Part shown: positions 1 to 64,000 of the stretch, in pieces
Numbering within the stretch: position 1 is the first letter of the stretch
Layout: every line of letters begins with the position of its first letter
Assembly (NCBI RefSeq): GCF_001180305.1
Contig: NZ_CVSX01000007.1
Span: 62,001-126,000, forward strand
Length of the DNA stretch: 64,000 nt
Direction of reading: 5' to 3'
Source of the DNA: Prochlorococcus marinus
GTDB taxonomy: Bacteria; Cyanobacteriota; Cyanobacteriia; PCC-6307; Cyanobiaceae
Notes under the pieces: model-generated
Seen by the model: the letters and a program-made list of their open reading frames with translations, nothing else
Told to the model about the DNA's origin: nothing
Database searches by the model: none
Program-made: the position numbers and the translations under genes

Positions 1-49
1 TTTTATTCAGCTAAAGTAATATTAAAAATTTTTGAAAACGATAATTTTT

Positions 50-75
50 TAGACTAAGTTTAGTCTACATATAAT
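50..75 (+). promoter_or_regulatory. acs promoter with palindrome and perfect -10 box
   Basis: A perfect inverted repeat TAGACTAA-gt-TTAGTCTA (50-67) sits just upstream of a perfect TATAAT (70-75). The ATG of the acetyl-CoA synthetase gene is at 82, so a start 6-8 nt after the -10 would fall at or next to the ATG. The palindrome has the size of a dimeric repressor or activator site, but I do not recognise the binding protein. Confidence 0.5.
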
Positions 76-81
76 TATTTA

Positions 82-2064
82 ATGTCATTAGATAAAAAAA
101 ATTCGATCAATAACATCCTCGAAGAAAGAAGAATTTTTCCTCCTTCACAAGAATTCTCAGACAAATCAAATATTAGATCTCAAAAAGAATTACTTAATCT
201 AAGAAAACAATCATTAGATAATCCAATTAAATTTTGGGAATCTTTTGCAAAATCTGAATTAGATTGGTTTGAGCCATTTCAAACTGTATTAGATAAAGAT
301 AATGCTCCTTTTTTTAAATGGTTTAAAGAGGGGAAACTCAATATTACATATAACTGTTTAGATAGACATATAAAGAGAGGACTTGGAGAAAAAACGGCAT
401 TGATATGGGAGGGCGAACCAGGAGATAGCAAAAAATATACTTATGAAGAACTACTAAAAGAGGTATGTAAAGCTGCTAATGCTTTAAAAACTATTGGTGT
501 AAGGAAAGGAGATTTGATTTGTATTTATATGCCGATGATTCCTGAGGCAATGTTTGCGATGTTGGCTTGTGCAAGAATTGGAGCGCCTCATTCAGTCGTC
601 TTTGGGGGATTTTCTTCAGAAGCTTTAAAAGATAGGATAATTGATGGAAACGCTAAATTTGTTATCACTGCAGATGGTGGCTTTAGAAAAGATAGAACTA
701 TAGAACTTAAGCAAGCAGTTGATGTTGCTATTGAAAGTGGGGCTGATAAAGTTGTTGAAAAAGTAATAGTTGTTCAAAGAACTAAAAAAAATATTTCTAT
801 GGTTGAAGGTAGAGATTTTTGGTGGCACGAATTATTGGAAGATCAAAAAGAAGAGTGCGAACCTGAAATAATGAACAGCGAGGATAGACTTTTTATTCTT
901 TATACTTCAGGTTCTACAGGAAAACCCAAAGGTGTAGTTCATACAACAGGTGGTTATAATCTTTGGTCCCATTTGACATTTAAATGGATTTTTGATTTAA
1001 AAGATGATGATATTTATTGGTGTACGGCTGATGTTGGTTGGATTACTGGGCATAGTTATATAGTTTATGGCCCCTTATCTAATGGTGCCACGACCTTAAT
1101 GTTTGAGGGTGTTCCAAGGCCCTCCAATTTAGGAGCTTTTTGGGAAATTGTTCAGAAATACAAGGTTTCAATTTTTTATACTGCTCCAACAGCAATAAGA
1201 GCATTTATGAAGTCTGGACGCGAAATTCCTGATAAATATAATCTAGAGAGTCTTAGACTTTTAGGTACAGTTGGAGAACCTATTAATCCTGAAGCATGGA
1301 TGTGGTATAGAGATGTTATTGGGAAAAATAAATGTCCCATAGTTGATACATGGTGGCAAACTGAAACTGGTGGTGTCATGATAAGTCCATTGCCTGGGGT
1401 AGTCGCAACAAAGCCAGGTTCAGCTACTTACCCTTTGCCTGGGATTGAAGTTGATGTAGTTGATAAAAATGGAGACAAGGTATCGGAGAACGAGGGGGGT
1501 TATTTAATTATTAAGAAGCCTTGGCCAGGGATGATGAGAACGATTCATGGAAACCCACAGAGATATTTGGAGAGTTATTGGAATTATATTTCTTTTAAAG
1601 GAGAAAAGAATGTTTATTTCGCTGGTGATGGAGCTCGTATTGATGAAGACGGATATATATGGATCATGGGGAGGGTTGATGATGTAATAAGTGTTTCAGG
1701 TCATCGTTTAGGAACGATGGAAATAGAATCTGCTTTGGTAAGTCATAAATCTGTTGCAGAAGCAGCAGTTGTTGGAAGAAGAGATGAATTAAAAGGTGAA
1801 GTGATAGTCGCTTTTGTATCTCTAGAGAAAGAAGTAGATAGTTCTTCAGAATTACAAGAAGAATTAAAGAAACATGTAGTTAATGAAATTGGAATTATCG
1901 CTAAACCAGAAAAAATAATAATTTCTGACTCTCTCCCAAAAACACGAAGTGGAAAAATAATGAGGAGAATTTTGAGATCTTTAGCTGCAGGAGAAAAAAT
2001 TAGTGGTGATATTAGTACTCTTGAAGATAGTTCTGTATTGGAAAAATTGAAAGAAACATCCTAA
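82..2064 (+). CDS. acsA: acetyl-CoA synthetase
   Basis: AMP-forming acetate-CoA ligase that activates acetate to acetyl-CoA in the cytoplasm through acetyl-AMP. The 660 aa match the full family length. The ATP-binding signature [15 protein letters not shown] lies near residues 274-288, the WWQTETGG loop near 430, and the C-terminal [10 protein letters not shown] carries Lys625, the catalytic lysine that is often reversibly acetylated. The ATG at 82 is the only sensible start. It ends convergently with the next gene, overlapping it by 4 bp. It probably recycles acetate and feeds lipid synthesis. The family call is very secure. Confidence 0.97.
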
Positions 2065-2783
2065 TTAGATTCATCGATTAAACTAGAAATTTTTTTTATA
2101 GTATTTCTTTTGAAATTATCATCTGCCCAGTCTCCTAAAAATTTTTCTCTTAGTCCTGCACTAGCAATAATAGTGTGAGTCCCTTTTAGGATTATCCCAT
2201 TAGAATTATCTTCTTTTCTTGCTTTGAGACAGGAAAATAATTTATCTGTTTGATCTAATTCGTCTGAGTTGAATTTTATTAGGAAGTTATTTTTTTGATT
2301 ATAAGTTTTTTCAATTATTCGAAAAGTTCTTTCTGGACTAGGACTGAATTCAGTACTGAATTCTAATTTTTGAGCAACTTGTTTCAATAATGGAATTGAT
2401 TTGTCCGCACTAAAATTATTGAAACTAATTGATATAAACTTTTCACAATTTCTTCCACCATCTGGAGAAATTAGATGCAGTTTACAGCCAAGACTATGAC
2501 CTATTCTTATCGAAGGAATTGATACCCCTATTCTTTTAGTTAAAGATATGCGGCAATTTTTAAAATCTTTCCATGCCTTTATAGCGAGTTGTTGGTGATC
2601 AAACTGTGGGGTGTACTTGTATGCGTGTACTGCATAATTCTTATGAATTAAACTCTCTATGAATCTTCTATAGGTTAAATCGGGTTTAGAAGCCAGATAA
2701 CTTCCACCGATAAATTCGACAATTTTCTTTGGATTTGATGGCCAATAACAAAAGTTGTTAAATTGATATTTTGTGAAAATCAT
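2061..2783 (-). CDS. DUF1350-type conserved protein
   Basis: A 240-aa protein found across cyanobacteria and plastids, resembling the DUF1350 family of alpha/beta-hydrolase-like proteins. Visible landmarks are [18 protein letters not shown] near the N-terminus, which would follow the first beta-strand, and a GHSLGCKLH segment near residue 115, which looks like a nucleophile elbow (G-H-S-L-G) and fits a serine-hydrolase fold. There is no signal peptide or membrane segment. It is convergent with acs and overlaps its stop. The substrate is unknown. The hydrolase fold is my inference from the GHSLG motif. Confidence 0.7.
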
Positions 2784-2943
2784 TTTATAAATTAATTTTG
2801 AATCAAAAGAGGTTTCTAAAATTATTTTTTTAAGTCATTTGTTTAATAAATATTAATTTAAAAGAAATTTTTATTAAATGCGTCAAGATAAATAAAAGTG
2901 TTTCAGCTAATTGGAACTATTTAAAAAAAGAGGATTAAATTAA

Positions 2944-3690
2944 TTGGATTTTCTACAAGGGCAAATTAATAGTAACCCCTCTGAAATAAGTGTTGCTAAT
3001 CAAAACAAAAAAATAGGAAAGATTTTAATTCTTGATACCGAAACAACAGGTTTAGATGAGAATAAAAATGAAGTGATAGAAATAGGTTGTATTTTGTTTG
3101 ACGTATCTTTTAAATGTGTACTTTCACAAGTTTCATTTTTATTTCCAGTAAATAATAATGAAGCAGAACATGTTAATGGGATATCTCCAGAAGTAACTAA
3201 TATCTATCAACCATGGGAAGATGGATTAAAATTCTTCTTAAAACTAGTTGATTGTTCGGATTTTATTGTTGCGCATAATGTGGAATTTGATAAGAAATGG
3301 TTTGGGAAAGGGAGATTACCAAAGCTTAATAAAAAATGGATTTGCAGTTTAGAGGATATTAATTGGTCTTTTCAAAAATCACTAAAAATAAGACCTTCAG
3401 TAACTGAATTGGCTCTATCTTTTTCAATACCAGTTTGGAATTTACATAGAGCTTTGTCAGATTGCTTTTACATTTCTGAGGTTTTTAAAAAATGCGATAA
3501 TTTAGAGGAACTTTTACTTAAAGCTACTGAACCAAGGTTTTTATATAAAGCATTGGTTAGTTATGAAGATAGATCTTTGGCTAAAAATGCTGGTTTTAGA
3601 TGGAACAATCCTGTGCAGGGAGCTTGGTCAAGAAAATTAACTACTTATGAGGCAAAAAAACTTAATTTTAGAGTTGAGATTCTGAATTGA
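2944..3690 (+). CDS. DnaQ-like 3'-5' exonuclease (DEDDh)
   Basis: Exonuclease of the DNA polymerase III epsilon/RNase T superfamily. All DEDDh elements are visible: DTETTG (Exo I, about residue 31), HNVEFD (Exo II, about 111) and HRALSD (Exo III, about 173). A C-terminal segment with AGFRWNNPVQGAWSRK follows, typical of bacterial exonucleases of this subgroup. The start is TTG at 2944, with GAGGA about 9 nt upstream; no ATG precedes the DTETTG motif. It is probably a stand-alone proofreading or repair exonuclease, not the replicative epsilon subunit, but this is an inference. Confidence 0.85.
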   Translation: MDFLQGQINSNPSEISVANQNKKIGKILILDTETTGLDENKNEVIEIGCILFDVSFKCVLSQVSFLFPVNNNEAEHVNGISPEVTNIYQPWEDGLKFFLKLVDCSDFIVAHNVEFDKKWFGKGRLPKLNKKWICSLEDINWSFQKSLKIRPSVTELALSFSIPVWNLHRALSDCFYISEVFKKCDNLEELLLKATEPRFLYKALVSYEDRSLAKNAGFRWNNPVQGAWSRKLTTYEAKKLNFRVEILN

Positions 3691-3720
3691 TAATTAATGC
3701 TTTTTTGACTAAGAAAATAT

Positions 3721-4143
3721 TTAGTGCATACTACAAGGCATCCATTTATTACCCATTTTATGTGCGCCAATACAACCATATTTTGAGGCGGCTTTTTCGG
3801 CTTCTTGTTTAGTATTAAATAGATCTGGTATCATATTTTCCTTGCCTGAATTAGAAATTTGTTTGGAATGATTATGATTATTGTTTTGGGAATTTGGTGA
3901 ATACTCCCATATCCCCATAGTAGTGACCCCTGCGGAGAAAATTCCCATCCCAACTACTGATAAATTTACTATTCCCATTGCAACTGCACCAAAAGAGAAT
4001 ACACCCATTGGAACTACTCCAATACTTATAACTCCCATTGGCACAATTCCTATTGAAATGATACCAAGAGGTGCTAATCCAATGGCAATTTTTTTTGGTT
4101 TTGTACCACAATGCTGACTCTCTTTATTTTTAATAATTTCCAA
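3721..4143 (-). CDS. Gly/Met-rich repeat protein with DUF3721-like tail
   Basis: A 140-aa protein in two parts. Residues of about 22-85 are a run of five- to ten-residue repeats of the form (I/V)-G-(I/V)-V-P-M-G-V-(I/F)-S, with glycine every five residues and methionine every ten. Such a run could form a regular solenoid or membrane-inserted ladder. After a polar Asn/His-rich linker comes a 35-residue domain with KQEAEKAASKYGCIGAHKMG and MPCSMH, which resembles the DUF3721 family of marine cyanobacteria. The two Cys and two His could bind a metal or form a disulfide. Function is unknown. The DNA repeat also makes a mirror ORF on the other strand. Confidence 0.75.
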   Translation of the reverse strand: MEIIKNKESQHCGTKPKKIAIGLAPLGIISIGIVPMGVISIGVVPMGVFSFGAVAMGIVNLSVVGMGIFSAGVTTMGIWEYSPNSQNNNHNHSKQISNSGKENMIPDLFNTKQEAEKAASKYGCIGAHKMGNKWMPCSMH

Positions 4144-4241
4144 TAGTTTTTCTAAATGTTAAATTTAAATTGTCTCACAGAAAATCCAATTAAAATTGAA
4201 TTTCTAATTGAATTAAAAATTTTGAATTATTTTCTAGAACT

Positions 4242-5522
4242 TTGAATAACTTAAAAAATCTTAGAGGAACAGTAGACCTATTGCCAGATCAATTAATAAA
4301 GTGGCAAAACGTTGAAAAAATTTTAATGGATCAGCTTTCAAGAGCATCTATCAAAGAAATAAGAACACCAATATTGGAAATGACTGAATTATTTATAAGA
4401 GGCATTGGTGAAGGGACAGATGTTGTTAGTAAGGAAATGTATACATTCGTAGATAGAGGTAAAAGATCATGCACTCTTAGGCCTGAAGGAACGGCCTCCG
4501 TTGCACGAGCATTATTACAAAATGGATTGTCTTCTAATCCTTTTCAAAAACTTTGGTATATGGGTCCTATGTTTCGATACGAAAGACCGCAAGCAGGCAG
4601 GCAAAGACAGTTTCATCAGTTAGGTGTTGAATTTATAGGATACGAATCAGTAAGAAGCGATGTTGAAATTATTGCTTTAGCTTGGGATATCTTAGGGAAA
4701 TTAGGAATAAAAGAACTTAATCTTGAAATAAATACCTTGGGTGATGTAAATGATAGATTTAATTTTCAAAAATCTTTTTTGAAGTGGCTAGAAATAAATA
4801 AAAATTCTTTAGATTCAGATTCTCAAAATAGAATGAATAAAAACCCTTTAAGGATTTTAGACTCTAAGAATATTCAAACAAAAAAAGCCCTTGAAAATGC
4901 TCCAAAGTTATTTAATTTTTTGTCAGAAAAAAGTCATAAAAGGTATTCAGAACTAAAAAAACAATTAGAAGTTTTAAAAATTCCCTTCGTTGAAAATTTT
5001 AATCTAGTTAGAGGTTTGGATTATTACACCCATACAGCCTTTGAAATTACTAGTGGAGCTTTAGGTTCCCAAGCTACAGTTTGCGGAGGAGGAAGATATG
5101 ACGATCTAATCAAACAAATGGGAGGGCCAAGTACACCTGCAATTGGATTCGCTATTGGTTTAGAAAGATTAATCTTACTGGCGGGGGAAGAGCTTGAAGT
5201 TCCAAGAAATACTGATATTTATATTGTTAACCAAGGATTAATTGCCGAATCGTTAGCCATGGATTTATCTAGAAAATTAAGAAATTATGATTTGTTGGTT
5301 GAATTGGATCTGAGTGGAGCTTCTTTCTCTAAACAATTTAAAAAGGCAAATAGACTGAAATCTAAAAGTATTATTGTTATTGGTGATAATGAAGCAGCTA
5401 ATAAAGAATTTATTATTAGGCTTTTTGATAAATCAACCCAAGAAAATAAAGAAGAAGTTATATCTTTTGAAAATGATATTAAATTAGGAAAGTGGTTAAA
5501 TAAATACTTACTTGCACAATAA
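4242..5522 (+). CDS. hisS: histidyl-tRNA synthetase
   Basis: Class II aminoacyl-tRNA synthetase that charges tRNA-His, 426 aa and full length. Motif 2 (YMGPMFRYERPQAGRQRQFH) is near residues 105-125, the histidine-specific LVRGLDYYT near 257, and motif 3 (AIGFAIGLERL) near 300. The C-terminal 95 residues form the anticodon-binding domain. The first codon is TTG; the preceding region is AT-rich and non-coding. Its TAA overlaps the ATG of the next small gene (TAATG), suggesting translational coupling. Confidence 0.97.
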   Translation: MNNLKNLRGTVDLLPDQLIKWQNVEKILMDQLSRASIKEIRTPILEMTELFIRGIGEGTDVVSKEMYTFVDRGKRSCTLRPEGTASVARALLQNGLSSNPFQKLWYMGPMFRYERPQAGRQRQFHQLGVEFIGYESVRSDVEIIALAWDILGKLGIKELNLEINTLGDVNDRFNFQKSFLKWLEINKNSLDSDSQNRMNKNPLRILDSKNIQTKKALENAPKLFNFLSEKSHKRYSELKKQLEVLKIPFVENFNLVRGLDYYTHTAFEITSGALGSQATVCGGGRYDDLIKQMGGPSTPAIGFAIGLERLILLAGEELEVPRNTDIYIVNQGLIAESLAMDLSRKLRNYDLLVELDLSGASFSKQFKKANRLKSKSIIVIGDNEAANKEFIIRLFDKSTQENKEEVISFENDIKLGKWLNKYLLAQ

Positions 5523-5812
5523 TGCTCTTAAAGTTTTTGATGATTCTTTTTTTAATATTAATTTTGATTTATTTGAGAAATTTTCTTAAATTAAACAGAA
5601 AAAAAAATTTTTATGGAGCTAAAAAGTTAATAACTTTCAAAAAGAGTAATCTTAATAATTGGATGAATTTAACAAAAAAAGAAAGATATAATTTATCAAA
5701 ACAAGAATCTATTGCCTATCTTGATAAAAGAAAACTTTTATTAGATGAAATTAGAAAAGAATATAAAAAAATATCTAAAGGTAATTCTAAGGAAAACTTT
5801 AATAAAAAATAA
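5522..5812 (+). CDS. small single-pass membrane protein
   Basis: A 96-aa protein starting inside the hisS stop codon. Residues 1-21 form one very hydrophobic helix; the rest is strongly basic and lysine-rich, predicted cytoplasmic, with KKERYNLSKQESIAYLDKRK as the most conserved-looking part. I do not recognise a family. Coupling to hisS and the following DUF2389-like gene suggests a co-transcribed trio. It is a probable real gene because the spacing is tight and the composition coherent; function unknown. Confidence 0.65.
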   Translation: MLLKFLMILFLILILIYLRNFLKLNRKKNFYGAKKLITFKKSNLNNWMNLTKKERYNLSKQESIAYLDKRKLLLDEIRKEYKKISKGNSKENFNKK

Positions 5813-5814
5813 CA

Positions 5815-6114
5815 ATGGAAAATTTTTGGACTTCTAATAAGCCAATAAATGGATTAAGACATTTTGTGATGGTAAATAAGATTAAAGAAAAAGAAAATTT
5901 GATTTTTTTTATGGTTTCTGTACTTGATTCTGAAATTAATTTAAAAATTTCTTACGAAGAATTAATAAATAGTGGAAATTGGTTAAAAGGGTGGATCAAT
6001 CTTCCTAAGCCTGAATCAGTTACTGAAGAATATGGTAATTATAAATTCACTAATAAAGATAAACGGGTTGATGAGATATTCGTAAATGATAATTCTCAAT
6101 TTAATATTTCTTAA
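5815..6114 (+). CDS. Trp-rich DUF2389 (TIGR02450-like) protein
   Basis: A 99-aa protein whose first 70 residues match the tryptophan-rich TIGR02450/DUF2389 pattern: WTS near the N-terminus, then RHFVMV, a strand segment FFMVSVLDSE, an EEL helix and a closing NWLKGWINL. It begins 2 nt after the previous stop, so it is almost certainly translated from the hisS transcript. No catalytic residues are evident. The family occurs in cyanobacteria and proteobacteria and has no known biochemical role. Confidence 0.7.
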   Translation: MENFWTSNKPINGLRHFVMVNKIKEKENLIFFMVSVLDSEINLKISYEELINSGNWLKGWINLPKPESVTEEYGNYKFTNKDKRVDEIFVNDNSQFNIS

Positions 6115-6249
6115 TTTGGTATAAATTTTATAATTAGTTTTCTTTACAAATACTAGGTTTATTATCAATTAATAATTATTTAAAAGTTTTACCCCTTTCA
6201 AAAAAATAGAATTAACGTTATCAAGGGTAAACAATATTTACTAAATTCA

Positions 6250-6483
6250 ATGTTAGGGGATATATGGAGCTCATCTGAGTTGGCTGCTGAAAAGTTAGGA
6301 ATAACTGAAATTAAACTTTCTATTTTGCGTGAAAATGGATTACTCAAACCTGGGATTCATTGGAAAAGTTCTCCGCTCGGTCAGAAAAAGCCTTGGAAGC
6401 CTCAGGCAATTTACAATATAAAAATGTGCAATAAAGTTATTAATAAATTTTATCTTAAAGATAAAGACATTACGGCAGCATAA
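6250..6483 (+). CDS. small HTH-like protein (MerR/excisionase-like)
   Basis: A 77-aa soluble protein. Residues 6-30 (WSSSELAAEKLGITEIKLSI) read like a helix-turn-helix, followed by LRENGLLKPGIHW and a basic PLGQKKPWKPQAIYN stretch that could be the wing of a winged helix. This arrangement is seen in MerR-type and excisionase-type small DNA-binding proteins. There is no effector domain and no mobile-element gene next to it. The start is ATG at 6250. The DNA-binding role is an inference from the HTH pattern alone. Confidence 0.6.
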   Translation: MLGDIWSSSELAAEKLGITEIKLSILRENGLLKPGIHWKSSPLGQKKPWKPQAIYNIKMCNKVINKFYLKDKDITAA

Positions 6484-6525
6484 ATTATATTTTTCGAAGT
6501 TCAATTTGGAAAGTAATATCAAGCT

Positions 6526-6702
6526 CTATTCGATTAGATTCTCGTCCTGACAATCAATTAAAGTATTTTGCAAAGTGGGATATAAGTTGATCATTTTTAT
6601 ATATTGCTGTGATTTTCTGTAGGAATTTGCAGCCTTTTTGTAATGAACTTCCGATTTCATTTCTAGTGAATTTTTTCTAGAAGACTCTTGAGAAGTAGTC
6701 AT
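6526..6702 (-). CDS. 58-aa conserved-looking small protein
   Basis: A short ORF on the minus strand, starting ATG at 6702 with MTTSQESSRKNSLEMKSEVH and ending in a TAG at 6526. The protein is polar, probably helical and without membrane segments. Codon use looks like neighbouring genes, and it fills an otherwise empty stretch. I do not recognise a family. It points away from pcb, so the region 6703-7032 would carry divergent promoters. Confidence 0.45.
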   Translation of the reverse strand: MTTSQESSRKNSLEMKSEVHYKKAANSYRKSQQYIKMINLYPTLQNTLIDCQDENLIE

Positions 6703-7032
6703 GATAATAATTTTCTTATCCCCTTTTTAATAATTGTTTGAGAATGAGGCAATAAATAGGATGGTTTAATGAAACAAAACAACATTTAATGTCAGCAAAA
6801 AGAAATTTATCAAAGATATTTGAATTGAAAAATACTGATTTCTTTTATTAAAGATGTGGCTTTGAAAATAATTTTTCTTCATTAAATCTACCTTCTTTGC
6901 TCTTTTAATACTCCTAGAAGATTTTTAATTTTGTATTGGATAGGATTACTAACCTTTACAATTTTGTTATGAATTAAGCTCTTTGATGAAATATAAAGTA
7001 TTCTCAAAACGTTTAAGCTAATCAATTCCTAA
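6703..7032. other. intergenic region upstream of pcb
   Basis: 330 bases without a convincing gene. It must hold the promoter and long leader of the antenna gene and, on the other strand, the promoter of the 58-aa gene. A TATAAA at 6992-6997 is a possible -10 for pcb. I see no strong hairpin, palindrome or known riboswitch here. Confidence 0.4.
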
Positions 7033-8091
7033 ATGCAAACCTATGGAAATCCAGATACTACCTATGGATGGTGGGCTGGTAATTCAGGTGTAGCAAATCG
7101 CTCAGGAAAATTTATTGCTGCTCATGTAGCTCATGCAGGATTAATTGTTTTCTGGGCGGGTGCATTCACCCTTTTTGAACTTTCACGATTTGACCCAAGC
7201 GTCCCAATGGGTCATCAACCCCTAATTGTTCTTCCTCATTTAGCAACTCTTGGAATAGGGTTCGATGCTAATGGCGTTGCGATGGGAGATACTAAACCTG
7301 TTCTAGCGATAGCAATAGTGCACTTAGTTTCTTCTATGGTTTTAGCAGCTGGAGGACTTTTACATTCTTTACTCCTTCCTGGGAATTTAGAAGATTCTGA
7401 TGTTGCAAGAGCAAGAAAATTCAATATTGAATGGGATAATCCAGACAAATTGACATTTATTCTTGGTCACCATCTAATTATTCTTGGTTTCGCAGTTATC
7501 GCTTTTGTTGAATGGGCAAGAGTCCATGGAATTTATGATCCAGCTATTGGTTCTGTAAGACAGGTTGAGTATGAATTAAATTTGGCCAAAATTTGGAATC
7601 ATCAAACAGACTTTTTGACTATTGATAGCCTTGAAGAGGTAATGGGAGGACATGCTTTCCTTGCTTTCGTTGAGATTACCGGTGGTGCATGGCATATTGC
7701 TACAAAGCAAGTTGGTGAATATACCAAGTTCAAAGGTAAAGGACTTTTATCTGCAGAAGCTGTTCTATCATGGTCTTTAGCTGGAATAGGCTGGATGGCT
7801 ATTATTGCAGCCTTCTGGAGTGCGGCTAATACAACAGTTTATCCAACTGAATTTTTTGGTGAACCACTTGAACTTAAATTTAGTATTTCTCCATATTGGG
7901 TCGATACTGTTGACCTGCCTGATGGTGATTACACTTCAAGAGCTTGGTTAGCTAATGTCCATTACTATTTTGGATTCTTCTTTATTCAAGGTCATTTATG
8001 GCATGCTCTAAGAGCACTAGGCTTTGATTTTAAGAGAGTTACTAATGCTATCAGTAATATTGATAGTGCTACAGTCACTCTTAAAGATTAA
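7033..8091 (+). CDS. pcbA: Pcb chlorophyll a2/b2-binding light-harvesting protein
   Basis: Main antenna protein of Prochlorococcus, in the thylakoid membrane. It is a six-helix relative of PSII CP43 and IsiA that binds divinyl chlorophylls and feeds the photosystems. The 352 aa length matches the family; it lacks the large lumenal loop of CP43. The N-terminus [19 protein letters not shown] is diagnostic, and histidines in hydrophobic helices ([27 protein letters not shown]) are the chlorophyll ligands. It is a single-gene transcript with a strong terminator immediately downstream. Codon use is more GC-rich and biased than in its neighbours, as expected for a very highly expressed gene. Confidence 0.97.
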
Positions 8092-8115
8092 TTCTTTAAT
8101 CTCATTACTAATATT

Positions 8116-8146
8116 AAAAGGCTCCTACTAAAGGAGCCTTTTTATT
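8116..8146 (+). terminator. pcb terminator
   Basis: A ten-base-pair hairpin AAAAGGCTCC / GGAGCCTTTT (8116-8125 and 8133-8142) with a seven-base loop and a T-rich end. It lies 25 bases after the pcb stop and is a textbook intrinsic terminator. Confidence 0.9.
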
Positions 8147-8189
8147 TGAAAATTTTGGTTTATTAATTTAGATTTATAATTATATCTAT

Positions 8190-9569
8190 TTGAAATCATT
8201 GAATATTATTTCTTTGCAGAATAATTATATTTTTTCAAACTCTATATTAATAAGTTGTTTTGGATTTTTAATTATATTTTTCTTATTGATTTTTGGTAAG
8301 AGATTTAAACTGGCTGTCCAACTCGAAAGATTTGGACTGCCAATAGCTGTTATATCAGGAATTTTAGGTATATCTATAGGTCCATTTGGAGTGATACACT
8401 TTTTGCCAAAAGAAACAGTCAATGTTTGGAGTAATTTTCCTACTCCCCTTTTATCATTAGTCTTTGCAACTTTAATGATGGGAAGACCTATCCCAAATAT
8501 AAATGGGTTGGTTAAACCAATTTTTAATCAATTTTTGCTTGCTCTTTCACTAGGTTTTGGACAGTTTTTCGTTGGCGGTTTAGTAGTTAAATATTTTTTG
8601 CCTCCATCTATGGATATTAATCCTTTAATGGGATGTTTAATTGAGGTAGGTTTTGAGGGTGGTCATGGAGCCGCATCTATCATTGGGGAGAGTTTTAATA
8701 GGCTTGGTTTCCAAAATGGTTTAGATCTTGGTTTAGCTATGGCAACAATGGGTCTTTTATCTTCTTCGTTATTGGGTAGCATTTTTATTTTTATTGGGAG
8801 AAATTTAGGTCTTTCAGATACCGAGGAAATTCGCGAAAAAAAAGAAAATCCAAAACAAAATAGTAATAAATCAACTTTTGCGGATTTAAGAATTTTGATA
8901 ATAAATCTTGGATTTTCTGGCCTAGCAATTTCTTTTGGTTTTTTATTACTTGAATTTTTAAAATATATTTCAAGTTCTTTTGGTGAATTTTCTAAAGAAA
9001 TTATTTTTTCACTACCTGTATTCCCATTTATTTTAATAGGATCTCTCCTTATTAGATATATTTTAGAAAAAACCAAAAATACAGAGTTCATTTCAAATAT
9101 TTTGCAAAGAGAGATTGGGATTTTATCTACAGATCTATTAATCTTTACCGCAATGGCAAGCTTAGATATTGCAGTTGTTTTTGAAAATTGGATAATTATT
9201 TTAGTTTTTACTATATTTGGTTTATTTTGGAATTTAATTTGTATTGCTTATTTTGCATATTTTATATTTGACGATTACTGGTTCGAAAAAAGTTTGATAG
9301 AGTTTGGTAACTCTACAGGGGTAGTTGCTTCTGGATTACTTCTTTTAAGACTTGCAGATCCTAAAAATATTTCAAAGACATTGCCAATTTTTACATCAAA
9401 ACAGCTATTTGCACAATTAATACTGTCAGGAGGATTATTTACAGTTTTGGCCCCTTTGATGATTTCTAACATTGGAATAGATTATTGGACAGAAATTTGT
9501 GCTGTAATTACTTTTGCAATTCTTTTCATTGCATTGATTTTAAATAAAGGAGAATTGAAAAAATCTTAA
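8190..9569 (+). CDS. gltS: sodium:glutamate symporter
   Basis: Inner-membrane Na+/glutamate symporter of the GltS (ESS) family, 459 aa with two inverted halves of about five helices each. Family marks are the glycine-rich reentrant segments GFEGGHGAASIIGESF (about residues 156-171) and EFGNSTGVVASGLLLLR in the second half. The start is TTG at 8190, which leaves a hydrophilic N-terminus before the first helix. It probably imports glutamate or related amino acids. The marine substrate has not been read from sequence. Confidence 0.88.
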   Translation: MKSLNIISLQNNYIFSNSILISCFGFLIIFFLLIFGKRFKLAVQLERFGLPIAVISGILGISIGPFGVIHFLPKETVNVWSNFPTPLLSLVFATLMMGRPIPNINGLVKPIFNQFLLALSLGFGQFFVGGLVVKYFLPPSMDINPLMGCLIEVGFEGGHGAASIIGESFNRLGFQNGLDLGLAMATMGLLSSSLLGSIFIFIGRNLGLSDTEEIREKKENPKQNSNKSTFADLRILIINLGFSGLAISFGFLLLEFLKYISSSFGEFSKEIIFSLPVFPFILIGSLLIRYILEKTKNTEFISNILQREIGILSTDLLIFTAMASLDIAVVFENWIIILVFTIFGLFWNLICIAYFAYFIFDDYWFEKSLIEFGNSTGVVASGLLLLRLADPKNISKTLPIFTSKQLFAQLILSGGLFTVLAPLMISNIGIDYWTEICAVITFAILFIALILNKGELKKS

Positions 9570-9606
9570 TAATAACTCTAGAATAGCTTTAGTATTATAG
9601 TTATTA

Positions 9607-9864
9607 ATGTCTCATACTCCATACGATATTCCTCCTCAAGAAAATAAAGGGAAGTGGTTTAGGAGTCATTTGCTTGGCAGAGAAATCGAACTTGGAGAAT
9701 TATATAGTCTTGGATCAAATGATTTGGATTTACTTATGGCGGAGACTGCAGAAATCAGAAGCGACCTTGATTTCAAGGAAAAGAATATTGGAAAATTTAG
9801 GACTGCAGGATATTTTTTGGAGTTGGCAAGGATAATTGAGAAAAGGAAGTTGTTAGAAAATTAA
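9607..9864 (+). CDS. conserved hypothetical protein (85 aa)
   Basis: A soluble 85-aa protein with a charged, helix-rich composition. It starts with MSHTPYDIPPQENKGKW and contains RSHLLGREIELGELYSLGSN and an acidic helix ending in RIIEKRKLLEN. It follows gltS by 37 bases in the same direction, so it may share its transcript. It is convergent with the GST gene, overlapping it by 4 bp. I cannot assign a domain family; the clean start and stop spacing supports it as a real gene. Confidence 0.6.
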   Translation: MSHTPYDIPPQENKGKWFRSHLLGREIELGELYSLGSNDLDLLMAETAEIRSDLDFKEKNIGKFRTAGYFLELARIIEKRKLLEN

Positions 9865-10520
9865 TTAGAGGGAAAGTAATTTTTTCTAGAATTTGGGCCC
9901 CATAATTCGAACTTATACATTAAGGATTCAAATTTTCTATCTTTTTCAAAGGAATCTAACCAGTTTTTTATTGAGGGCTCTAAATAATTTGTTCTTTTTT
10001 GACTTTCACAAGCGATCTTAAATTGTCTTACAAAAGGCCAAATAGACCAATCAGCAATAGTTGGGTTATCTCCAAATAAGTATTTGTTTTTTGTAAGAAG
10101 TTTGTTCCATCCCTCAATAAATTTAGTCGCCTTTGTGAAATGAAACTCTACATTATTGTCATGATATCTTTGTGCATATTTAAATCTATCCAAATGATAT
10201 TTGAATTCATTATCGTTTTCATAAATAATTTTAAAAATATCTTCCTTCTTATTATCAGGTAAACAGATAACTTTCATGTTTTTCTTTTTTGACTCTGAGA
10301 GTGCCCATAGGATGATTTCAAGGCTTTCTTCAATAACCTCACTATTTTTCCTGATTAATATTGGAACCGTTTTTGTTTCTGATTTATTTAGAAAATCGAG
10401 AGGTTTATTTTTTAAATCAATTTCTCTTATTTCCACCTTGATTTCACAAATCAACAAGGCCCATCTAACACGAATTGCGTATGGACATCTTCGGAATGAA
10501 TATAAAATGTCGTTTGTCAT
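9861..10520 (-). CDS. glutathione S-transferase family protein
   Basis: A 219-aa GST with an N-terminal thioredoxin-like domain (residues 1-75) and an all-helical C-terminal domain. The active-site region reads RRCPYAIRVRWAL, placing a cysteine at the position used by omega/beta-like GSTs, and TVPILI holds the conserved cis-proline. The segment GDNPTIADWSIWPFVRQF is the classic GST-C helix capping motif. It may act in glutathione-linked detoxification or reduction; the substrate is unknown. Convergent with the preceding 85-aa gene. Confidence 0.85.
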   Translation of the reverse strand: MTNDILYSFRRCPYAIRVRWALLICEIKVEIREIDLKNKPLDFLNKSETKTVPILIRKNSEVIEESLEIILWALSESKKKNMKVICLPDNKKEDIFKIIYENDNEFKYHLDRFKYAQRYHDNNVEFHFTKATKFIEGWNKLLTKNKYLFGDNPTIADWSIWPFVRQFKIACESQKRTNYLEPSIKNWLDSFEKDRKFESLMYKFELWGPNSRKNYFPSN

Positions 10521-10594
10521 TTTGTAAAAACTTTTAATATCCTTGATTCTTTTAGTATTATTTAGATAGGAATAAATTTTATTTTACAACGCAA

Positions 10595-11137
10595 ATGTCG
10601 GGATATGTTTACCTTATTAGAGTCGGAGATCTTTATAGAATTGGGAAAACGGATAATCTTGATAAGAAAATTAAGAAACTAAAACCAGATGAATTATTAA
10701 CATCAATTATGACAAAGGAGCCAGAAACCCTTGAAGCAAGGTTATTGAGAAAATACAAGTCGCAAAGAATTCCTGAAACTGGTTATTTAAAGCTATCTAA
10801 AAAACAGATTAGAGAATGTAAAAAGCAATTTGAGTTAAAGGGAAGTTTACCTCACACTTTAGATGCTGAAGTTTCCATAACTCTATTCGCATCTTTTTTA
10901 TTGTTTTTATTAAGTTCCTTGATTTTAAATTATCTTAATTTTGGATTTTTAAAATCCATATCTTATTCATTTGGAGCAGCATCCCTCCCAATGGTTGTGT
11001 TATTTATAACAGGAAGTTTTGGAGGATATTTTTCTGAAGATTTATCTCTTTTTTCATTAATAACTAATCGAGTGAAAGGCTTATTTATAGCAATTGCAAT
11101 GCTATCAATGGCTTACTTAATTTTCAATTTAGGCTAA
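10595..11137 (+). CDS. GIY-YIG-like (T5orf172/MUG113-type) protein with membrane domain
   Basis: 180 aa. Residues 3-80 carry the short GIY-YIG-like pattern of T5orf172/MUG113 proteins: YVYLIRVGDLYRIGKTDN, then an ETLEARLLRKYKSQR helix and GYLKLS. The second half (about 90-180) has three hydrophobic helices, so the nuclease-like domain would be tethered to the membrane. The catalytic glutamate of active GIY-YIG nucleases is not certain here. The fold call is by pattern only. It is convergent with the SDR gene, with a 4-bp overlap. Confidence 0.6.
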   Translation: MSGYVYLIRVGDLYRIGKTDNLDKKIKKLKPDELLTSIMTKEPETLEARLLRKYKSQRIPETGYLKLSKKQIRECKKQFELKGSLPHTLDAEVSITLFASFLLFLLSSLILNYLNFGFLKSISYSFGAASLPMVVLFITGSFGGYFSEDLSLFSLITNRVKGLFIAIAMLSMAYLIFNLG

Positions 11138-11841
11138 ATTTCATAATTACAATTTAATGCAATTTCAAATGGTACTGATTGTTTAGGTAGCTTTAGAATT
11201 GTTGAACATATATCAGCAATATCTTCTGGTTGCGTCATGCTTGATTTATCTAAGGAGGATATGTTTTGGGCCATATCTGTATTGACCCAACTAGGGCAAA
11301 TTGCTGAAATTCTTATATTTTGATCCCAACCTATATTTTTCATTGTTTGGCATAATCCCATCAAAGCAAACTTTGAAGAAGAATAAGCGGCTAAATCACC
11401 TTTAGATCTTTTACCACTCATTGAAACTAAAACAATAATTCTTCCTCTTCCAGAGGTACATAAATGATCCCAAGAAAGCCTACACAAATTCCAAATTGCT
11501 AGGAAATTGATATTTAATGTATTTAAAATATCATCTTCATCACCATCTTTGTATAAGAAAGGAACTTTCGATAATACACCAGAACAATTTATTACTGAAT
11601 CAAATCCTCCAAATTCATCTACGGTATTTTTTATCCAATTTTCGGCAGTAATTTTATTTAAAGCATCATAGTGGTTGATTATAATTTTCCCTTCTGGCCA
11701 TTTTTTTGGATCAATAGGACTTCCTTTTAATGATTCTAAATCTCTTATGCCAGCACTAATTCTATTGCCTTCTTTTAATTCTTTATGTGCAATATTTAGT
11801 CCAATACCTCTACTGGCTCCACTTATTAATATGGTTCTCAT
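11134..11841 (-). CDS. short-chain dehydrogenase/reductase
   Basis: Classical SDR, 235 aa. The cofactor-binding motif is ISGASRGIG at residues 6-14; the NCSG strand and the catalytic AAYSSSKFALMG (Tyr-x-x-x-Lys) are present, as is the upstream VLVSMSG serine. It is a cytoplasmic NAD(P)H-dependent oxidoreductase. The gene lies 7 nt downstream of the lycopene cyclase on the same strand and is probably co-transcribed with it. That makes a pigment-related or quinone-related substrate possible, but the sequence does not prove it. Confidence 0.85.
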   Translation of the reverse strand: MRTILISGASRGIGLNIAHKELKEGNRISAGIRDLESLKGSPIDPKKWPEGKIIINHYDALNKITAENWIKNTVDEFGGFDSVINCSGVLSKVPFLYKDGDEDDILNTLNINFLAIWNLCRLSWDHLCTSGRGRIIVLVSMSGKRSKGDLAAYSSSKFALMGLCQTMKNIGWDQNIRISAICPSWVNTDMAQNISSLDKSSMTQPEDIADICSTILKLPKQSVPFEIALNCNYEI

Positions 11842-11848
11842 TTTTTAA

Positions 11849-13132
11849 CTATATGTTTGGAAATATTATCCTAAGTAACATTTTAAATTCTCTACCATGC
11901 ATAATCATAAGACCTTTCTTTACACTCCATGGAGCCTTTATAAACATTACGCACATCGCATATACAATCTCTTTTAAAGAAAGAGTATCAGTTAGAAAAC
12001 CATACCATTGATTTTTAGGTAGTTGGAAAAAACTGCCAAAAAATTCTCTCAATAGTTTCTCGTCAAACCTCATGAGTTTTTCTAATCCAAATTGGTAAAG
12101 TGATTTCTTCCTAATTAATTCTTTTGACCATAAAGTTTCCCAACCTTTTCTAGCAATATGATACGTACTTAGATTTTTGTTTTTAATTGCTTCTGAGACT
12201 GCCTTGGCGACAAGTGGAGCTCTTCTTAAAACATTACCAATTAAATATCCAGATGCAGGATGTACCATTGAAGCTGCTCCACCATATCCAAGTATTTGTT
12301 GTTTGAAATCAGGGATTGGCATATTCATAGGGAGAAATAAGCCAAGCTCTTCGTGTTGCATGCTTGTGATTGATATATTTCGATAAGAAAGCCTCTTCTC
12401 TAGTCTCTCTTTTAAATTTTCCATTGTTAGAGGATTTACTAAACCAAGAGATGTCTCTTCAAGAAAATATTTCCCATCCCCCATATCCATGGCATAAAGA
12501 AAAGTTGGCGGTTCTTTTTTTTGTTCATCGTTAAGATGATCATTTCTATAGTCCATTAATACAAACTGCCCTTTCTTAAGTGGAGGTTTACTAAAATTAC
12601 CTACTATCCCATAACAAGTTTGGACTGCTAAGGGACCACACGATTTTAATTTAAGAAAAACAGGATCATATCCTGTTGCATCTACTACTAATCTTGCAGA
12701 GTAAGTCTTGCCATCTTTTGTAGTTACTGTACTTTTGTATTTTTCAAAATGTATTTTGTTTGCAAAGCCTTGATGCCATTTAATAAAAGACTTATTGCAT
12801 TCATTAAACCAATAATTGTGGAGTTTCTTCTTATCAAATAGTCCATAATCTAATGAATGTTCCGTGGCTTTATTCTCGTCGTCCTGTTCTTCTAAAGCGC
12901 CATGACCAAAAAAACTTACAGTATTCTTCCATCTATATTCAAGTAGATCCTGAAGCCCGAGTTGGTCAACTTCTTCCCCCCAAATGCCATATGTATTTGG
13001 CCAAGGTTCATCTGGTCCATTTGGAGAAAGCACTTCAACATCTAATTTTTCCTTCCCTAAAGCTGAGGCAATAGCCATACCTGCAGGCCCTGCGCCCAAA
13101 ACAAGAACATCTGGCATATTTTCTTTTGACAT
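11849..13132 (-). CDS. crtL: lycopene cyclase, probably epsilon type (CrtL-e)
   Basis: Flavin-dependent cyclase that makes the end rings of carotenoids from lycopene. The N-terminal dinucleotide-binding motif LGAGPAGMAIASAL, the WPNTYGIW motif, YFLEETSLG and the GGAASMVHPASGYLIG segment are all CrtL hallmarks. Length is 427 aa. Prochlorococcus carries two such enzymes, a beta cyclase and a bifunctional epsilon/beta cyclase that yields alpha-carotene. The position six genes after pcb matches, from memory, the epsilon enzyme of MED4, so I favour CrtL-e. Beta versus epsilon cannot be settled by eye. Confidence 0.85.
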   Translation of the reverse strand: MSKENMPDVLVLGAGPAGMAIASALGKEKLDVEVLSPNGPDEPWPNTYGIWGEEVDQLGLQDLLEYRWKNTVSFFGHGALEEQDDENKATEHSLDYGLFDKKKLHNYWFNECNKSFIKWHQGFANKIHFEKYKSTVTTKDGKTYSARLVVDATGYDPVFLKLKSCGPLAVQTCYGIVGNFSKPPLKKGQFVLMDYRNDHLNDEQKKEPPTFLYAMDMGDGKYFLEETSLGLVNPLTMENLKERLEKRLSYRNISITSMQHEELGLFLPMNMPIPDFKQQILGYGGAASMVHPASGYLIGNVLRRAPLVAKAVSEAIKNKNLSTYHIARKGWETLWSKELIRKKSLYQFGLEKLMRFDEKLLREFFGSFFQLPKNQWYGFLTDTLSLKEIVYAMCVMFIKAPWSVKKGLMIMHGREFKMLLRIIFPNI

Positions 13133-13357
13133 TAAAAATAAATCTTATTATTAAAGAAATTTATGGAAAAAATTATTACTTCTACGCCTATAATTATATT
13201 TTTCATCCAATACTTGTAATGAGAGTAGATTAATAATAATCAAATTACTCAAATACTAGTGACTAAGTATTCAGTGTTTTAACAATAATTTATAAGATTA
13301 CAAAATAAAAAAACCTTTATTTATTTTTTTATCATAAAAAAAAATATAGGAATTTAA

Positions 13358-14359
13358 ATGATTAAAAATAAAAATATTTTAATTACTGGAGGTAATTCAG
13401 GAATAGGGTTTTTTGCCATTATTAATTTACTGAAGACGAAAAATATTTTATATGTTGTAATAAAAAACGAATTTAGAAAGAATGAATTTCTCAAAAAAAT
13501 TGAGAAATATTTTGATAAAAATTACCTTAGTAAATTTTTAAATATTATTGAAAATTGTGATCTTTCAGATCTAGAGAATATTAAAACAGTTAAAGATTAC
13601 TTTATTAGTAAAAAATTATTTTTAGATGTTGTTGTTCTAAATGCAGGATTACAATATACGGGATCTTTTTACCCTAAAGTATCAAAACAAGGAATAGAAC
13701 TGACTTTTGCTGTGAATCATCTTGCACATTTTTACTTGGTAAATGTCCTAAAAGATTTTATTAGAGATAAAGACGAATCTAGAATCGTTATTACATCATC
13801 AGATGTTCACGACCCCAAAAGTTCGGGTGGCAATATAGGAAAGAAAGCGGGACTAAATAATCTAGTTGATTTTAGAAAAAAAGTAACGGGTCAATTTTTA
13901 AATTTTAATGCTGATGAAGCTTATAAAAATAGTAAGTTATGTAATATTTTGTTTGCTAAAGAACTTGAAAAAAAATTAAAAATGTCATCCAGTAAAATTT
14001 CTGTAATAACTTGGGCTCCTGGTCTCGTAATACCAAATGATGATTCGGGTTTCTTTAGATACAGTAAACGTTTTAATCTCTTTGGATATTTAATTTTTTC
14101 TAAAGCTGCAAAAAATATTTTAGGAATTTCTGAAAGTATAGAAAATGCTGGAAAGATTCTTTCTGAGATTGTCCTTGATTCAAATTTAAATAATATTGGT
14201 TTCATGCATTTGAGTAATAAACTTATATCTTTTAAAAAACATAAATTAGTTGAAAGTAATGTTAGTGATGAAGCAAATAGCGCTGAGTTGGCTTCAAAAC
14301 TCTGGATTTTAAGTGAAGAGATTTGTGGATCATTTGGCTTTGTTACTTTCAATATTTAA
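13358..14359 (+). CDS. SDR related to light-dependent protochlorophyllide reductase
   Basis: A 333-aa short-chain dehydrogenase with ITGGNSGIGF at the N-terminus, NAGLQYTG, FAVNHLAHFYLVNVL and AYKNSKLCNILFAKEL. The last motif closely follows the YKDSKxCNM active site of light-dependent POR. The conserved POR cysteine of the later PGC motif is leucine here (WAPGLVIPNDDSGFF), so classic POR chemistry is doubtful. It is more AT-rich than the enzymes around it and divergent from the lycopene cyclase. Best described as a POR-like paralogue of unknown substrate. Confidence 0.75.
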   Translation: MIKNKNILITGGNSGIGFFAIINLLKTKNILYVVIKNEFRKNEFLKKIEKYFDKNYLSKFLNIIENCDLSDLENIKTVKDYFISKKLFLDVVVLNAGLQYTGSFYPKVSKQGIELTFAVNHLAHFYLVNVLKDFIRDKDESRIVITSSDVHDPKSSGGNIGKKAGLNNLVDFRKKVTGQFLNFNADEAYKNSKLCNILFAKELEKKLKMSSSKISVITWAPGLVIPNDDSGFFRYSKRFNLFGYLIFSKAAKNILGISESIENAGKILSEIVLDSNLNNIGFMHLSNKLISFKKHKLVESNVSDEANSAELASKLWILSEEICGSFGFVTFNI

Positions 14360-15367
14360 GGTTTGTGTTGGGAATGCAAACTCAATATTATTAATTGCAA
14401 ATTCCTCAATTATTTTTAAATTTATGGATTGTTGAGCTTCCATCGCAGCAAGATAATTATTTGTTGGTATGTAATAAACAAGTTCGAAATTAAGACTGAA
14501 GTCGCCAAAATCTGTGAAATGACATCTATCAAAAGACGCATCTTTTGTCTCTTCAACTATTTTTTTTATGATTATTGGAATCAACTTCATAAGTTTTGGA
14601 GATGTTTCATAAACAACTCCTAATTTATGCACTAACCTTCTTTTTTCCATTTGTGCGTAATTTGAAATTATTCCATTTGTAAGGGCGCTGTTGCTCATTA
14701 CTATTACTTCTCCATTGATACTTCTTATTCTTGAGGATCTTACTCCGACCCTCTCAACCATTCCAAGGACGCCATCAGATTTTATAAACTCACCTTTTTG
14801 AAAAGGTTTATCAAGCAGTATTGTTATGTATTCAAAAAACTCCTGAACTGGATCTTTCAAAGCTAATCCTGCTCCAATACCCCCTGCACTGAGTAGAGCC
14901 CAAATAGCAGTCATTTGAACACCTATATTTTGTAAGAAAAAGATTGAACCAATAGTCCATGTTAATGCTTTTATTAAAGGAGTAAGTGAGGATATCATTG
15001 AACTTATTGACGAATCATTAATTTTCGATGTCGATTCTGTTAAAGATCTTATTAAAACTTTGTTGAGAGCTTTTATAATTATTATCAATATAAATAATTT
15101 CAGAATATTCAATAAAACAGAGGTAAAAGTTAATTCATCAGCAAAAAAATAGTCAATTGAAAAATAAAATGAGAGGAGAAAACCTATAGGTTTAATAATT
15201 CCAGAGATGACCTCAAAAATAAAATCATCAAAATTTGTTTTTGTACGTTTGGAGATCTTTTTGAAGAATATTTTTGAAATTTTAGAAACTATTATCGACA
15301 ATAAAATTCCAATAAAAAAAATAGATATTGCCAGAAGCAAGTTTTCAGTAACTAATTTCATATTCAA
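14330..15367 (-). CDS. MscS-family mechanosensitive channel
   Basis: A 345-aa membrane protein with four or five N-terminal helices, then the MscS pore-lining helix (LLSAGGIGAGLALKDPVQEFFEYI, about residues 158-181) and the soluble beta domain (GEFIKSDGVLGMVERVGVRSSRIR). It probably opens under membrane tension to release solutes on hypo-osmotic shock. Its 3' end overlaps the POR-like gene tail by 30 bp in convergent orientation. Homology to the pore domain is clear; ion selectivity is unknown. Confidence 0.88.
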   Translation of the reverse strand: MNMKLVTENLLLAISIFFIGILLSIIVSKISKIFFKKISKRTKTNFDDFIFEVISGIIKPIGFLLSFYFSIDYFFADELTFTSVLLNILKLFILIIIIKALNKVLIRSLTESTSKINDSSISSMISSLTPLIKALTWTIGSIFFLQNIGVQMTAIWALLSAGGIGAGLALKDPVQEFFEYITILLDKPFQKGEFIKSDGVLGMVERVGVRSSRIRSINGEVIVMSNSALTNGIISNYAQMEKRRLVHKLGVVYETSPKLMKLIPIIIKKIVEETKDASFDRCHFTDFGDFSLNFELVYYIPTNNYLAAMEAQQSINLKIIEEFAINNIEFAFPTQTLNIESNKAK

Positions 15368-15437
15368 ATAAAACTTAAAATTTATCTTTAATAAAATTTT
15401 AAATTATCTCTAGATAACATTCCAGTCATGATTTTCT

Positions 15438-16007
15438 TTATCTAATTATTATATTTCTAATTTCTTTAAATTCTTTTCTATCGGCAGTTTTGCATAATTC
15501 AAAAATTATTGATTCAGTTGTAGTTAAGATTGCTCCATTCTGAATCATTCTCTGCAAGGCTATTTCATGATCTACCCTATATCGACTGCTCATGGCATCT
15601 GATACGAGAATAACTTCAAATCCTTTTTGCAAACAATCTAAGGCTGTTTGTTGAATACAAATATGCGTTTCGATTCCACAAACTATCAAAGTTGTAATTT
15701 TCTTATTTTTAATTTCTTCTATAAAATTTTGTATTTTAGCTAAGCTAAATTCCATTTTCTCAATTTTTTTAAATCCATTTTCGGGCAATAATTCAGGAAT
15801 CGTTGCACCTAATTTCAAAGGGTTCTGTTCGGATAAAAAAATATTTTCTTCTAAAATTTGGTAGGCATCTATTAGCTTTTTGATATTTTTGGTTATTGAA
15901 TCCTTTTTATATATTGCTCTTATAATTTTTTCCTGAACATCTATTATTAGTAAAGCATTCACTTTTGGTGATAGTTTGTCAGAAGATTTTTCATGCCCCT
16001 TCATCAT
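15438..16007 (-). CDS. isochorismatase-family hydrolase
   Basis: A 189-aa cysteine hydrolase-fold protein. Landmarks are ALLIIDVQEKI (catalytic Asp in IDVQ), a KMEFS lysine near residue 85, and VCGIETHICIQQTALDCL with the nucleophile cysteine in the THIC motif. This is the triad of YcaC/nicotinamidase-like enzymes. The later segment VILVSDAMSSR is also typical. The real substrate is not predictable; it could be an amidase for small cyclic or nitrogenous compounds. Adjacent genes give no clear pathway. Confidence 0.82.
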   Translation of the reverse strand: MMKGHEKSSDKLSPKVNALLIIDVQEKIIRAIYKKDSITKNIKKLIDAYQILEENIFLSEQNPLKLGATIPELLPENGFKKIEKMEFSLAKIQNFIEEIKNKKITTLIVCGIETHICIQQTALDCLQKGFEVILVSDAMSSRYRVDHEIALQRMIQNGAILTTTESIIFELCKTADRKEFKEIRNIIIR

Positions 16008-16121
16008 TTGTATTTAAAGATATATTCAACATAGTATTTTGAACAACTTTAGTAAACATTTTAAATCAAAAAGTTGTTTTACTCTCATCTAGAGTTATTA
16101 TTGAGAATAGCCGTGAGTTAA

Positions 16122-16577
16122 TTGTTGTCATTATCCTCTCAATACAATGTTATCACTTCTCCTCTTGGAGACGGTTTGCATAAAGATGGGAAGAGGTTAA
16201 CGCCTCAAAGGCTAAAGGTTCTTAATTTATTTGAAAATATTGGAGCTGGAAAGCATCTTAGTGCTGAAGAGGTACATGAAAAATTAGTTAAAACAAGTTC
16301 CAAAGTTTCACTAGCAACAATTTATAGAACTTTAAGACTTTTAGTACAAATGGGTTTGCTTCATGAATTAGAACTTAATGAGGGTGGACACAGATATGAA
16401 TTGCTTAGTAACGACACACCGGATCATCATCATTTGATTTGCATTAGGTGTGGAAGAACAGAAGAATTCGAAAATGATGAGGTTTTAGAGGCAGGCAAAG
16501 TTGCCGCAAAAGTTAATGGTTTTAAACTTATTGAATCCTCTTTAAATGTAAGAGCAATTTGCCCTAATTGCATTTAG
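16122..16577 (+). CDS. fur: Fur-family metal-responsive repressor
   Basis: A 151-aa transcription factor with a winged-helix domain (KRLTPQRLKVLNLF, recognition helix VSLATIYRTLRLLVQMGLL) and a C-terminal dimerisation domain. The metal region DHHHLICIRCGRTEEF and the terminal CPNC supply the two CxxC pairs of the structural zinc site. It could be Fur, Zur or PerR; I cannot distinguish these by eye. Two adjacent TTG codons (16122 and 16125) are the possible starts, and no ATG lies upstream in frame. Confidence 0.88.
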   Translation: MLSLSSQYNVITSPLGDGLHKDGKRLTPQRLKVLNLFENIGAGKHLSAEEVHEKLVKTSSKVSLATIYRTLRLLVQMGLLHELELNEGGHRYELLSNDTPDHHHLICIRCGRTEEFENDEVLEAGKVAAKVNGFKLIESSLNVRAICPNCI

Positions 16578-16583
16578 CAGATT

Positions 16584-17516
16584 TTAACTTAAAGTCCCTC
16601 CACAACTTGACCCTGCACCTGCAGTGCAAGCAAAACAATGTTCTTTTACTGCTACCCCGTAGTCAAAAGTAAATGATTCATCCAACAGATCAAAAAGTGT
16701 CTTTGGTCCTTTATTCTCTCGGAAATTTATCTGTTGGTTAAAGTCACAATCATAAATTTCTCCTAGCCAATTTACGCTAATTGTCTTTTTACACATTAGA
16801 TTTTCTAAATTTTTTTCATTAAAATTTTCTTTTAGTAATTTGTAATAAGTATTTAGTTTCCCTTCTCTTCTAAGAGATTCTTCATATCTATTTATTGGCA
16901 TATTAGTTATTGTGTATAAATTATTAAAAACAATATTATATTTTTCGAATAGAATTTTTTTATAATCCTTCTCTAATATTTCCTGAGAAGGAGGAAGAAT
17001 TGGGCTTACAGGATTGTAAACAAGGTTTAATTGTAATCCATTTTCTTTCTTTCCATAGCCTAAATCATTAAGAATTTTTATGGCATTAATACTTTTTTCA
17101 AAAACGCCAAAACCCCTTTGAAAATCAACATTATTTTTTTCATAACACGGTAGCGAAGCAGTCACTATCACTTTATTTTCTGCAAGAAATTGAGGAAGAT
17201 CTTCATAACCTTTTTCAAAAAAAATTGTCAAATTGCATCTATCAATAATATCAACTTGTTTTGTGTTCAAGCTGGTTATTAGGTTTTTAAATTTTGGGTG
17301 AAGTTCTGGCGCACCGCCTGTAATATCTAAAGTCTTGATTTTGTATTTTTCAATTATCTTTGGAATAAGAGATATCATTTCATTGGACATCTTTTCTGTC
17401 CTTAGGGGACTCGAATTGACATGACAATGCTTACAAGCCTGATTGCATTTATAACCTATGTTAATTTGCAATGTTTCTATAGGTTCTTTATATATTGAGG
17501 GGAATTTTTTTTTCAT
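16584..17516 (-). CDS. arsS: ArsS-like radical SAM protein
   Basis: A radical SAM enzyme with the CNQACKHCHVNSSP motif at residues 29-42, whose CxxxCxxC binds the 4Fe-4S cluster. The C-terminal tail CFACTAGAGSSCGGTLS is the signature of the arsenosugar biosynthesis radical SAM (ArsS) family with its DUF3641-type extension. 310 aa is the normal size. In the known pathway it adds the adenosyl group of S-adenosylmethionine to dimethylarsenite. No arsM is seen in the window. The family call is strong; the arsenic substrate is by homology. Confidence 0.85.
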   Translation of the reverse strand: MKKKFPSIYKEPIETLQINIGYKCNQACKHCHVNSSPLRTEKMSNEMISLIPKIIEKYKIKTLDITGGAPELHPKFKNLITSLNTKQVDIIDRCNLTIFFEKGYEDLPQFLAENKVIVTASLPCYEKNNVDFQRGFGVFEKSINAIKILNDLGYGKKENGLQLNLVYNPVSPILPPSQEILEKDYKKILFEKYNIVFNNLYTITNMPINRYEESLRREGKLNTYYKLLKENFNEKNLENLMCKKTISVNWLGEIYDCDFNQQINFRENKGPKTLFDLLDESFTFDYGVAVKEHCFACTAGAGSSCGGTLS

Positions 17517-17556
17517 GAATCTATTATTTATAAATTGTCATTCGAAAATAAAAAAG

Positions 17557-18777
17557 TCAACAATTTTTTTTAAAGTTTGATCTCTTATTAGCAAGTTCAA
17601 TAAACCAACTTATGTATTCTTTGGGACCATTTTTAAAAACTATGTCAAATTTTAAATTGTCATGAACATCACTGATCCCTATTAAACCAGTTTTTTTTGT
17701 AGATGGTCTTTCAACTTCACCAGAACTACTATCTACAAAAATTATTTTATTCTTAATCCCAAATTCATTACCTAATATTTGTATTAATTCTAGAAAAGAC
17801 CTGTCACTTCCTCCTCTTGAATAACGTTTTTCATCATTATTTTTTTTTGATGTGACTGTGTCACCAACTCCTACAATCAAAGGCATATCTTCTTTTTGAA
17901 TAGTTCTTTTGCATAAATCAATTTTTTCCGTAATAGAATTTGGAGAGTTTCTAAAATTAAAATTTCTTCCAAAAGGAGCTTTACCAGTTTTTTCGGCAAT
18001 AAATTTATTTAAAAGAAATAAAACTCCAGAATCTTTAACTGCTCCTTTAATAAGTAATTGTATGTCTGTTGATCCGATATCACCTTGAGAAGAAAGTTTA
18101 ATTGTTTCTCTACCATTTTTATTACCTAAATTTGGTGAAATATGAAGGAAAAATGAATTTTTGAGGCCTTCGGATTCAGCTTTTAAAATGATTTCATTCA
18201 TCATTTTTTCAAAACTAATTTGAATAAGCTTTCTTTTATCAGAATCTTCATGAACTAAATCAAATAGACTATTGAAATTAATCGTTGGCGAGAAGCGTGT
18301 TTCACATATTGATTTAACTGCGTGAAAATTGATATCCTCTTGGCTAAGTTCAGGAAAAATATTCTTAACTATATAATTAAATTTTGGTCTTATTAAACTA
18401 GGTACTTTAGATAAAAAACTTAGCTCTTTTTCTGAGACTCCTTCAAAACTTATTTCACCATTACTGTCTTGATACTCTACTCCACAGGCAGCTAAACCTC
18501 TTAAATATAGTTCTTTGTTTTTAGGCTCAGTAGTGCTACTTAAACTCCTCTCTATTATTCTATTAACTCCTCTTAGACCTTCATGTTCCCCGCAAGTTAA
18601 TACAAAGAATTCCTCGGCAAATTCTTTTACTGCATAGATATATTTTGATTCTAATTCTCTAGTCATTGGATCTTTAACTAAAGGAATACAAACTCCGTCA
18701 ATGTCTTGAATAAATAATATATTTTTAGAAGAAATTAATTGTTTTTGTACATTTACATTACTTGCAATATATTCCAT
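17557..18777 (-). CDS. stpA: glucosylglycerol-3-phosphatase homologue (StpA/GgpP)
   Basis: 406 aa, aligning from memory along its length with Synechocystis StpA, which dephosphorylates glucosylglycerol-phosphate to the compatible solute glucosylglycerol. Conserved segments are FIQDIDGVCIPLVKDP (HAD-type DxDG nucleophile), FVLTCGEHEGLRGV, FFLHISPNLGNKNGRE, IVGVGDTVTSKKN, YSRGGSDRSFLELI and IFVDSSSGEV. The synthase GgpS is not in the window. Divergent from a GpsA-like gene, which could supply glycerol-3-phosphate. In a strain without GgpS the enzyme may serve another sugar phosphate. Confidence 0.8.
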   Translation of the reverse strand: MEYIASNVNVQKQLISSKNILFIQDIDGVCIPLVKDPMTRELESKYIYAVKEFAEEFFVLTCGEHEGLRGVNRIIERSLSSTTEPKNKELYLRGLAACGVEYQDSNGEISFEGVSEKELSFLSKVPSLIRPKFNYIVKNIFPELSQEDINFHAVKSICETRFSPTINFNSLFDLVHEDSDKRKLIQISFEKMMNEIILKAESEGLKNSFFLHISPNLGNKNGRETIKLSSQGDIGSTDIQLLIKGAVKDSGVLFLLNKFIAEKTGKAPFGRNFNFRNSPNSITEKIDLCKRTIQKEDMPLIVGVGDTVTSKKNNDEKRYSRGGSDRSFLELIQILGNEFGIKNKIIFVDSSSGEVERPSTKKTGLIGISDVHDNLKFDIVFKNGPKEYISWFIELANKRSNFKKNC

Positions 18778-18937
18778 ATTTATAATAATTTTTCTTTTAA
18801 TTTCTACTTTCTCAGAAATTATAAATTAAAAAACTCAATATTTTCAATAAATAATTTGCTATGGTCAAAAATTGCTTTAATGTAGAAAAATGTTGGTATG
18901 GGTAAGAAATTAAAAAAATTATCAAGAGTTTCCAAAA

Positions 18938-20446
18938 ATGAAGAATAAATTCGTAGAAAACATCAAAGATGAAAAATATTTTAATTCATTGATTGAAGAT
19001 ATAGAGAATAGCAAAGTTGGTTTTTACAGTGTTGGTTTATATCCTGCATCACTAGCATACAACTGTGCTATGCATGGAAAATCAAATAATATTCTCTTGG
19101 CTCCTAGGGAAGATAGAGATTTGTTAGGTGCTTTCTCAAATGATGTTATTTCTGATATGGATAATGAGATTATTGAAAAGATTAAGAGAATGGGAAATTA
19201 TTCTTCAAAGGGAAAAATAAAGTCTTTTGATCTAAAAGATCTTCTCTTGAAATGTGAGATAGTTATTCTTGCTTCAAATAGTAATCACATACAAGATGAT
19301 GTTAAAAATGCTTTAGAACTCAGAAAAAATTTAAAAAGAGAGAATGTGGTTCTTGGCTGTCTAGTCGGTTCTTTTTGTATTGATAATAAAAATAAAAACC
19401 CTTTTATTCTTTGTAATAAATATCCAAATTTAGCTTTTTTTACAGGATTTCATCGTCATGGAGCTTTACGAAATCCTAATGATAGTTTTACTGCAAATTT
19501 CTGCCATCCTGATGCGCTAACAGCATTAATAGGAGCTCGCATTTTGAATCAATTATCACCGAAAATTCAAGTTACTCCTGGAGTTCACAATATTGAATGT
19601 CAATATATAAAATCAATAAAAAATATCTCATCAATATTTGCAGGTTTTGTAAATAACTTTCATTCCGATAAGCCAGGAATGCTGCCTACCATTAATACGA
19701 TTTTGTTAACTCAATGTTTAGATCAGGCCGCGTCAGTATCAATAAAAGTTAGAAAAGAAAATAAATTTGAGAATAAATATCTTTCATTAAAAGAACTTGG
19801 TTATGGTGAAGAAATAATTAGTGCCTGGGAAATAATTAATGATAAATTTTGTGAAAAAGGAGATTATACTTTTTCTCAATTAAATGCTGTTAAGGCTGAT
19901 GTATTAGGGAGTATGACTTTACCAACTGAAGGGAAACCAACACGGAATTTTCAAGCAGGACAAGTTTTATCAGATATGCTTTTGCAACTCAAAAGATGTC
20001 CAAAAGATGTCTCAGAATTCGTAAATTGTTGTAATAAATACTCTCTTAGTCAAGGAGGTTTAGAGGGTCTAAAATCTTTAAAATTTTGGCCAGATATTTA
20101 TAAAGAATTCAAAATTAAAAATAACAATTGTTCAATGATTAATCTGATTTATTTATGCTTTAATGCTAATTCAGAAGAAAAAAAAGAAATTTATAAGGTT
20201 TTAAATAGTGCAGAAGAAATCACTAATTTTTGCCAAGAATCTGTGAAATCTGAATTATCTTTCGAACTAAATGAAAAACTAAATGGAGATTATCTTTTTG
20301 ATGATCTTGAAAACTTTTACAAGAAATTATTTATTGATAAAGAGCAAAACGCCTTTAAAACAAATAAGTATAGTAATCAAATTGATAAAAAAAATCCTAG
20401 TTATATCAATGTATTGAAAATTATTAATAAATATTTTAATAATTGA
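18938..20446 (+). CDS. GpsA-like Rossmann-fold protein, uncharacterised
   Basis: A 502-aa protein whose first 180 residues resemble an NAD(P)-binding glycerol-3-phosphate dehydrogenase: a glycine-containing VGFYSVGLYPASLAY strand-helix, LLKCEIVILASNSNHIQDDV, and ENVVLGCLVGSF. The segment FFTGFHRHGALRNP is unlike canonical GpsA, and the 300-residue remainder is helical and unassigned. It is divergent from the StpA homologue with a 160-bp gap. A role in supplying or sensing glycerol-3-phosphate is an inference from that pairing. ATG at 18938 is the start. Confidence 0.6.
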   Translation: MKNKFVENIKDEKYFNSLIEDIENSKVGFYSVGLYPASLAYNCAMHGKSNNILLAPREDRDLLGAFSNDVISDMDNEIIEKIKRMGNYSSKGKIKSFDLKDLLLKCEIVILASNSNHIQDDVKNALELRKNLKRENVVLGCLVGSFCIDNKNKNPFILCNKYPNLAFFTGFHRHGALRNPNDSFTANFCHPDALTALIGARILNQLSPKIQVTPGVHNIECQYIKSIKNISSIFAGFVNNFHSDKPGMLPTINTILLTQCLDQAASVSIKVRKENKFENKYLSLKELGYGEEIISAWEIINDKFCEKGDYTFSQLNAVKADVLGSMTLPTEGKPTRNFQAGQVLSDMLLQLKRCPKDVSEFVNCCNKYSLSQGGLEGLKSLKFWPDIYKEFKIKNNNCSMINLIYLCFNANSEEKKEIYKVLNSAEEITNFCQESVKSELSFELNEKLNGDYLFDDLENFYKKLFIDKEQNAFKTNKYSNQIDKKNPSYINVLKIINKYFNN

Positions 20447-20496
20447 TTATTTTTCTAATTTGTTAGAAAGTAAAGTTCTTAATTGATTTACTAATC

Positions 20497-21198
20497 TTGA
20501 TTCCAGGGTTAGAATTATTATGGTTTAAAAGGTTTTTTTTGAAAAAGGAATTAACTCATCGTTCTCATGAACTTAAAGCTCTTGGTTGGAATCAAGAAGA
20601 CTTAACAAGATACGAAGATTTATGGGACTATAGTCAAAGATGGGGATTAATAAATTTAGAAAGAGAAGACAGACAGTTTTTAAAGAAGGCAGAAAAGTTA
20701 CTCCCAAAGATCCAAAATAAAAAGATATCCGTTAAAAAAACTATTGAAGAAAAATCTTATTATCTATGGTTAAATTTTTACCTCGATGAAATTAATATTT
20801 TTAGTAACTCTAATCTTCCAAAAAATAAATATGGTGTTTGGACACTCTTAATTGAAGAAGAAATAAAACTTCTTAAGGAATTACAACCAGTTATGGGTCT
20901 TCCAGATACTCTAAAAGCTAAGAATCTATTCGAAAATAGAAAAGAGCTTATAAATAAAGCTTTTAGCGAATTTGATGCTAAGAACAATGATAAGGTTTTC
21001 AACTTTGATGAGGTTTTAAATAACTCTGAAAAAGATGTTGGTAAGAATTGGAAATCTATTACAGAAAAAAATCCTGATGCTAATCAAACTTTCCCAATAA
21101 TTGATTCTGCAAATATTGAGAAACTCAGATCCGTGATAAAAGAGGATTTGAGTTTATATATGAAAGGTAATTACCCCTCATTAAAAAAGGATTTATAA
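20497..21198 (+). CDS. hypothetical protein, 233 aa
   Basis: A soluble, helix-rich, charged protein without recognisable motifs. Near the N-terminus it has a Trp/Arg/Tyr-rich stretch (ALGWNQEDLTRYEDLWDYSQ) that may be its conserved core, and the rest is lysine- and glutamate-rich. The start is TTG at 20497, 51 bp after the GpsA-like gene on the same strand, so the two may form an operon. Function unknown. Confidence 0.6.
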   Translation: MIPGLELLWFKRFFLKKELTHRSHELKALGWNQEDLTRYEDLWDYSQRWGLINLEREDRQFLKKAEKLLPKIQNKKISVKKTIEEKSYYLWLNFYLDEINIFSNSNLPKNKYGVWTLLIEEEIKLLKELQPVMGLPDTLKAKNLFENRKELINKAFSEFDAKNNDKVFNFDEVLNNSEKDVGKNWKSITEKNPDANQTFPIIDSANIEKLRSVIKEDLSLYMKGNYPSLKKDL

Positions 21199-21264
21199 AT
21201 ATTTATTTTTTTTTTGTTTTTTTTTTGGACTTTTTTAAGTTAAATAGATAATAGGATTATTTAA

Positions 21265-22599
<1,335 letters not shown>

Positions 22600-22612
22600 G
22601 AAAGGAGATTTA

Positions 22613-23503
22613 TTGGCTTTAATAATTCCTAGTAACTATCACAAGATTAGTGATGTTGAGAAAAATCATATATCTTGGATCGAACCAGAATTGGCAAAAA
22701 GGCAGGATATACGTCCTCTTAGGATTGGTATTTTAAATATCATGCCTCTGGGCAAACAGTATGAATTTAACTTACTGCATCCACTTGGTTTATCTCCTCT
22801 TCAAATTGAGCCAGTTTGGATAAAGCTTAAATCTCACTCTTATAAAACATGGGATCTTAATCATCTAAATAATCTGTACATAACTTGGGAAGAAGCAAAT
22901 AATCCTGAACCGTTAGATGGAATCATTATTACTGGAGCACCTATTGAGCACCTAGCCTTTGAGGAGGTTAAGTATTGGGACGAATTTGTGAAAATTGTAA
23001 ATGAAGCCAGAAATTCTTGTGCGAGTACTCTTGGATTATGTTGGGCTGGCTTTGCGTTGGCTTATTTGGCAGGGGTAGATAAGAAAGTTTTTGATAGGAA
23101 ATTATTTGGGGTGTTTCCTTTAAAAAGTCTTGTTCCTGGACACCCTTTGATGGGTACACAAGATGATGAATTTATTTGTCCTCAAAGTAGATTTGCGGGA
23201 TTACCAGATTTAGAGATGGAGAAGGCCCAAAAAGAAGGGAAATTGAATTTGTTGGCTTATGGAGAAAAAGTCGGCTATACAATATTTGAATCAAATGATC
23301 AAAAACAACTTATGCATTTAGGTCATCCTGAATATACAGTCCATAGAATTATTAGTGAAATTGAAAGAGATAAAGAAAAGGGAGATGTCCCTCCTCCTGA
23401 AAATTTTGATCTAAATAGTTCAAAAACTGCATGGAGATCACATAGGAATTTGCTTTTTCAGCAATGGCTTTGGTTTTGTTATCAACAAGTTAGTCTTAAT
23501 TAA
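22613..23503 (+). CDS. metA: homoserine O-acyltransferase (MetA fold, acetyl-type residue)
   Basis: A 296-aa MetA-family acyltransferase that activates homoserine for sulfur incorporation. The catalytic residues are present: Cys143 in LGLCWAGFAL, and His238 and Glu240 in LGHPEY. In E. coli MetA, Gly111 selects succinyl-CoA, whereas glutamate at that position selects acetyl-CoA. Here the aligned motif is TGAPIEH, giving Glu112, so the product should be O-acetylhomoserine. That fits the MetY gene immediately upstream. The start is TTG at 22613 with a strong AAAGGAG Shine-Dalgarno sequence. Confidence 0.92.
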   Translation: MALIIPSNYHKISDVEKNHISWIEPELAKRQDIRPLRIGILNIMPLGKQYEFNLLHPLGLSPLQIEPVWIKLKSHSYKTWDLNHLNNLYITWEEANNPEPLDGIIITGAPIEHLAFEEVKYWDEFVKIVNEARNSCASTLGLCWAGFALAYLAGVDKKVFDRKLFGVFPLKSLVPGHPLMGTQDDEFICPQSRFAGLPDLEMEKAQKEGKLNLLAYGEKVGYTIFESNDQKQLMHLGHPEYTVHRIISEIERDKEKGDVPPPENFDLNSSKTAWRSHRNLLFQQWLWFCYQQVSLN

Positions 23504-23508
23504 TTTTT

Positions 23509-25074
23509 TTAATGAGCGCTTTCCATACCTCCTAGTCTTTCAAATAAGTTAAGACTTTCTTTATTTAATCCTAAAATTTCAACTTTAGAACCACCATTCT
23601 GGAATTTTCTAATAATTTGCTCAAGAGCAACAACGCCACTTTGATCCCAAATATGCGCTAGAGACATATCAATTACGATATTTTTTGGATGTTCATGAAT
23701 ATCAAATCCTTGTAAAAAATAAATTTTACTTACAAAAAATAATTGTCCTTTTATTTTGTAGGTAGTCAAATTATTTTCTTTTGTTCTTGAGACAGTTATA
23801 ACTTTTGCGACTTTTCTGCTGAAAAGGATTGCAGCTAATGCAACTCCTGCAATAACTCCAAGTGCAAGATTATGAGGTTTTGTAAGCATAGTAACAGCAA
23901 AAGTCATGAGCATGACTGCAGTATCGCTTTTAGGTATCTTTCTAATATTTTTTAATCCACTTATATCTGCTGTACTTATTGCGATAGTTATCATGATTGC
24001 TACTAAAGCAGCCATTGGTATTGCTCCAATCCAAGACTTTAAGAGGATGATCATAATTAGTAGAGATATACCTGAGGAGAGGGTTGATAATCTAGATTTA
24101 CCACCATTCTCAGTATTCATTACAGATTGCCCAACTAAAGCACATCCAGCCATTCCACCAAATAAAGATGCCACAATATTTGCGATCCCCTGTCCTCTTG
24201 CTTCTTTATTTTTATTAGAACTTGTATCAGTTACATCATCTAAAATGTCTTGAGTTAAAAAGGTTTCCATTAAACCCACGAGAGATATTGCAAGTGAGGT
24301 CGGTAAAATTATCCCTAATGTTTCGAGACTAAAAGGTACTTTTCCATTTTCTATTGATCCAAAAGGAAGAGAAATACTTGGTAATCCATCAGGTAATTTA
24401 CCCAAATCGCTAACTGTTGGAACATCTAGATTAAAGAATATGCTTATAAGAGTTATTACTACTATTGCAATAAGTTGAGATGGGATTACTTTTGTGATTT
24501 TTGGAAGCCCATAGATAATTACTAATCCTAGGATTACAAGAATCCAAACTACTGGAATCTGAGAGTTAACTGGATATTGACTTAAAGTTTCTTCAACTAA
24601 TCCTTTTGATTCTTTAATACCTATTCCTAACTGAGGTAGTTGTGCTTGAAATATTAAAAGAGCCAGTGCATTTACAAATCCACTTAATACTCCTGTTGGC
24701 ACGAATCGCATTTGGTAGGCAAGTCTTAAATATCCCCAAAGAATTTGGAAAATTCCAGTTAATATTCCAGCTGCAATAAGATATGGGACTCCTAATCCAG
24801 GGGCTTGTGATTCTCCATAGGCAACAAGTCCAGTCATCAAAAGAGCTGTTGAACCCGTAGCAGAAGTGATCATACCCCTTCTTCCGCCAACAATCGCAAT
24901 TGTTATAGATAAGCAAAATGCGCCAAAAAGGCCAACTTTAGGATCTACACCAGCTATACCTGAAAAAGCAATTGCTTCTGGGATCATTGCAAAAGCAACA
25001 ACTAAGCCAGAGAGAATATTTGACTTTGGATCATCTAACCAATTTTTAGATAAATATCTTAAGAAATTTGACAT
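23509..25074 (-). CDS. SulP-family anion transporter with STAS domain
   Basis: A 521-aa inner-membrane transporter. About 12 helices carry the SulP signature region near the N-terminus (SGLVVAFAMIPEAIAFSGIAG). The C-terminal STAS domain (about residues 415-521) contains the IVIDMSLAHIWDQSG nucleotide-binding-like turn. SulP proteins move sulfate, bicarbonate or other anions. Convergent placement next to metY-metA hints at sulfate, but some cyanobacterial members are BicA-type Na+/bicarbonate carriers and sequence reading cannot separate them. Confidence 0.85.
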   Translation of the reverse strand: MSNFLRYLSKNWLDDPKSNILSGLVVAFAMIPEAIAFSGIAGVDPKVGLFGAFCLSITIAIVGGRRGMITSATGSTALLMTGLVAYGESQAPGLGVPYLIAAGILTGIFQILWGYLRLAYQMRFVPTGVLSGFVNALALLIFQAQLPQLGIGIKESKGLVEETLSQYPVNSQIPVVWILVILGLVIIYGLPKITKVIPSQLIAIVVITLISIFFNLDVPTVSDLGKLPDGLPSISLPFGSIENGKVPFSLETLGIILPTSLAISLVGLMETFLTQDILDDVTDTSSNKNKEARGQGIANIVASLFGGMAGCALVGQSVMNTENGGKSRLSTLSSGISLLIMIILLKSWIGAIPMAALVAIMITIAISTADISGLKNIRKIPKSDTAVMLMTFAVTMLTKPHNLALGVIAGVALAAILFSRKVAKVITVSRTKENNLTTYKIKGQLFFVSKIYFLQGFDIHEHPKNIVIDMSLAHIWDQSGVVALEQIIRKFQNGGSKVEILGLNKESLNLFERLGGMESAH

Positions 25075-25104
25075 TTTAATTTTCTTTATACTTAAAAAGT
25101 TACC

Positions 25105-26385
25105 TCATAAAGGAGGCAAAACACCTTGTGGGTCAAAAATATTCTTTAAAGTTTTTAATTCATTCATTCTATTACCAAAGGCTAATGTAATTTCTTCTTC
25201 ATGAGAACTCAAATGATTATGCAATTGGGCTAGGTGAATATTTGGATAAAACCTTTTTAGCTTTCTCCATGATTTATAAATCCATTCCAGAGCGACCTCT
25301 TTTTCTTGAAGATCATTTTTTTTCCATGATGCATATATCCATGGTTTCCAAGTACTTCTTCTATGAACAAAAAAGCTTGAACCATGATTTAACTTTTTAG
25401 TTTTGCCACCTAATTGTTGAGAAGCAATATAACAGGAATTATTAGGTTTATTATCCATTATTTCATCCAAACATTTTATGAAAATTGGGATATCATTTTT
25501 TAAATCTTCTCCAAGAAGACTAATTACCTCTGAATGGTTATTCGCATTCAACTCATACAAATTCAATTCCTTTGGGAAGAAATTTATTTTGTTAAAGCTC
25601 TCATAAAATTGTTTTTCTAGAGTAGGAAATTTATCTAGAAGCATTAGGCATTTTTCTGTTATTTTATCCTCTAAATTATTTTTGAGTTCAGCAAAAATAT
25701 ATATGTAAATTTTTTGGGCATAAATCCATTGAAGACTAATATTTTCTGGAAATTCCTCTGATAGTTTTATTATTTCTGAAAGTTCATTTAGATTTACAAA
25801 TCCTTCTATAACCTTAATTGGATTAGATTGGATAGTTTGAAGTTTTATTTCAGTAATGATTGAGAAGAAGGGTGCTGCGCCTTTAATTGCTTCCCAAATC
25901 AATTGATCTTCTGGATTTATTTGATTTTTTTTTAAAGATATAAATCTGCCATTACCCAAGAAACCTTTAATTGATTCAATATTATCAATGGCTAATCCGT
26001 AGGCTCTACTTAAAGGGCTTACTCCACCAGTAAGTATATAGCCTGCCCCAGGAAGTTTAGAAAGTCCAATTGGGAAACTTCTATTATATTTTTGTAAGTG
26101 ATTTACTAGATCCCCCATTATTACTCCACCTCCAATTGTTACTAAATTGCTTTTTCTATTAAGGTGAATTTTGCTGTGATTTTTTCTTAGATCAAGAGTT
26201 GTAAAGCCATTTTTTGCACAGCTTGAGGTTGTACCTCCACTACAAACGCAAAGGTGCTCGGATTTATCCTTAGAATAATTTTCATTATTAAATAAGGAAT
26301 CATCTATTTCATAAATTAATTTCTTTAACTTTGCATCCTTTGAGTTAATATTTGGAATTTCAAGCAAACTATTATTTTTTTTCAC
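25105..26385 (-). CDS. FAD-linked oxidase (PCMH/GlcD-like)
   Basis: A 426-aa protein of the vanillyl-alcohol-oxidase/GlcD superfamily. The FAD-binding half reads CVCSGGTTSSCAKNGF, NLVTIGGGVIMGDLVNHL and the pyrophosphate loop GAGYILTGGVSPLSRAYGLA. The second half resembles the substrate-cap domain with a late HNHL segment. It is a flavin oxidase or dehydrogenase of unknown substrate, possibly a sugar acid or hydroxy acid. Its start (26385) faces the CbiX-type gene; the long-start version of that ORF would overlap it. Confidence 0.75.
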   Translation of the reverse strand: MKKNNSLLEIPNINSKDAKLKKLIYEIDDSLFNNENYSKDKSEHLCVCSGGTTSSCAKNGFTTLDLRKNHSKIHLNRKSNLVTIGGGVIMGDLVNHLQKYNRSFPIGLSKLPGAGYILTGGVSPLSRAYGLAIDNIESIKGFLGNGRFISLKKNQINPEDQLIWEAIKGAAPFFSIITEIKLQTIQSNPIKVIEGFVNLNELSEIIKLSEEFPENISLQWIYAQKIYIYIFAELKNNLEDKITEKCLMLLDKFPTLEKQFYESFNKINFFPKELNLYELNANNHSEVISLLGEDLKNDIPIFIKCLDEIMDNKPNNSCYIASQQLGGKTKKLNHGSSFFVHRRSTWKPWIYASWKKNDLQEKEVALEWIYKSWRKLKRFYPNIHLAQLHNHLSSHEEEITLAFGNRMNELKTLKNIFDPQGVLPPL

Positions 26386-26432
26386 TACATAATATTGTTC
26401 TTTACTATTATGGTATAAGTAATAATTTAATA

Positions 26433-27584
26433 TTGGATAATTTAGATTCGAAGTTAAATAATCAAGTTGCGATTCTTATCTGTGGTCATGGTAGTAGAAA
26501 TAAATTAGCCATTACTGAATTTGAAGAATTAACCAATCTCATCCAAAAAAGATATCCAAATTTTTTAGTTGAATTTGGTTTCTTGGAATTTGCTAAACCT
26601 TCGATTGTTGATGCGCTAGACAAGTTAAAAGATAATTCTATAAAAAAAGTAATTGCAATACCCGCAATGCTTTTCGCTGCTGGCCATGTGAAAAATGATA
26701 TACCGAGCTTGCTTAAGAATTATTCAAGTAAAACTGGTATTGAAATAATTTATGGAAGAGAATTAGGTATTAATAATTTAATGATTAGTGCAGCTTGTGA
26801 AAGAGTAAAAGATGTATTTAAACAAAATAAAACTCTTAAGCCTGAAGAATCATTATTAGTCGTTGTTGGTAGAGGTTCTTCTGACCCAGATGCGAATTCC
26901 AATGTTTCAAAAATTACGAGAATGATCGTAGAGGGTATTGGTTTAGGGTGGGGGGAAACAGTTTTTTCTGGAGTAACTTTCCCTCTTGTTGAATCTGGCT
27001 TAAAAAATGTTGTGAGACTTGGTTTTAAAAATATAATTATTTTCCCTTATTTCCTTTTCTCAGGTGTTCTTGTTACAAGAATAAAAAGGCAAAGTGATTT
27101 AGTTGCGATTAATAATCCAAACATTTCATTTATACATGCAAAATATCTTGCATCACAGCCTTATGTGGTCGACACTTTTGTAGAGAGGATTGAAGAGATT
27201 CTTCATGACGAAGGTAGTAATTTTATGAATTGTTCAACTTGTAAATATAGATCAAATTTATTTGGCTTTGAAAAAGAAGTTGGAATGGTACAAGAAAGTC
27301 ATCATGACCATGTAGAAGGCTTGGGTATTAGCTGTGATTTATGTGATCCTGAATGCAATGGTGCTTGTGAAATCCAAAATCAAATCCCAACTCATAACCA
27401 AGAAAAATTAAACTTAGGAGGAGATTGCTTAGAACATAATCATGTGGAGGCTCTTCAAGATGAACATAATCACCATCATCATCACCATAGTATTTATCCA
27501 AATTCAAATCATCCCTTGGGACCTGTCACACTTCGCTTGCCTAATCAAGACCAAATCTTAAGAAAATCCGTTGAAAATCAATGA
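26433..27584 (+). CDS. cbiX: CbiX-type sirohydrochlorin chelatase with metal-binding tail
   Basis: A class II chelatase that inserts cobalt (or iron) into sirohydrochlorin on the cobamide or siroheme route. Two CbiX halves are visible. The first starts ILICGHGSRNKLA and holds AMLFAAGHVKNDIP with both metal-ligand histidines. The second (VVVGRGSSDPDAN) has arginine where the first has histidine. A 120-residue tail has CSTCKY, CDLCDPECNGACE and a six-histidine run, a likely metal store or sensor. I prefer TTG at 26433 as start, because the upstream extension overlaps the oxidase gene antisense and has no homology. Confidence 0.85.
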   Translation: MDNLDSKLNNQVAILICGHGSRNKLAITEFEELTNLIQKRYPNFLVEFGFLEFAKPSIVDALDKLKDNSIKKVIAIPAMLFAAGHVKNDIPSLLKNYSSKTGIEIIYGRELGINNLMISAACERVKDVFKQNKTLKPEESLLVVVGRGSSDPDANSNVSKITRMIVEGIGLGWGETVFSGVTFPLVESGLKNVVRLGFKNIIIFPYFLFSGVLVTRIKRQSDLVAINNPNISFIHAKYLASQPYVVDTFVERIEEILHDEGSNFMNCSTCKYRSNLFGFEKEVGMVQESHHDHVEGLGISCDLCDPECNGACEIQNQIPTHNQEKLNLGGDCLEHNHVEALQDEHNHHHHHHSIYPNSNHPLGPVTLRLPNQDQILRKSVENQ

Positions 27585-27936
27585 ATCATCTGTCTCTTTC
27601 TCGACTAAGTCTTAATAGACTCAGTACATATAAGTATTCTTTATATAAAATTTTGAAAGTATTTAGAGCTGAATTTTCCACAGTTTACAGATTGTTTTCC
27701 ACGTCCAAATCCACATAGGATTAGAAATGCCAGTATTTTTTTTAAAAAACAGGACTTCAACATTATTGTTGACTTTTTTTCTAGACTTTATCAATTTTCC
27801 TCCCCAAAAAAAATTACCTTAGTTAATTAAATATATAACATGAGTCTCAAATGATACTTTAAAAAATTTGTTAGTAAATTTATTTTGACTTTTATAGCAA
27901 AAAACATAATTATATATATGTAGAAAAAATAAATTT
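27585..27936. other. intergenic region with DnaA-box-like cluster
   Basis: 352 bases without a gene. It contains TTTTCCACA (27674-27682), TTTTCCACG (27695-27703) and AAATCCACA (27707-27715), all in one orientation and matching the cyanobacterial DnaA box fully or at 8/9 and 7/9. The first two are 21 bp apart, two helical turns. A short AGTCT-taat-AGACT hairpin just after the chelatase stop may help termination. Confidence 0.5.
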
Positions 27937-28194
27937 ATGGATCAAATCATTCAATCTAATCTCAATAATATGAAATTGCAAAATTGTTCCTCAAATAAAG
28001 TCTCCCTAGAAACTGAGCTTTCAGAGACTTTATACAACACAATGAAAGATTTCGTATTAAGTAATCCAACTTGGGATCAATATAAACTTATTAATTCAGC
28101 TTTAGCTACTTTTCTTGTTCAAAACGGTTGTACTGATGATTCTGTTTCAGAAATTTATTTAAATCAATTGTTTACACCTTCTAAATCTTTTTAA
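27937..28194 (+). CDS. DUF2811-family small protein
   Basis: An 85-aa protein whose core (VSLETELSETLYNTMKDFVL, then NPTWDQYKLINSALATFLVQNG) matches the DUF2811 family of cyanobacteria. It is soluble and looks mainly helical. The family resembles ribbon-helix-helix-type folds in its N-terminal strand-helix, but no function is established. It overlaps the GMC gene by 14 bp in convergent orientation. A long AT-rich leader with DnaA-like boxes lies upstream. Confidence 0.78.
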   Translation: MDQIIQSNLNNMKLQNCSSNKVSLETELSETLYNTMKDFVLSNPTWDQYKLINSALATFLVQNGCTDDSVSEIYLNQLFTPSKSF

Positions 28195-29821
28195 TATTCA
28201 AACAGGCCCTTCTACTTAAGGCCATCATGGTTAATGTGGGGCTTTGCCATGATGATGTTGGCCAGCATGCTCCATCTAGTACAAATACATTCTTACATCT
28301 CCAAAGTCTATTGAATTTATCAACTACGCTATCTTCTTCATTTATTCCCATTGGTGCCCCTCCTACTTCATGAATGTAATATCCTGGAGGAGGAGGACTA
28401 TCGGAAAGTGCAATCAAATTTTTTGTAAATAAACTACCTAGTGGGATATTAATAAGCTCATCAATATTTTTTAATTCTCCATTTGCAGCTTCTATTGATT
28501 TTCGTATTGTGTTTGCCATATGTTTTGCCATATTTAACTCATTTTTACTCCATTCGAACTCTATATGTGGAATCGGAATACCCCATTCATCGGTTTTTCT
28601 TGATAGGGTTACTGAGTTTTCCTCTCTAGGTAGGACCTCACCGTGAGCGATAAGAAAACCGATCGAGGTGTTTGGATCTTTTTGTAAAAATTTAGGGATC
28701 CCTAATCTGTCAATTGCTCCCCAGATTCCATAACCTCTATGGAAATTTAAGTTGTCAACTTTTGGTAAATTTGAACCAAATGGAATGAAGAAGCTGCCTG
28801 CTCCAGAAAGATCGGGAGGATTATCTACTGGTTTATCTGAGTTTTTTGTTTTTGGGACTGAAAAAAATCTACAGATAGATATGTGATCCATGAGGTATTT
28901 GCCTAATTTCCCGGAATTATCTTTAAACCCTGAGGAATTTGATTTGTATTCTGAGTTAAGGAGTATTCTCAGCGTTGAAATTGTTGATGCGCAGAGAAGA
29001 ATTAAATCACAATTCAATACTTCTTTTTGTCCATTTTCTAGGTTTACGATCGTTAGTTTTGAGGCAAGCTCTGTTGCCTTGTTAATTTCAAAAGACTCCA
29101 CTAGGTAACTAGAGATTATTTGTACATTTCCAGTATCTAAAGCTTTTTTAAAAGAGCTTCCTAAGCTAGAGGACTTGGGCCATTGTTTTTCTTTTACTGA
29201 TGAATTACGGTCAAATCCTCTTGATTGGATAAATGGATAGTCTAATTTTGATTTTACTTTGCTGCCAAATACATTTTCGTTTTCTGTAAGAGGTATTTCA
29301 CCAATATATTTACCGTTTGGTACTTCTTTAATGTCATCTTTTCGTCCATAGATGCCGCAGAAATTTTCAATAAAATCATAGTGAGGGGATAGTTCATCGT
29401 ATGAAATAGGCCAGTTTGGTCCGAACCCGTCTTTTTTAGCCGGATGAAAGTCTTCTGAGGAAAGTCTTAATGTTATGCCTCCCCAAGTTAATGATCTCCC
29501 CCCATATTGTTTACCTTGGGTCCAAAGAAATGGCTTTTTTTTTGGGAAGTCATAAGGATGCTTCAATTCATTTGAATATAAGTCAGGATTATTTTTCCAA
29601 TAACCAGGATGTTGGCATTGATTGGCATGTTTTTTTGTTAAAACTCCTGATAATCTTTTCAATGTACTTTGTGGCTCATGATTACTAGCTTCATGCCTTT
29701 TAACTTGAGGCCCTGCTTCTATTACTAAAACTTTGATTCCTCGTTCTGCCAATGAAAGTGCTGCTATTCCTCCTGTAGCTCCAGAACCAACAACAATTGC
29801 ATCATAAGGACTTATATCCAA
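28181..29821 (-). CDS. GMC-family oxidoreductase
   Basis: A 546-aa flavoprotein of the glucose-methanol-choline family. The N-terminal FAD motif is DAIVVGSGATGGIAALSLAERGIKVLVIEAG-like (residues 8-38), GGRSLTWGGITLRL is the flavin-attachment loop, and the C-terminal VLDGACWPTSSWQSPTLTMM region carries the last FAD-binding motif. A HEVGGAPMG motif supplies the conserved active-site histidine. It oxidises an alcohol or sugar; the substrate cannot be read. Start is the ATG at 29821, divergent from a secreted pentapeptide protein. Confidence 0.85.
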   Translation of the reverse strand: MDISPYDAIVVGSGATGGIAALSLAERGIKVLVIEAGPQVKRHEASNHEPQSTLKRLSGVLTKKHANQCQHPGYWKNNPDLYSNELKHPYDFPKKKPFLWTQGKQYGGRSLTWGGITLRLSSEDFHPAKKDGFGPNWPISYDELSPHYDFIENFCGIYGRKDDIKEVPNGKYIGEIPLTENENVFGSKVKSKLDYPFIQSRGFDRNSSVKEKQWPKSSSLGSSFKKALDTGNVQIISSYLVESFEINKATELASKLTIVNLENGQKEVLNCDLILLCASTISTLRILLNSEYKSNSSGFKDNSGKLGKYLMDHISICRFFSVPKTKNSDKPVDNPPDLSGAGSFFIPFGSNLPKVDNLNFHRGYGIWGAIDRLGIPKFLQKDPNTSIGFLIAHGEVLPREENSVTLSRKTDEWGIPIPHIEFEWSKNELNMAKHMANTIRKSIEAANGELKNIDELINIPLGSLFTKNLIALSDSPPPPGYYIHEVGGAPMGINEEDSVVDKFNRLWRCKNVFVLDGACWPTSSWQSPTLTMMALSRRACLNIKKI

Positions 29822-29928
29822 AACCTATTTCGTGATTTGCTATTTCAATAAATATAGCATTCAGTAAATAATTAATTTTTAGATTTCAGCTTAAGAAGTT
29901 AGAATTTATTGAAATACTACTCAAACAA

Positions 29929-30402
29929 ATGAAATTTATAATTTTAACTTTTTTAATAGTTGTTTTAACCCTCCCTTCTAGAAGCTTTGCTGCGTTGGAT
30001 TATGGTAAGCAATCTTTGGTAGGAGTTGATTTTTCTGGATCTGATTTAAAAGGAGCAACTTTCTATTTGACTGATTTACAAGATGCAAATTTGTCAGGTT
30101 GTGAGCTACAAAATGCGACTCTTTATGGAGCAAAATTGAAAGATACTAATTTAAGTAACTCCAACTTAAGAGAAGTAACTTTAGACTCAGCTGTTTTAGA
30201 TGGAACAGATTTATCAAATACTAACTTGGAGGATTCTTTTGCTTATAGTACCCAGTTTGAAAATGTAAAAATACAAGGTGCAGACTTCACAAATGTTTAT
30301 TTGCCAAAAGATATTATTAGGGAATTTTGTGAAAGTGCCTCTGGCACTAATCCATTCACTAATAGAGATACAAGAGATACCTTAGAGTGCGATTACATTT
30401 AA
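29929..30402 (+). CDS. secreted pentapeptide-repeat protein
   Basis: 157 aa with a signal peptide (residues 1-21, ending SFAALDY) followed by about ten pentapeptide repeats of the A(D/N)LxG type: ADLKGATFYL-like blocks such as VDFSGSDLKGATFYLTDLQ, DANLSGCELQNATLYG and DTNLSNSNLREVTLDS. These form a right-handed four-sided beta-helix. The end has two cysteines (REFCES and LECDYI) that may form a disulfide in the periplasm or thylakoid lumen. Thylakoid-lumen pentapeptide proteins are common in cyanobacteria; function is unknown. Confidence 0.85.
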   Translation: MKFIILTFLIVVLTLPSRSFAALDYGKQSLVGVDFSGSDLKGATFYLTDLQDANLSGCELQNATLYGAKLKDTNLSNSNLREVTLDSAVLDGTDLSNTNLEDSFAYSTQFENVKIQGADFTNVYLPKDIIREFCESASGTNPFTNRDTRDTLECDYI

Positions 30403-30404
30403 AT

Positions 30405-30797
30405 TTATGCACATAAAAGTTCTTTTTTAATCTTTCTTTGTTTATAAAGTGAACTTCCAACAGGCCAACCTAAAGTAGATAAATGTTTCATTAAAGTACC
30501 TGAGTATTTGAAATAAAAATTGTCTGAATATTTGATGCCAAGTTCTTTTAGAGTGGCTATTAATAAACATAGATCTTTCTTTTTACCTTTTTTCATATCC
30601 AATAATATCAATGCCTCACCTGATAATTTTTTTTCTAGAACCTTATCATTTTCAGCAAAACCAACTTTAAGTGAATTAAATTCATCAGAATAAAGCGTAT
30701 AAATTATTCCATCTTTGAATTTATCTACAGAAGTATATACATTAAATCTTGATGATATAAGTGTTTTGTATCCTTTTATGATTTTTCTGTTATTCAT
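30405..30797 (-). CDS. hypothetical protein, possible GIY-YIG/MUG113-like fold
   Basis: A 130-aa protein, second gene of a two-gene operon behind a ribbon-helix-helix regulator, with a 2-nt gap. The segment GIIYTLYSDEFNSLKVGFAENDK, then KKDLCLLIATLKELGI and a final TLMKHLSTLGW, has the strand-helix order of MUG113/T5orf172 proteins, as in the protein at 10595. The key catalytic residues of GIY-YIG nucleases are not clear. Fold assignment is tentative; operon membership is secure. Confidence 0.55.
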   Translation of the reverse strand: MNNRKIIKGYKTLISSRFNVYTSVDKFKDGIIYTLYSDEFNSLKVGFAENDKVLEKKLSGEALILLDMKKGKKKDLCLLIATLKELGIKYSDNFYFKYSGTLMKHLSTLGWPVGSSLYKQRKIKKELLCA

Positions 30798-30799
30798 AA

Positions 30800-31297
30800 T
30801 TATTTGATTTCATCCTGAGCTAATTCATATTTCTCCAATAGATTATTTACTTCTGCTAGTGCAATCCTCTTTTGACAGGCCGAGTCATATCTATTTACTG
30901 CTATTGAAGGTATTGAACCTTTGCTTTTCATTTCCCTTATACCAGTTTCTAAACATTGAAAAGCAACACTTGATAGATCTCTTCCTTCTGCTGCGGCCCA
31001 AACTTTCAAAAGATAAGTAAGATTTGATGGAACAGAGATCTGTACTTTGTTTGAATTTGAAGTATTTAATGCAATATCATCGAGACTAATTTCTTTAGAG
31101 GAAATAGTTTCTTTAACCTTTTTCTTCAAAAATTTTACTTGGCTTAAAGCGTCCTCTTTATTCTTTATTTTTTTTTCTATTTCAAATAACTCTTCTTCAG
31201 AATTAATTAAAGCTTCTAATGCCCATTTGGCATCATCTTTCGCAACTGCTGTTCTATCAAGCCATTCATCTCTTATTTTTGTCCAATTACTAGGCAT
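30800..31297 (-). CDS. ribbon-helix-helix DNA-binding protein (probable autoregulator)
   Basis: 165 aa. Residues of about 84-125 read as a CopG/Arc-type ribbon-helix-helix: strand KVQISVPSN, helix LTYLLKVWAAAEGR, turn DLS, helix SVAFQCLETGIREM. The N-terminal 75 residues are a charged coiled-coil (EELFEIEKKIKNKEDALSQV) probably for oligomerisation. Two or three palindromic boxes lie 30-80 bp upstream of its ATG, consistent with self-repression. It heads an operon with the 130-aa gene. The target beyond its own promoter is unknown. Confidence 0.7.
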   Translation of the reverse strand: MPSNWTKIRDEWLDRTAVAKDDAKWALEALINSEEELFEIEKKIKNKEDALSQVKFLKKKVKETISSKEISLDDIALNTSNSNKVQISVPSNLTYLLKVWAAAEGRDLSSVAFQCLETGIREMKSKGSIPSIAVNRYDSACQKRIALAEVNNLLEKYELAQDEIK

Positions 31298-31327
31298 AAG
31301 CTTTATGCGATAATTCTATGATATATA

Positions 31328-31379
31328 AATCTATATAGATTGTCTATACAATCTATACGGAATTTGTATAGATTGTATA
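31328..31379. promoter_or_regulatory. palindromic operator array of the RHH operon
   Basis: A perfect 14-bp palindrome AATCTATATAGATT (31328-31341) is followed by two perfect 14-bp inverted arms, TATACAATCTATAC (31345-31358) and GTATAGATTGTATA (31366-31379), separated by 7 bp. The core ATAGATTGT/ACAATCTAT recurs three times. This is the typical operator form for ribbon-helix-helix dimers bound in tandem, and it sits directly upstream of the RHH gene. Confidence 0.75.
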
Positions 31380-31562
31380 AATATTTTATTTTATTTTTAA
31401 TAATTCCTCATCTCAGAAATAAGTTTTGCAATAATTGATACTGCAGAATCTATCTAATTTGATCTTAGAGGTATTTTTTCGCTAATTGAAAACGATATAT
31501 TTGTTAATTCAATCTTTTTAAATTTTAGTTATTAGTTTATTTAATTAGAAATTTCTGAGCTT

Positions 31563-31952
31563 TTAATCTCTCTCAATAAGTTCAATTTTATAACCGTCAG
31601 GATCCTCAACAAAAGCTAAGACAGTAGTACTGTTTTTCATGGTTTTAGGTTTGGTTGTAATTTTACAACCATTATTTTCTAATCCTTTGCAAATTAGATT
31701 AATATCTTTTACTCCAATAGCTATATGACCATATTTATCTCCAAGCTCATAGTCTTCAGACTTTTTGTCCCAGTTATAAGTTAATTCAATTACTGTGTTT
31801 TCTTTTTCTGAGCCATAACCAACAAATGCCAAAGTGAATTTTCCATGAGGGTATTCCTTTTTTCGCAATAAATTCATTCCTAATCTATTGACGTAGAAAT
31901 CAATGGATTTATCTAAATCTCCAACCCTCAACATTGTATGTAGGATACGCAT
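31563..31952 (-). CDS. gloA: lactoylglutathione lyase (glyoxalase I)
   Basis: A 129-aa single-domain glyoxalase I that converts the methylglyoxal-glutathione adduct to S-lactoylglutathione. It begins [20 protein letters not shown] with the metal-ligand His5, and carries [11 protein letters not shown] (Glu ligand), YGHIAIGV (His ligand) and [15 protein letters not shown] (Glu ligand), so all four metal ligands are present. It probably protects photosynthetic cells from reactive dicarbonyls. Family call is strong. Confidence 0.92.
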
Positions 31953-32085
31953 TTTGAATTATGAACCTAAATCAATTATCTAATATTTAATAACCATCTG
32001 CCAAAGTTGATTTCTTCGAAAGTAACTCTTTTTATTAAGTTCAAAAAATTAGGTTAAAATATGAATACAAAATTTCAATAATATA

Positions 32086-32520
32086 TTGAATCAGATATTC
32101 CAGAGACTCTCATCAGTATTTTTGTATACTTTGCCATTAAAGGCCTCAATACCTTTTGGATATTATTTGTTCTATAAATATTCATTTTTAAAAATACTAT
32201 TATTACTAACTTTCCCAATAGCAATAATTGAAAAATCTTTGCCTTTTGGTAGTTTTTTATTATTTATAATCTTGTTTGCTGGATTAGTAAGAAATCCAAA
32301 TGTGCCCTATTTCGTTAGATATAACGCATGCCAAGCATTACTTATTGATATTGCTTTGATAATAATTTCATATCTCTTGAGAATATTTCCCATAGTTGAA
32401 TTAGGATCAATAATTTTTATGTTTACACTATGTATTTTTATTTATTCGATTTATCAATGTATTTATGGAGTTGAACCTGAAATTCCATTAATTAGTAAAT
32501 CTGTAAGAATGCAAATTTAA
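32086..32520 (+). CDS. Tic20/Ycf60-like membrane protein
   Basis: A 144-aa protein with four hydrophobic helices and the conserved segment LVRNPNVPYFVRYNACQALLIDIALI (about residues 66-91), the hallmark of cyanobacterial Tic20/Ycf60 homologues. In chloroplasts Tic20 forms part of the inner-envelope protein channel; its bacterial job is unsettled. The start is TTG at 32086. It is a single gene, convergent with the small secreted protein that follows. Confidence 0.8.
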   Translation: MNQIFQRLSSVFLYTLPLKASIPFGYYLFYKYSFLKILLLLTFPIAIIEKSLPFGSFLLFIILFAGLVRNPNVPYFVRYNACQALLIDIALIIISYLLRIFPIVELGSIIFMFTLCIFIYSIYQCIYGVEPEIPLISKSVRMQI

Positions 32521-32547
32521 AAAGATTTATAGATTTACTGACTTTCT

Positions 32548-32892
32548 TCAGCACTCATTCAGAATAGATTCCCATCTTTGTTGACTTGCCTTTATTGCTT
32601 GCATTGGCGGATTAGCCCCCTCTATTTCAAAGGCTTTAATTAATGATTTATTAGCTAATAGACCTAATCTTGCGGCCTCTCTTTGCCTAGAGCAAACTTT
32701 TTTTCTTGATCCCTCTTTTAGACTATTTTCGATTTCTTTAAGAATCTGGCTAGCTTCATTCGATTTAGAATAAAAATCATTCATATAAACATCAAGTGCT
32801 GTTTCGGCAAAGATTTCAACTGGAGAGATTATTGTGACTAAGCAAAGTATAAAACTTACAAATACAAATATTTTCATCAGAATCTTAAGCAA
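32548..32892 (-). CDS. small secreted protein of unknown function
   Basis: 114 aa with a signal peptide (residues 1-30, hydrophobic core FVFVSFILCLVTIIS, cleavage near IFAET) and a helical mature part with two cysteines (KKVCSRQREAAR and the C-terminal NEC). It overlaps the upstream membrane gene by 8 bp on the same strand, so the two form an operon. It resembles small lumenal or periplasmic helical proteins, but I do not recognise a family. Confidence 0.6.
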   Translation of the reverse strand: MLKILMKIFVFVSFILCLVTIISPVEIFAETALDVYMNDFYSKSNEASQILKEIENSLKEGSRKKVCSRQREAARLGLLANKSLIKAFEIEGANPPMQAIKASQQRWESILNEC

Positions 32893-33469
32893 ATTTTTTG
32901 TCCGATCTCTTTAGTACTAAATAAAAGGTAAAAACGCTAATTGTTCCAGATGGGCCTATTAAAACATGCCAGAATTGATCGCCACTTATTGAGAGCTTTG
33001 TCCCAAAGAAAGTCGTAAAAAAAATACCAAATATTGGGTAAAGGATAAAAAGCCAATCTTTAAAAACTCTTTGCCAATTTATTATTAAAAAGATACTTAT
33101 TATTACTTGAAAAAGAAGAGCAATAGTTTTATCAAATAAAAAATATGAGATTATTGAACATAAAGAAATGCAAAAGTTAGTTCTTTGAATAAATTTACTC
33201 TTTATAACCGATATTGATAAACATGTTAAGCCTAAAGATAGGAAAGAATAAAATAACCAATTGAATAAAGAGGAATGATCTACATAAATCCAAGATGTTT
33301 GGGTGTGATCTATCATTTCAGAAATCGATGCTAATCCTAAAAAAATAAAACCGATAGGTATCAATTTTTTCTTGCTTATATGGTTGAATTTATTGATTGA
33401 TCTAATGCCTAATAATATAGGTATTATTGCTGCTTGAAAATGGGCTAATAATAAAATTGAAAAAAACAA
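32885..33469 (-). CDS. multi-pass membrane protein, unknown
   Basis: A 194-aa protein with about six or seven hydrophobic helices and short loops. It contains a His-Ser pair in the loop DHTQTSWIYVDHSSLFNW and a final VLIGPSGTISVFTFYLVLKRSD helix. Its stop overlaps the start of the secreted protein, suggesting joint translation. No transporter or enzyme motif is visible. It may belong to conserved cyanobacterial membrane families without known function. Confidence 0.6.
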   Translation of the reverse strand: MFFSILLLAHFQAAIIPILLGIRSINKFNHISKKKLIPIGFIFLGLASISEMIDHTQTSWIYVDHSSLFNWLFYSFLSLGLTCLSISVIKSKFIQRTNFCISLCSIISYFLFDKTIALLFQVIISIFLIINWQRVFKDWLFILYPIFGIFFTTFFGTKLSISGDQFWHVLIGPSGTISVFTFYLVLKRSDKKFA

Positions 33470-33524
33470 AATAAATTCTCGAACTCAATTCATATAAAAT
33501 TTAAATATAAAAACCAGTTTCAGC

Positions 33525-33725
33525 TTACCTTAGTAGAGAAAGATACCACTGACCGATAATTATAATCAATATTGTAAGAACAAAAGGGAAAGCAGGATAT
33601 TTTGTTTGAAAATTAGCAGGTGGCCAAGGAGACCAAGATATTAATCTTCCTTGAGGTTCATTTGTAGGGAACTTTTTTTGGGATTTTTTTGATAATACAT
33701 TATCTGTGGCGAATCCTTTATTCAT
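33525..33725 (-). CDS. small protein with C-terminal membrane anchor
   Basis: 66 aa from the internal ATG at 33725 (MNKGFATDNVLSKKSQKKFP), which I prefer to the upstream ATG at 33740. A proline- and tryptophan-rich middle (SWSPWPPANFQTKYPAFPF) precedes one C-terminal hydrophobic helix (VLTILIIIIGQWYLSLLR). It lies 55 bp upstream of the membrane protein gene in the same direction. It is the kind of small thylakoid-anchored protein frequent in picocyanobacteria; function is unknown. Confidence 0.6.
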   Translation of the reverse strand: MNKGFATDNVLSKKSQKKFPTNEPQGRLISWSPWPPANFQTKYPAFPFVLTILIIIIGQWYLSLLR

Positions 33726-33859
33726 AATATAAATAAACATAATCTTAACAAGAACCTATCAAAAGGGCGTTTACATAAATCGATGTACTTAAAGTTAATT
33801 TTTATTAGAAAGAAGGGTGCCAATATTACAAAAATACAAAAATTAAACTTTAAAAATAA

Positions 33860-33887
33860 AAAAAAAAGACCTCTATTATTAGAGATC
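33860..33887 (-). terminator. intrinsic terminator of the Yfr2-like RNA
   Basis: On the minus strand GATCTCTA-ATAA-TAGAGGTC (33887-33868, one T.G pair) is followed by about ten T residues. It is one of the strongest terminators in the window and implies a transcript arriving from the right with no protein gene to its credit. Confidence 0.85.
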
Positions 33888-33949
33888 TTTTCTGTATTTA
33901 CTGAATAAAGTGTTTCCTTGTTCCCACTTTTTCAGTAAAAGCTCTTACA
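33860..33949 (-). ncRNA. probable Yfr2-family ncRNA
   Basis: An about 90-nt transcript on the minus strand. A -10-like TAAGAT (33961-33956) lies just upstream. The body is a 15-bp stem with one bulge (arms 33897-33912 and 33925-33939) that presents a loop with GGAACAAGGAAA, including the GGAAACA motif typical of the Yfr2-5 ncRNAs of Prochlorococcus. An 8-bp terminator hairpin (33868-33887) plus a run of T follows. Size, loop motif and terminator agree with that family. Confidence 0.65.
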
Positions 33950-34053
33950 CACACAATCTTAAGGTATGTTATTAAGTCCTTTTTTGTGGAAGAGGTAAAT
34001 GCAATGTTACTAAACTAGCACACATTCAAGTTTTCCTTTTTAGGTTTTAAAGC

Positions 34054-34150
34054 AAAAAAATACCCTTATTTAGAGAAAAGGGTGAGCCGAAAGTGAGCCA
34101 CTTTTTTCCCTTTAGTTACGGAAAACTTTCCGAAAACTAACGAAATAATG
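34054..34150 (-). ncRNA. candidate structured transcript between tRNA-Ser and Yfr2-like RNA
   Basis: A segment bounded by the tRNA terminator on the right and its own terminator on the left (ACCCTT / AAGGGT, 34062-34083, then seven T on the minus strand). It contains a two-part hairpin (TTAGTT/AACTAA and CGGAAA/TTTCCG, 34112-34140) and a direct repeat GGCTCAC-tttc-GGCTCAC. A TATTAT element near 34160 could be the -10. No protein is plausible here. The ncRNA call is tentative. Confidence 0.35.
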
Positions 34151-34167
34151 CCCAAATAATATGCAAT

Positions 34168-34190
34168 AAAAAAACTCCCTAAGGAGCAAT
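34168..34190 (-). terminator. terminator after tRNA-Ser
   Basis: A short CTCC/GGAG stem (34175-34178 and 34083-type partner at 34183-34186) with a four-base loop and seven T on the minus strand, 27 bases beyond the tRNA 3' end. Confidence 0.7.
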
Positions 34191-34216
34191 TTTTATAAAA
34201 GTCAGTTGTAGACAAC

Positions 34217-34302
34217 GGAGGGGGTGGGATTCGAACCCACGGTGCCCTTGCAGACACGCTAGTTTTCAAGACTAGAGCCTTAAACCACTCGACCACCCCT
34301 CC
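34217..34302 (-). tRNA. tRNA-Ser (UGA)
   Basis: On the minus strand GGAGGGG...CCCCTCC closes the acceptor stem. The anticodon arm is CTAGT-CTTGAAA-ACTAG, giving anticodon TGA. A long variable arm (GCGTGTCTGCAAGGGCAC region) is present, and the T arm is GTGGG-TTCGAAT-CCCAC. The 86 nt lack an encoded CCA. All serine-tRNA hallmarks are intact. Confidence 0.96.
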
Positions 34303-34510
34303 AAGGAGTTATTCAATTTTTTGAACTTGATCAGCCTAGCATAGAAAGTAAGTCATAGGCTAGATAATCAAAGATTAAAAAATAATTTAAAGAAAAAACT
34401 TTTATAGCGATATTTTTATTAGTAATGACAAATTTTATAGTTATAAAAGTCTATTATTAGTAATATTTAGTCCACAAATATACTATAAAACTAGTTCGCT
34501 TCCAAATAAA

Positions 34511-34660
34511 TCACCCAAAGTTGACATTCTGTTGAAATAAACCAAATAAGTTGTTCCCAACTATGGCAGCAATTATTAAAACGAACGCAACTATTGCAAA
34601 AAGAGCACTTACATCTTTTATGTCATAAGGTGACTTAAATAAAGGTTTCTGGTCTGCCAT
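34511..34660 (-). CDS. 49-aa single-pass membrane peptide
   Basis: Short ORF from ATG 34660 to TGA 34511. It starts with MADQKPLFKSPYDIKDVSAL, then one hydrophobic helix (FAIVAFVLIIAAIVG) and a polar tail ending QNVNFG. Composition and clean start resemble the small thylakoid peptides of Prochlorococcus; I cannot name a family. It is downstream of the riboswitch-controlled DUF4278-like gene on the same strand, but a bidirectional terminator lies between, so it probably has its own promoter. Confidence 0.6.
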   Translation of the reverse strand: MADQKPLFKSPYDIKDVSALFAIVAFVLIIAAIVGNNLFGLFQQNVNFG

Positions 34661-34750
34661 GATAATCAATCTATGAATGCAATTAAATCATTTTAGTTCA
34701 ATTCTTGTGGGAAGTATTAAGGGATTTTCTTAGTCAAAAAACTGGACATT

Positions 34751-34778
34751 AAAAAACCACTATAAAGTGGCTTTTTTT
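34751..34778. terminator. bidirectional terminator next to DUF4278-like gene
   Basis: CCAC-tataaa-GTGG (34757-34770) with seven T on the plus side and six T on the minus side. It ends the minus-strand DUF4278-like transcript 14 bases after its stop. Confidence 0.75.
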
Positions 34779-34791
34779 ATTGGATAAAGAA

Positions 34792-34893
34792 CTAGCTTGT
34801 ATAAGCTTTTCCTCTGTAAGTAAGTTCGTTATGCTGCTTCTTAGCTGCTTCTTTGTTTTGGACGTACTTTTGTCCTCTGTAAATTAGAGTCAT
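34792..34893 (-). CDS. 33-aa DUF4278-like peptide under a probable glutamine riboswitch
   Basis: A 33-aa peptide, MTLIYRGQKYVQ... to ...TYRGKAYTS, with two copies of the YRG motif that characterises DUF4278. Its leader is the probable Downstream-peptide riboswitch, with a GTAN8TAC box just upstream. From memory, the Synechocystis PII-interacting regulator PirA is a small DUF4278-type protein under NtcA control, so this peptide may be a nitrogen-status effector of that kind. The start is ATG at 34893. Role is an inference from the controlling elements. Confidence 0.72.
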   Translation of the reverse strand: MTLIYRGQKYVQNKEAAKKQHNELTYRGKAYTS

Positions 34894-34904
34894 TTTTTAA
34901 GCTC

Positions 34905-34975
34905 CGGTTTCGCTCAAGTCCCCGTTCCATGGCTTGAGTCGATTTGCGGCTTGCAAAAGGCAAGTTGAACGTTTT
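34905..34975 (-). promoter_or_regulatory. probable glutamine (Downstream-peptide) riboswitch
   Basis: In minus-strand order the leader shows CGTTCA (34971-34966), a hairpin CTTGC/GCAAG (34964-34960 with 34954-34950), GCCGCAAATCG, then a hairpin CTCAAG/CTTGAG (34938-34933 with 34918-34913). The loop of that hairpin contains GGAACG, which can pair with the upstream CGTTC to form a pseudoknot. The CGUUCA/GAACG pairing and the pseudoknot are the marks of the glnA/Downstream-peptide glutamine aptamers, which occur in marine cyanobacteria ahead of very short ORFs. Confidence 0.7.
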
Positions 34976-34976
34976 G

Positions 34977-34990
34977 GTAGCGGTTGCTAC
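34977..34990 (-). promoter_or_regulatory. NtcA-type box GTAN8TAC
   Basis: GTAGCAACCGCTAC matches GTA-N8-TAC exactly. It lies right after a TATCAT -10 (35002-34997) and at the predicted transcript start. A box there would block polymerase, as for the NtcA-repressed gif genes of other cyanobacteria. As RNA the same bases could form a 5-bp hairpin. Confidence 0.5.
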
Positions 34991-35196
34991 TTTTTGATGA
35001 TAACATCTCGAAAAAATATTTGTCTAGGTCTTTAATAAATAAACTTTATACTTTGAATAATGAAATTAGGCTCCTAAAAATATAAATGTTTTCATCTTGT
35101 GGTTTCTTGCAGGTTACATTTTGTACGTTTTTGAGAAGTATTTTTTTTTTAATGAACTTTTAAATGTAAAATTCTTAAGATTATAAAATTTGTTTT
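34991..35196. other. intergenic region between divergent small genes
   Basis: With the leader described above this makes about 300 bases between two protein genes. Apart from the -10 at 35002-34997 I see only AT-rich spacer and a T-run near 35141-35150 in front of the 64-aa gene. Confidence 0.4.
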
Positions 35197-35391
35197 ATGT
35201 TTTCTAAAAGCAAAAAACCTACAGTAAAAAAATCTGCAATAGTTGAAGACACTCCATTATTTGCCCAATTACTACCATTTGCAAACAGGATGAACGATAA
35301 GGTTCAATTGGTAAATGCTCTTGCTTTTACTTTTATTATGGGATTCTCAATTTTTGGAATAGCTTTATGGAAGCTCTCAGGGCTCACCTAA
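35197..35391 (+). CDS. small single-pass membrane protein (Hli-like layout)
   Basis: 64 aa. A lysine-rich N-terminus (MFSKSKKPTVKKSAIVEDT) leads into PFANRMNDKVQLVNALAFTFIMGFSIFGIALWKLSG, a membrane helix preceded by an Asn/Arg-containing turn. The layout recalls Hli/Scp proteins, but the ExxNGRxAM chlorophyll motif is not intact (NRMNDKVQLV), so I do not call it Hli. It is convergent with the 88-aa gene, overlapping its stop. Confidence 0.65.
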   Translation: MFSKSKKPTVKKSAIVEDTPLFAQLLPFANRMNDKVQLVNALAFTFIMGFSIFGIALWKLSGLT

Positions 35392-35654
35392 TTGTTTAAT
35401 TTTCGCAAAGCATCAATATTTGATTCTTTGTTTTTAATTATTGTTATTAACCATTTAGAGGCAAGTCCTCGGGATATTGATCTGTTTTTAAGAAATCTAC
35501 ATATATATATATGTAGATTCTTTTCATTTTTAGAGTTAAATTTTTCTTCAAAGTCTAATATATCTTCTTCTGTGGTTCTTTTTCTTAGCTCATCTACTAA
35601 GGCATGACTTGAGGAATCGTTAAATAAGTTCCCAATATTTAAGCTTAATGTCAT
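35388..35654 (-). CDS. hypothetical protein, 88 aa
   Basis: A soluble charged protein from ATG 35654. It includes LVDELRKRTTEEDILDFEEKFNSK, an acidic helix, and NRSISRGLASKWLITIIKNKES. The coding sequence contains a perfect 26-bp palindrome at 35494-35519 (AATCTAC-(AT)6-GTAGATT), encoding NLHIYICRF. Its mirror ORF on the plus strand is a by-product of that palindrome. No family recognised. Confidence 0.6.
   Translation of the reverse strand: MTLSLNIGNLFNDSSSHALVDELRKRTTEEDILDFEEKFNSKNEKNLHIYICRFLKNRSISRGLASKWLITIIKNKESNIDALRKLNN
35494..35519. repeat. 26-bp perfect palindrome inside a gene
   Basis: AATCTAC, then six AT repeats, then GTAGATT, symmetric about 35506/35507. Such an AT-rich palindrome can extrude or bind a dimeric protein. 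It lies in the middle of the 88-aa gene. Confidence 0.8.
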
Positions 35655-35742
35655 AAATAATTTATGTACCTATTTAAGAGGTAGCCATAAATTAAGTTTT
35701 TAAAAACTAATTTATATTTATTATTTACAAATAATTTAAATT

Positions 35743-38076
35743 TTAATCTTTTGGTTTAGCCAAAGGAAGTAGGCACTTATCTGAATCACAACCTGCTGGT
35801 CCTGCTTCAGATAGTTCTCCAATATCATATTTATTAAGAGCGTCAAAGAAATCGTTATTAACTTTTCTTTCTATTACTTTTTTTTGCAAAGAAATATATT
35901 CATCTTTACTTATTGGTTCAAAAGGTAATCTCGGAAAAGTAGCGTTGGCACTAAATCGAGCTAGTAATGCCGCCGAAATATAGCCTTCATTATTTTCTAT
36001 TGCATTATGAATAGCCTTAGCTAAATCCTCAATTTCATTTTCTCTAAATTCTACTGTTGCAGAAGTATTATGCTCTGTATAAAATTTCTGCACTTGCATG
36101 TAAAAATCAAATTGAGCTAAAGCTGAAAAATTATTGATGTCTATCTGGTCAGCACCTTCTATATTTGCCCAGCTAACTTCTGTAGGGATTTCAACAAGCC
36201 ATTCTGTACATCTTGGATCAAATGGATTGTCAAGCAAACAGCCATTTTCATCTTTATCAGACTGAGATGGAACAACTGAGTAACCATAATCCATGCAAGC
36301 TAAAGCAATCGGATCATTTTTCCTGAAAGTAATTCTTCTTATAAATCTTTGAGCTTTTGGAGGATGCCATCCTGGAGCTGCTCCAGTTAGAAGGCTTTTA
36401 GTTCCAGCCGGTTGAACTGTTGTGCATCGATTTGGTCTTCTTAGATTATGTTTATCACAATATTCCCATACAGTTTCTTTTACTATTTTTCTCCATGAAT
36501 CTAGGAATTTAGCTTCCTTCTCTTTGAAAGATTGACCTTCTTCGGTATTTGGCCTTCCTGCTTCCCACCATTTTAACCATGGTGTCCCAAATGCATGAAC
36601 ACAGAAATCAAATAATCCAGTAAAACTTACCCCTACAATAGGGTCATATTCCCTACTTTTTCTGTAACGCTCAACTTCAAATTCATGATTAAGTAAGCAT
36701 GCCACCGAAAGAGCTGCGGCTTTAAAAGCTTTTTCTTGCTCTTCAAAATTTCTGGGATCAATCTGATTTAAATGAACTTCAGCCAAGTTGCAGTGAAAAT
36801 CATTTCCCAAGATCTCACCACAAGGGTTAAGACCATATCTACTCATCCTATGATCTAGCTCTTCTTCAGAAAATGGACCATAATTGCTATTTATCCAATT
36901 TCTAGCTTCATCCTTACCTTGTTCTGAGTAGATTTCAATAAATTCTTTTCTCAATTCATCGTCTTTGAGAATATCTGCATTTGATCTTGCTATTGCTTCT
37001 GGAGCAAATTGAATAGCTCCCTCTCCTGAATGGAATTGTTTTGTAACAGCATCCAGAACAGTCTGGTAAGTAGGTTTTGTATGGTAAACCCTGGTATGAT
37101 TCGCCATTCTGAGGGCATCTTTCTCAGGATCTATTCTCCAATTACCATTCTCATCTTGACTCCATAGATTTTCTTTTGCCGATGCCGCCTCCTCATCATC
37201 TGAAGAAAATTGTCTCATCCCAGCACTTCTTCTTATATTCCCAGCAACTATAGTTACTGCAGCTTCATCAATTAATAAACAACACTCTACTGTACTTAAT
37301 TTCCTGTCAATTGCCTTCCCAAGAAGCGATGCGACTCTAGAGTAGAGATCTTTTAATTTTATAGGATTTGCCATGCCACCAAAACCTTTTAATGATTCTC
37401 CAGCGGGTCTAATATCTTCCAGATTAATATAAACATCAATTTCTCTTTCAAGGTTTTTGTTACTTGATGCTTCAAGAAGATATTTATAGCTATCTACCCA
37501 ACCTCTTCTACTATCTCCAACTTTTATGTGAAGATCTTTGCCTTTGATTTCTAACGATGAATTTTCTTCTCTTTGATCTTTAGGAGTTGTTCCAACTTCA
37601 CTAACTGATTTAATATTTATTTTGTTTATTACTGTAGGAAGTTTGCTTATAAAATGAGGCTCAATTATTGCTCCTGTACCACACCCCATCATTGCTAGGT
37701 CCATCATTAAAGCGAAGGCTTCCCAATCAATTAAGTTTGTTGAGGTGCAGTTGTAAGCTCCTGAGAAATTTTGGTTCTTGTTAATCCAAGGAGTTCCGCC
37801 AATCCATAACCATCTTCCTGATGGCTGGGCTTTTTGGTTGCTTTGCATCTCTCTCATTAGGATCAATTCTTCATCAGAAAGTTTTCCTAACTCTTTTAAC
37901 CCCGATAAATTCCTTTTACTTACTTCGCTCCAGTTTTCCCTTTTGCCAGAAGAAGTTTTCCTACTGTAAGATCTGAAAAACACAGGATAAGCAGCTGGAG
38001 CAGTCTTTGGAAAATCATCTTTTTTAAGATTATTGGAATTGTTCTCAGAAGAAGATTTATTTGGTGCAATAGTCAC
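35743..38076 (-). CDS. nrdJ: adenosylcobalamin-dependent ribonucleotide reductase (class II)
   Basis: Monomeric B12-dependent reductase that makes deoxynucleotides, about 777 aa. Marks are GCGTGAIIEPHF, AGNIRRSAGMRQFSSDDEEA, NPCGEILGNDFHCNLAEVHL with active-site cysteines, GVSFTGLFDF, TTVQPAGTKSLLTGAAPGWHP, and the redox tail CDSDKCLLPLAKP. I take GTG at 38076 (MTIAPNKSS) as start; the ATG at 38136 adds a hydrophobic extension unlike the family. It links DNA synthesis to cobamide supply, which also needs the CbiX gene in this window. Confidence 0.95.
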   Translation of the reverse strand: MTIAPNKSSSENNSNNLKKDDFPKTAPAAYPVFFRSYSRKTSSGKRENWSEVSKRNLSGLKELGKLSDEELILMREMQSNQKAQPSGRWLWIGGTPWINKNQNFSGAYNCTSTNLIDWEAFALMMDLAMMGCGTGAIIEPHFISKLPTVINKINIKSVSEVGTTPKDQREENSSLEIKGKDLHIKVGDSRRGWVDSYKYLLEASSNKNLEREIDVYINLEDIRPAGESLKGFGGMANPIKLKDLYSRVASLLGKAIDRKLSTVECCLLIDEAAVTIVAGNIRRSAGMRQFSSDDEEAASAKENLWSQDENGNWRIDPEKDALRMANHTRVYHTKPTYQTVLDAVTKQFHSGEGAIQFAPEAIARSNADILKDDELRKEFIEIYSEQGKDEARNWINSNYGPFSEEELDHRMSRYGLNPCGEILGNDFHCNLAEVHLNQIDPRNFEEQEKAFKAAALSVACLLNHEFEVERYRKSREYDPIVGVSFTGLFDFCVHAFGTPWLKWWEAGRPNTEEGQSFKEKEAKFLDSWRKIVKETVWEYCDKHNLRRPNRCTTVQPAGTKSLLTGAAPGWHPPKAQRFIRRITFRKNDPIALACMDYGYSVVPSQSDKDENGCLLDNPFDPRCTEWLVEIPTEVSWANIEGADQIDINNFSALAQFDFYMQVQKFYTEHNTSATVEFRENEIEDLAKAIHNAIENNEGYISAALLARFSANATFPRLPFEPISKDEYISLQKKVIERKVNNDFFDALNKYDIGELSEAGPAGCDSDKCLLPLAKPKD

Positions 38077-38209
38077 GATAAAAAAGTATGTAAATAACCC
38101 GTAATGGAAGAATAACTCTACCTGTGGCGTCTGCAACCATTCTTACCACTATTTAACGGTTTGTGTAGAATTATGTTTAATATGAAATCTTTGCTTAGAA
38201 AAAAAGGAT

Positions 38210-38905
38210 ATGGAAAGAATCCCTGAACCTGAATTAATGGTAAAAAAGGAGCAGGTCATTTCTTATGACGAAGCTGATTTTTCAGAAGGGGAGGTTAATC
38301 TAATTAATCAAATTAATCATTATCTTCTGAAAAAAAATATTTCTTTAAGTGAAAAAGATTTAATAGTTGATTTAGGATGCGGCCCTGGAAATATTTCTGA
38401 GAAGTTAGCAATAAAATGGCCTGATGCTGAAGTGGTTGGGATAGATGGTTCTAAAGAGATGATTTTGAGGGCAGAACATAATAAAGAGATTTCTCCTAAT
38501 CAAAAAAAATTAAAAAATTTACGATACATTTTATCTGATATCAAAGATATTAAATTAAATAATTTTTTACTTAAAAAAAAAATTACTTTACTTGTAAGTA
38601 ACAGTTTGATCCATCACATTATCAATCTTGATGATTTCTTTAATGTCATAAGAAGTTTGTCTAATAATATGACCATAAATTTTCATAAGGACTTAAAAAG
38701 GCCACTAAATGAAAAGTCCGCTCTAGAACTCAAAGCAAAATGTTCACACAAATATAATGAAATTCTAACTAGTGATTATTATGCATCTCTAAGAGCATCA
38801 TATACCCTTAAAGAGTTGAAAGATTACATTTTAAAAAATGATCTATCTTCTTTAGAAGTGTTCGAAGATGGTGATAAATATTTAATAGTCTATGGTAATG
38901 TTTAA
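38210..38905 (+). CDS. SAM-dependent methyltransferase
   Basis: A 231-aa class I methyltransferase. Motif I is LIVDLGCGPGNISEKLA (about residues 49-65), the acidic residue of motif II follows in VVGIDGSKEMI, and the later SNSLIHHIINLDDF is the motif IV region. The substrate is unknown; the fold resembles small-molecule methyltransferases such as trans-aconitate or ubiquinone-type enzymes. It is 54 bp upstream of prfC in the same direction and might share a transcript. Confidence 0.82.
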   Translation: MERIPEPELMVKKEQVISYDEADFSEGEVNLINQINHYLLKKNISLSEKDLIVDLGCGPGNISEKLAIKWPDAEVVGIDGSKEMILRAEHNKEISPNQKKLKNLRYILSDIKDIKLNNFLLKKKITLLVSNSLIHHIINLDDFFNVIRSLSNNMTINFHKDLKRPLNEKSALELKAKCSHKYNEILTSDYYASLRASYTLKELKDYILKNDLSSLEVFEDGDKYLIVYGNV

Positions 38906-38959
38906 AAATCAACTAAAAGGCTTTTAGTATTATGATAGACGAGCTTAGGCAGTAAGATT

Positions 38960-40576
38960 TTGAACAATAAAGATATTTTTGATGCGGTAAATAAAAGAAG
39001 AAATTTTGCAATAATTTCACATCCAGATGCCGGTAAAACTACTCTTACTGAGAAGCTTCTTTTGTATGGAGGTGCCATTCAGCAAGCAGGAGCAGTAAAA
39101 GCTAGAGGTAATCAAAGAAAAGCTACGTCAGACTGGATGGAACTCGAGAAACAAAGAGGTATTTCAATAACATCAACGGTATTGCAATTTGTTTATAAAG
39201 GATCAGTAATTAATCTTTTAGATACTCCAGGCCACCAAGATTTCTCTGAAGATACTTATAGAACATTAGCTGCTGCTGATAATGCAGTTATGTTGGAAGA
39301 TGCTGCGAAAGGACTAGAACCACAAACTAGAAAATTGTTTGAAGTTTGCAAAATGAGAAAAATACCAATTTTTACTTTTATAAATAAGATGGATAGACCG
39401 GGAAGAGAGCCATTTTCTTTACTTGATGAAATTGAATCAGAACTTGGATTAAACACTTTACCTATTAATTGGCCAATTGGGAGTGGGGAAGAATTTAGGG
39501 GAGTTATTGATAGATTTTCAAGAGAAGTCATTTTATTCGACAAAGCTGTAAGAGGGAAGCAATCTAATGAGAAGAGATTAAGTCTGGAAGATAAAGAGCT
39601 ATCAAAATATGTAGAGAGAGAGTTACTTGAGATATCACTTGAAGAATTGGAGGTTCTTGATGAGGCAGGATCGAAATTTGAAAAAGAAAAAGTTTTTAAT
39701 GGCTCTTTAACCCCAGTTTTCTTTGGATCTGCCATGACTAATTTTGGTGTAAGACCATTTTTAGATAGTTTTCTAAAAATGGCTCAAAAACCAACTTCAA
39801 GAAATAGTAATAAAGGGGATATTGAACCTGTAAACGATGAATTTAGTGGGTTCGTTTTTAAGCTTCAAGCAAATATGGATCCAAAGCACAGAGATAGGGT
39901 TGCTTTTATAAGAGTTTGTAGTGGAAAATTTGAAAAAGATATGTCAGTTAAACACTCCAGAACTGGGAAAACAATCAGATTATCAAGACCACAAAAAATA
40001 TTTGGGCAAGACAGAGAAGTAGTTGACGATGCCTACCCAGGCGATGTAATTGGCTTAAATAATCCAGGAATGTTTTCAATTGGAGATACTCTTTACACAG
40101 GTTCTCATCTAGAATATGAAGGTATACCATCCTTTAGTCCTGAAATATTCAGTTGGCTAAGGAACCCAAATCCTTCCGCATTTAAAAACTTTAGGAAGGG
40201 TGTAAATGAACTTCGTGAGGAAGGCGCTGTTCAAATCCTTTATGACTTCGATGAGAGCAAAAGAGATCCTATCCTCGCAGCTGTTGGTCAATTACAGTTG
40301 GAAGTAGTAACTCACAGGTTAAAAAGTGAATATAGTGTAGATGCAATTCTTGAATCCATGCCATATCAATTGGCTAGATGGGTCTCTGATGGATGGCCAG
40401 CTATCGAAAAACTTGGCAGAGTCTTTAATTGTAAGATAGTTAAAGATTGTTGGAATAGACCAGTAATTCTTTTTAAAAATGAGTGGAATTTAAATCAATT
40501 TATTGAAGACAATAATCACTTAAATTTAAACAAAGTTGCACCTGTTGTTAGTGGAGTCGAACCAATTTCTTTATAA
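38960..40576 (+). CDS. prfC: peptide chain release factor 3
   Basis: Translational GTPase RF3, 538 aa, that removes RF1/RF2 from the ribosome after termination. GTPase motifs are [16 protein letters not shown] (G1), RGISITSTV (G2), [14 protein letters not shown] (G3) and [13 protein letters not shown] (G4, NKxD). Domains II and III (for example [18 protein letters not shown] and [19 protein letters not shown]) follow. The start is TTG at 38960. Function and family are secure. Confidence 0.97.
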
Positions 40577-40627
40577 AGCCTTAATAGATAATAAAATTGG
40601 TTAATCTGTTAGTATTGGTAAAAAATT

Positions 40628-41302
40628 TTGGACTCAAACAGTAGTAAAAACAATAGCGAAAAATCACCTTATGAAATTTTAGGTGTTGAAAAGGGAGCTG
40701 CTTTTGAGGATATTCAGAAGGCTAGAGATATTAAAGTTAAAGAAGCTGGTGAAGATTTAATCTTGAAAGCAAAAATCGAATCCTCTTTTGATCAGTTACT
40801 TATGGGTAGTTTGAAAGCAAGACAATCAGGAAATGTTAGTTATGAAGCTGTGAGTGCTTCAAAAAAAGAAAAACAAATTAATCAATTTGCCAACAATAAT
40901 TTACCACTATTATCTAAAATAAAGAATTTTAATAATAACTCTAAGAACTCAAGTCAGTATAGTCTTCCAAAAATAACCCCTCCCTCATTTGATAACCTCT
41001 CAATAAAACTATCTGCTGCACTATTATTTTTGATTTTACTATTTATTAGTCCTGATTCGAACAATAGACTGTTACTTTCAATCTCAACAATAATACTTAC
41101 CTATACTCAAATTAAATCAGGGAAAAGATTTATCGGCTCTTTAGGATGGAGTGTTACCTTTCTTGCAATAGGATTAATTTTTGGCGGTTTAATTGAAACG
41201 AATTCTTTCATTCAAGAAATATCAAATGATTCTCTATCAATACAAAAAATTCAAAGTATCCCTGCCATGGTAATTTTATGGCTAGGAGTGATATTTTTAT
41301 GA
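40628..41302 (+). CDS. CPP1-like (DUF3353) membrane protein with J-like domain
   Basis: A 224-aa protein with an N-terminal J-like segment (SPYEILGVEKGAAFEDIQKARDIK) that lacks the HPD motif, a linker and then about four hydrophobic helices. This is the layout of CPP1/DUF3353, known in plants as a chaperone-like factor for light-dependent POR. Cyanobacterial homologues probably sit in the thylakoid membrane. The start is TTG at 40628. It ends directly against the convergent hslO gene. Confidence 0.8.
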   Translation: MDSNSSKNNSEKSPYEILGVEKGAAFEDIQKARDIKVKEAGEDLILKAKIESSFDQLLMGSLKARQSGNVSYEAVSASKKEKQINQFANNNLPLLSKIKNFNNNSKNSSQYSLPKITPPSFDNLSIKLSAALLFLILLFISPDSNNRLLLSISTIILTYTQIKSGKRFIGSLGWSVTFLAIGLIFGGLIETNSFIQEISNDSLSIQKIQSIPAMVILWLGVIFL

Positions 41303-42205
41303 TTAATTTTCTATTAACGATTTAATTTCTTCGTAATTTATCAAATATTTATTCTTGCAAAATTCACATACCAATTCTGCTTTACCGTCTTTCTTTAAAA
41401 TATCCTCCAACTCTTTCTTATCAAGCATTTTCATAGCATTTAAGCTTCTTTGCTTGGAACACTTGCAACTGAAGCATACTTCTTGGGCACGAGCTTTTTC
41501 AGATATTGATTTATCATCAATATCCGGGAATATATTTTTTATTAAGGAAAGAAGATTATCTTTTGACTGAAATAGATCTTCGCTGAAAGAGTTGATTTCT
41601 TTACATCTTTCTTCAAGCAGGGAGACTAGTAAAGGATCAGTGTCTTTTTTAGGTAAAACTTGAGCTAATAATCCACCACAACAAATTACACTTTTATTTT
41701 GAATTTTTTCTCCTATAAATACAGCTGAAGGAGTTTGTTCTGAATGATATAAATATGAAGCTAAATCTTCGGCAATATTCCCGTTTACCAATTCAACTGT
41801 ACTTGTAAAGGGTTCTCCAGCTCCACTATCTCTAATAACATTCAAATAACCTGTACCTAATGCTTTTGTAAAATCAAAAGAATATTTATTATTATCTGCT
41901 TTAACTAGATCTAATTCTAAATTAGGATCCCCTACATAACCTCTAACTTTTCCGTCTCTACCAGCATCAACTAGTAATCCCTTTAAAGGTCCGTCAGATC
42001 TTACTCTTAAAGTAACTCTCCCATGCATTATCTTCATCGAACTTGCTAGAAGAAGTGAAGCACTAAACGCTCTTCCTAAAATACAGGTTGTTAAATATGA
42101 AAGCCCATGTCTTTTTTTTGCTTCCAAAGAAGATTCTGTTGTTAAGACTGCAACTAATCTTATGCCTCCATTTGCTGCAGTAGCCCGCACAATTCTATCC
42201 TTCAT
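41303..42205 (-). CDS. hslO: redox chaperone Hsp33
   Basis: 300-aa Hsp33, activated by oxidation to hold unfolding proteins. The N-terminal domain starts [18 protein letters not shown]; the C-terminal zinc centre has CFSCKCSKQ and CEFCKNKY, giving four zinc-binding cysteines. Length and order are canonical. Its start overlaps the end of the ABC ATPase by 11 bp on the same strand, so the two are co-transcribed, which suggests a shared stress-response context but not necessarily shared function. Confidence 0.95.
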
Positions 42206-42842
42206 AAATTTCTTTCACAAAATTTTTGATTTCTCCTTTTTCTAGAATAAACTGCCTAGACGGGATACCATCAAATAAGGCAGGTTCATGAGTAACAATA
42301 ATAATTGTACTTTTATTTTTTAGATCAAGAATTAAATTCTTAACATCATTTCTCATTGACCAGTCTAATCCAGCAGTTGGTTCATCGAGTAAAAGGATTG
42401 AAGGATTTCTAAGGAGCTGAACTGCTACAGCTAATCTTCTTTGTTGTCCCCCACTAAGTTGTTCTGGTGGTTGGGTTAGATTTAATTTTTTCAAACCGAC
42501 CTTATTTAAAACTATTTCTATATTTTTTTCTCTTAAAGATTTATGACCTATTTTTAATTCTTTTCCAATAGTGGTACCAATAAAATACCTTTCGGGAAAT
42601 TGAAATACTACTCCACAAAGCCATCTTCTTTGCCTAGGAGAAAGAATTTTGTTCTTCCAAGTAATTTTTCCTTTTTGGGGATTTGTTAACCCGCTTATTA
42701 TTTCTAGCAAGGTTGTTTTCCCAGAACCACTATTTCCGCAAATTAAGATGATTTCATTTTCACGAACTTTTAAATTTAGGTTATTTATTATTTTTTTTTC
42801 CCCTGTTTGAGGCTGATATGATATTTCTTTTAAATCAAGCAT
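42195..42842 (-). CDS. ABC transporter ATP-binding protein
   Basis: A 215-aa stand-alone ATPase subunit. Walker A is [13 protein letters not shown], the signature is [13 protein letters not shown], Walker B is [13 protein letters not shown], and the switch histidine is in IIIVTHEP. It resembles energy-coupling-factor and CbiO-type subunits in size. No permease lies next to it; the only operon partner is hslO. The cargo is therefore open. A role in organic-cofactor or metal import by an ECF-type complex is one option. Confidence 0.85.
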
Positions 42843-42926
42843 TATTAATTAAGTTATAGGTATGAATTTTAATCTTGTAATAACTAACTTATAATAGCTA
42901 TAGATTTAAAAAAGATATTAGTTAAT

Positions 42927-43370
42927 ATGAATATTGTTTTTAGAGAAGTTGATCCTTTTAATTGTTGGATATGGATAAGGTTTTCAGACTCACCAACTCA
43001 AGATGAAAAAAATTATTTAGATGGAGTCTTTGATAGTTGGTACGTTTTAGGTAGGTTAGGTGGTTTTAACTCTGAAAATTTGCAAACTCATGAAGAGGGT
43101 TCAGATCTAAGTTGGATGTCATACGATAATGACCAGAAAAACGACTCTCTTCCTGCCCTAATGCATAATTTAGGAATAATGGAATATCAAAATCTTTGGG
43201 CAAGATGTTGGGTAGATTTTGGCACTTCAGATTCGCTTTCAATAGATATATTAATTAATTCCTTGAATGAGATATCAAATAATTATGTGAAAATTGAAGA
43301 GTTAATTTTTGGTGGAGAAAATAATGATTGGGCTATAGAAGAACATGAAGATTTGGTTTTCAAAGATTAA
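42927..43370 (+). CDS. DUF3531-family protein
   Basis: A 147-aa soluble acidic protein that starts MNIVFREVDPFNCWIWIRF and has LDGVFDSWYVLGRLGGFNSEN and MEYQNLWARCWVDFGTSD, the conserved core of the DUF3531 family of cyanobacteria and plants. There is no signal peptide. It is 7 bp from rsmE and so co-transcribed with it. The plant homologues are chloroplast proteins of unknown role. No catalytic motif is visible. Confidence 0.85.
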   Translation: MNIVFREVDPFNCWIWIRFSDSPTQDEKNYLDGVFDSWYVLGRLGGFNSENLQTHEEGSDLSWMSYDNDQKNDSLPALMHNLGIMEYQNLWARCWVDFGTSDSLSIDILINSLNEISNNYVKIEELIFGGENNDWAIEEHEDLVFKD

Positions 43371-43377
43371 GTGTTAG

Positions 43378-44151
43378 ATGGAAGACTTAACAAGATTAAT
43401 TATTTCCCCTGAAAGAATTGTTAATATTAAGAATAATAATTTAGAACTGACTAATGATGAAGCTCATTACATTAATAAAGTAATGAGGATAAAAACTGGT
43501 AAAGAAATATTTATAGCTAATGGGGAGGGTTCATTATGGAAAGCTATTAAAGTTAAAAATGATTCTCTAAAAATAAGTCAATTACAAAAACCATACTTAT
43601 TTCAAGAAAAAGAAATTTACTTATTGGGAATAGCTGTTGTCATTCCAAAAAATGGTTTTGAGGATATTTTAAAAATGTGTACTGAAATAGGAATTGATTA
43701 TATACAACCATTATTTTCAGAAAGACAGGTAAACAAAAATTTAAATTTTTCTAGAAAACTTTTGAGATGGAATTTAATTATCAAAGAAGCAGTTGAACAA
43801 AGTGAGAGATTATGGAAACCATCTATTTTAAATTGTATGGGTATTATTGAATGGCTAAAAAGTAGAGGTAATCAAGAAAGAGTTTCAATTTCTATAACTA
43901 GAGAAGAAACACTATATGACTTAAATCAATGGTTAAGAAAACAAAAAGAATTTGCAAATAAAAAAGGAGGTATTTTTTGGAATGTTATTGGTCCTGAAGG
44001 AGGTTGGTCCGCTAAAGAAATTGATTTTTTTAAAAAAAATAATGTTACCTTTGTTAAGCTTTCCGACACTATCTTGAGAACTTCAACGGCTAGTATTAAC
44101 GCATCATCAATTCTAAATCAGTGGAGAATTGATTTGAAATTAAAGAATTAG
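43378..44151 (+). CDS. rsmE: 16S rRNA m3U1498 methyltransferase
   Basis: A 257-aa SPOUT methyltransferase that modifies U1498 of 16S rRNA. The N-terminal PUA-like part is RLIISPERI...; the knot has QPLFSERQVNK, WNLIIKEAVEQSERLWKPSI, NVIGPEGGWSAKEIDFF and KLSDTILRTSTASINASSIL, all diagnostic of RsmE. Part of the operon with DUF3531 upstream and the DUF92 gene 6 bp downstream. High confidence. Confidence 0.94.
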   Translation: MEDLTRLIISPERIVNIKNNNLELTNDEAHYINKVMRIKTGKEIFIANGEGSLWKAIKVKNDSLKISQLQKPYLFQEKEIYLLGIAVVIPKNGFEDILKMCTEIGIDYIQPLFSERQVNKNLNFSRKLLRWNLIIKEAVEQSERLWKPSILNCMGIIEWLKSRGNQERVSISITREETLYDLNQWLRKQKEFANKKGGIFWNVIGPEGGWSAKEIDFFKKNNVTFVKLSDTILRTSTASINASSILNQWRIDLKLKN

Positions 44152-44157
44152 ATAAAT

Positions 44158-44886
44158 ATGGATTTAATTAGAAATCAATTTTTTATAGGTTTTTGCATTA
44201 ATTTTATTCTGATTTATATATTTTGTAGGATTCCTTTGATGACGAAAAGTGGTTGGGTAAGTGCAGGCATCTTAGGCACAATTTTGTGGGGATGTTTGTC
44301 TTGGCAGGGATGGATGTCAGTTGTAATTTATTTATTATTTGGATCCCTCGTTACCAAAATAGGTTTTAAATTTAAAAAAGCACAAGGAATTGCTGAAAAA
44401 AGAGGAGGGAGAAGAGGACCTGAAAATGTATGGGGCTCAGCAGCTACAGGATTATTTCTTGCTATTATGACCAAATTTAATGCTGCCAATGTAGTGATGT
44501 TTAAAGTAGGTTTTGCTGCAAGTTTTGCTGCAAAGTTGGCGGATACCTTTGGTAGCGAAATTGGGAAAAGATTTGGTAAAGACACATACTTAATTACTTC
44601 ACTTAAAAAGGTGGATAGGGGAACTGAAGGAGGAATAAGTATAGAAGGAACATTAGCTAGTGTTTTGGGATCAATATTTATGGCTTTTATAATGCTTCGT
44701 CTATCAATTATTTCTACAAAATATCATTTTATAGTTGTTGTAGTTTCTGGATTCTTGGCAACTCTTTCTGAAAGTATTATTGGTGCTAAATTTCAAAACA
44801 AATATAAATTAAGTAATGAATTGGTAAATGCTATTCAGACAAGCATTGCTTCTATTTTTGCTATCTTAGCTCTTATTTTATATTAA
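44158..44886 (+). CDS. DUF92 (TIGR00297) membrane protein, VTE6-like
   Basis: A 242-aa polytopic membrane protein. The segment KRGGRRGPENVWGSAATGLFLAIM and AASFAAKLADTFGSEIGKRFGK are typical of DUF92/TIGR00297 proteins, as is KKVDRGTEGGISIEGTLASVLGS. Plant VTE6, in this family, is a phytyl-phosphate kinase that recycles phytol from chlorophyll into tocopherol. A similar step in this phototroph is plausible by homology. It ends the DUF3531-rsmE operon and is convergent with the SGNH hydrolase. Confidence 0.85.
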   Translation: MDLIRNQFFIGFCINFILIYIFCRIPLMTKSGWVSAGILGTILWGCLSWQGWMSVVIYLLFGSLVTKIGFKFKKAQGIAEKRGGRRGPENVWGSAATGLFLAIMTKFNAANVVMFKVGFAASFAAKLADTFGSEIGKRFGKDTYLITSLKKVDRGTEGGISIEGTLASVLGSIFMAFIMLRLSIISTKYHFIVVVVSGFLATLSESIIGAKFQNKYKLSNELVNAIQTSIASIFAILALILY

Positions 44887-44916
44887 TATTTTTAAAATTA
44901 AAATATTTGGAAAGAA

Positions 44917-45561
44917 CTATGATTCCTTCCATTTTGTAAGAATCTCCCAGCTCTTCAGTCTTTGGAAAAGCCAGAAATGACCTTCGGAATTTAGATGAAT
45001 TCCATCTTGTGTAATCCAATTTTTACTCCTTTTATCAGAGTACATTTCTCTAAAAGTAGGAAGAAATGGGACATTTTGATTGAGGCATACCTCCTCCATT
45101 CTCCTTTCATAAGAATTACAAAAATCATTTGAGTACCATAGACATCCTGCGAAGGGCATTTTGCTTTCCTCAACTGGTGTCAGCCCAATAACAAAGACAT
45201 TTGTTTGAGAATTCATTTCATTAATTAGTCTCTCTAATCCATATCCAAATCCATCTATATCTAATTGATTTCTTCCGGTTTTCTGACCAATTGCTGCAGT
45301 GTCATTAAGACCAACATTAAGGAGGATTGCTTTAGGTTTATTTCTTCTCGTTTCTCCTCTAGATGACCACTCTTTTTCCCATCTAGACGAAACTTTTTCT
45401 ATCCCATCTCCTCTTACGCCAAGTTGATAAATTACTGGCCCATTTTGGTTTTTGCTCCAATCTTTTCTTAGCCTCTCACACCATCCACCACCTTCATTAT
45501 CTCCCCATCCATAAACTGAGCTATCTCCAATTACAACTAGCTGTTTTGGTAAACTAATCAC
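44917..45561 (-). CDS. SGNH/GDSL-family hydrolase
   Basis: A 214-aa esterase-like protein. Block I is VVIGDSSVYGWGD (nucleophile Ser), the LLNVGLNDTAA segment is block III (Gly-x-Asn-Asp), and QDGIHLNSEGHFWL holds the Asp-x-x-His pair of block V. No signal peptide is seen. It could hydrolyse lipid, carbohydrate acetyl or thioester bonds; the substrate is unknown. It lies 48 bp upstream of the phn genes' 3' end, on the same strand. Confidence 0.88.
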   Translation of the reverse strand: MISLPKQLVVIGDSSVYGWGDNEGGGWCERLRKDWSKNQNGPVIYQLGVRGDGIEKVSSRWEKEWSSRGETRRNKPKAILLNVGLNDTAAIGQKTGRNQLDIDGFGYGLERLINEMNSQTNVFVIGLTPVEESKMPFAGCLWYSNDFCNSYERRMEEVCLNQNVPFLPTFREMYSDKRSKNWITQDGIHLNSEGHFWLFQRLKSWEILTKWKES

Positions 45562-45609
45562 TATAATCGGAAAAAATAATTACTTGATTCAACAAATTAT
45601 TCTTACAAA

Positions 45610-47112
45610 TCAAGTTAAACTATCTTTGATTTTACCATTTATTAATTCGCCAACTATTGCGATGGAGCTATAAGCTATCAAAACTATGGTAACTTCTTGC
45701 CATGCGAATGAACTCAGCGATTCTTGTAATTGCCAACCTAGACCAACACTTCCAATAACCCCAACAATTGCAGTTTCTCTAATAATGATGTCAGATCTAT
45801 AAGCGCAATATGCTAAGTAACTTTTTGCTTGTTGAGAAAATAAACCTAAAAGCCAACTAGTCTTTTTTGAGATCCCTAGAGATTTCATTGCAATATAATT
45901 TCTCTTGTCTTGGCTATCTAAATTTGTAAAAAGTAATTTGCTAGTAATACCAGCGTTGTGGAGACCTAATGTTAAAGCTGCTAAAGATAAAGAAGGATTA
46001 TTAAAAGTTAATAGAGTTAGAAGTATTACAGGTGTAGGTATTAAACGTAATAAAAATGCAAAAATTTTTATAAAAAATTGAGAAATGTTGTTGTTAAAAA
46101 TTCCTATTAATAATGGAGGTAAACTAATTGCGATTCCTGTTGATAAAAGACTTAAAATTATTGTTTCTAATATAAGTTTTAAGAAATCAAATAATCCTAA
46201 ATCTGAGCTTGATTTAAATAGAGAACTAACGGAATTAAAATTTTCAAAATTATTATTAAAAATAAAATAAAGAAAATAAGAAAAAGAAAATAAAATTGTT
46301 ATGAAAAAAACTGCAATAAAAAAAATAGATAGGATTTTATTTGTAGTATTAAATTTTATTTTTTTGAATATTAATCCAGAAAGAATTATCAAAATTGCTA
46401 AGGACCATAAATAAGTCCATAACTCTCTAAAATTCAAAGTTTGGAAGGATAAAAAAATACTGGTACCTATTCCTCCAATCCCAAAAAGTCCTAAAATCAC
46501 TGTACTTCTTATTGAACACTCTAATCGATATAAACCAAAGTTTTTAAATGTATTTATTATTGGATTCCATATTAAAGTTAGTAAAGAAGAAATTTTAGGT
46601 GCATTTATTTGGTTTATAGATTCAAAACTTTTGTAGTCAATAGTTTCTAATTGTTCAGCAAAAACTTTTGAATTTACAGCAATATAAGGTATACATATTG
46701 CTATTATTCCTATCGATAAATTTATGCCATATATTTGCATTAATATTATTCCCCAAACCACTTCGTGTATAGATCTAATTATTGTTAGAAAAAACCTTAT
46801 TATGCGGTAGAAAAAATTTGGAATATTAAAGATTTTATAAAAAATATTTGAGGAAATTATTCCAAAAATTGCTCCAAAAATAATACTTACTAACCAACTA
46901 AAAAAACCAATTAAAATAGTTTCATTTAATCGCTTAATTACTGTAATAATAATTTCATTATCGATCTTGGGATTAAATGCAGAAATTAAGAATTCTTGGA
47001 ATAATTTAAATCCTCCAAAATGAATATTGGTTATTAATTCATACCCTAGAGGTATACATACCAAAATTGGAAGAAAAGATAATGATGTATAGTTTAATTT
47101 TAATTTGTTCAA
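45610..47112 (-). CDS. phnE: phosphonate/phosphite ABC permease, duplicated PhnE
   Basis: A 500-aa permease with two PhnE-like halves (about residues 60-250 and 310-495). Each contains a set of membrane helices and an EAA-type loop; the second reads DIIIRETAIVGVIGSVGLGWQL, the first SIRSTVILGLFGIGGIGTSIFL. Standard PhnE is about half this size, so this is a fusion of two copies. It is the last gene of phnD-phnC-phnE, 4 bp after phnC. It forms the pore for P-compound import. Confidence 0.88.
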   Translation of the reverse strand: MNKLKLNYTSLSFLPILVCIPLGYELITNIHFGGFKLFQEFLISAFNPKIDNEIIITVIKRLNETILIGFFSWLVSIIFGAIFGIISSNIFYKIFNIPNFFYRIIRFFLTIIRSIHEVVWGIILMQIYGINLSIGIIAICIPYIAVNSKVFAEQLETIDYKSFESINQINAPKISSLLTLIWNPIINTFKNFGLYRLECSIRSTVILGLFGIGGIGTSIFLSFQTLNFRELWTYLWSLAILIILSGLIFKKIKFNTTNKILSIFFIAVFFITILFSFSYFLYFIFNNNFENFNSVSSLFKSSSDLGLFDFLKLILETIILSLLSTGIAISLPPLLIGIFNNNISQFFIKIFAFLLRLIPTPVILLTLLTFNNPSLSLAALTLGLHNAGITSKLLFTNLDSQDKRNYIAMKSLGISKKTSWLLGLFSQQAKSYLAYCAYRSDIIIRETAIVGVIGSVGLGWQLQESLSSFAWQEVTIVLIAYSSIAIVGELINGKIKDSLT

Positions 47113-47116
47113 CTAA

Positions 47117-47857
47117 TTAATATATTTTCTCTAAATGAATCTTCTTTAAGTTATTTCTTTTGATATTGAAAAAAATTTTACCATCCCTTATTCCAATAAC
47201 TTTATCAAAATCTTTCAACAAATCTAATCGATGTAATGCAACTAATACCGTCTTTGGGGATTTTTTTGTATCATTTTTATCGACACTTTCTAGCATTAGG
47301 TTTTTAATTGTTGTTATCAATTTGGGATCTAGATTATTAAAAGGCTCATCTGCAAGTAATATATTTGATTCTTGAATTAATGATCTAGCTATAGCAACCC
47401 TTTGTTTTTGCCCCCCAGATAGTTTTCTGATTTTTTTGTCGTAAATAGAGTCATGAAGTCTACATAATTTCATATATTTATGCGCCTTCTTAAAAGAACT
47501 TATATTTAGTAAATTTTTGAAAGCGAAATAAAAATTGTTTTCCGCTAGTAGTCCACAATTAACATTTTGTTCTGCAGAGAGATCTTCTATTAATCTTAAA
47601 TCTTGCCATATAGTTGTTATTTTACTTTTCTGATTTCTATCTAATTCCTCGAATTTTTTATTGAATAATTTAACCTCACCTTGAGTTGGCTTTATAGTGC
47701 CGTTAAGTAGTGATATAAGCGTAGTTTTTCCTGAACCGCTTTTACCTAAAAGTGCAATTTTTTCCCCAGAATTTATTTTTAAATTTAATTTATTTAGGAT
47801 CAGATCATTTTTGTATTTATAAGATATATTTTCTAATTCTAAGACAGTATTATTCAT
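47117..47857 (-). CDS. phnC: phosphonate/phosphite ABC ATPase
   Basis: A 246-aa ATPase subunit: Walker [19 protein letters not shown]-loop ITTIWQDLRL, signature RKLSGGQKQRVAIARSL, Walker B ILLADEPFNNLDP, and the switch region TVLVALHRLDLL. The LHR motif has His at the switch position. Its start overlaps the end of phnD by 4 bp and it precedes phnE by 4 bp, so the three genes are tightly translated together. Confidence 0.9.
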   Translation of the reverse strand: MNNTVLELENISYKYKNDLILNKLNLKINSGEKIALLGKSGSGKTTLISLLNGTIKPTQGEVKLFNKKFEELDRNQKSKITTIWQDLRLIEDLSAEQNVNCGLLAENNFYFAFKNLLNISSFKKAHKYMKLCRLHDSIYDKKIRKLSGGQKQRVAIARSLIQESNILLADEPFNNLDPKLITTIKNLMLESVDKNDTKKSPKTVLVALHRLDLLKDFDKVIGIRDGKIFFNIKRNNLKKIHLEKIY

Positions 47858-48747
47858 CTAATTTTATTTAATTTCCTCCCGATTTCCTCTATATTTTTGT
47901 ATTTTTTTGATTCTGCGTTTATAAATCTTTTTGCATTGAACATATCTAATATCTTTTTATGTGATTTTTGCTTTATATCTAAATTTAAAATTACTGATTT
48001 AAGTTTTTTTGTAAACCCTTCCCCGAATCTATTTTCAAGATCACCTTGAGCTAGCCAATGATAGTCAACATATTCTGGTGTGATCCAGAATAATTCTAAA
48101 TTACTTGTTCTTTTGGGATTATTTTTAAGATTGTTTTCCCAAACCTGTTTATTTAAAGCTCCAGCATCAAATGCCCCACTATTAACTAAAGCTATAGTGG
48201 CATCATGACTCCCACTAAAACCTGCTTTTTTTCCTTTAAAATGTTTAATTTTTACCCCTGCTTGATTTAAAAAATATTCTGGCATTAATCTTCCAGAAGT
48301 TGAGTTTTCAGAGCCAAAAGTAAATCTTAAATTCTTTAGTTTTTTAAGTTCTTTAACGTTTGAAATTGGGTTAATTTCTAAATTTTTGTTTACTATAAAA
48401 ACACTTTTAAATTCCTTATCGATATCTCTTTGAGCTATGACAATTGAATTAGGTGTTTGTAATCTTGCTTGAACTCCTGATAAACCGCCAAACCAAACTA
48501 AATCTAAATCTTTAGTTCTAAATCCAGTTACTGCTGCAACATAATTAATAACAGGAATGTATTTAACTTCTACATCAAGTTGTTTGGATAATTCTTTTGA
48601 AAATAAATTATATCTTTTGTCCAAAACATCTTGGTTTTGATCAGGTATTGCTCCAACTTTTAAAACTTTGGGATTTGAAAATACAGGTGATGAAAAAACA
48701 GAAAATAATAGAGATGAACTTAGTAGGAAATTCTTTAAATAAAACAT
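47854..48747 (-). CDS. phnD: phosphonate/phosphite-binding protein
   Basis: A 297-aa periplasmic binding protein with a signal peptide (residues 1-24). It begins after cleavage with KVLKVGAIPDQNQDVLDKRY and contains LVWFGGLSGVQARL, FTFGSENSTSGRLMPEYFL and GFSGSHDATIALVNSGAFDAGALN, the family pattern of PhnD/PtxB. From memory, the Prochlorococcus orthologue binds phosphite or methylphosphonate. No C-P lyase and no ptxD are in the window. It heads the operon phnD-phnC-phnE. Confidence 0.9.
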   Translation of the reverse strand: MFYLKNFLLSSSLLFSVFSSPVFSNPKVLKVGAIPDQNQDVLDKRYNLFSKELSKQLDVEVKYIPVINYVAAVTGFRTKDLDLVWFGGLSGVQARLQTPNSIVIAQRDIDKEFKSVFIVNKNLEINPISNVKELKKLKNLRFTFGSENSTSGRLMPEYFLNQAGVKIKHFKGKKAGFSGSHDATIALVNSGAFDAGALNKQVWENNLKNNPKRTSNLELFWITPEYVDYHWLAQGDLENRFGEGFTKKLKSVILNLDIKQKSHKKILDMFNAKRFINAESKKYKNIEEIGRKLNKIR

Positions 48748-48759
48748 AACTTAGTTAAA

Positions 48760-49956
48760 TTAATAGTATTTAGAGATTGCTTTTTCAATCCTCTGTAGTC
48801 CATCTTTTATTTTAATTTCTGAAGCTGCACAAGATATTCGTATACATTGATCAGCTCCAAAAGCTTTTCCAGGGACAACAACTAATCCGTAATCTTGAAG
48901 AGCTTTATTGCAGAAATCAACAGAAGTAATTGATGAGTTAGGTAATTTTGGAAATGCGTAAAATGCTCCATTAGGTTCTTCAATAAAAATCCCATTTATA
49001 TTATTAAGGCCCTCATAGAGAAGTGTTCTCCTTTTATCATAATGGCTATTTATCATTGAGAAAAACTCATAATTGATTTTTAAAGCCTCTAAAGCCCCTT
49101 TTTGAACAAAAGAGCAAACATTACTTGTGCTTTGACTTTGTAATGCTGAGGATGCTTTGATTACATCTTTGGGACCTACTAAATAACCTATCCTCCAGCC
49201 AGTCATAGCCCATCCTTTCGCAAACCCATTTATTATAAAAATTCTATCTTTTAAGTCATTTGCTAATGAAGATAAACTGTAGTGTTTAAATTCTTTTTTA
49301 AGGATTAGTTCGTAAATCTCATCAGAAAGAATATTGATATTTGGATTTTCTCTAGCTAAATCGGCAATTTGTAATAATTCTTCCTTTGACATAACTCTTC
49401 CAGTAGGGTTATTAGGAGAATTGATAATTATAAATTTAGTTTTTGAAGAGATTTTAGACTTCAAATCTTCTATATTTATTTTAAATCCATCTTCTGCAGA
49501 AGAATTTGTAAAAATTGGCTTCCCACCCGCCAATCTAACCATCTGGGGATAACTTAACCAATATGGAGAAGGAATAATAACTTCGTCTCCAGTATTTAAC
49601 AATACTTGGAAAAGATTATATATTGCTTGCTTAGCACCATTTGTGACCATTACATTTTCAAATTCATAATTTAAATCGTTTTGAATTTGAAGTCTATTTG
49701 CAATTGCTTTTCGGAGATCCAAATTCCCCGCTGCGGGCCCGTACTTTGTAAATCCATCAAATATAGCTTTACTTGTAGCCTCTATAACTTCTTTTGGGGC
49801 ATCAAAATCAGGTTCACCTGCACTTAAATTGCAAATATCTACTCCTTCTGCAGATAATTGATTTGCTTTAGCACTTATCTGCAATGTAAGAGAAGGCTCA
49901 ATTGAAAGTGCCCGATCAGATAAATTAACTTGACTCATTGACTTATGACTTTTCAA
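48760..49956 (-). CDS. aspC: aspartate aminotransferase (class I)
   Basis: A 398-aa PLP enzyme of subfamily I-gamma. Motifs are NLSAGEPDFDAP near the N-terminus, the NSPNNPTGRVMS loop, LSDEIYELI, and FAKGWAMTGWRIGYLVGP with the PLP-binding lysine (FAK). The C-terminal CIRISCAASE provides the substrate-carboxylate arginine. It links oxaloacetate and glutamate to aspartate and 2-oxoglutarate. It lies 13 bp upstream of phnD and may be co-transcribed, although function is unrelated. Confidence 0.93.
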   Translation of the reverse strand: MKSHKSMSQVNLSDRALSIEPSLTLQISAKANQLSAEGVDICNLSAGEPDFDAPKEVIEATSKAIFDGFTKYGPAAGNLDLRKAIANRLQIQNDLNYEFENVMVTNGAKQAIYNLFQVLLNTGDEVIIPSPYWLSYPQMVRLAGGKPIFTNSSAEDGFKINIEDLKSKISSKTKFIIINSPNNPTGRVMSKEELLQIADLARENPNINILSDEIYELILKKEFKHYSLSSLANDLKDRIFIINGFAKGWAMTGWRIGYLVGPKDVIKASSALQSQSTSNVCSFVQKGALEALKINYEFFSMINSHYDKRRTLLYEGLNNINGIFIEEPNGAFYAFPKLPNSSITSVDFCNKALQDYGLVVVPGKAFGADQCIRISCAASEIKIKDGLQRIEKAISKYY

Positions 49957-50098
49957 ATATGACTTTTAATAATGACAAATGCATAAATTAAGAATAAATA
50001 AAACTATCACACAATGGTTTAATTTAGTTCATTTTCTTAATCTATTTTATTTTCATGTTTTGAGTTCTTAAAATAAAAATATTTAAAGTTTTTTTTCG

Positions 50099-50602
50099 GT
50101 GAAAAGGTTAGTAATTGGGAGAGGAAGTGTATTTGCAGATTTATTAATAATTGGTGAGGCACCTGGAGCCCAGGAAGATTTAGAAGGAAAACCTTATGTA
50201 GGTAAATCTGGTAAGTTATTAAACGAATTATTAGTACAAGCTGGAATTGATTATAAGAAGGATGTTTATTTTTGTAATGTAATTAAATGTCGTCCACCAA
50301 ATAATAGAAAACCCACGGCTAGAGAAATTAATATTCATAAACCTTGGTTATTACAGCAAATAAAGTTAGTCGATCCAAAATTTATATTACTTACTGGTTC
50401 TACTGCTATGAGAGCCATTTTAGAAGTTAAAGATCCTATAAGTAATTTAAGAGGTCAATGGATTAAAAAAGATGGGAGACAAATTATGGTAATTTTTCAT
50501 CCATCTTATTTGTTGAGATTTCCTTCAAAAGAAATCAATAAACCTTACCATCTAACTTTGAAAGACCTAGAGAATGTAAGTGGTAAACTATATGCCGTAT
50601 AA
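50099..50602 (+). CDS. truncated family 4-type uracil-DNA glycosylase
   Basis: A 167-aa glycosylase that removes uracil from DNA. Motif A is IIGEAPGAQEDLEGKPYVGKSG, motif B is FHPSYLLR, and CNVIKCRPPNNR follows. Normal family 4 enzymes are about 190-200 aa and bind a 4Fe-4S cluster using an N-terminal CxxC plus two later cysteines. Here the N-terminal region and the last cysteine are absent; only the CNVIKC cysteines remain. The start is GTG at 50099, with a stop codon shortly upstream in frame. Catalytic motifs are intact. Confidence 0.9.
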   Translation: MKRLVIGRGSVFADLLIIGEAPGAQEDLEGKPYVGKSGKLLNELLVQAGIDYKKDVYFCNVIKCRPPNNRKPTAREINIHKPWLLQQIKLVDPKFILLTGSTAMRAILEVKDPISNLRGQWIKKDGRQIMVIFHPSYLLRFPSKEINKPYHLTLKDLENVSGKLYAV

Positions 50603-50637
50603 TTTAGTGAAATCCTTTTTGAATATCAAGAATTTTA

Positions 50638-51855
50638 ATGTCATTAACTCAATCTAAAGAGGTTAATAGTCTCTCCAAAAGATATTCAACTCATATTGAG
50701 AGAAGGATAACTAGAACAGTAATGGTGGGTGATATAGCTATTGGAAGTGATTATCCAGTAAGAGTTCAATCGATGATAAATGAAGATACTATGGATGTCG
50801 AAAATGCTTACTTAGCTATCAAAAGACTCCATGATGTGGGTTGTGAAATAGTAAGGTTAACTGTCCCTTCCCTAGCACATGCCAAAGCAGTAGGAGATAT
50901 AAAGGCAAAATTACTAGAAAATAATATCAATACCCCCTTGGTGGCTGATGTTCACCATAATGGTATGAAAATTGCAATGGAAGTTGCAAAACATGTTGAT
51001 AAAGTAAGAATTAATCCTGGATTGTTTGTTTTTGAAAAATCAGACCCTACAAGAACTGAATATACAGATGAGGAATTTGAAACTATTAAGCAAACAATAC
51101 TTAAAAGATTTACCCCTTTAGTTGAAGTTTTAAAGGCTGAAAACAAAGCTCTAAGGATTGGAGTAAATCATGGGTCTCTATCTGAGAGGATGCTTTTTAC
51201 TTATGGAGATACGCCATTAGGAATGACAGAATCTGCGATGGAGTTCGTCAAAATTTGTGATGAGCTTGATTTTCATAACATAATTATTTCTATGAAAGCT
51301 TCTAGGGCTCCGGTCATGATGGCAGCTTACAGAATGATTGCAGATAGGCTTGACTCAGAAGGCTATAACTATCCCTTACATTTAGGAGTGACCGAGGCTG
51401 GTGATGGTGATTATGGAAGGATTAAAAGTACTGCTGGAATTGGAACGCTTTTAGCAGAGGGATTAGGAGATACCATCAGGGTTTCCTTAACAGAAGCTCC
51501 AGAAAAGGAAATACCAGTGTGCTATTCAATTTTGCAATCTTTAGGATTAAGAAAAACAATGGTTGAATACATCAGTTGCCCCAGTTGTGGTAGAACACTT
51601 TTCAATCTAGAGGAAGTTGTAGATAAAGTTAGGAACGCTACCTCACATTTGACGGGTCTAGATATAGCAATAATGGGATGTATTGTTAACGGGCCAGGAG
51701 AAATGGCAGATGCTGATTATGGTTATGTTGGGAAAGGTAAAGGAACTATTGCCTTGTATAGAAGAAAAGAAGAGATAAAAAGAGTACCTGAAGATGAGGG
51801 TGTTAATGCTTTGATCCAACTTATTAAGGATGATGGGAAATGGATTGATCCTTAA
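50638..51855 (+). CDS. ispG: 4-hydroxy-3-methylbut-2-enyl diphosphate synthase
   Basis: A 405-aa iron-sulfur enzyme of the MEP isoprenoid pathway (GcpE). The TIM-barrel part starts [21 protein letters not shown] and includes [13 protein letters not shown]. The C-terminal 4Fe-4S binding has [12 protein letters not shown] and GCIVNGPGE. It supplies precursors for carotenoids, chlorophyll phytol and quinones, in line with the lycopene cyclase and Pcb genes. It is 35 bp downstream of the glycosylase. Confidence 0.97.
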
Positions 51856-51917
51856 GGATTTGTCAAATTTTTGAATTATAAATAAATTCTTTTTATAATA
51901 AAAAATATCGAAATTAT

Positions 51918-53252
51918 ATGAAGATAAGAAAATTGCTTAAAAAAAAATATATATTTCTGTTTGCGACATCCTTTTCTGGGTTATTTTTAAATAATTTTGC
52001 AGAGGCAACAGTTTTAAATAATAGTTATAAAGAAGTAATTGATCATGTTTGGCAAATTGTATATAGAGATTTTCTTGATTCAAGCGGTAAATTTCAAAAG
52101 TCCAATTGGATTAATCTAAGAAAAGAAGTTTTATCAAAAACATATTCAGACAGCAATGAAGCATATGATGCGATTAGAGATATGCTTTCTAATTTAGATG
52201 ATTCTTATACAAGATTTTTAGAACCTAAGGAATTTAATCAAATGAGAATAGATACCTCTGGCGAATTAACTGGAGTTGGTATCCAAATAGTTAAAGATAA
52301 AGAATCTGATGATTTAATAATTATTTCTCCCATAGAGGGCACCCCTGCATTTGATGCTGGAATTAAAGCTAGAGATAAAATATTATCCATAGATAATATT
52401 TCTACTGAAGGTATGAATATTGAGGATGCCGTGAAATTAATAAGAGGGCAGAGAGGTACTAAAGTAAAGCTTGAAATTCTTAGAGGTTCTCAATCCTTTT
52501 TTAAGACTTTATCAAGAGAAAAAATTGAAATAAAGTCTGTATCAAGTAAAGTCAATCAAACCAAAAATGGCTTATCAATTGGCTATGTAAGAATTAAACA
52601 ATTTAATGCAAATGCATCCAAAGAAACTAGAGATGCTATTAAGGATTTAGAAACAAAAAAAGTCGCAGGATATGTTCTTGACTTGAGAAGTAATCCTGGA
52701 GGTTTATTAGAATCAAGTATTGATATCTCAAGGCACTTCATTAACAAAGGAGTAATAGTAAGTACAGTAAGTAAAGATGGTTTAAAAGAAACAAAAAAAG
52801 GAAACGGTCAAGCTCTAACAAAAAAGCCCTTAGTTGTCTTAGTTAATGAGGGTTCTGCTAGTGCTAGTGAAATAGTTTCTGGTGCAATAAAAGATAACAA
52901 AAGAGGAAAATTAGTTGGGAAGAAAACATTTGGTAAAGGTCTAGTTCAATCCATGAGAACTTTAGTTGATGGTTCAGGTCTAACTGTTACAGTCGCTAAG
53001 TATTTAACTCCGAACGGCACTGATATAAACAAATCTGGAATTATTCCAGACATAGAAGTAAAAATGAATATAAACCCTATTCTCCAAAAAGAAATTGGAA
53101 CTAGAAAAGATAAACAATATAGAGCTGGGGAAAAAGAGCTAATAAATATAATTAATAGAAAGAATCAGATAAGCGAATTTAATCCCGACACCACAAACCT
53201 TAATGCATTCCTAAAAATTAATAAGGAAGATAAAGTATTTTCATTAAATTAA
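51918..53252 (+). CDS. ctpA: carboxyl-terminal processing protease (CtpA-like)
   Basis: A 444-aa secreted serine protease of family S41. Signal-anchor near residues 9-30 (ending FAEAT), PDZ domain about 100-180 (TGVGIQIVKDKES, PIEGTPAFDAGIKARDKIL), and the catalytic dyad in NEGSASASEIVSGAI (Ser) and LVGKKTFGKGLVQS (Lys). In cyanobacteria CtpA removes the C-terminal extension of the D1 protein of PSII. This may be CtpA or a paralogue (CtpB/C); they cannot be split by eye. It is 62 bp downstream of ispG. Confidence 0.9.
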   Translation: MKIRKLLKKKYIFLFATSFSGLFLNNFAEATVLNNSYKEVIDHVWQIVYRDFLDSSGKFQKSNWINLRKEVLSKTYSDSNEAYDAIRDMLSNLDDSYTRFLEPKEFNQMRIDTSGELTGVGIQIVKDKESDDLIIISPIEGTPAFDAGIKARDKILSIDNISTEGMNIEDAVKLIRGQRGTKVKLEILRGSQSFFKTLSREKIEIKSVSSKVNQTKNGLSIGYVRIKQFNANASKETRDAIKDLETKKVAGYVLDLRSNPGGLLESSIDISRHFINKGVIVSTVSKDGLKETKKGNGQALTKKPLVVLVNEGSASASEIVSGAIKDNKRGKLVGKKTFGKGLVQSMRTLVDGSGLTVTVAKYLTPNGTDINKSGIIPDIEVKMNINPILQKEIGTRKDKQYRAGEKELINIINRKNQISEFNPDTTNLNAFLKINKEDKVFSLN

Positions 53253-54163
53253 TTACTCATATCCAGCATTCTCTTTATTGGCACATAGGCTCTTCTTATT
53301 ATCTCTGGGTCTAGTTCAATAGACGGGGAATTATTTTTCAAACAATCAAGAATTTTTTCTAAAGTATTTAATTTCATATATGGACACTCGTTACATTTAC
53401 AACCTTCTACATCGGGAACTTCAATAAAAATTTTATTAGGTTCTTTCTTTTTCATTTGATGAATTATTCCAGGTTCAGTTAGTACCATGTAAGTCTTAGA
53501 TGGATCTTTACTTACGAAATCAAGCAGCTTACTTGTTGATCCAATAAAGTCTGAGAGAATTAGTAAATTTTGACTACATTCAGGATGAGCAATTACTTTT
53601 GATCCTGGATTTTGATATTTTAATTTTAGAAGTGCTTCTTCACTAAATGATTCATGAACAATGCAGCTGCCAGGCCATAATTTAAGATCTCTTCCTGAAT
53701 TTTTCTGTACCCATCTCCCAAGGTTCTGATCGGGCGCAAATATTATCTTTTTATCTTCAGGTATCTTTTTGATTAATGAGACTGCATTACTGCTTGTACA
53801 TATCAGATCACTTTGAGCTTTTACTTCTGCAGTGCAATTTATATAACTTACGACATAGTGATCTGGATTATCTTCCCTGAATTTTTGAAATTTATCTGAA
53901 GGACAATCGTCTGCTAATGAGCATCCTGCGTCAATATCTGGTAATAGGACTGTTTTATTAGGGCTAAGTATTTTTGCGGTTTCGGCCATAAAGTGTACAC
54001 CGCAAAAAATTATTATATCTGCATCATTATTTGCAGCTTTCCTAGATAGATCTAATGAATCGCCAATAAAATCTGCAATTTCCTGAATCTCTGGAGCTTG
54101 ATAATAGTGCGCAAGAATAATTGCATTAGCTTTTCGGCAACGCTCCTTTATTTCAGAAATCAA
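53249..54163 (-). CDS. nadA: quinolinate synthase
   Basis: A 304-aa NadA that condenses iminoaspartate with dihydroxyacetone phosphate to quinolinate for NAD. It has NAIILAHYYQAPEIQEIADFIGDS, IIFCGVHFMAETAKIL, APDQNLGRWVQ, VIAHPECSQNLL and a GCKCNECPYM motif. Cysteines in these segments include the three cluster ligands. Length and start are standard; it overlaps the ctpA stop by 4 bp in convergent orientation. Confidence 0.95.
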   Translation of the reverse strand: MISEIKERCRKANAIILAHYYQAPEIQEIADFIGDSLDLSRKAANNDADIIIFCGVHFMAETAKILSPNKTVLLPDIDAGCSLADDCPSDKFQKFREDNPDHYVVSYINCTAEVKAQSDLICTSSNAVSLIKKIPEDKKIIFAPDQNLGRWVQKNSGRDLKLWPGSCIVHESFSEEALLKLKYQNPGSKVIAHPECSQNLLILSDFIGSTSKLLDFVSKDPSKTYMVLTEPGIIHQMKKKEPNKIFIEVPDVEGCKCNECPYMKLNTLEKILDCLKNNSPSIELDPEIIRRAYVPIKRMLDMSN

Positions 54164-54266
54164 ATCCTCTTCGTTATGAACTGATTTCTGTTTTGCAGTA
54201 GAAGTTATACTGGTCAGGATTTAGAATATCTCTAAATAGATTATATGCCTTTAAACAGAAAAAATT

Positions 54267-55100
54267 CTGACAAATTTAAAAATTGCTATTGTTGGTGACT
54301 GTCATGGTCAATGGTCTGAATTTGACTTGAAAGTTTTATCGATTATCAAACCAAATATTGTTTTATTTGTTGGTGATATTTCTGATGGAAGTGTCAAAAT
54401 AATTAAAAAAATCAATGAGATCAAAATTCCTACTTTTGTAATTTTAGGAAATCACGATAGAGGGAAAGATTCTACAGGCGAAACTCTCTCAAAGCAGATA
54501 CGTGTTCTTGGTGAAAAATATTGTGCATGGGATTTGAAAGTTTTTAATAATCAAATAAATTTATTGTCTGCTAGACCATGTAGCTCTGGCGGCGGCTATT
54601 ATCTTTCAAAAGAAGTTAAAGGCGTTTATGGACCTATAACCGAACAAGATTCAATAAATAAAATTATCAAATGTTCAGAAGAGACTATTGAAGAAATACC
54701 TCTAATAATTATGTCTCATGCTGGTCCTTCGGGTTTAGGTTCAGAACCTAAAAGCATTTGTGGGAAAGACTGGAAATTACCTTCTTTAGATTGGGGAGAT
54801 AGAGATTTGTCTGCTGCTATTTCTCAAATACAAAAGAGAAGGAAAGTTGATCTTGTAATTTTTGGTCATATGCACAATCGACTTAAAAGAAATCTTGGTT
54901 TAAGAGAGATGTTTAAAATTGATAGCAAAGGAACAATTTATTTCAATACTGCTGTAGTACCAAGATATAAAACTGATGAAGATGGGAAATTGCTAATTAA
55001 CTTTTCATGGATTGAGTTTGAAAAAAAGGAATTAAGGCATGTTTCTCATCGATGGTATTCAGAGTCTGGTGAAATTCGTGAAGAAGATAAATTTTTTTAG
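54267..55100 (+). CDS. calcineurin-like phosphoesterase with non-standard start
   Basis: Metal-dependent phosphoesterase of the TIGR04168 type. The metal motif LKIAIVGDCHGQW lies upstream of the first TTG (54327), so the real N-terminus must be earlier. The in-frame ORF is open from 54255 and has no ATG, GTG or TTG before the motif; CTG at 54267 (or ATT at 54264) is the best start. The rest is VLFVGDISDG, ILGNHDRG, IIMSHAGPSGLG and FGHMHNRLK, completing the fold. Alternatively, an ATG at 54245 lies in another frame, so a frameshift or sequence error is possible. Confidence 0.85.
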   Translation: MTNLKIAIVGDCHGQWSEFDLKVLSIIKPNIVLFVGDISDGSVKIIKKINEIKIPTFVILGNHDRGKDSTGETLSKQIRVLGEKYCAWDLKVFNNQINLLSARPCSSGGGYYLSKEVKGVYGPITEQDSINKIIKCSEETIEEIPLIIMSHAGPSGLGSEPKSICGKDWKLPSLDWGDRDLSAAISQIQKRRKVDLVIFGHMHNRLKRNLGLREMFKIDSKGTIYFNTAVVPRYKTDEDGKLLINFSWIEFEKKELRHVSHRWYSESGEIREEDKFF

Positions 55101-55123
55101 GATTAAATATCTCTGATCATATT

Positions 55124-55921
55124 TTAAGAATTATTGGGCTTTTCATATCTTGAAAATAATGTTTGAGACAAGATATAACCAGCAATTCCTGCGGCTGTAA
55201 AAGCTAAACCATTTTTAAATAAAGGTAATAAATCATTTGTTCTGGATATTATCGGTGCCAAACCAAAAATTCCAAATAACATTCCCCATAGAGGAGAAAG
55301 AAGAGCTAAAAATCCAATTGATATCACTTGACCTTCTTTTCTTGGGGCAGATGCAAAACCTGCTACTAAACCTCCAAGAATCGATGTACATAAAGTCCAT
55401 ACATATTGCTCTTTGGGTAGGCCAGGGACAACTTGGCATCCTCCTCTTTCAAGGCAAATCTTTACTGAATCAATTGCATCTAATACTGCACCATCCTCAC
55501 CATGATCTTTAACATAGTATTGGTTACCAAATCTTGTTTGAAGTTCAACCCAAAATAACCTTGGCATAAAATTAAAATAAGCCTCTCCGACGTTAAAGTT
55601 CAGCAAATTTCCCCCTCTAGGATCCGCAACTATCAACAAACTTGTCTCATCTAAATCCCAATAGTCCTTTATTGCACTACCAGGTGAACTTTCAAACTGA
55701 GATAAATATTTAATTTTCCACCCACTTTCAATTTCTAGATTATTGAGCTTTTCCTCTAAAGATTTTTTCTGATTAGGGCTTAATGTTTTAGCTAAATCAA
55801 TTACTGGTGTTTTTTCTTCTGGTAAGAGATTTGGATTATTTATAGCGAAAACAGGTTTATGTGAAATTAAAACTAATATAGATAGAAATATTCCTAATAA
55901 ATAGTTAATCTTTGAAGGCAT
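55124..55921 (-). CDS. TPM-domain membrane protein (Psb32-like)
   Basis: 265 aa from ATG 55921 (MPSKINYLLG). The longer upstream ATG would overlap the divergent gene's promoter. A signal-like helix (residues 5-28, ending KPVFAINNP) leads to a TPM domain (PVIDLAKTLSPNQKKSLEEKL, then LLIVADPRGGNLLNF). The last 90 residues hold two or three membrane helices. TPM proteins in cyanobacteria and plants (Psb32/TLP18.3) act in PSII repair. The Psb32 role is inferred from the domain. Confidence 0.8.
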   Translation of the reverse strand: MPSKINYLLGIFLSILVLISHKPVFAINNPNLLPEEKTPVIDLAKTLSPNQKKSLEEKLNNLEIESGWKIKYLSQFESSPGSAIKDYWDLDETSLLIVADPRGGNLLNFNVGEAYFNFMPRLFWVELQTRFGNQYYVKDHGEDGAVLDAIDSVKICLERGGCQVVPGLPKEQYVWTLCTSILGGLVAGFASAPRKEGQVISIGFLALLSPLWGMLFGIFGLAPIISRTNDLLPLFKNGLAFTAAGIAGYILSQTLFSRYEKPNNS

Positions 55922-55952
55922 AAATAAGTTCTGTCTTTCTATATTTTCGCCG

Positions 55953-57143
55953 ATGAATAGCTTACCCGCGAATAATCCAGATTGGTTAGTAAAAAAAATA
56001 ATAAAAATGGGTGGCACTATAAGTTTTTATGACTTTATGAATTTCGCATTAAATGATCCTATTAATGGTTATTACGCCAGCGGTAAAGCTGAGTTAGGCG
56101 CTCGAGGAGATTTTGTTACATCACCCTCTTTATCTGATGATTTTGCTTTTTTGGTTGGTAAACAAATAGAAGATTGGTTGATTCAGTTCAAAAATAGTTT
56201 TTTATCTAATCAGAAATTAGCTGTAATTGAATTTGGAGCAGGAGATGGAAGCTTTATGAGTGGATTAATTAAATATTTTTTAGAAAATAACAAGAATTTT
56301 TTGGAAGGAGTTTCTTTTGTAATTATTGAACTTAATGAAGGGATGGTAGAAAAACAAAAAAGTAAATTGGAAGAATTTTTAAACTTAGGCATCGATATTT
56401 TATGGAAAGGTTTGGATGAAGTAGAGGAAAATAATATAAATGGAATAGTTATTGCAAATGAGGTTTTAGATGCTTTGCCAATAGAGAGAATAACCTTCTC
56501 AAAAGGAAAATTGCTTCGACAAGCAGTTTCGATAGACAAAAAATCGTATAAATTATTATTTGATGAAATGCCAATTACGAATGAATTGGGAAAAAGTATT
56601 GAACTTGCTAAAAGTGAGTTGGGAATTACTATCCCGCCTGAAAATGCTCTTGAAGGATGGACGACAGAATGGCATATAGATAACTCAAAATGGTTAAAAG
56701 CTATTCATGGAAAAATTAATAATGGTATTTTATTGATAATTGATTACGCTAAAGAAGCTAAAAAATACTACACTTCTAAGAATTCTGATGGGACCATAGT
56801 TTCTTATAAAAATCAAAAAATGACGAATAATGTCCTAGATGCTCCTGGAAATTGCGATTTAACATCTCATGTGTGCATAGAAACTTTAATTAATGATGCT
56901 GAGACTCTTGGATTTAATACTGTTGGAATAACTAAACAAGGAGAGGCTTTGTTGGCACTTGGATTAGCAGAGAGACTTTATGGGATTCAGAAAGAATTTA
57001 AGGAAGATTTATCAAATGCCCTTTTAAGAAGAGAGGCATTACTTAGACTCGTTGACCCTGTTTGTTTAGGTGATTTTAAGTGGTTTATTTTTAGAAAGTT
57101 TAATGATAAGAAAATGAATATAAATTCAAACTGTTTGCGTTAA
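55953..57143 (+). CDS. MidA/NDUFAF7-family methyltransferase
   Basis: A 396-aa class I SAM methyltransferase of DUF185. The N-terminus reads [20 protein letters not shown], then [21 protein letters not shown]; the SAM motif is [16 protein letters not shown], followed by [17 protein letters not shown] and the [13 protein letters not shown] region. Mitochondrial NDUFAF7 methylates an arginine of complex I, so an NDH-1 subunit is a plausible target here. It is divergent from the TPM gene and convergent with aroB, overlapping by 4 bp. Confidence 0.88.
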
Positions 57144-58231
57144 GAAAAAAACTTTAAAAATAATGAATCTTCTACGTCATCATATATATCCACAGCACCA
57201 ATTTCTTTGGGTAATACAAATCTCATTTTGCCATCACGAACTTTCTTGTCGCCCATAAGTATTGTTAGAACCTCTTCTTTATTTATTTTGGGGATCTCAG
57301 TAGGAAGATCGTAACTCTCTAAGAGAATTTTCTGTCTCTCTAATTCTTCTCTAGACCATAATCCTTTCTCAATTGCTATTTCCCCCGCAATATTCATCCC
57401 AATTGATATTGCCTCACCATGTAGAAATTTGCCGTATCCACATAAATTTTCAATAACGTGACCAAAAGAATGACCATAATTCAATATTGCTCTAACACCG
57501 TGTTCATGTTCGTCTTGAGAAACAATATGAGACTTTGTGTCTATTGAACTATTAATTATTTTAATTAAATATTCATTCTTGAGATTTTTAAGTTCATTCT
57601 TGTTCTTTTCAATTTCTAAGTATTCGAAAAGTTCTTTGTCTCTTATTACGCCGTATTTTATTACTTCGGCCATTCCTGCATTAAATTCTCTTTTGGGCAA
57701 ACTTTTTAAAGTTTCTGGATCAATAAAAACTGCTTTAGGTTGATTGAAAGCTCCAATTAAATTCTTACCTTTTGGATGATTTACTCCTGTTTTCCCTCCC
57801 ACAGATGAATCAACCATCGATAATAATGTTGTTGGAATCTGAATATATTCGATACCTCTCAGCCAAGTAGCAGCTGCAAAACCACTTACGTCTCCAACAA
57901 TTCCTCCTCCAAGGGCAATAATTATTGAATTTCTATCTAAGCCAAATTCAAATGCAGTATCATATATTTCACTTAAAGTTTTTAAGTTTTTATATGATTC
58001 TCCAGCATTGATAAGGAACATTTTGGCCTGGAATTGATTATCTTTTAAATTATTTAAGAATTTTTCTCCATACAAATTTGATATTTCTTCGTTTGAAATC
58101 ACAAGTATTTTTCTATTCTTTGTTATTCCAATTTTTAAGAGTTCTTTGCTTATATTATTAATTATCCCTGCTTCTAGAATTACTTCGTATGACTTATTAC
58201 CTAATGGGACTAATATTTTTCTCTTATTCAC
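57140..58231 (-). CDS. aroB: 3-dehydroquinate synthase
   Basis: A 363-aa NAD- and metal-dependent synthase of the shikimate pathway. Motifs are [58 protein letters not shown] and [13 protein letters not shown] with the metal-ligand histidines and the KxxK region. Length is standard. It serves aromatic amino acids, quinones and tocopherol. It is convergent with the methyltransferase and divergent from purK. Confidence 0.97.
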
Positions 58232-58355
58232 AATTGATTACCTAGTTAAAATTTATAAATATTTGGTATAAATAATCTATATATTAGCAAAATCTAAGCT
58301 CTAGATACTTAAAAATTCAGTTGTTAAGAATTAGAAATGGTAATAAAATCATGCT

Positions 58356-59546
58356 ATGAGTTTTAAAAAAAATATAAACGATATTAAGAAAAATTATTCC
58401 CTAGGAATAATTGGGGGTGGTCAACTGGCTTTGATGTTAACCGAGGCAGCAAAAAAAAGAGATTTAGAAGTATGTGTGCAAACTAAATCTTGTGATGATC
58501 CCGCTGGTTCAAAAGCAGATCATGTCATAGAAGCTGATCCTTTAAAGATAAGAGGTAATAAATCATTAATTAATGAGTGTGAAAAAATAATTTTTGAAAA
58601 TGAATGGATAAAAATTGATAAATTAAATTTAATTGACAATAACGATATTTTTGTTCCAAGCCTTAATGCAATAAAGCCATTAGTAGATAGGTTTTCTCAA
58701 AAAAAATTAATAGATAGAATGAATATTCCCTGCCCAAAATGGATAAGTATTGAAGATTTTAAAAATCTCTCTGATGAGGAAATCAATAATTGGACTTTTC
58801 CTCTAATGGCAAAATCAAATAAAGGTGGATATGACGGCAAAGGGAACAGAAAAATAAAGACAAAAGAAGATTTAGATTCTTTTTTAATAGAGAATAATTC
58901 TGATGAATGGTTAATAGAAGAATGGATAGAGTATGAAAAAGAACTGGCTCTTGTTGGTTCGAGAGATAGGACCGGTAAGATAAGATCCTTTCCCATAGTT
59001 GAGACATTCCAATCAAACCATGTTTGTGATTGGGTTCTTGCGCCTGGAACAAATGAATATGATTTGAACTTATTTGCAATAAATATTTTCTCTTCAATAG
59101 TCAATGAACTTAATTACGTTGGAGTTTTAGCTATTGAATTCTTCTATGGCGATAATGGTCTTTTAATTAATGAAATAGCTCCTAGAACACATAACTCAGC
59201 TCATTTCTCTATTGAAGCTTGTACTTCAAGTCAGTTTGATCAATATGTTTGCATTTCTTCTGGGATAATGCCACCTGAAATTAAAATGAACTGTGAAGGG
59301 GCAATTATGATAAATCTACTGGGATTAAAAAAGAATTTCCCAATCTCATTGGAAACCAGAATTAAAATGTTATCTGAAATTGAGGGTTCCAATATTCATT
59401 GTTATGGCAAATCTCGCGAAATTCTGGGAAGAAAAATGGCTCACATTACATTTTTATTAAATGGTAAAACGCATTCAGAAAGATATGATGAAGCTCAAGT
59501 TTTATTAACTATGGTAAGAGACATTTGGCCATCTCCAAATGGATAA
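58356..59546 (+). CDS. purK: N5-carboxyaminoimidazole ribonucleotide synthase
   Basis: A 396-aa ATP-grasp enzyme that carboxylates aminoimidazole ribonucleotide in purine synthesis. The N-terminal LGIIGGGQLALMLTEAAKKR, the ATP-grasp loop KSNKGGYDGKGNRKI, EEWIEYEKELALVGSRD and the INEIAPRTHNSAHFSIEAC segment are family hallmarks. Length is typical. Its stop is 19 bp before the start of the 6S RNA, a linkage I recall from other cyanobacteria. Confidence 0.96.
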   Translation: MSFKKNINDIKKNYSLGIIGGGQLALMLTEAAKKRDLEVCVQTKSCDDPAGSKADHVIEADPLKIRGNKSLINECEKIIFENEWIKIDKLNLIDNNDIFVPSLNAIKPLVDRFSQKKLIDRMNIPCPKWISIEDFKNLSDEEINNWTFPLMAKSNKGGYDGKGNRKIKTKEDLDSFLIENNSDEWLIEEWIEYEKELALVGSRDRTGKIRSFPIVETFQSNHVCDWVLAPGTNEYDLNLFAINIFSSIVNELNYVGVLAIEFFYGDNGLLINEIAPRTHNSAHFSIEACTSSQFDQYVCISSGIMPPEIKMNCEGAIMINLLGLKKNFPISLETRIKMLSEIEGSNIHCYGKSREILGRKMAHITFLLNGKTHSERYDEAQVLLTMVRDIWPSPNG

Positions 59547-59565
59547 AAAAATGAGTTAAAGTTAG

Positions 59566-59748
59566 GGTACTGGATCTTTGGTTAAGTTCTTCTTTATGTG
59601 CTCTGATCTGACTTTCTTTCGACGTGAGGAGACTGTCGTGATGCGGTAGTAAACCGATCTTGTAATCGGAAACGAAAGCCCACTTTGAATCCTCTTCTGG
59701 CTTTTCCAGGTCGATGCAGCAGAGAACTGACGGGGATCCGGTGTTACC
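59566..59748 (+). ncRNA. ssrS: 6S RNA (SsrS/SsaA)
   Basis: An about 183-nt segment that folds into a long imperfect rod. The ends pair (GGTA..CTGGATC at 59566 with GATCCGG..TACC at 59735-59748), then GTT-AAGTTCT (from about 59582) with AGAACTGAC. In the middle are two hairpins, CCGAT/ATCGG and GAAAGCC/GGCTTTTC. The single-stranded bubbles resemble an open promoter, the 6S RNA mark. From memory the gene follows purK in cyanobacteria. It sits directly after purK here. No protein-coding frame is convincing. Confidence 0.8.
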
Positions 59749-59798
59749 TATCAAAATGCTTGCTATAAAATGCTTTTGGTAGGTATTTTATTTTTTTG
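59746..59798 (+). terminator. terminator after 6S RNA
   Basis: ACCTATCAAAATGC (59746-59759) pairs with GCTTTTGGTAGGT (59772-59784) over about 12 bp, with a loop of 12, and is followed by a T-rich run to 59798. It ends the 6S RNA transcript. Confidence 0.75.
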
Positions 59799-59855
59799 GA
59801 ATAACTGAGCTGTTTTTATTCTCTATCAGTGTAAATAATTTATTTGCCAAAATAC

Positions 59856-59903
59856 TTGACGATCCATTTCTAATGTACTTATATTAGTAGTACACATGTA
59901 TTA
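59856..59903 (+). promoter_or_regulatory. promoter with LexA-like box, first DUF1651 gene
   Basis: A TTGACG -35 (59856-59861) and TATATT -10 (59880-59885) with an 18-bp spacer are followed by TAGTAC-aca-TGTATTA (59888-59903). The last matches the cyanobacterial LexA consensus (RGTACNNNDGTWCB) but for one base. The same arrangement recurs 2.4 kb downstream, before the paralogous gene. Confidence 0.6.
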
Positions 59904-59910
59904 CCAAGTA

Positions 59911-60210
59911 ATGACTTTAGGAGGAGCTAATGTTTGGACTAATTTTTCTTACGGTTATCGTAATGAGTCCCCAAGTGGTTGGTTGCTTAGCCCAGACCGC
60001 AGCAGATTAATTTTATTTATAAGGAATAAAAAATCTCCAAGAAATAGTATGAGAATTTTTGCTCATACATATTATGCAAATGATCTTGGTGAGCCAATGG
60101 CAATTAAATCATCAACTCAAATGTATTTGGATAATGCTTGGGATAAATGGCATGACCTTCAATTAGAAGGTTGGACTTTTGAAGAACTTGAATTACCTGA
60201 ATCTGTATGA
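59911..60210 (+). CDS. DUF1651-family protein
   Basis: A 99-aa protein from ATG 59911 (MTLGGANVW). The ATG 15 bases upstream lies inside the operator, and the paralogue at 62356 starts MTSGVAYV, so I prefer the shorter form. The core GWLLSPDRSRLILFIRNK, THTYYANDLGEPMAIKSS and WDKWHDLQLEGWTFEE is the DUF1651 pattern. These proteins are common in marine picocyanobacterial islands; their role is unknown. Its stop overlaps the next ORF (ATGA). Confidence 0.78.
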   Translation: MTLGGANVWTNFSYGYRNESPSGWLLSPDRSRLILFIRNKKSPRNSMRIFAHTYYANDLGEPMAIKSSTQMYLDNAWDKWHDLQLEGWTFEELELPESV

Positions 60211-60347
60211 CTAACTTAAATCCAATCAAAAAGAAATTATCAAAAGTAGATAGAAAGATATCTATGCAAGACCCATCAAAATTATTAGCAGAATTTTTTA
60301 ATGGTGTTGTCATTGAACTTGATGAAGAATATAAATATGACTCATAA
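60207..60347 (+). CDS. 46-aa overlapping small protein
   Basis: Short ORF starting inside the stop of the DUF1651 gene (ATGA overlap). The protein begins MTNLNPIKKKLSKVDRKISM, is basic then acidic at the end, and has no membrane helix. The two overlaps, with DUF1651 upstream and the next ORF downstream, are typical of coupled translation. I do not recognise a family. Function unknown. Confidence 0.5.
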   Translation: MTNLNPIKKKLSKVDRKISMQDPSKLLAEFFNGVVIELDEEYKYDS

Positions 60348-60489
60348 AGATTTAATAGATCAAGTTTCCGCAAATTTATTTAAACAAAGTGGAAAATTAG
60401 AAAGCAGAAGATCTTGGTTAGCAATGAGAAATTATCTTGAACAATTAGATACCGAACAACTTAAATCCATACTTAAGGACCATGGATGA
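60337..60489 (+). CDS. 50-aa helical small protein
   Basis: From ATG 60337 (MTHKDLIDQVSANLFKQSGK), overlapping the preceding ORF by 11 bp. It is an amphipathic, helix-only protein ending EQLKSILKDHG. An upstream ATG (60322) is possible, but the overlap with its neighbour supports the shorter version. It is part of the DUF1651 mini-operon. No known family. Confidence 0.5.
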   Translation: MTHKDLIDQVSANLFKQSGKLESRRSWLAMRNYLEQLDTEQLKSILKDHG

Positions 60490-60499
60490 TTTAAAAACT

Positions 60500-60613
60500 T
60501 TATTTAGTTTTTATTTTTTTCTTAATTCTTAGATAACCGTAAGTTGCAAAGCCAACCAAAAACATGTCAAAGTAAATATGCCAAGTAGGAAAAATCTGAT
60601 GTATTAATTCCAT
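60500..60613 (-). CDS. 37-aa membrane mini-protein downstream of ligase-like gene
   Basis: ORF from ATG 60613 to TAA 60500, starting at the stop of the ligase-like gene (TTAATG). It reads MELIHQIFPTWHIYFDMFLV, forms one hydrophobic helix and ends with a lysine-rich tail (RIKKKIKTK). Stop-start overlap suggests coupling. This would be the third small membrane protein of this minus-strand cluster. Function unknown. Confidence 0.5.
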   Translation of the reverse strand: MELIHQIFPTWHIYFDMFLVGFATYGYLRIKKKIKTK

Positions 60614-61362
60614 TAACGTTTTATTGCCACTTGCCAATAAGGATAATCTAAATTTGATTTTTCTCTAATTAATTGTAATTTTCTAGAATTTATTTTTACT
60701 ACTATTCCATCCGTTGGATATTTACTAAAAAGCTTCCCTTCTAGCCATTGTTTTCTAAATAATTCAACTTGGCTCGTAAAGTTGCATGAAATATCCTGAG
60801 GGATCGTGAAGCCAAGCTTTGAAAGACTCTTTTTGGACTCATATTGGTTAAGTGTTGAATTAAGTATTTGAAAAGCGCAGAAGCTAAGACTTTCAGAAAA
60901 TCCTTCTTTAGCTCTTAGAAATCCAGAAGCGATTCTCTGGGAGATATTTGGACTTTGGTTGGGTGCATATAATTCACCTCTAACTTGAAGGACTCCTCGT
61001 AATGGGAGATTATTGGGAATGTCTTGAACTTTAATAATTTTACTAGTAACGTCTGCCCCTTTTCTTGAAATTGCTTTCTCCAAGGTTCCTTCCCTATATT
61101 GCAAAGCAACAGCACAACCATCAATTTTTGGTTCAATTAATAATCTAGTATCTACTAATAATCCTTTTAAAAATTCATCTATTGAATCCTTTTCTAATGA
61201 AGGTAAAACTAGTTTATTTTTCTTTTTAAAGTAATCACAATTAGGGTTTGTTCTTAATAAATTTTTTTCAAGTTGGTCGAACTGCTTATCAGAGATTAAA
61301 GCATTACCATTTCTATAATTATCGTCATACCATTCAATTCGTTCTTCTAAATAAGTCTTCAT
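60613..61362 (-). CDS. stand-alone NAD+-dependent DNA ligase adenylation domain
   Basis: A 249-aa protein equal to the nucleotidyltransferase domain of NAD+-dependent DNA ligase. The active-site lysine is in LIEPKIDGCAVALQYR (KxDG), with SRKGADVTS, VRGELYAP and DGIVVKIN following, all adenylation motifs. The OB, zinc, helix-hairpin-helix and BRCT domains of LigA are absent, as is most of the NMN-binding Ia domain. It may act with partner proteins or as a partial ligase. Closely spaced with the 68-aa and 37-aa membrane mini-proteins. Confidence 0.82.
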   Translation of the reverse strand: MKTYLEERIEWYDDNYRNGNALISDKQFDQLEKNLLRTNPNCDYFKKKNKLVLPSLEKDSIDEFLKGLLVDTRLLIEPKIDGCAVALQYREGTLEKAISRKGADVTSKIIKVQDIPNNLPLRGVLQVRGELYAPNQSPNISQRIASGFLRAKEGFSESLSFCAFQILNSTLNQYESKKSLSKLGFTIPQDISCNFTSQVELFRKQWLEGKLFSKYPTDGIVVKINSRKLQLIREKSNLDYPYWQVAIKR

Positions 61363-61569
61363 TTAATACGATGGCTTAAGTTTTTGGTCAGGTATCCAAC
61401 TTGGTTTATCTATAATCCATTTTTCTCTATCTTCATATTTAACAGTCCATAAAAGAAATGAAGAAATTTCTTTTAGAGTTATTCCAACCAAATATCTTGT
61501 TTTTGGACTTATTGATATAAATCCAAATAATAATATTAATAAAATAAGTTTAAACATACCTTTAATCAT
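61363..61569 (-). CDS. 68-aa membrane mini-protein upstream of ligase-like gene
   Basis: ORF from ATG 61569. The first 24 residues are a hydrophobic helix (MFKLILLILLFGFISISP); the rest is charged (LWTVKYEDREKWIIDKPSW). Its stop is adjacent to the start of the ligase-like gene, so they share a transcript. No family recognised. Confidence 0.6.
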   Translation of the reverse strand: MIKGMFKLILLILLFGFISISPKTRYLVGITLKEISSFLLWTVKYEDREKWIIDKPSWIPDQKLKPSY

Positions 61570-61600
61570 TTAAAAACTCAGCGAAATTTTTGCGAATTTT

Positions 61601-61858
61601 TTAATTAATGCAATTCTTATAACCTTCAATCTTCGATAGTTCATCAATATTCAACCCTGTTTCTTCTAGTAAAGTTTCTCTTATATTGTCATTATTAAAT
61701 TTAGTTAAAGCTCCTTTAGTAGAATACTTAATACATTGGTTTTTGTATTTTGCTTCTTTGACAACAGGAGATAAATAAAAACCAAACAAGATGATAAAAG
61801 CCCCATAGGTTATAACTTTTCTATGGTTTTTCCACCATTCATAAAATTTATTGGACAC
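61601..61858 (-). CDS. 85-aa single-pass membrane protein
   Basis: From ATG 61858. An N-terminal polar segment (MSNKFYEWWKNHRK) precedes one membrane helix (TYGAFIILFGFYLSPVV) and a soluble tail with cysteines (KYKNQCIKYSTKGA and a terminal NCIN) that may form a disulfide outside the cytoplasm. It is 31 bp upstream of the 68-aa gene. No known family; conserved small proteins of this type are frequent in picocyanobacteria. Confidence 0.6.
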   Translation of the reverse strand: MSNKFYEWWKNHRKVITYGAFIILFGFYLSPVVKEAKYKNQCIKYSTKGALTKFNNDNIRETLLEETGLNIDELSKIEGYKNCIN

Positions 61859-61932
61859 GAAAAATAAATGACTATTTTCTATTTTAAATTGACTGTCAAC
61901 AAATTACTTTAGAAATTTAAGGATTGGTTAAT

Positions 61933-62235
61933 TTATTGTTTTTCATTAATAGATTTAACCCAAGAATAATATCTTGATTTTCTAATCCTTTGCTCTTTCG
62001 AGACTAATCTATCCGCAGATTCTAGGGGCGATTCTCCTTTCTCAACTTTTGTTGTAATACAAATACCAAAACCTTTTGCTTCAATTTTTGCAATGCCACC
62101 CTCTAAAAAAAACAAAAAAGACCAATCTTTGTTCCATCCTAAATAGAAGGGATTTCGATACATTGCATTCTTTTGGAGATACTCTTTAAATGATATTTTC
62201 CTTTTCGAGGAGTTTCTTGTATTCACAATTACCAA
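61933..62235 (-). CDS. hypothetical protein, 100 aa
   Basis: A soluble basic protein starting MVIVNTRNSSKRKISFKEYL. A short aromatic middle (YLGWNKDWSFLFFLEGGIAKIEAKG) is followed by a charged C-terminus (LVSKEQRIRKSRYYSWVK). The core could be a small strand-rich domain. It begins the minus-strand mini-gene group 120 bases from the divergent second DUF1651 gene. Function unknown. Confidence 0.55.
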   Translation of the reverse strand: MVIVNTRNSSKRKISFKEYLQKNAMYRNPFYLGWNKDWSFLFFLEGGIAKIEAKGFGICITTKVEKGESPLESADRLVSKEQRIRKSRYYSWVKSINEKQ

Positions 62236-62303
62236 ATAAGAAGTTTAAGGCTGATTATTTCAGGAAAGTAATTTTAGTATTTAAATAATTACCAGAGGAA
62301 TAC

Positions 62304-62350
62304 TTGACGTTCAGAAGTAGTACATTTATATTAATAGTACAACTGTATTA
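62304..62350 (+). promoter_or_regulatory. promoter with LexA-like box, second DUF1651 gene
   Basis: TTGACG (62304-62309), TATATT (62327-62332, 17-bp spacer) and TAGTAC-aac-TGTATTA (62335-62350), with a further AGTAC half-site at 62319-62323. Alignment with the 59856-59903 promoter is nearly gap-free, and the distance from the -10 to the ATG differs by only two bases. Confidence 0.6.
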
Positions 62351-62355
62351 TATTT

Positions 62356-62646
62356 ATGACTTCAGGAGTCGCTTATGTTCGGGCTGATTTTTATCGTGGC
62401 AGTCTTATTGACCCCCCAACTGGCTGGTTGTTTAACAAAAAAAGTGGTTTATTAATTTTTTTTGAGAGTTATAAGAAATCTGAATCTAATAACTTGAAAA
62501 TATATACTCACCTTTTCTATGCAAATGAATTAGGTGAACCAGCCCAAATTAAAAATTCAAGACTTCATTCTATTGAGTGTGCTTGTGAAACATGGAATGA
62601 ATTAATTTCAGGAGGTTGGCAAATTGTTACTAATAAATTTCAGTAA
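62356..62646 (+). CDS. DUF1651-family protein (paralogue of 59911)
   Basis: 96 aa. It shares the core GWLFNKKSGLLIFFESY, THLFYANELGEPAQIKNS and CETWNELISGGWQIV with the gene at 59911, and both begin MT(S/L)G. So the two arose by duplication or repeated insertion. It carries two cysteines absent from its paralogue. It is followed after 2 bp by the Cys-rich gene, so they are co-transcribed. Confidence 0.78.
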   Translation: MTSGVAYVRADFYRGSLIDPPTGWLFNKKSGLLIFFESYKKSESNNLKIYTHLFYANELGEPAQIKNSRLHSIECACETWNELISGGWQIVTNKFQ

Positions 62647-62648
62647 TC

Positions 62649-62882
62649 ATGATCAAGGTAAATCCGTCAAAATGGGAATATCTAAAAGAATCTATCCTAA
62701 AACGAAAACGAACAAAGATTTGTATTACTTGCAATCACTTTCGCTACAGCACTACAGAAACTTTTGCTACTGTCTTGATCTGTCCAAGATACGAAAAACG
62801 CATACCGCAGGGTGATCATTTACTTAAAGGTTGTGAATATTGGCAAAAAAATAGGACGATATTTTCTCCTGAAGCATCTTAA
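62649..62882 (+). CDS. small Cys-rich, zinc-ribbon-like protein
   Basis: 77 aa. Cysteines at ICITCNHF (CxxC), VLICPRYE and LKGCEYW give four possible zinc ligands, with a basic N-terminus (WEYLKESILKRKRTK). This pattern fits a small zinc-binding domain. It lies 2 bp after DUF1651 and is translated with it. The other-frame ORF overlapping it is rejected because it loses these cysteines. Function unknown. Confidence 0.65.
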   Translation: MIKVNPSKWEYLKESILKRKRTKICITCNHFRYSTTETFATVLICPRYEKRIPQGDHLLKGCEYWQKNRTIFSPEAS

Positions 62883-62970
62883 TTGTTATCTAATTAAACA
62901 GATATTTAATTATGTAAACAAAGCATTATTTTATACAACTTAAAAAATTCTTTTTAAGTAATTTTAAACC

Positions 62971-63072
62971 ATGATGCAATTTTACTTTTCCATATTTTTA
63001 TTAGTTGTGCTTACATTTTTTGCACTTTTATTAGATGCACCAGAATTAGCTTCTTTAATTCAAACATTTTAG
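62971..63072 (+). CDS. 33-aa hydrophobic peptide
   Basis: ORF from ATG 62971 (a second ATG follows directly). Residues 4-22 (FYFSIFLLVVLTFFALLLD) are one membrane helix; the tail is APELASLIQTF. A hairpin that can terminate transcription follows within ten bases, supporting expression. It resembles small photosystem-associated peptides in size only. No family recognised. Confidence 0.5.
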   Translation: MMQFYFSIFLLVVLTFFALLLDAPELASLIQTF

Positions 63073-63080
63073 AAAATTAT

Positions 63081-63103
63081 AAATCAGCATTTTTACTGAT
63101 TTA
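63081..63103 (+). terminator. hairpin after 33-aa peptide
   Basis: AAATCAG-cattttta-CTGATTT, seven base pairs, 9 bases after the stop and followed by a T-rich stretch. Moderate intrinsic terminator. Confidence 0.55.
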
Positions 63104-63154
63104 CATTCTTTATAGGTAAGGTTTAGGTTCAACTTATTGAATAGGAGGGATCTA

Positions 63155-63196
63155 ATGATTGATAGTCCACCAGAGGAGTTAAATTATAAAATTTAA
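63155..63196 (+). CDS. 13-aa mini-ORF with strong Shine-Dalgarno
   Basis: MIDSPPEELNYKI, 13 codons and TAA. AGGAGGG (63143-63149) lies 5 bases before the ATG, a much stronger Shine-Dalgarno than usual here. It is flanked by one terminator upstream and a second one downstream, so it would be a separate transcript of about 130 bases. It may be a leader peptide, a tiny protein or part of an sRNA. Confidence 0.4.
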   Translation: MIDSPPEELNYKI

Positions 63197-63222
63197 ATCT
63201 AAATAAAACTAATGCTAAATCT

Positions 63223-63257
63223 GGAATGAATCTTCTTTTTGAGATTCATTCCTTTTT
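63223..63257 (+). terminator. strong intrinsic terminator
   Basis: GGAATGAATCT (63223-63233) and AGATTCATTCC (63242-63252) form a perfect 11-bp stem with an 8-base loop, followed by five T. It ends the transcript of the 13-codon ORF. Confidence 0.85.
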
Positions 63258-63368
63258 AATTTCTTTTTACAAAAATGAGAAATTATAAATATTAAAATTT
63301 TAAAGTAAATAATCTGTTCTAATTAAAATGATTTTATGCGATATTCACTTATAAGATAGTTGCTAAAT

Positions 63369-63551
63369 TTACCTGAATCCGAAACTCGTTTTTTGTTTTT
63401 CCTTTTCTTCCCATTCATTAAGAACTAGTTTTAGTAGAATTTTGACTTCTAAATTCGAAGCATTAGTATCATTCTGAAGATTTATGCAAATATTTTTAAT
63501 TTCCTCAAAAGCATTATCGATTAATATTGTTTTTTGATCTGGATTAGCCAT
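63369..63551 (-). CDS. 60-aa helical small protein
   Basis: From ATG 63551, MANPDQKTILIDNAFEEIKN, then a leucine/asparagine-rich amphipathic helix (NLEVKILLKLVLNEWEEKEK). Soluble and acidic. It starts 6 bp from the upstream minus-strand gene, so the two form a small operon. Function unknown. Confidence 0.5.
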   Translation of the reverse strand: MANPDQKTILIDNAFEEIKNICINLQNDTNASNLEVKILLKLVLNEWEEKEKQKTSFGFR

Positions 63552-63557
63552 AGAATT

Positions 63558-63755
63558 TTAAAAAGCTCCATTACAGTTAAAACCACTGCAATTAATGATC
63601 CTGAAAATGTTCATTATAAAATTATGGAATTTTTCATCAAAAAAAAATGCCCAAGTCGTAAATATTGCAAAGCCAGAAACAGCAAAAGCAGCATATTGAA
63701 GCCAATGTATTCCATAGCTGTCTATTCCATTTTTATCAAAATCAGAATTACTCAA
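63558..63755 (-). CDS. 65-aa single-pass membrane protein
   Basis: From ATG 63755. A polar N-terminus (MSNSDFDKNGIDSYGIHW) precedes one membrane helix (LQYAAFAVSGFAIFTTWAFFF) and a tail with two cysteines (INCSGFNCNGAF). It is about 90 bp downstream of the Hli-type gene at the window edge, on the same strand, so it may sit in the same light-stress transcript. Family unknown. Confidence 0.55.
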   Translation of the reverse strand: MSNSDFDKNGIDSYGIHWLQYAAFAVSGFAIFTTWAFFFDEKFHNFIMNIFRIINCSGFNCNGAF

Positions 63756-63846
63756 ATCTTTTTTTTATTTATAATAAAAATTATTTTTTTAAAAGGAGAG
63801 TTTGTTTTGAATGAGAGACTTATTTCTTCTTAGATGTATTAATCGC

Positions 63847-64000
63847 TTAAATAAACCCTGGAATTATCCATCCAAAAAAACCATAGTTTATTATTAAAGC
63901 TAAAAACCCAATCATAGCTAATCTCCCATTTGTTATTTCGGCATTTTTCCAATATTTACCCATATAATTATTAATTTTTTTCGAATTTTTATCTATCAAA
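63847..64000 (-). CDS. hli: high-light-inducible protein (Hli/Scp), partial
   Basis: A gene that reads off the right edge of the window. The visible C-terminal 50 residues include KYWKNAEITNGRLAMIGFLALI, the ExxNGRxAMIGF chlorophyll-binding motif of one-helix Hli proteins, and end GWIIPGFI. Hli proteins bind chlorophyll and carotenoids and protect photosystems under excess light. A TTG codon at the edge of the window could be its start, but the real start may lie further on. Confidence 0.88.
   Translation of the reverse strand, partial: LIDKNSKKINNYMGKYWKNAEITNGRLAMIGFLALIINYGFFGWIIPGFI

What the first reader, a model, noticed from the sequence alone, without database searches (positions are those of the whole stretch)
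34792..35002. Tiny DUF4278-like peptide under a glutamine-type riboswitch and an NtcA box
The 33-aa peptide gene has a leader with a conserved CGTTCA, two hairpins and a GAACG that pairs back into a hairpin loop (pseudoknot), as in the Downstream-peptide/glnA glutamine aptamers. A perfect GTAN8TAC palindrome overlaps its promoter. Together these look like a two-input nitrogen switch: glutamine turns translation on, NtcA blocks transcription in nitrogen starvation. This is the same logic as the gifB glutamine-synthetase inhibitor. The peptide may be a PII-pathway effector related to PirA.
Basis: partly seen in the sequence, partly recalled or inferred. Interest (0 to 1): 0.8.

Follow-up and report, generated by a model that had tools for sequence, protein, structure and literature searches.

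The report
Glutamine-sensing leader of a cyanobacterial mini-peptide
This is the Prochlorococcus yfr6 gene, a known tiny gene for a 33-residue peptide whose RNA leader should sense glutamine and whose start site carries a probable nitrogen-regulator (NtcA) site; the gene is known, but the layout it shares with its relatives makes its job in nitrogen control easier to test.

Summary
34913-34974(-) is a Glutamine-II riboswitch (RF01704, 71.4 bits against a cut-off of 33), and the 33-aa ORF is DUF4278 (33.1 bits). The locus is yfr6, described in MED4 in 2005 (PMC1242208, passages). MED4's mapped start falls on the first G of the GTAN8TAC palindrome, so here the palindrome should be nt +1..+14 of the RNA, not promoter hexamers. 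It lies 3-10 nt before the aptamer in 174 of 197 located same-family copies. All 13 type-1 glutamine riboswitches found at 24 DUF4278 loci of other cyanobacteria also have such a box 8-18 nt upstream. This supports NtcA repression plus a glutamine ON switch as a general rule; NtcA binding is untested. The PirA idea is only indirectly right: the peptide has no PirA match, but 17 of 21 DUF4278 proteins elsewhere carry a PirA-like (9) or IF7-like (8) C-terminal part, 6 over the curated cut-offs. Not found in the literature I could search: the operator at +1, a GTAN8AAC site near -42 in 112 of 174 copies, the fusion pattern. The peptide's target is unknown.

The parts
35021..35026 (-). -35 hexamer TAGACA
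   Evidence: similar hexamer in close relatives
34997..35002 (-). -10 hexamer TATCAT, at -12..-7 from the inferred start
   Evidence: over 174 aligned copies T at -12 0.60, A at -11 0.84, T at -7 0.61
34990..34990 (-). inferred transcription start (+1), first G of the palindrome
   Evidence: MED4 yfr6 published as complement(627729..627972) (PMC1242208); base 627972 is this G in G152, which I take as MED4
34977..34990 (-). GTAGCAACCGCTAC: NtcA-type operator GTAN8TAC at +1..+14; its RNA can form a 5-bp hairpin with a 4-nt loop
34913..34974 (-). Glutamine-II (Downstream-peptide) riboswitch aptamer
   Evidence: RF01704 71.4 bits
34967..34971 (-). pseudoknot strand CGUUC
   Evidence: sequence; pseudoknot as in the family structure (PMC6698751, abstract)
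34923..34927 (-). pseudoknot strand GAACG in the P2 loop
   Evidence: sequence
34902..34905 (-). GGAG, likely ribosome-binding site
   Evidence: sequence
34792..34893 (-). 33-aa peptide with two YRG motifs (Yfr6 peptide, DUF4278 module only); range includes the stop codon
34751..34770 (-). hairpin CCACTTTATAGTGG followed by six T, likely terminator; gives a transcript of about 240 nt
   Evidence: sequence; the scan lists this hairpin only on the + strand

Best explanation
The locus is the Prochlorococcus yfr6 gene: a two-input nitrogen switch in front of a stand-alone DUF4278 peptide. Transcription starts at the first G of the palindrome (mapped in MED4, inferred here). In nitrogen starvation, high 2-oxoglutarate lets NtcA sit on the +1..+14 operator and block initiation or escape (inferred). 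When nitrogen is plentiful NtcA leaves, the leader is made, and glutamine stabilises the Glutamine-II aptamer so that the start site is translated (property of the class, inferred for this copy). The peptide is the N-terminal module that other cyanobacteria carry in front of a PirA-like (PII-binding) or IF7-like (glutamine synthetase inactivator) part. It therefore most likely acts on the same ammonium-assimilation machinery (inferred; target unknown).
For: Riboswitch model. Same neighbourhood and peptide length as MED4 yfr6, and published lower expression on N depletion. Start on the palindrome's first base in MED4. Palindrome 3-10 nt before the aptamer core in 174 of 197 located copies; 123 of 131 in the first set. 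Exact GTAGCN4GCTAC only at two riboswitch leaders in this assembly. Box 8-18 nt before 13 of 13 type-1 glutamine riboswitches of DUF4278 loci. NtcA over cut-off in 21 of 25 genus genomes; PII in this genome, 108.6 bits. Peptide under purifying selection: among 78 distinct reading frames 31 of 33 third codon positions vary against 18 first and 16 second; 45 synonymous to 30 other single-base codon variants, where all possible changes give 58 to 217. 17 of 21 DUF4278 proteins elsewhere match PirA (9) or IF7A (8), none both, C-terminally.
Against: No NtcA-binding, probing or expression data for this strain. ntcA is not found above cut-off in this assembly (28.8 bits), nor is amt found; I put this down to incompleteness. 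GTAN8TAC alone is near its chance count in the window. 23 of 197 located copies lack the box. The 112 copies with a -42 site suggest an activator as well, so control is not repression alone. MFE folding of the leader is only modestly better than shuffles (z -1.71, 13 of 200 as good). Only 6 of the 17 PirA or IF7A matches reach the curated cut-off. No evidence says what the peptide binds. The genomes compared are related, so counts are not independent events.
Confidence: 0.78

Rival explanations
1. The palindrome works mainly as RNA: a 5'-terminal hairpin (GUAGC-AACC-GCUAC) that protects or shapes the riboswitch mRNA, and its likeness to an NtcA box is secondary.
For: It is transcribed from nt +1 (MED4). 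Positions 4-11 pair in 173 of 174 copies (58 of 59 distinct boxes), against 2 of 19 glnA boxes and 3 of 13 type-1 boxes. Eight of 23 copies without the box have a stem at the same spot; shuffles at least as good, of 500: L057 1, L027 3, L128 9, L021 15, L473 16, L466 25, L043 63, L026 81.
Against: GTA and TAC never vary in the 59 distinct boxes, which a hairpin alone would not require. Pair 5-10 is broken in 18 of 174 copies. The 12 GTAN8TAC boxes found near amt in other genera, not shown to be NtcA sites or transcribed, pair at 4-11 in 10 of 12, 4 of them GTAGCN4GCTAC. 15 of the 23 copies without the box are not among those eight: L469 has an N9 box, which the GTAN8/9TAC rule of PMC5767323 (passage) admits, and also a stem (11 of 500); L482 has a stem of another sequence (8 of 500); the other 13 rank 43 or more of 500. 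The eight were picked after looking.
Confidence: 0.12
2. Dual use: the palindrome is an NtcA operator and, once transcribed, also a 5' hairpin that acts on the mRNA.
For: Self-pairing at 4-11 is near-universal here (173 of 174) and rare in glnA (2 of 19) and type-1 boxes (3 of 13); stems kept in some copies without the box.
Against: The amt set pairs in 10 of 12, and symmetry is also what a dimer operator favours.
Confidence: 0.3
3. Yfr6/Yfr14 sense-antisense toxin-antitoxin pair, as suggested in 2008.
For: PMC2518516 passages: Yfr14 overlaps Yfr6 and is upregulated early in phage infection.
Against: Riboswitch, NtcA-type box, DUF4278 shared with nitrogen regulators. The 203 positive genomes have 1 to 11 riboswitch copies each.
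Confidence: 0.04
4. The peptide is a dispensable ORF and the RNA itself is the regulator.
For: Yfr6 was first classed as a possible functional RNA.
Against: Codon-level purifying selection; 118 of 118 named Prochlorococcus stretches found by a leader pattern (capped list) encode a YRG peptide.
Confidence: 0.04

Closest known systems
Yfr6 of Prochlorococcus MED4/SS120 (PMC1242208, passages)
   Same: MED4: same neighbourhood (trnS, nrdJ), 33-aa peptide of the same type, 244-nt transcript (about 240 here), palindrome at the start
   Different: Another Prochlorococcus genome; the passages seen mention neither an NtcA box nor glutamine
Type 2 glutamine (Downstream-peptide, Glutamine-II) riboswitch, RF01704
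   Same: Full-length match far over the cut-off; short DUF4278 ORF downstream
   Different: No difference seen
PMM1846 of MED4 (DUF4278, type 2 riboswitch, NtcA motif; PMC6316151, passages)
   Same: Riboswitch, DUF4278 protein, NtcA motif in the promoter region
   Different: Described there as 7 kDa; this peptide is 3.9 kDa
gifB/IF17 of Synechocystis
   Same: NtcA repression plus glutamine ON riboswitch; DUF4278 at the N-terminus (PMC6316151, passages)
   Different: Type 1 aptamer; has an inactivating part that this peptide lacks. I did not look at gifB itself; in comparable type-1 loci the box lies 8-18 nt before the aptamer
PirA (Ssr0692)
   Same: NtcA-repressed small protein gene (PMC8092223, passages); PirA-like proteins elsewhere carry DUF4278 in front
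   Different: The peptide has no PirA match; PirA is reported absent from marine picocyanobacteria (PMC8092223)

Membership tests
Glutamine-II riboswitch (RF01704) | covariance-model score over the gathering cut-off, full length | tested here: met
   71.4 vs 33 bits, positions 1-60 of 60
Glutamine-II riboswitch (RF01704) | glutamine-dependent structural change | not testable with these tools
   needs in-line probing or ITC
yfr6 | trnS - nrdJ neighbourhood, 33-aa ORF about 97 nt from the start, about 240 nt RNA | tested here: met
   tRNA-Ser 34215-34303; ORF 35743-38136 read as nrdJ from place and sequence, not searched; MED4 comparison; RNA ends inferred
DUF4278 (PF14105) | score over cut-off | tested here: met
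   33.1 vs 25.3 bits, profile 1-34 of 57
NtcA regulon | GTAN8TAC box conserved in place | tested here: met
   174 of 197 located copies
NtcA regulon | ntcA gene in this genome | tested here: inconclusive
   only a 28.8-bit match in G000, under the cut-off; over cut-off in 21 of 25 genus genomes
NtcA regulon | 2-oxoglutarate-dependent NtcA binding | not testable with these tools
   needs gel shift
PirA (NF050139) | match to the PirA model | tested here: not met
   no NCBIfam match at E up to 10
PirA (NF050139) | ADP-dependent PII binding | not testable with these tools
   needs pull-down
Glutamine synthetase inactivating factor IF7/IF17 | IF7-type inactivating part | tested here: not met
   no NCBIfam match; model NF052599 does match 8 of 21 other DUF4278 proteins

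The most novel reading that the evidence does not exclude
Marine picocyanobacteria kept only the DUF4278 module of the NtcA- and glutamine-controlled inhibitors (N-extended PirA, IF17), lost the inhibitor parts, and use the free YRG-repeat peptide itself in trans as the effector on PII or glutamine synthetase. The NtcA operator moved into the transcribed +1..+14 position, where it also forms a 5' hairpin, and in many copies a second CRP-type site (GTAN8AAC at -42) serves as an activator.
Probability: 0.28. Interest if true: 0.7.

Novelty: new member of a known kind. Interest (0 to 1): 0.45.

Why it matters
How Prochlorococcus, which is reported to lack the usual glutamine synthetase inactivating factors and PirA (PMC6316151 and PMC8092223, passages), tunes ammonium assimilation is an acknowledged open question (PMC6316151, section 2.7). 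Three results make it more testable: an NtcA-type box and a glutamine riboswitch sit side by side before DUF4278 genes in both riboswitch classes; most of the DUF4278 proteins sampled outside the marine group carry PirA-like or IF7-like parts; and in the marine group the leaders sampled mostly encode the module alone.

Tried and rejected
Rejected or unsettled: (1) that the palindrome overlaps the promoter hexamers; it follows them. (2) That self-pairing at 4-11 proves an RNA hairpin; boxes near amt pair in 10 of 12. (3) A general expression platform: in this leader the free fold pairs CGG of the ribosome-binding region with the aptamer's CCG, and forcing the aptamer raises the unpaired probability of those three bases; I did not test it across copies. 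(4) Naming the -42 factor: a stricter genome pattern gave 8 rows in 7 of 19 genomes, too few to name it. (5) Relatives of a phage YRG peptide or of this peptide in named phages: no match. (6) A relative of the peptide in solved structures: none. (7) Structure prediction and fold search were not run.

Limits: the match list was cut at its best-scoring rows, so the first 133 loci (3, 30, 100) lean to high scores; one search listed the copies of 36 chosen genomes, of which I fetched 80 further loci. Before counting I dropped 2 of 133 and 14 of 80 loci because my pattern did not find the aptamer core. The 197 include the window's own copy (L001) and another of the same genome (L003). The -42 background comes from the same loci further upstream. 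Of 24 outside DUF4278 loci I gave 21 proteins; L508, L514, L517 and L520 were left out, L510 gave two, and L507 was cut at 150 residues.

Full report
What is there. On the minus strand a sigma-70-like promoter (TAGACA 35021-35026, TATCAT 34997-35002) is followed by GTAGCAACCGCTAC (34977-34990), a Glutamine-II riboswitch (34913-34974, RF01704, 71.4 bits), GGAG, and a 33-aa ORF (34792-34893) that scores 33.1 bits for DUF4278, then a hairpin with six T (34751-34770). The type-1 glutamine model gives only 19 bits here, under its cut-off of 35. The flanks are tRNA-Ser(TGA) and an ORF that I read as nrdJ without a search.

It is a known gene. Axmann 2005 (PMC1242208, passages) describes yfr6 of MED4 in the region framed by trnS and nrdJ: 244 nt, a possible 33-aa ORF from nt 97, reduced upon N depletion, coordinates complement(627729..627972). 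Genome G152 has one contig of 1,657,990 bases and its riboswitch at 627894-627956, so I take it as MED4; base 627972 is the first G of GTAGCAACCGCTAC. By my count the ATG there begins at nt 98, one off the paper's text. Weinberg 2010 (PMC2864571, passages) linked yfr6 to the Downstream-peptide motif with a start about 20 nt upstream. Bolay 2018 (PMC6316151, passages) states that type 2 riboswitches go with DUF4278 genes in marine picocyanobacteria, activate expression upon glutamine binding, and that PMM1846 has an NtcA motif in its promoter region. Steglich 2008 (PMC2518516, passages) describes the antisense Yfr14.

Comparative test of the palindrome. RF01704 was found in 203 of 300 genomes of the window's family (I take the family to be the marine picocyanobacteria and kin, no name is given). 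Of 133 loci first fetched I located the aptamer core in 131; 123 of these have GTAN8TAC 3-7 nt upstream. With 66 located of 80 further loci, 174 of 197 have it 3-10 nt upstream. Consensus GTAGCAACNGCTAC. In this assembly exact GTAGCN4GCTAC occurs at two places, both riboswitch leaders.

Controls. glnA: of 30 loci, 19 had a box spaced for activation, mostly GTAC[TC]NNTTGATAC; 2 of 19 pair at positions 4-11. amt: 30 loci gave 12 GTAN8TAC boxes in the stretch scanned, only 1 with activator spacing; 8 begin GTAG, 4 are GTAGCN4GCTAC and 10 of 12 pair at 4-11, which speaks against reading self-pairing as proof of a hairpin. GTAN8TAC in the window is near its chance count. Of 120 viral-collection loci from a capped pattern scan, 96 stretches passed my loose filter, many of them chance matches, and 7 of the 96 have a box just upstream.

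Operator or hairpin. The outer GTA/TAC never varies in 59 distinct boxes; pair 4-11 is complementary in 58 and pair 5-10 in 49, with weak covariation (Fisher p 0.04, not corrected for relatedness). Eight of the 23 copies without the box have a stem at the spot, six of them matched by at most 25 of 500 shuffles; the other 15 include L469 with an N9 box and several that head another ORF family. In 13 of 13 type-1 riboswitch loci the box lies 8-18 nt before the aptamer; TTGAC stands upstream in 9 of 13 so that the box would overlap the -10 (my reading of the printed sequence); it pairs at 4-11 in 3 of 13. I conclude that the operator is the shared principle and that a working hairpin is possible but not shown.

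A second site. Aligned on +1, 112 of 174 copies have GTAN8AAC starting at -50 to -47 (108 of them at -49 or -48), centre near -42; 0.3 expected from the same loci further upstream. Copies without it have better -35 hexamers (mean 4.4 against 3.2 of 6 matches). The window copy is of the -35 type. This is the place of a class II activator of the CRP family (recalled; for NtcA -41.5 is stated in PMC8092223, passage); the factor is unknown.

The peptide. In the first set plus the window (132 leaders, one cut off by a contig end) 72 of 131 picked ORFs have 33-35 aa and 52 have 53-58 aa; YRG-type motifs are mostly 21-22 residues apart. Codon variation shows purifying selection. In the phylum sample PF14105 was found in 21 of 79 genomes, this one included. 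Of 21 such proteins from outside the family, 9 match NCBIfam PirA_Argsyn and 8 GS_inact_IF7A, none both, always in the C-terminal part; 4 and 2 of them reach the curated cut-off, and 4 short proteins match neither. 13 of 24 loci carry the type-1 glutamine riboswitch. So DUF4278 looks like an N-terminal module shared by the two known small inhibitor types, and the marine peptides are the module alone. PMC6316151 (passage) notes that this part of IF17 is disposable for function but promotes stability. Bolay 2021 (PMC8092223, passages) mentions PirA versions with an extended N terminus and reports PirA absent from marine picocyanobacteria; the word DUF4278 does not occur in its main text. In the held library DUF4278 occurs in two papers.

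Literature searches behind 'not found'. They cover open-licence PMC papers only, and I read passages, not whole papers (of PMC6698751 part 1 of 5). The key paper Klahn 2018 (PMC6212724) is not held, so the +1 operator could be described there.

Weak points. ntcA is not over its cut-off in this assembly though it is in 21 of 25 genus genomes. No experiment was possible. Genomes are related, so counts are not independent.

Noticed in passing
L276:2264-2500, L278:2078-2312, L190:1225-1462 (viral-collection contigs): These contigs carry the whole module: Glutamine-II riboswitch, a GTAN8TAC palindrome before it and a YRG peptide. The L276 peptide has no match in named phages.
   Followed up: partly
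L246:12616-12674 (Synechococcus phage S-CBS2, GU936714.1): A named cyanophage has a Glutamine-II riboswitch (66 bits) preceded by GTATCCTTAGATAC.
   Followed up: partly
112 of 174 aligned copies, from about -50 to -34 relative to +1 (for example L014, L042, L131): GTAN8AAC element centred near -42, absent in the window copy; likely an activator site of an unknown factor.
   Followed up: partly
L498-L521: DUF4278 proteins of other cyanobacteria carry PirA-like or IF7-like C-terminal parts in 17 of 21 scanned; 13 of 24 loci have a type-1 glutamine riboswitch.
   Followed up: partly
L455, L471, L472, L474, L478, L480, L482, L483: A Glutamine-II subclass without the palindrome heads a different small protein (MNNL or MNEL start); its aptamer resembles the RS01 sequence of the crystal-structure paper.
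   Followed up: no
L425, L432, L437, L453: Glutamine-II leader with palindrome in front of a roughly 105-110-aa protein with a hydrophobic stretch and a TLW motif, not YRG.
   Followed up: no
L204 (IMGVR_UViG_2667527299_000001): A contig listed as viral holds tRNA, Glutamine-II riboswitch with the 33-aa peptide and an nrdJ-like ORF, with two recombinase-like ORFs (my reading), as for an element inserted at the tRNA.
   Followed up: no
window 33891-33956 (-) and 59564-59748 (+): Cyano-1 RNA (46.2 bits) and 6S RNA (87.2 bits).
   Followed up: no
window 34976-34991 (+): Read on the plus strand the palindrome plus TTTTT looks like a terminator for antisense transcription; the upstream A run that makes it is not general among copies.
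   Followed up: no
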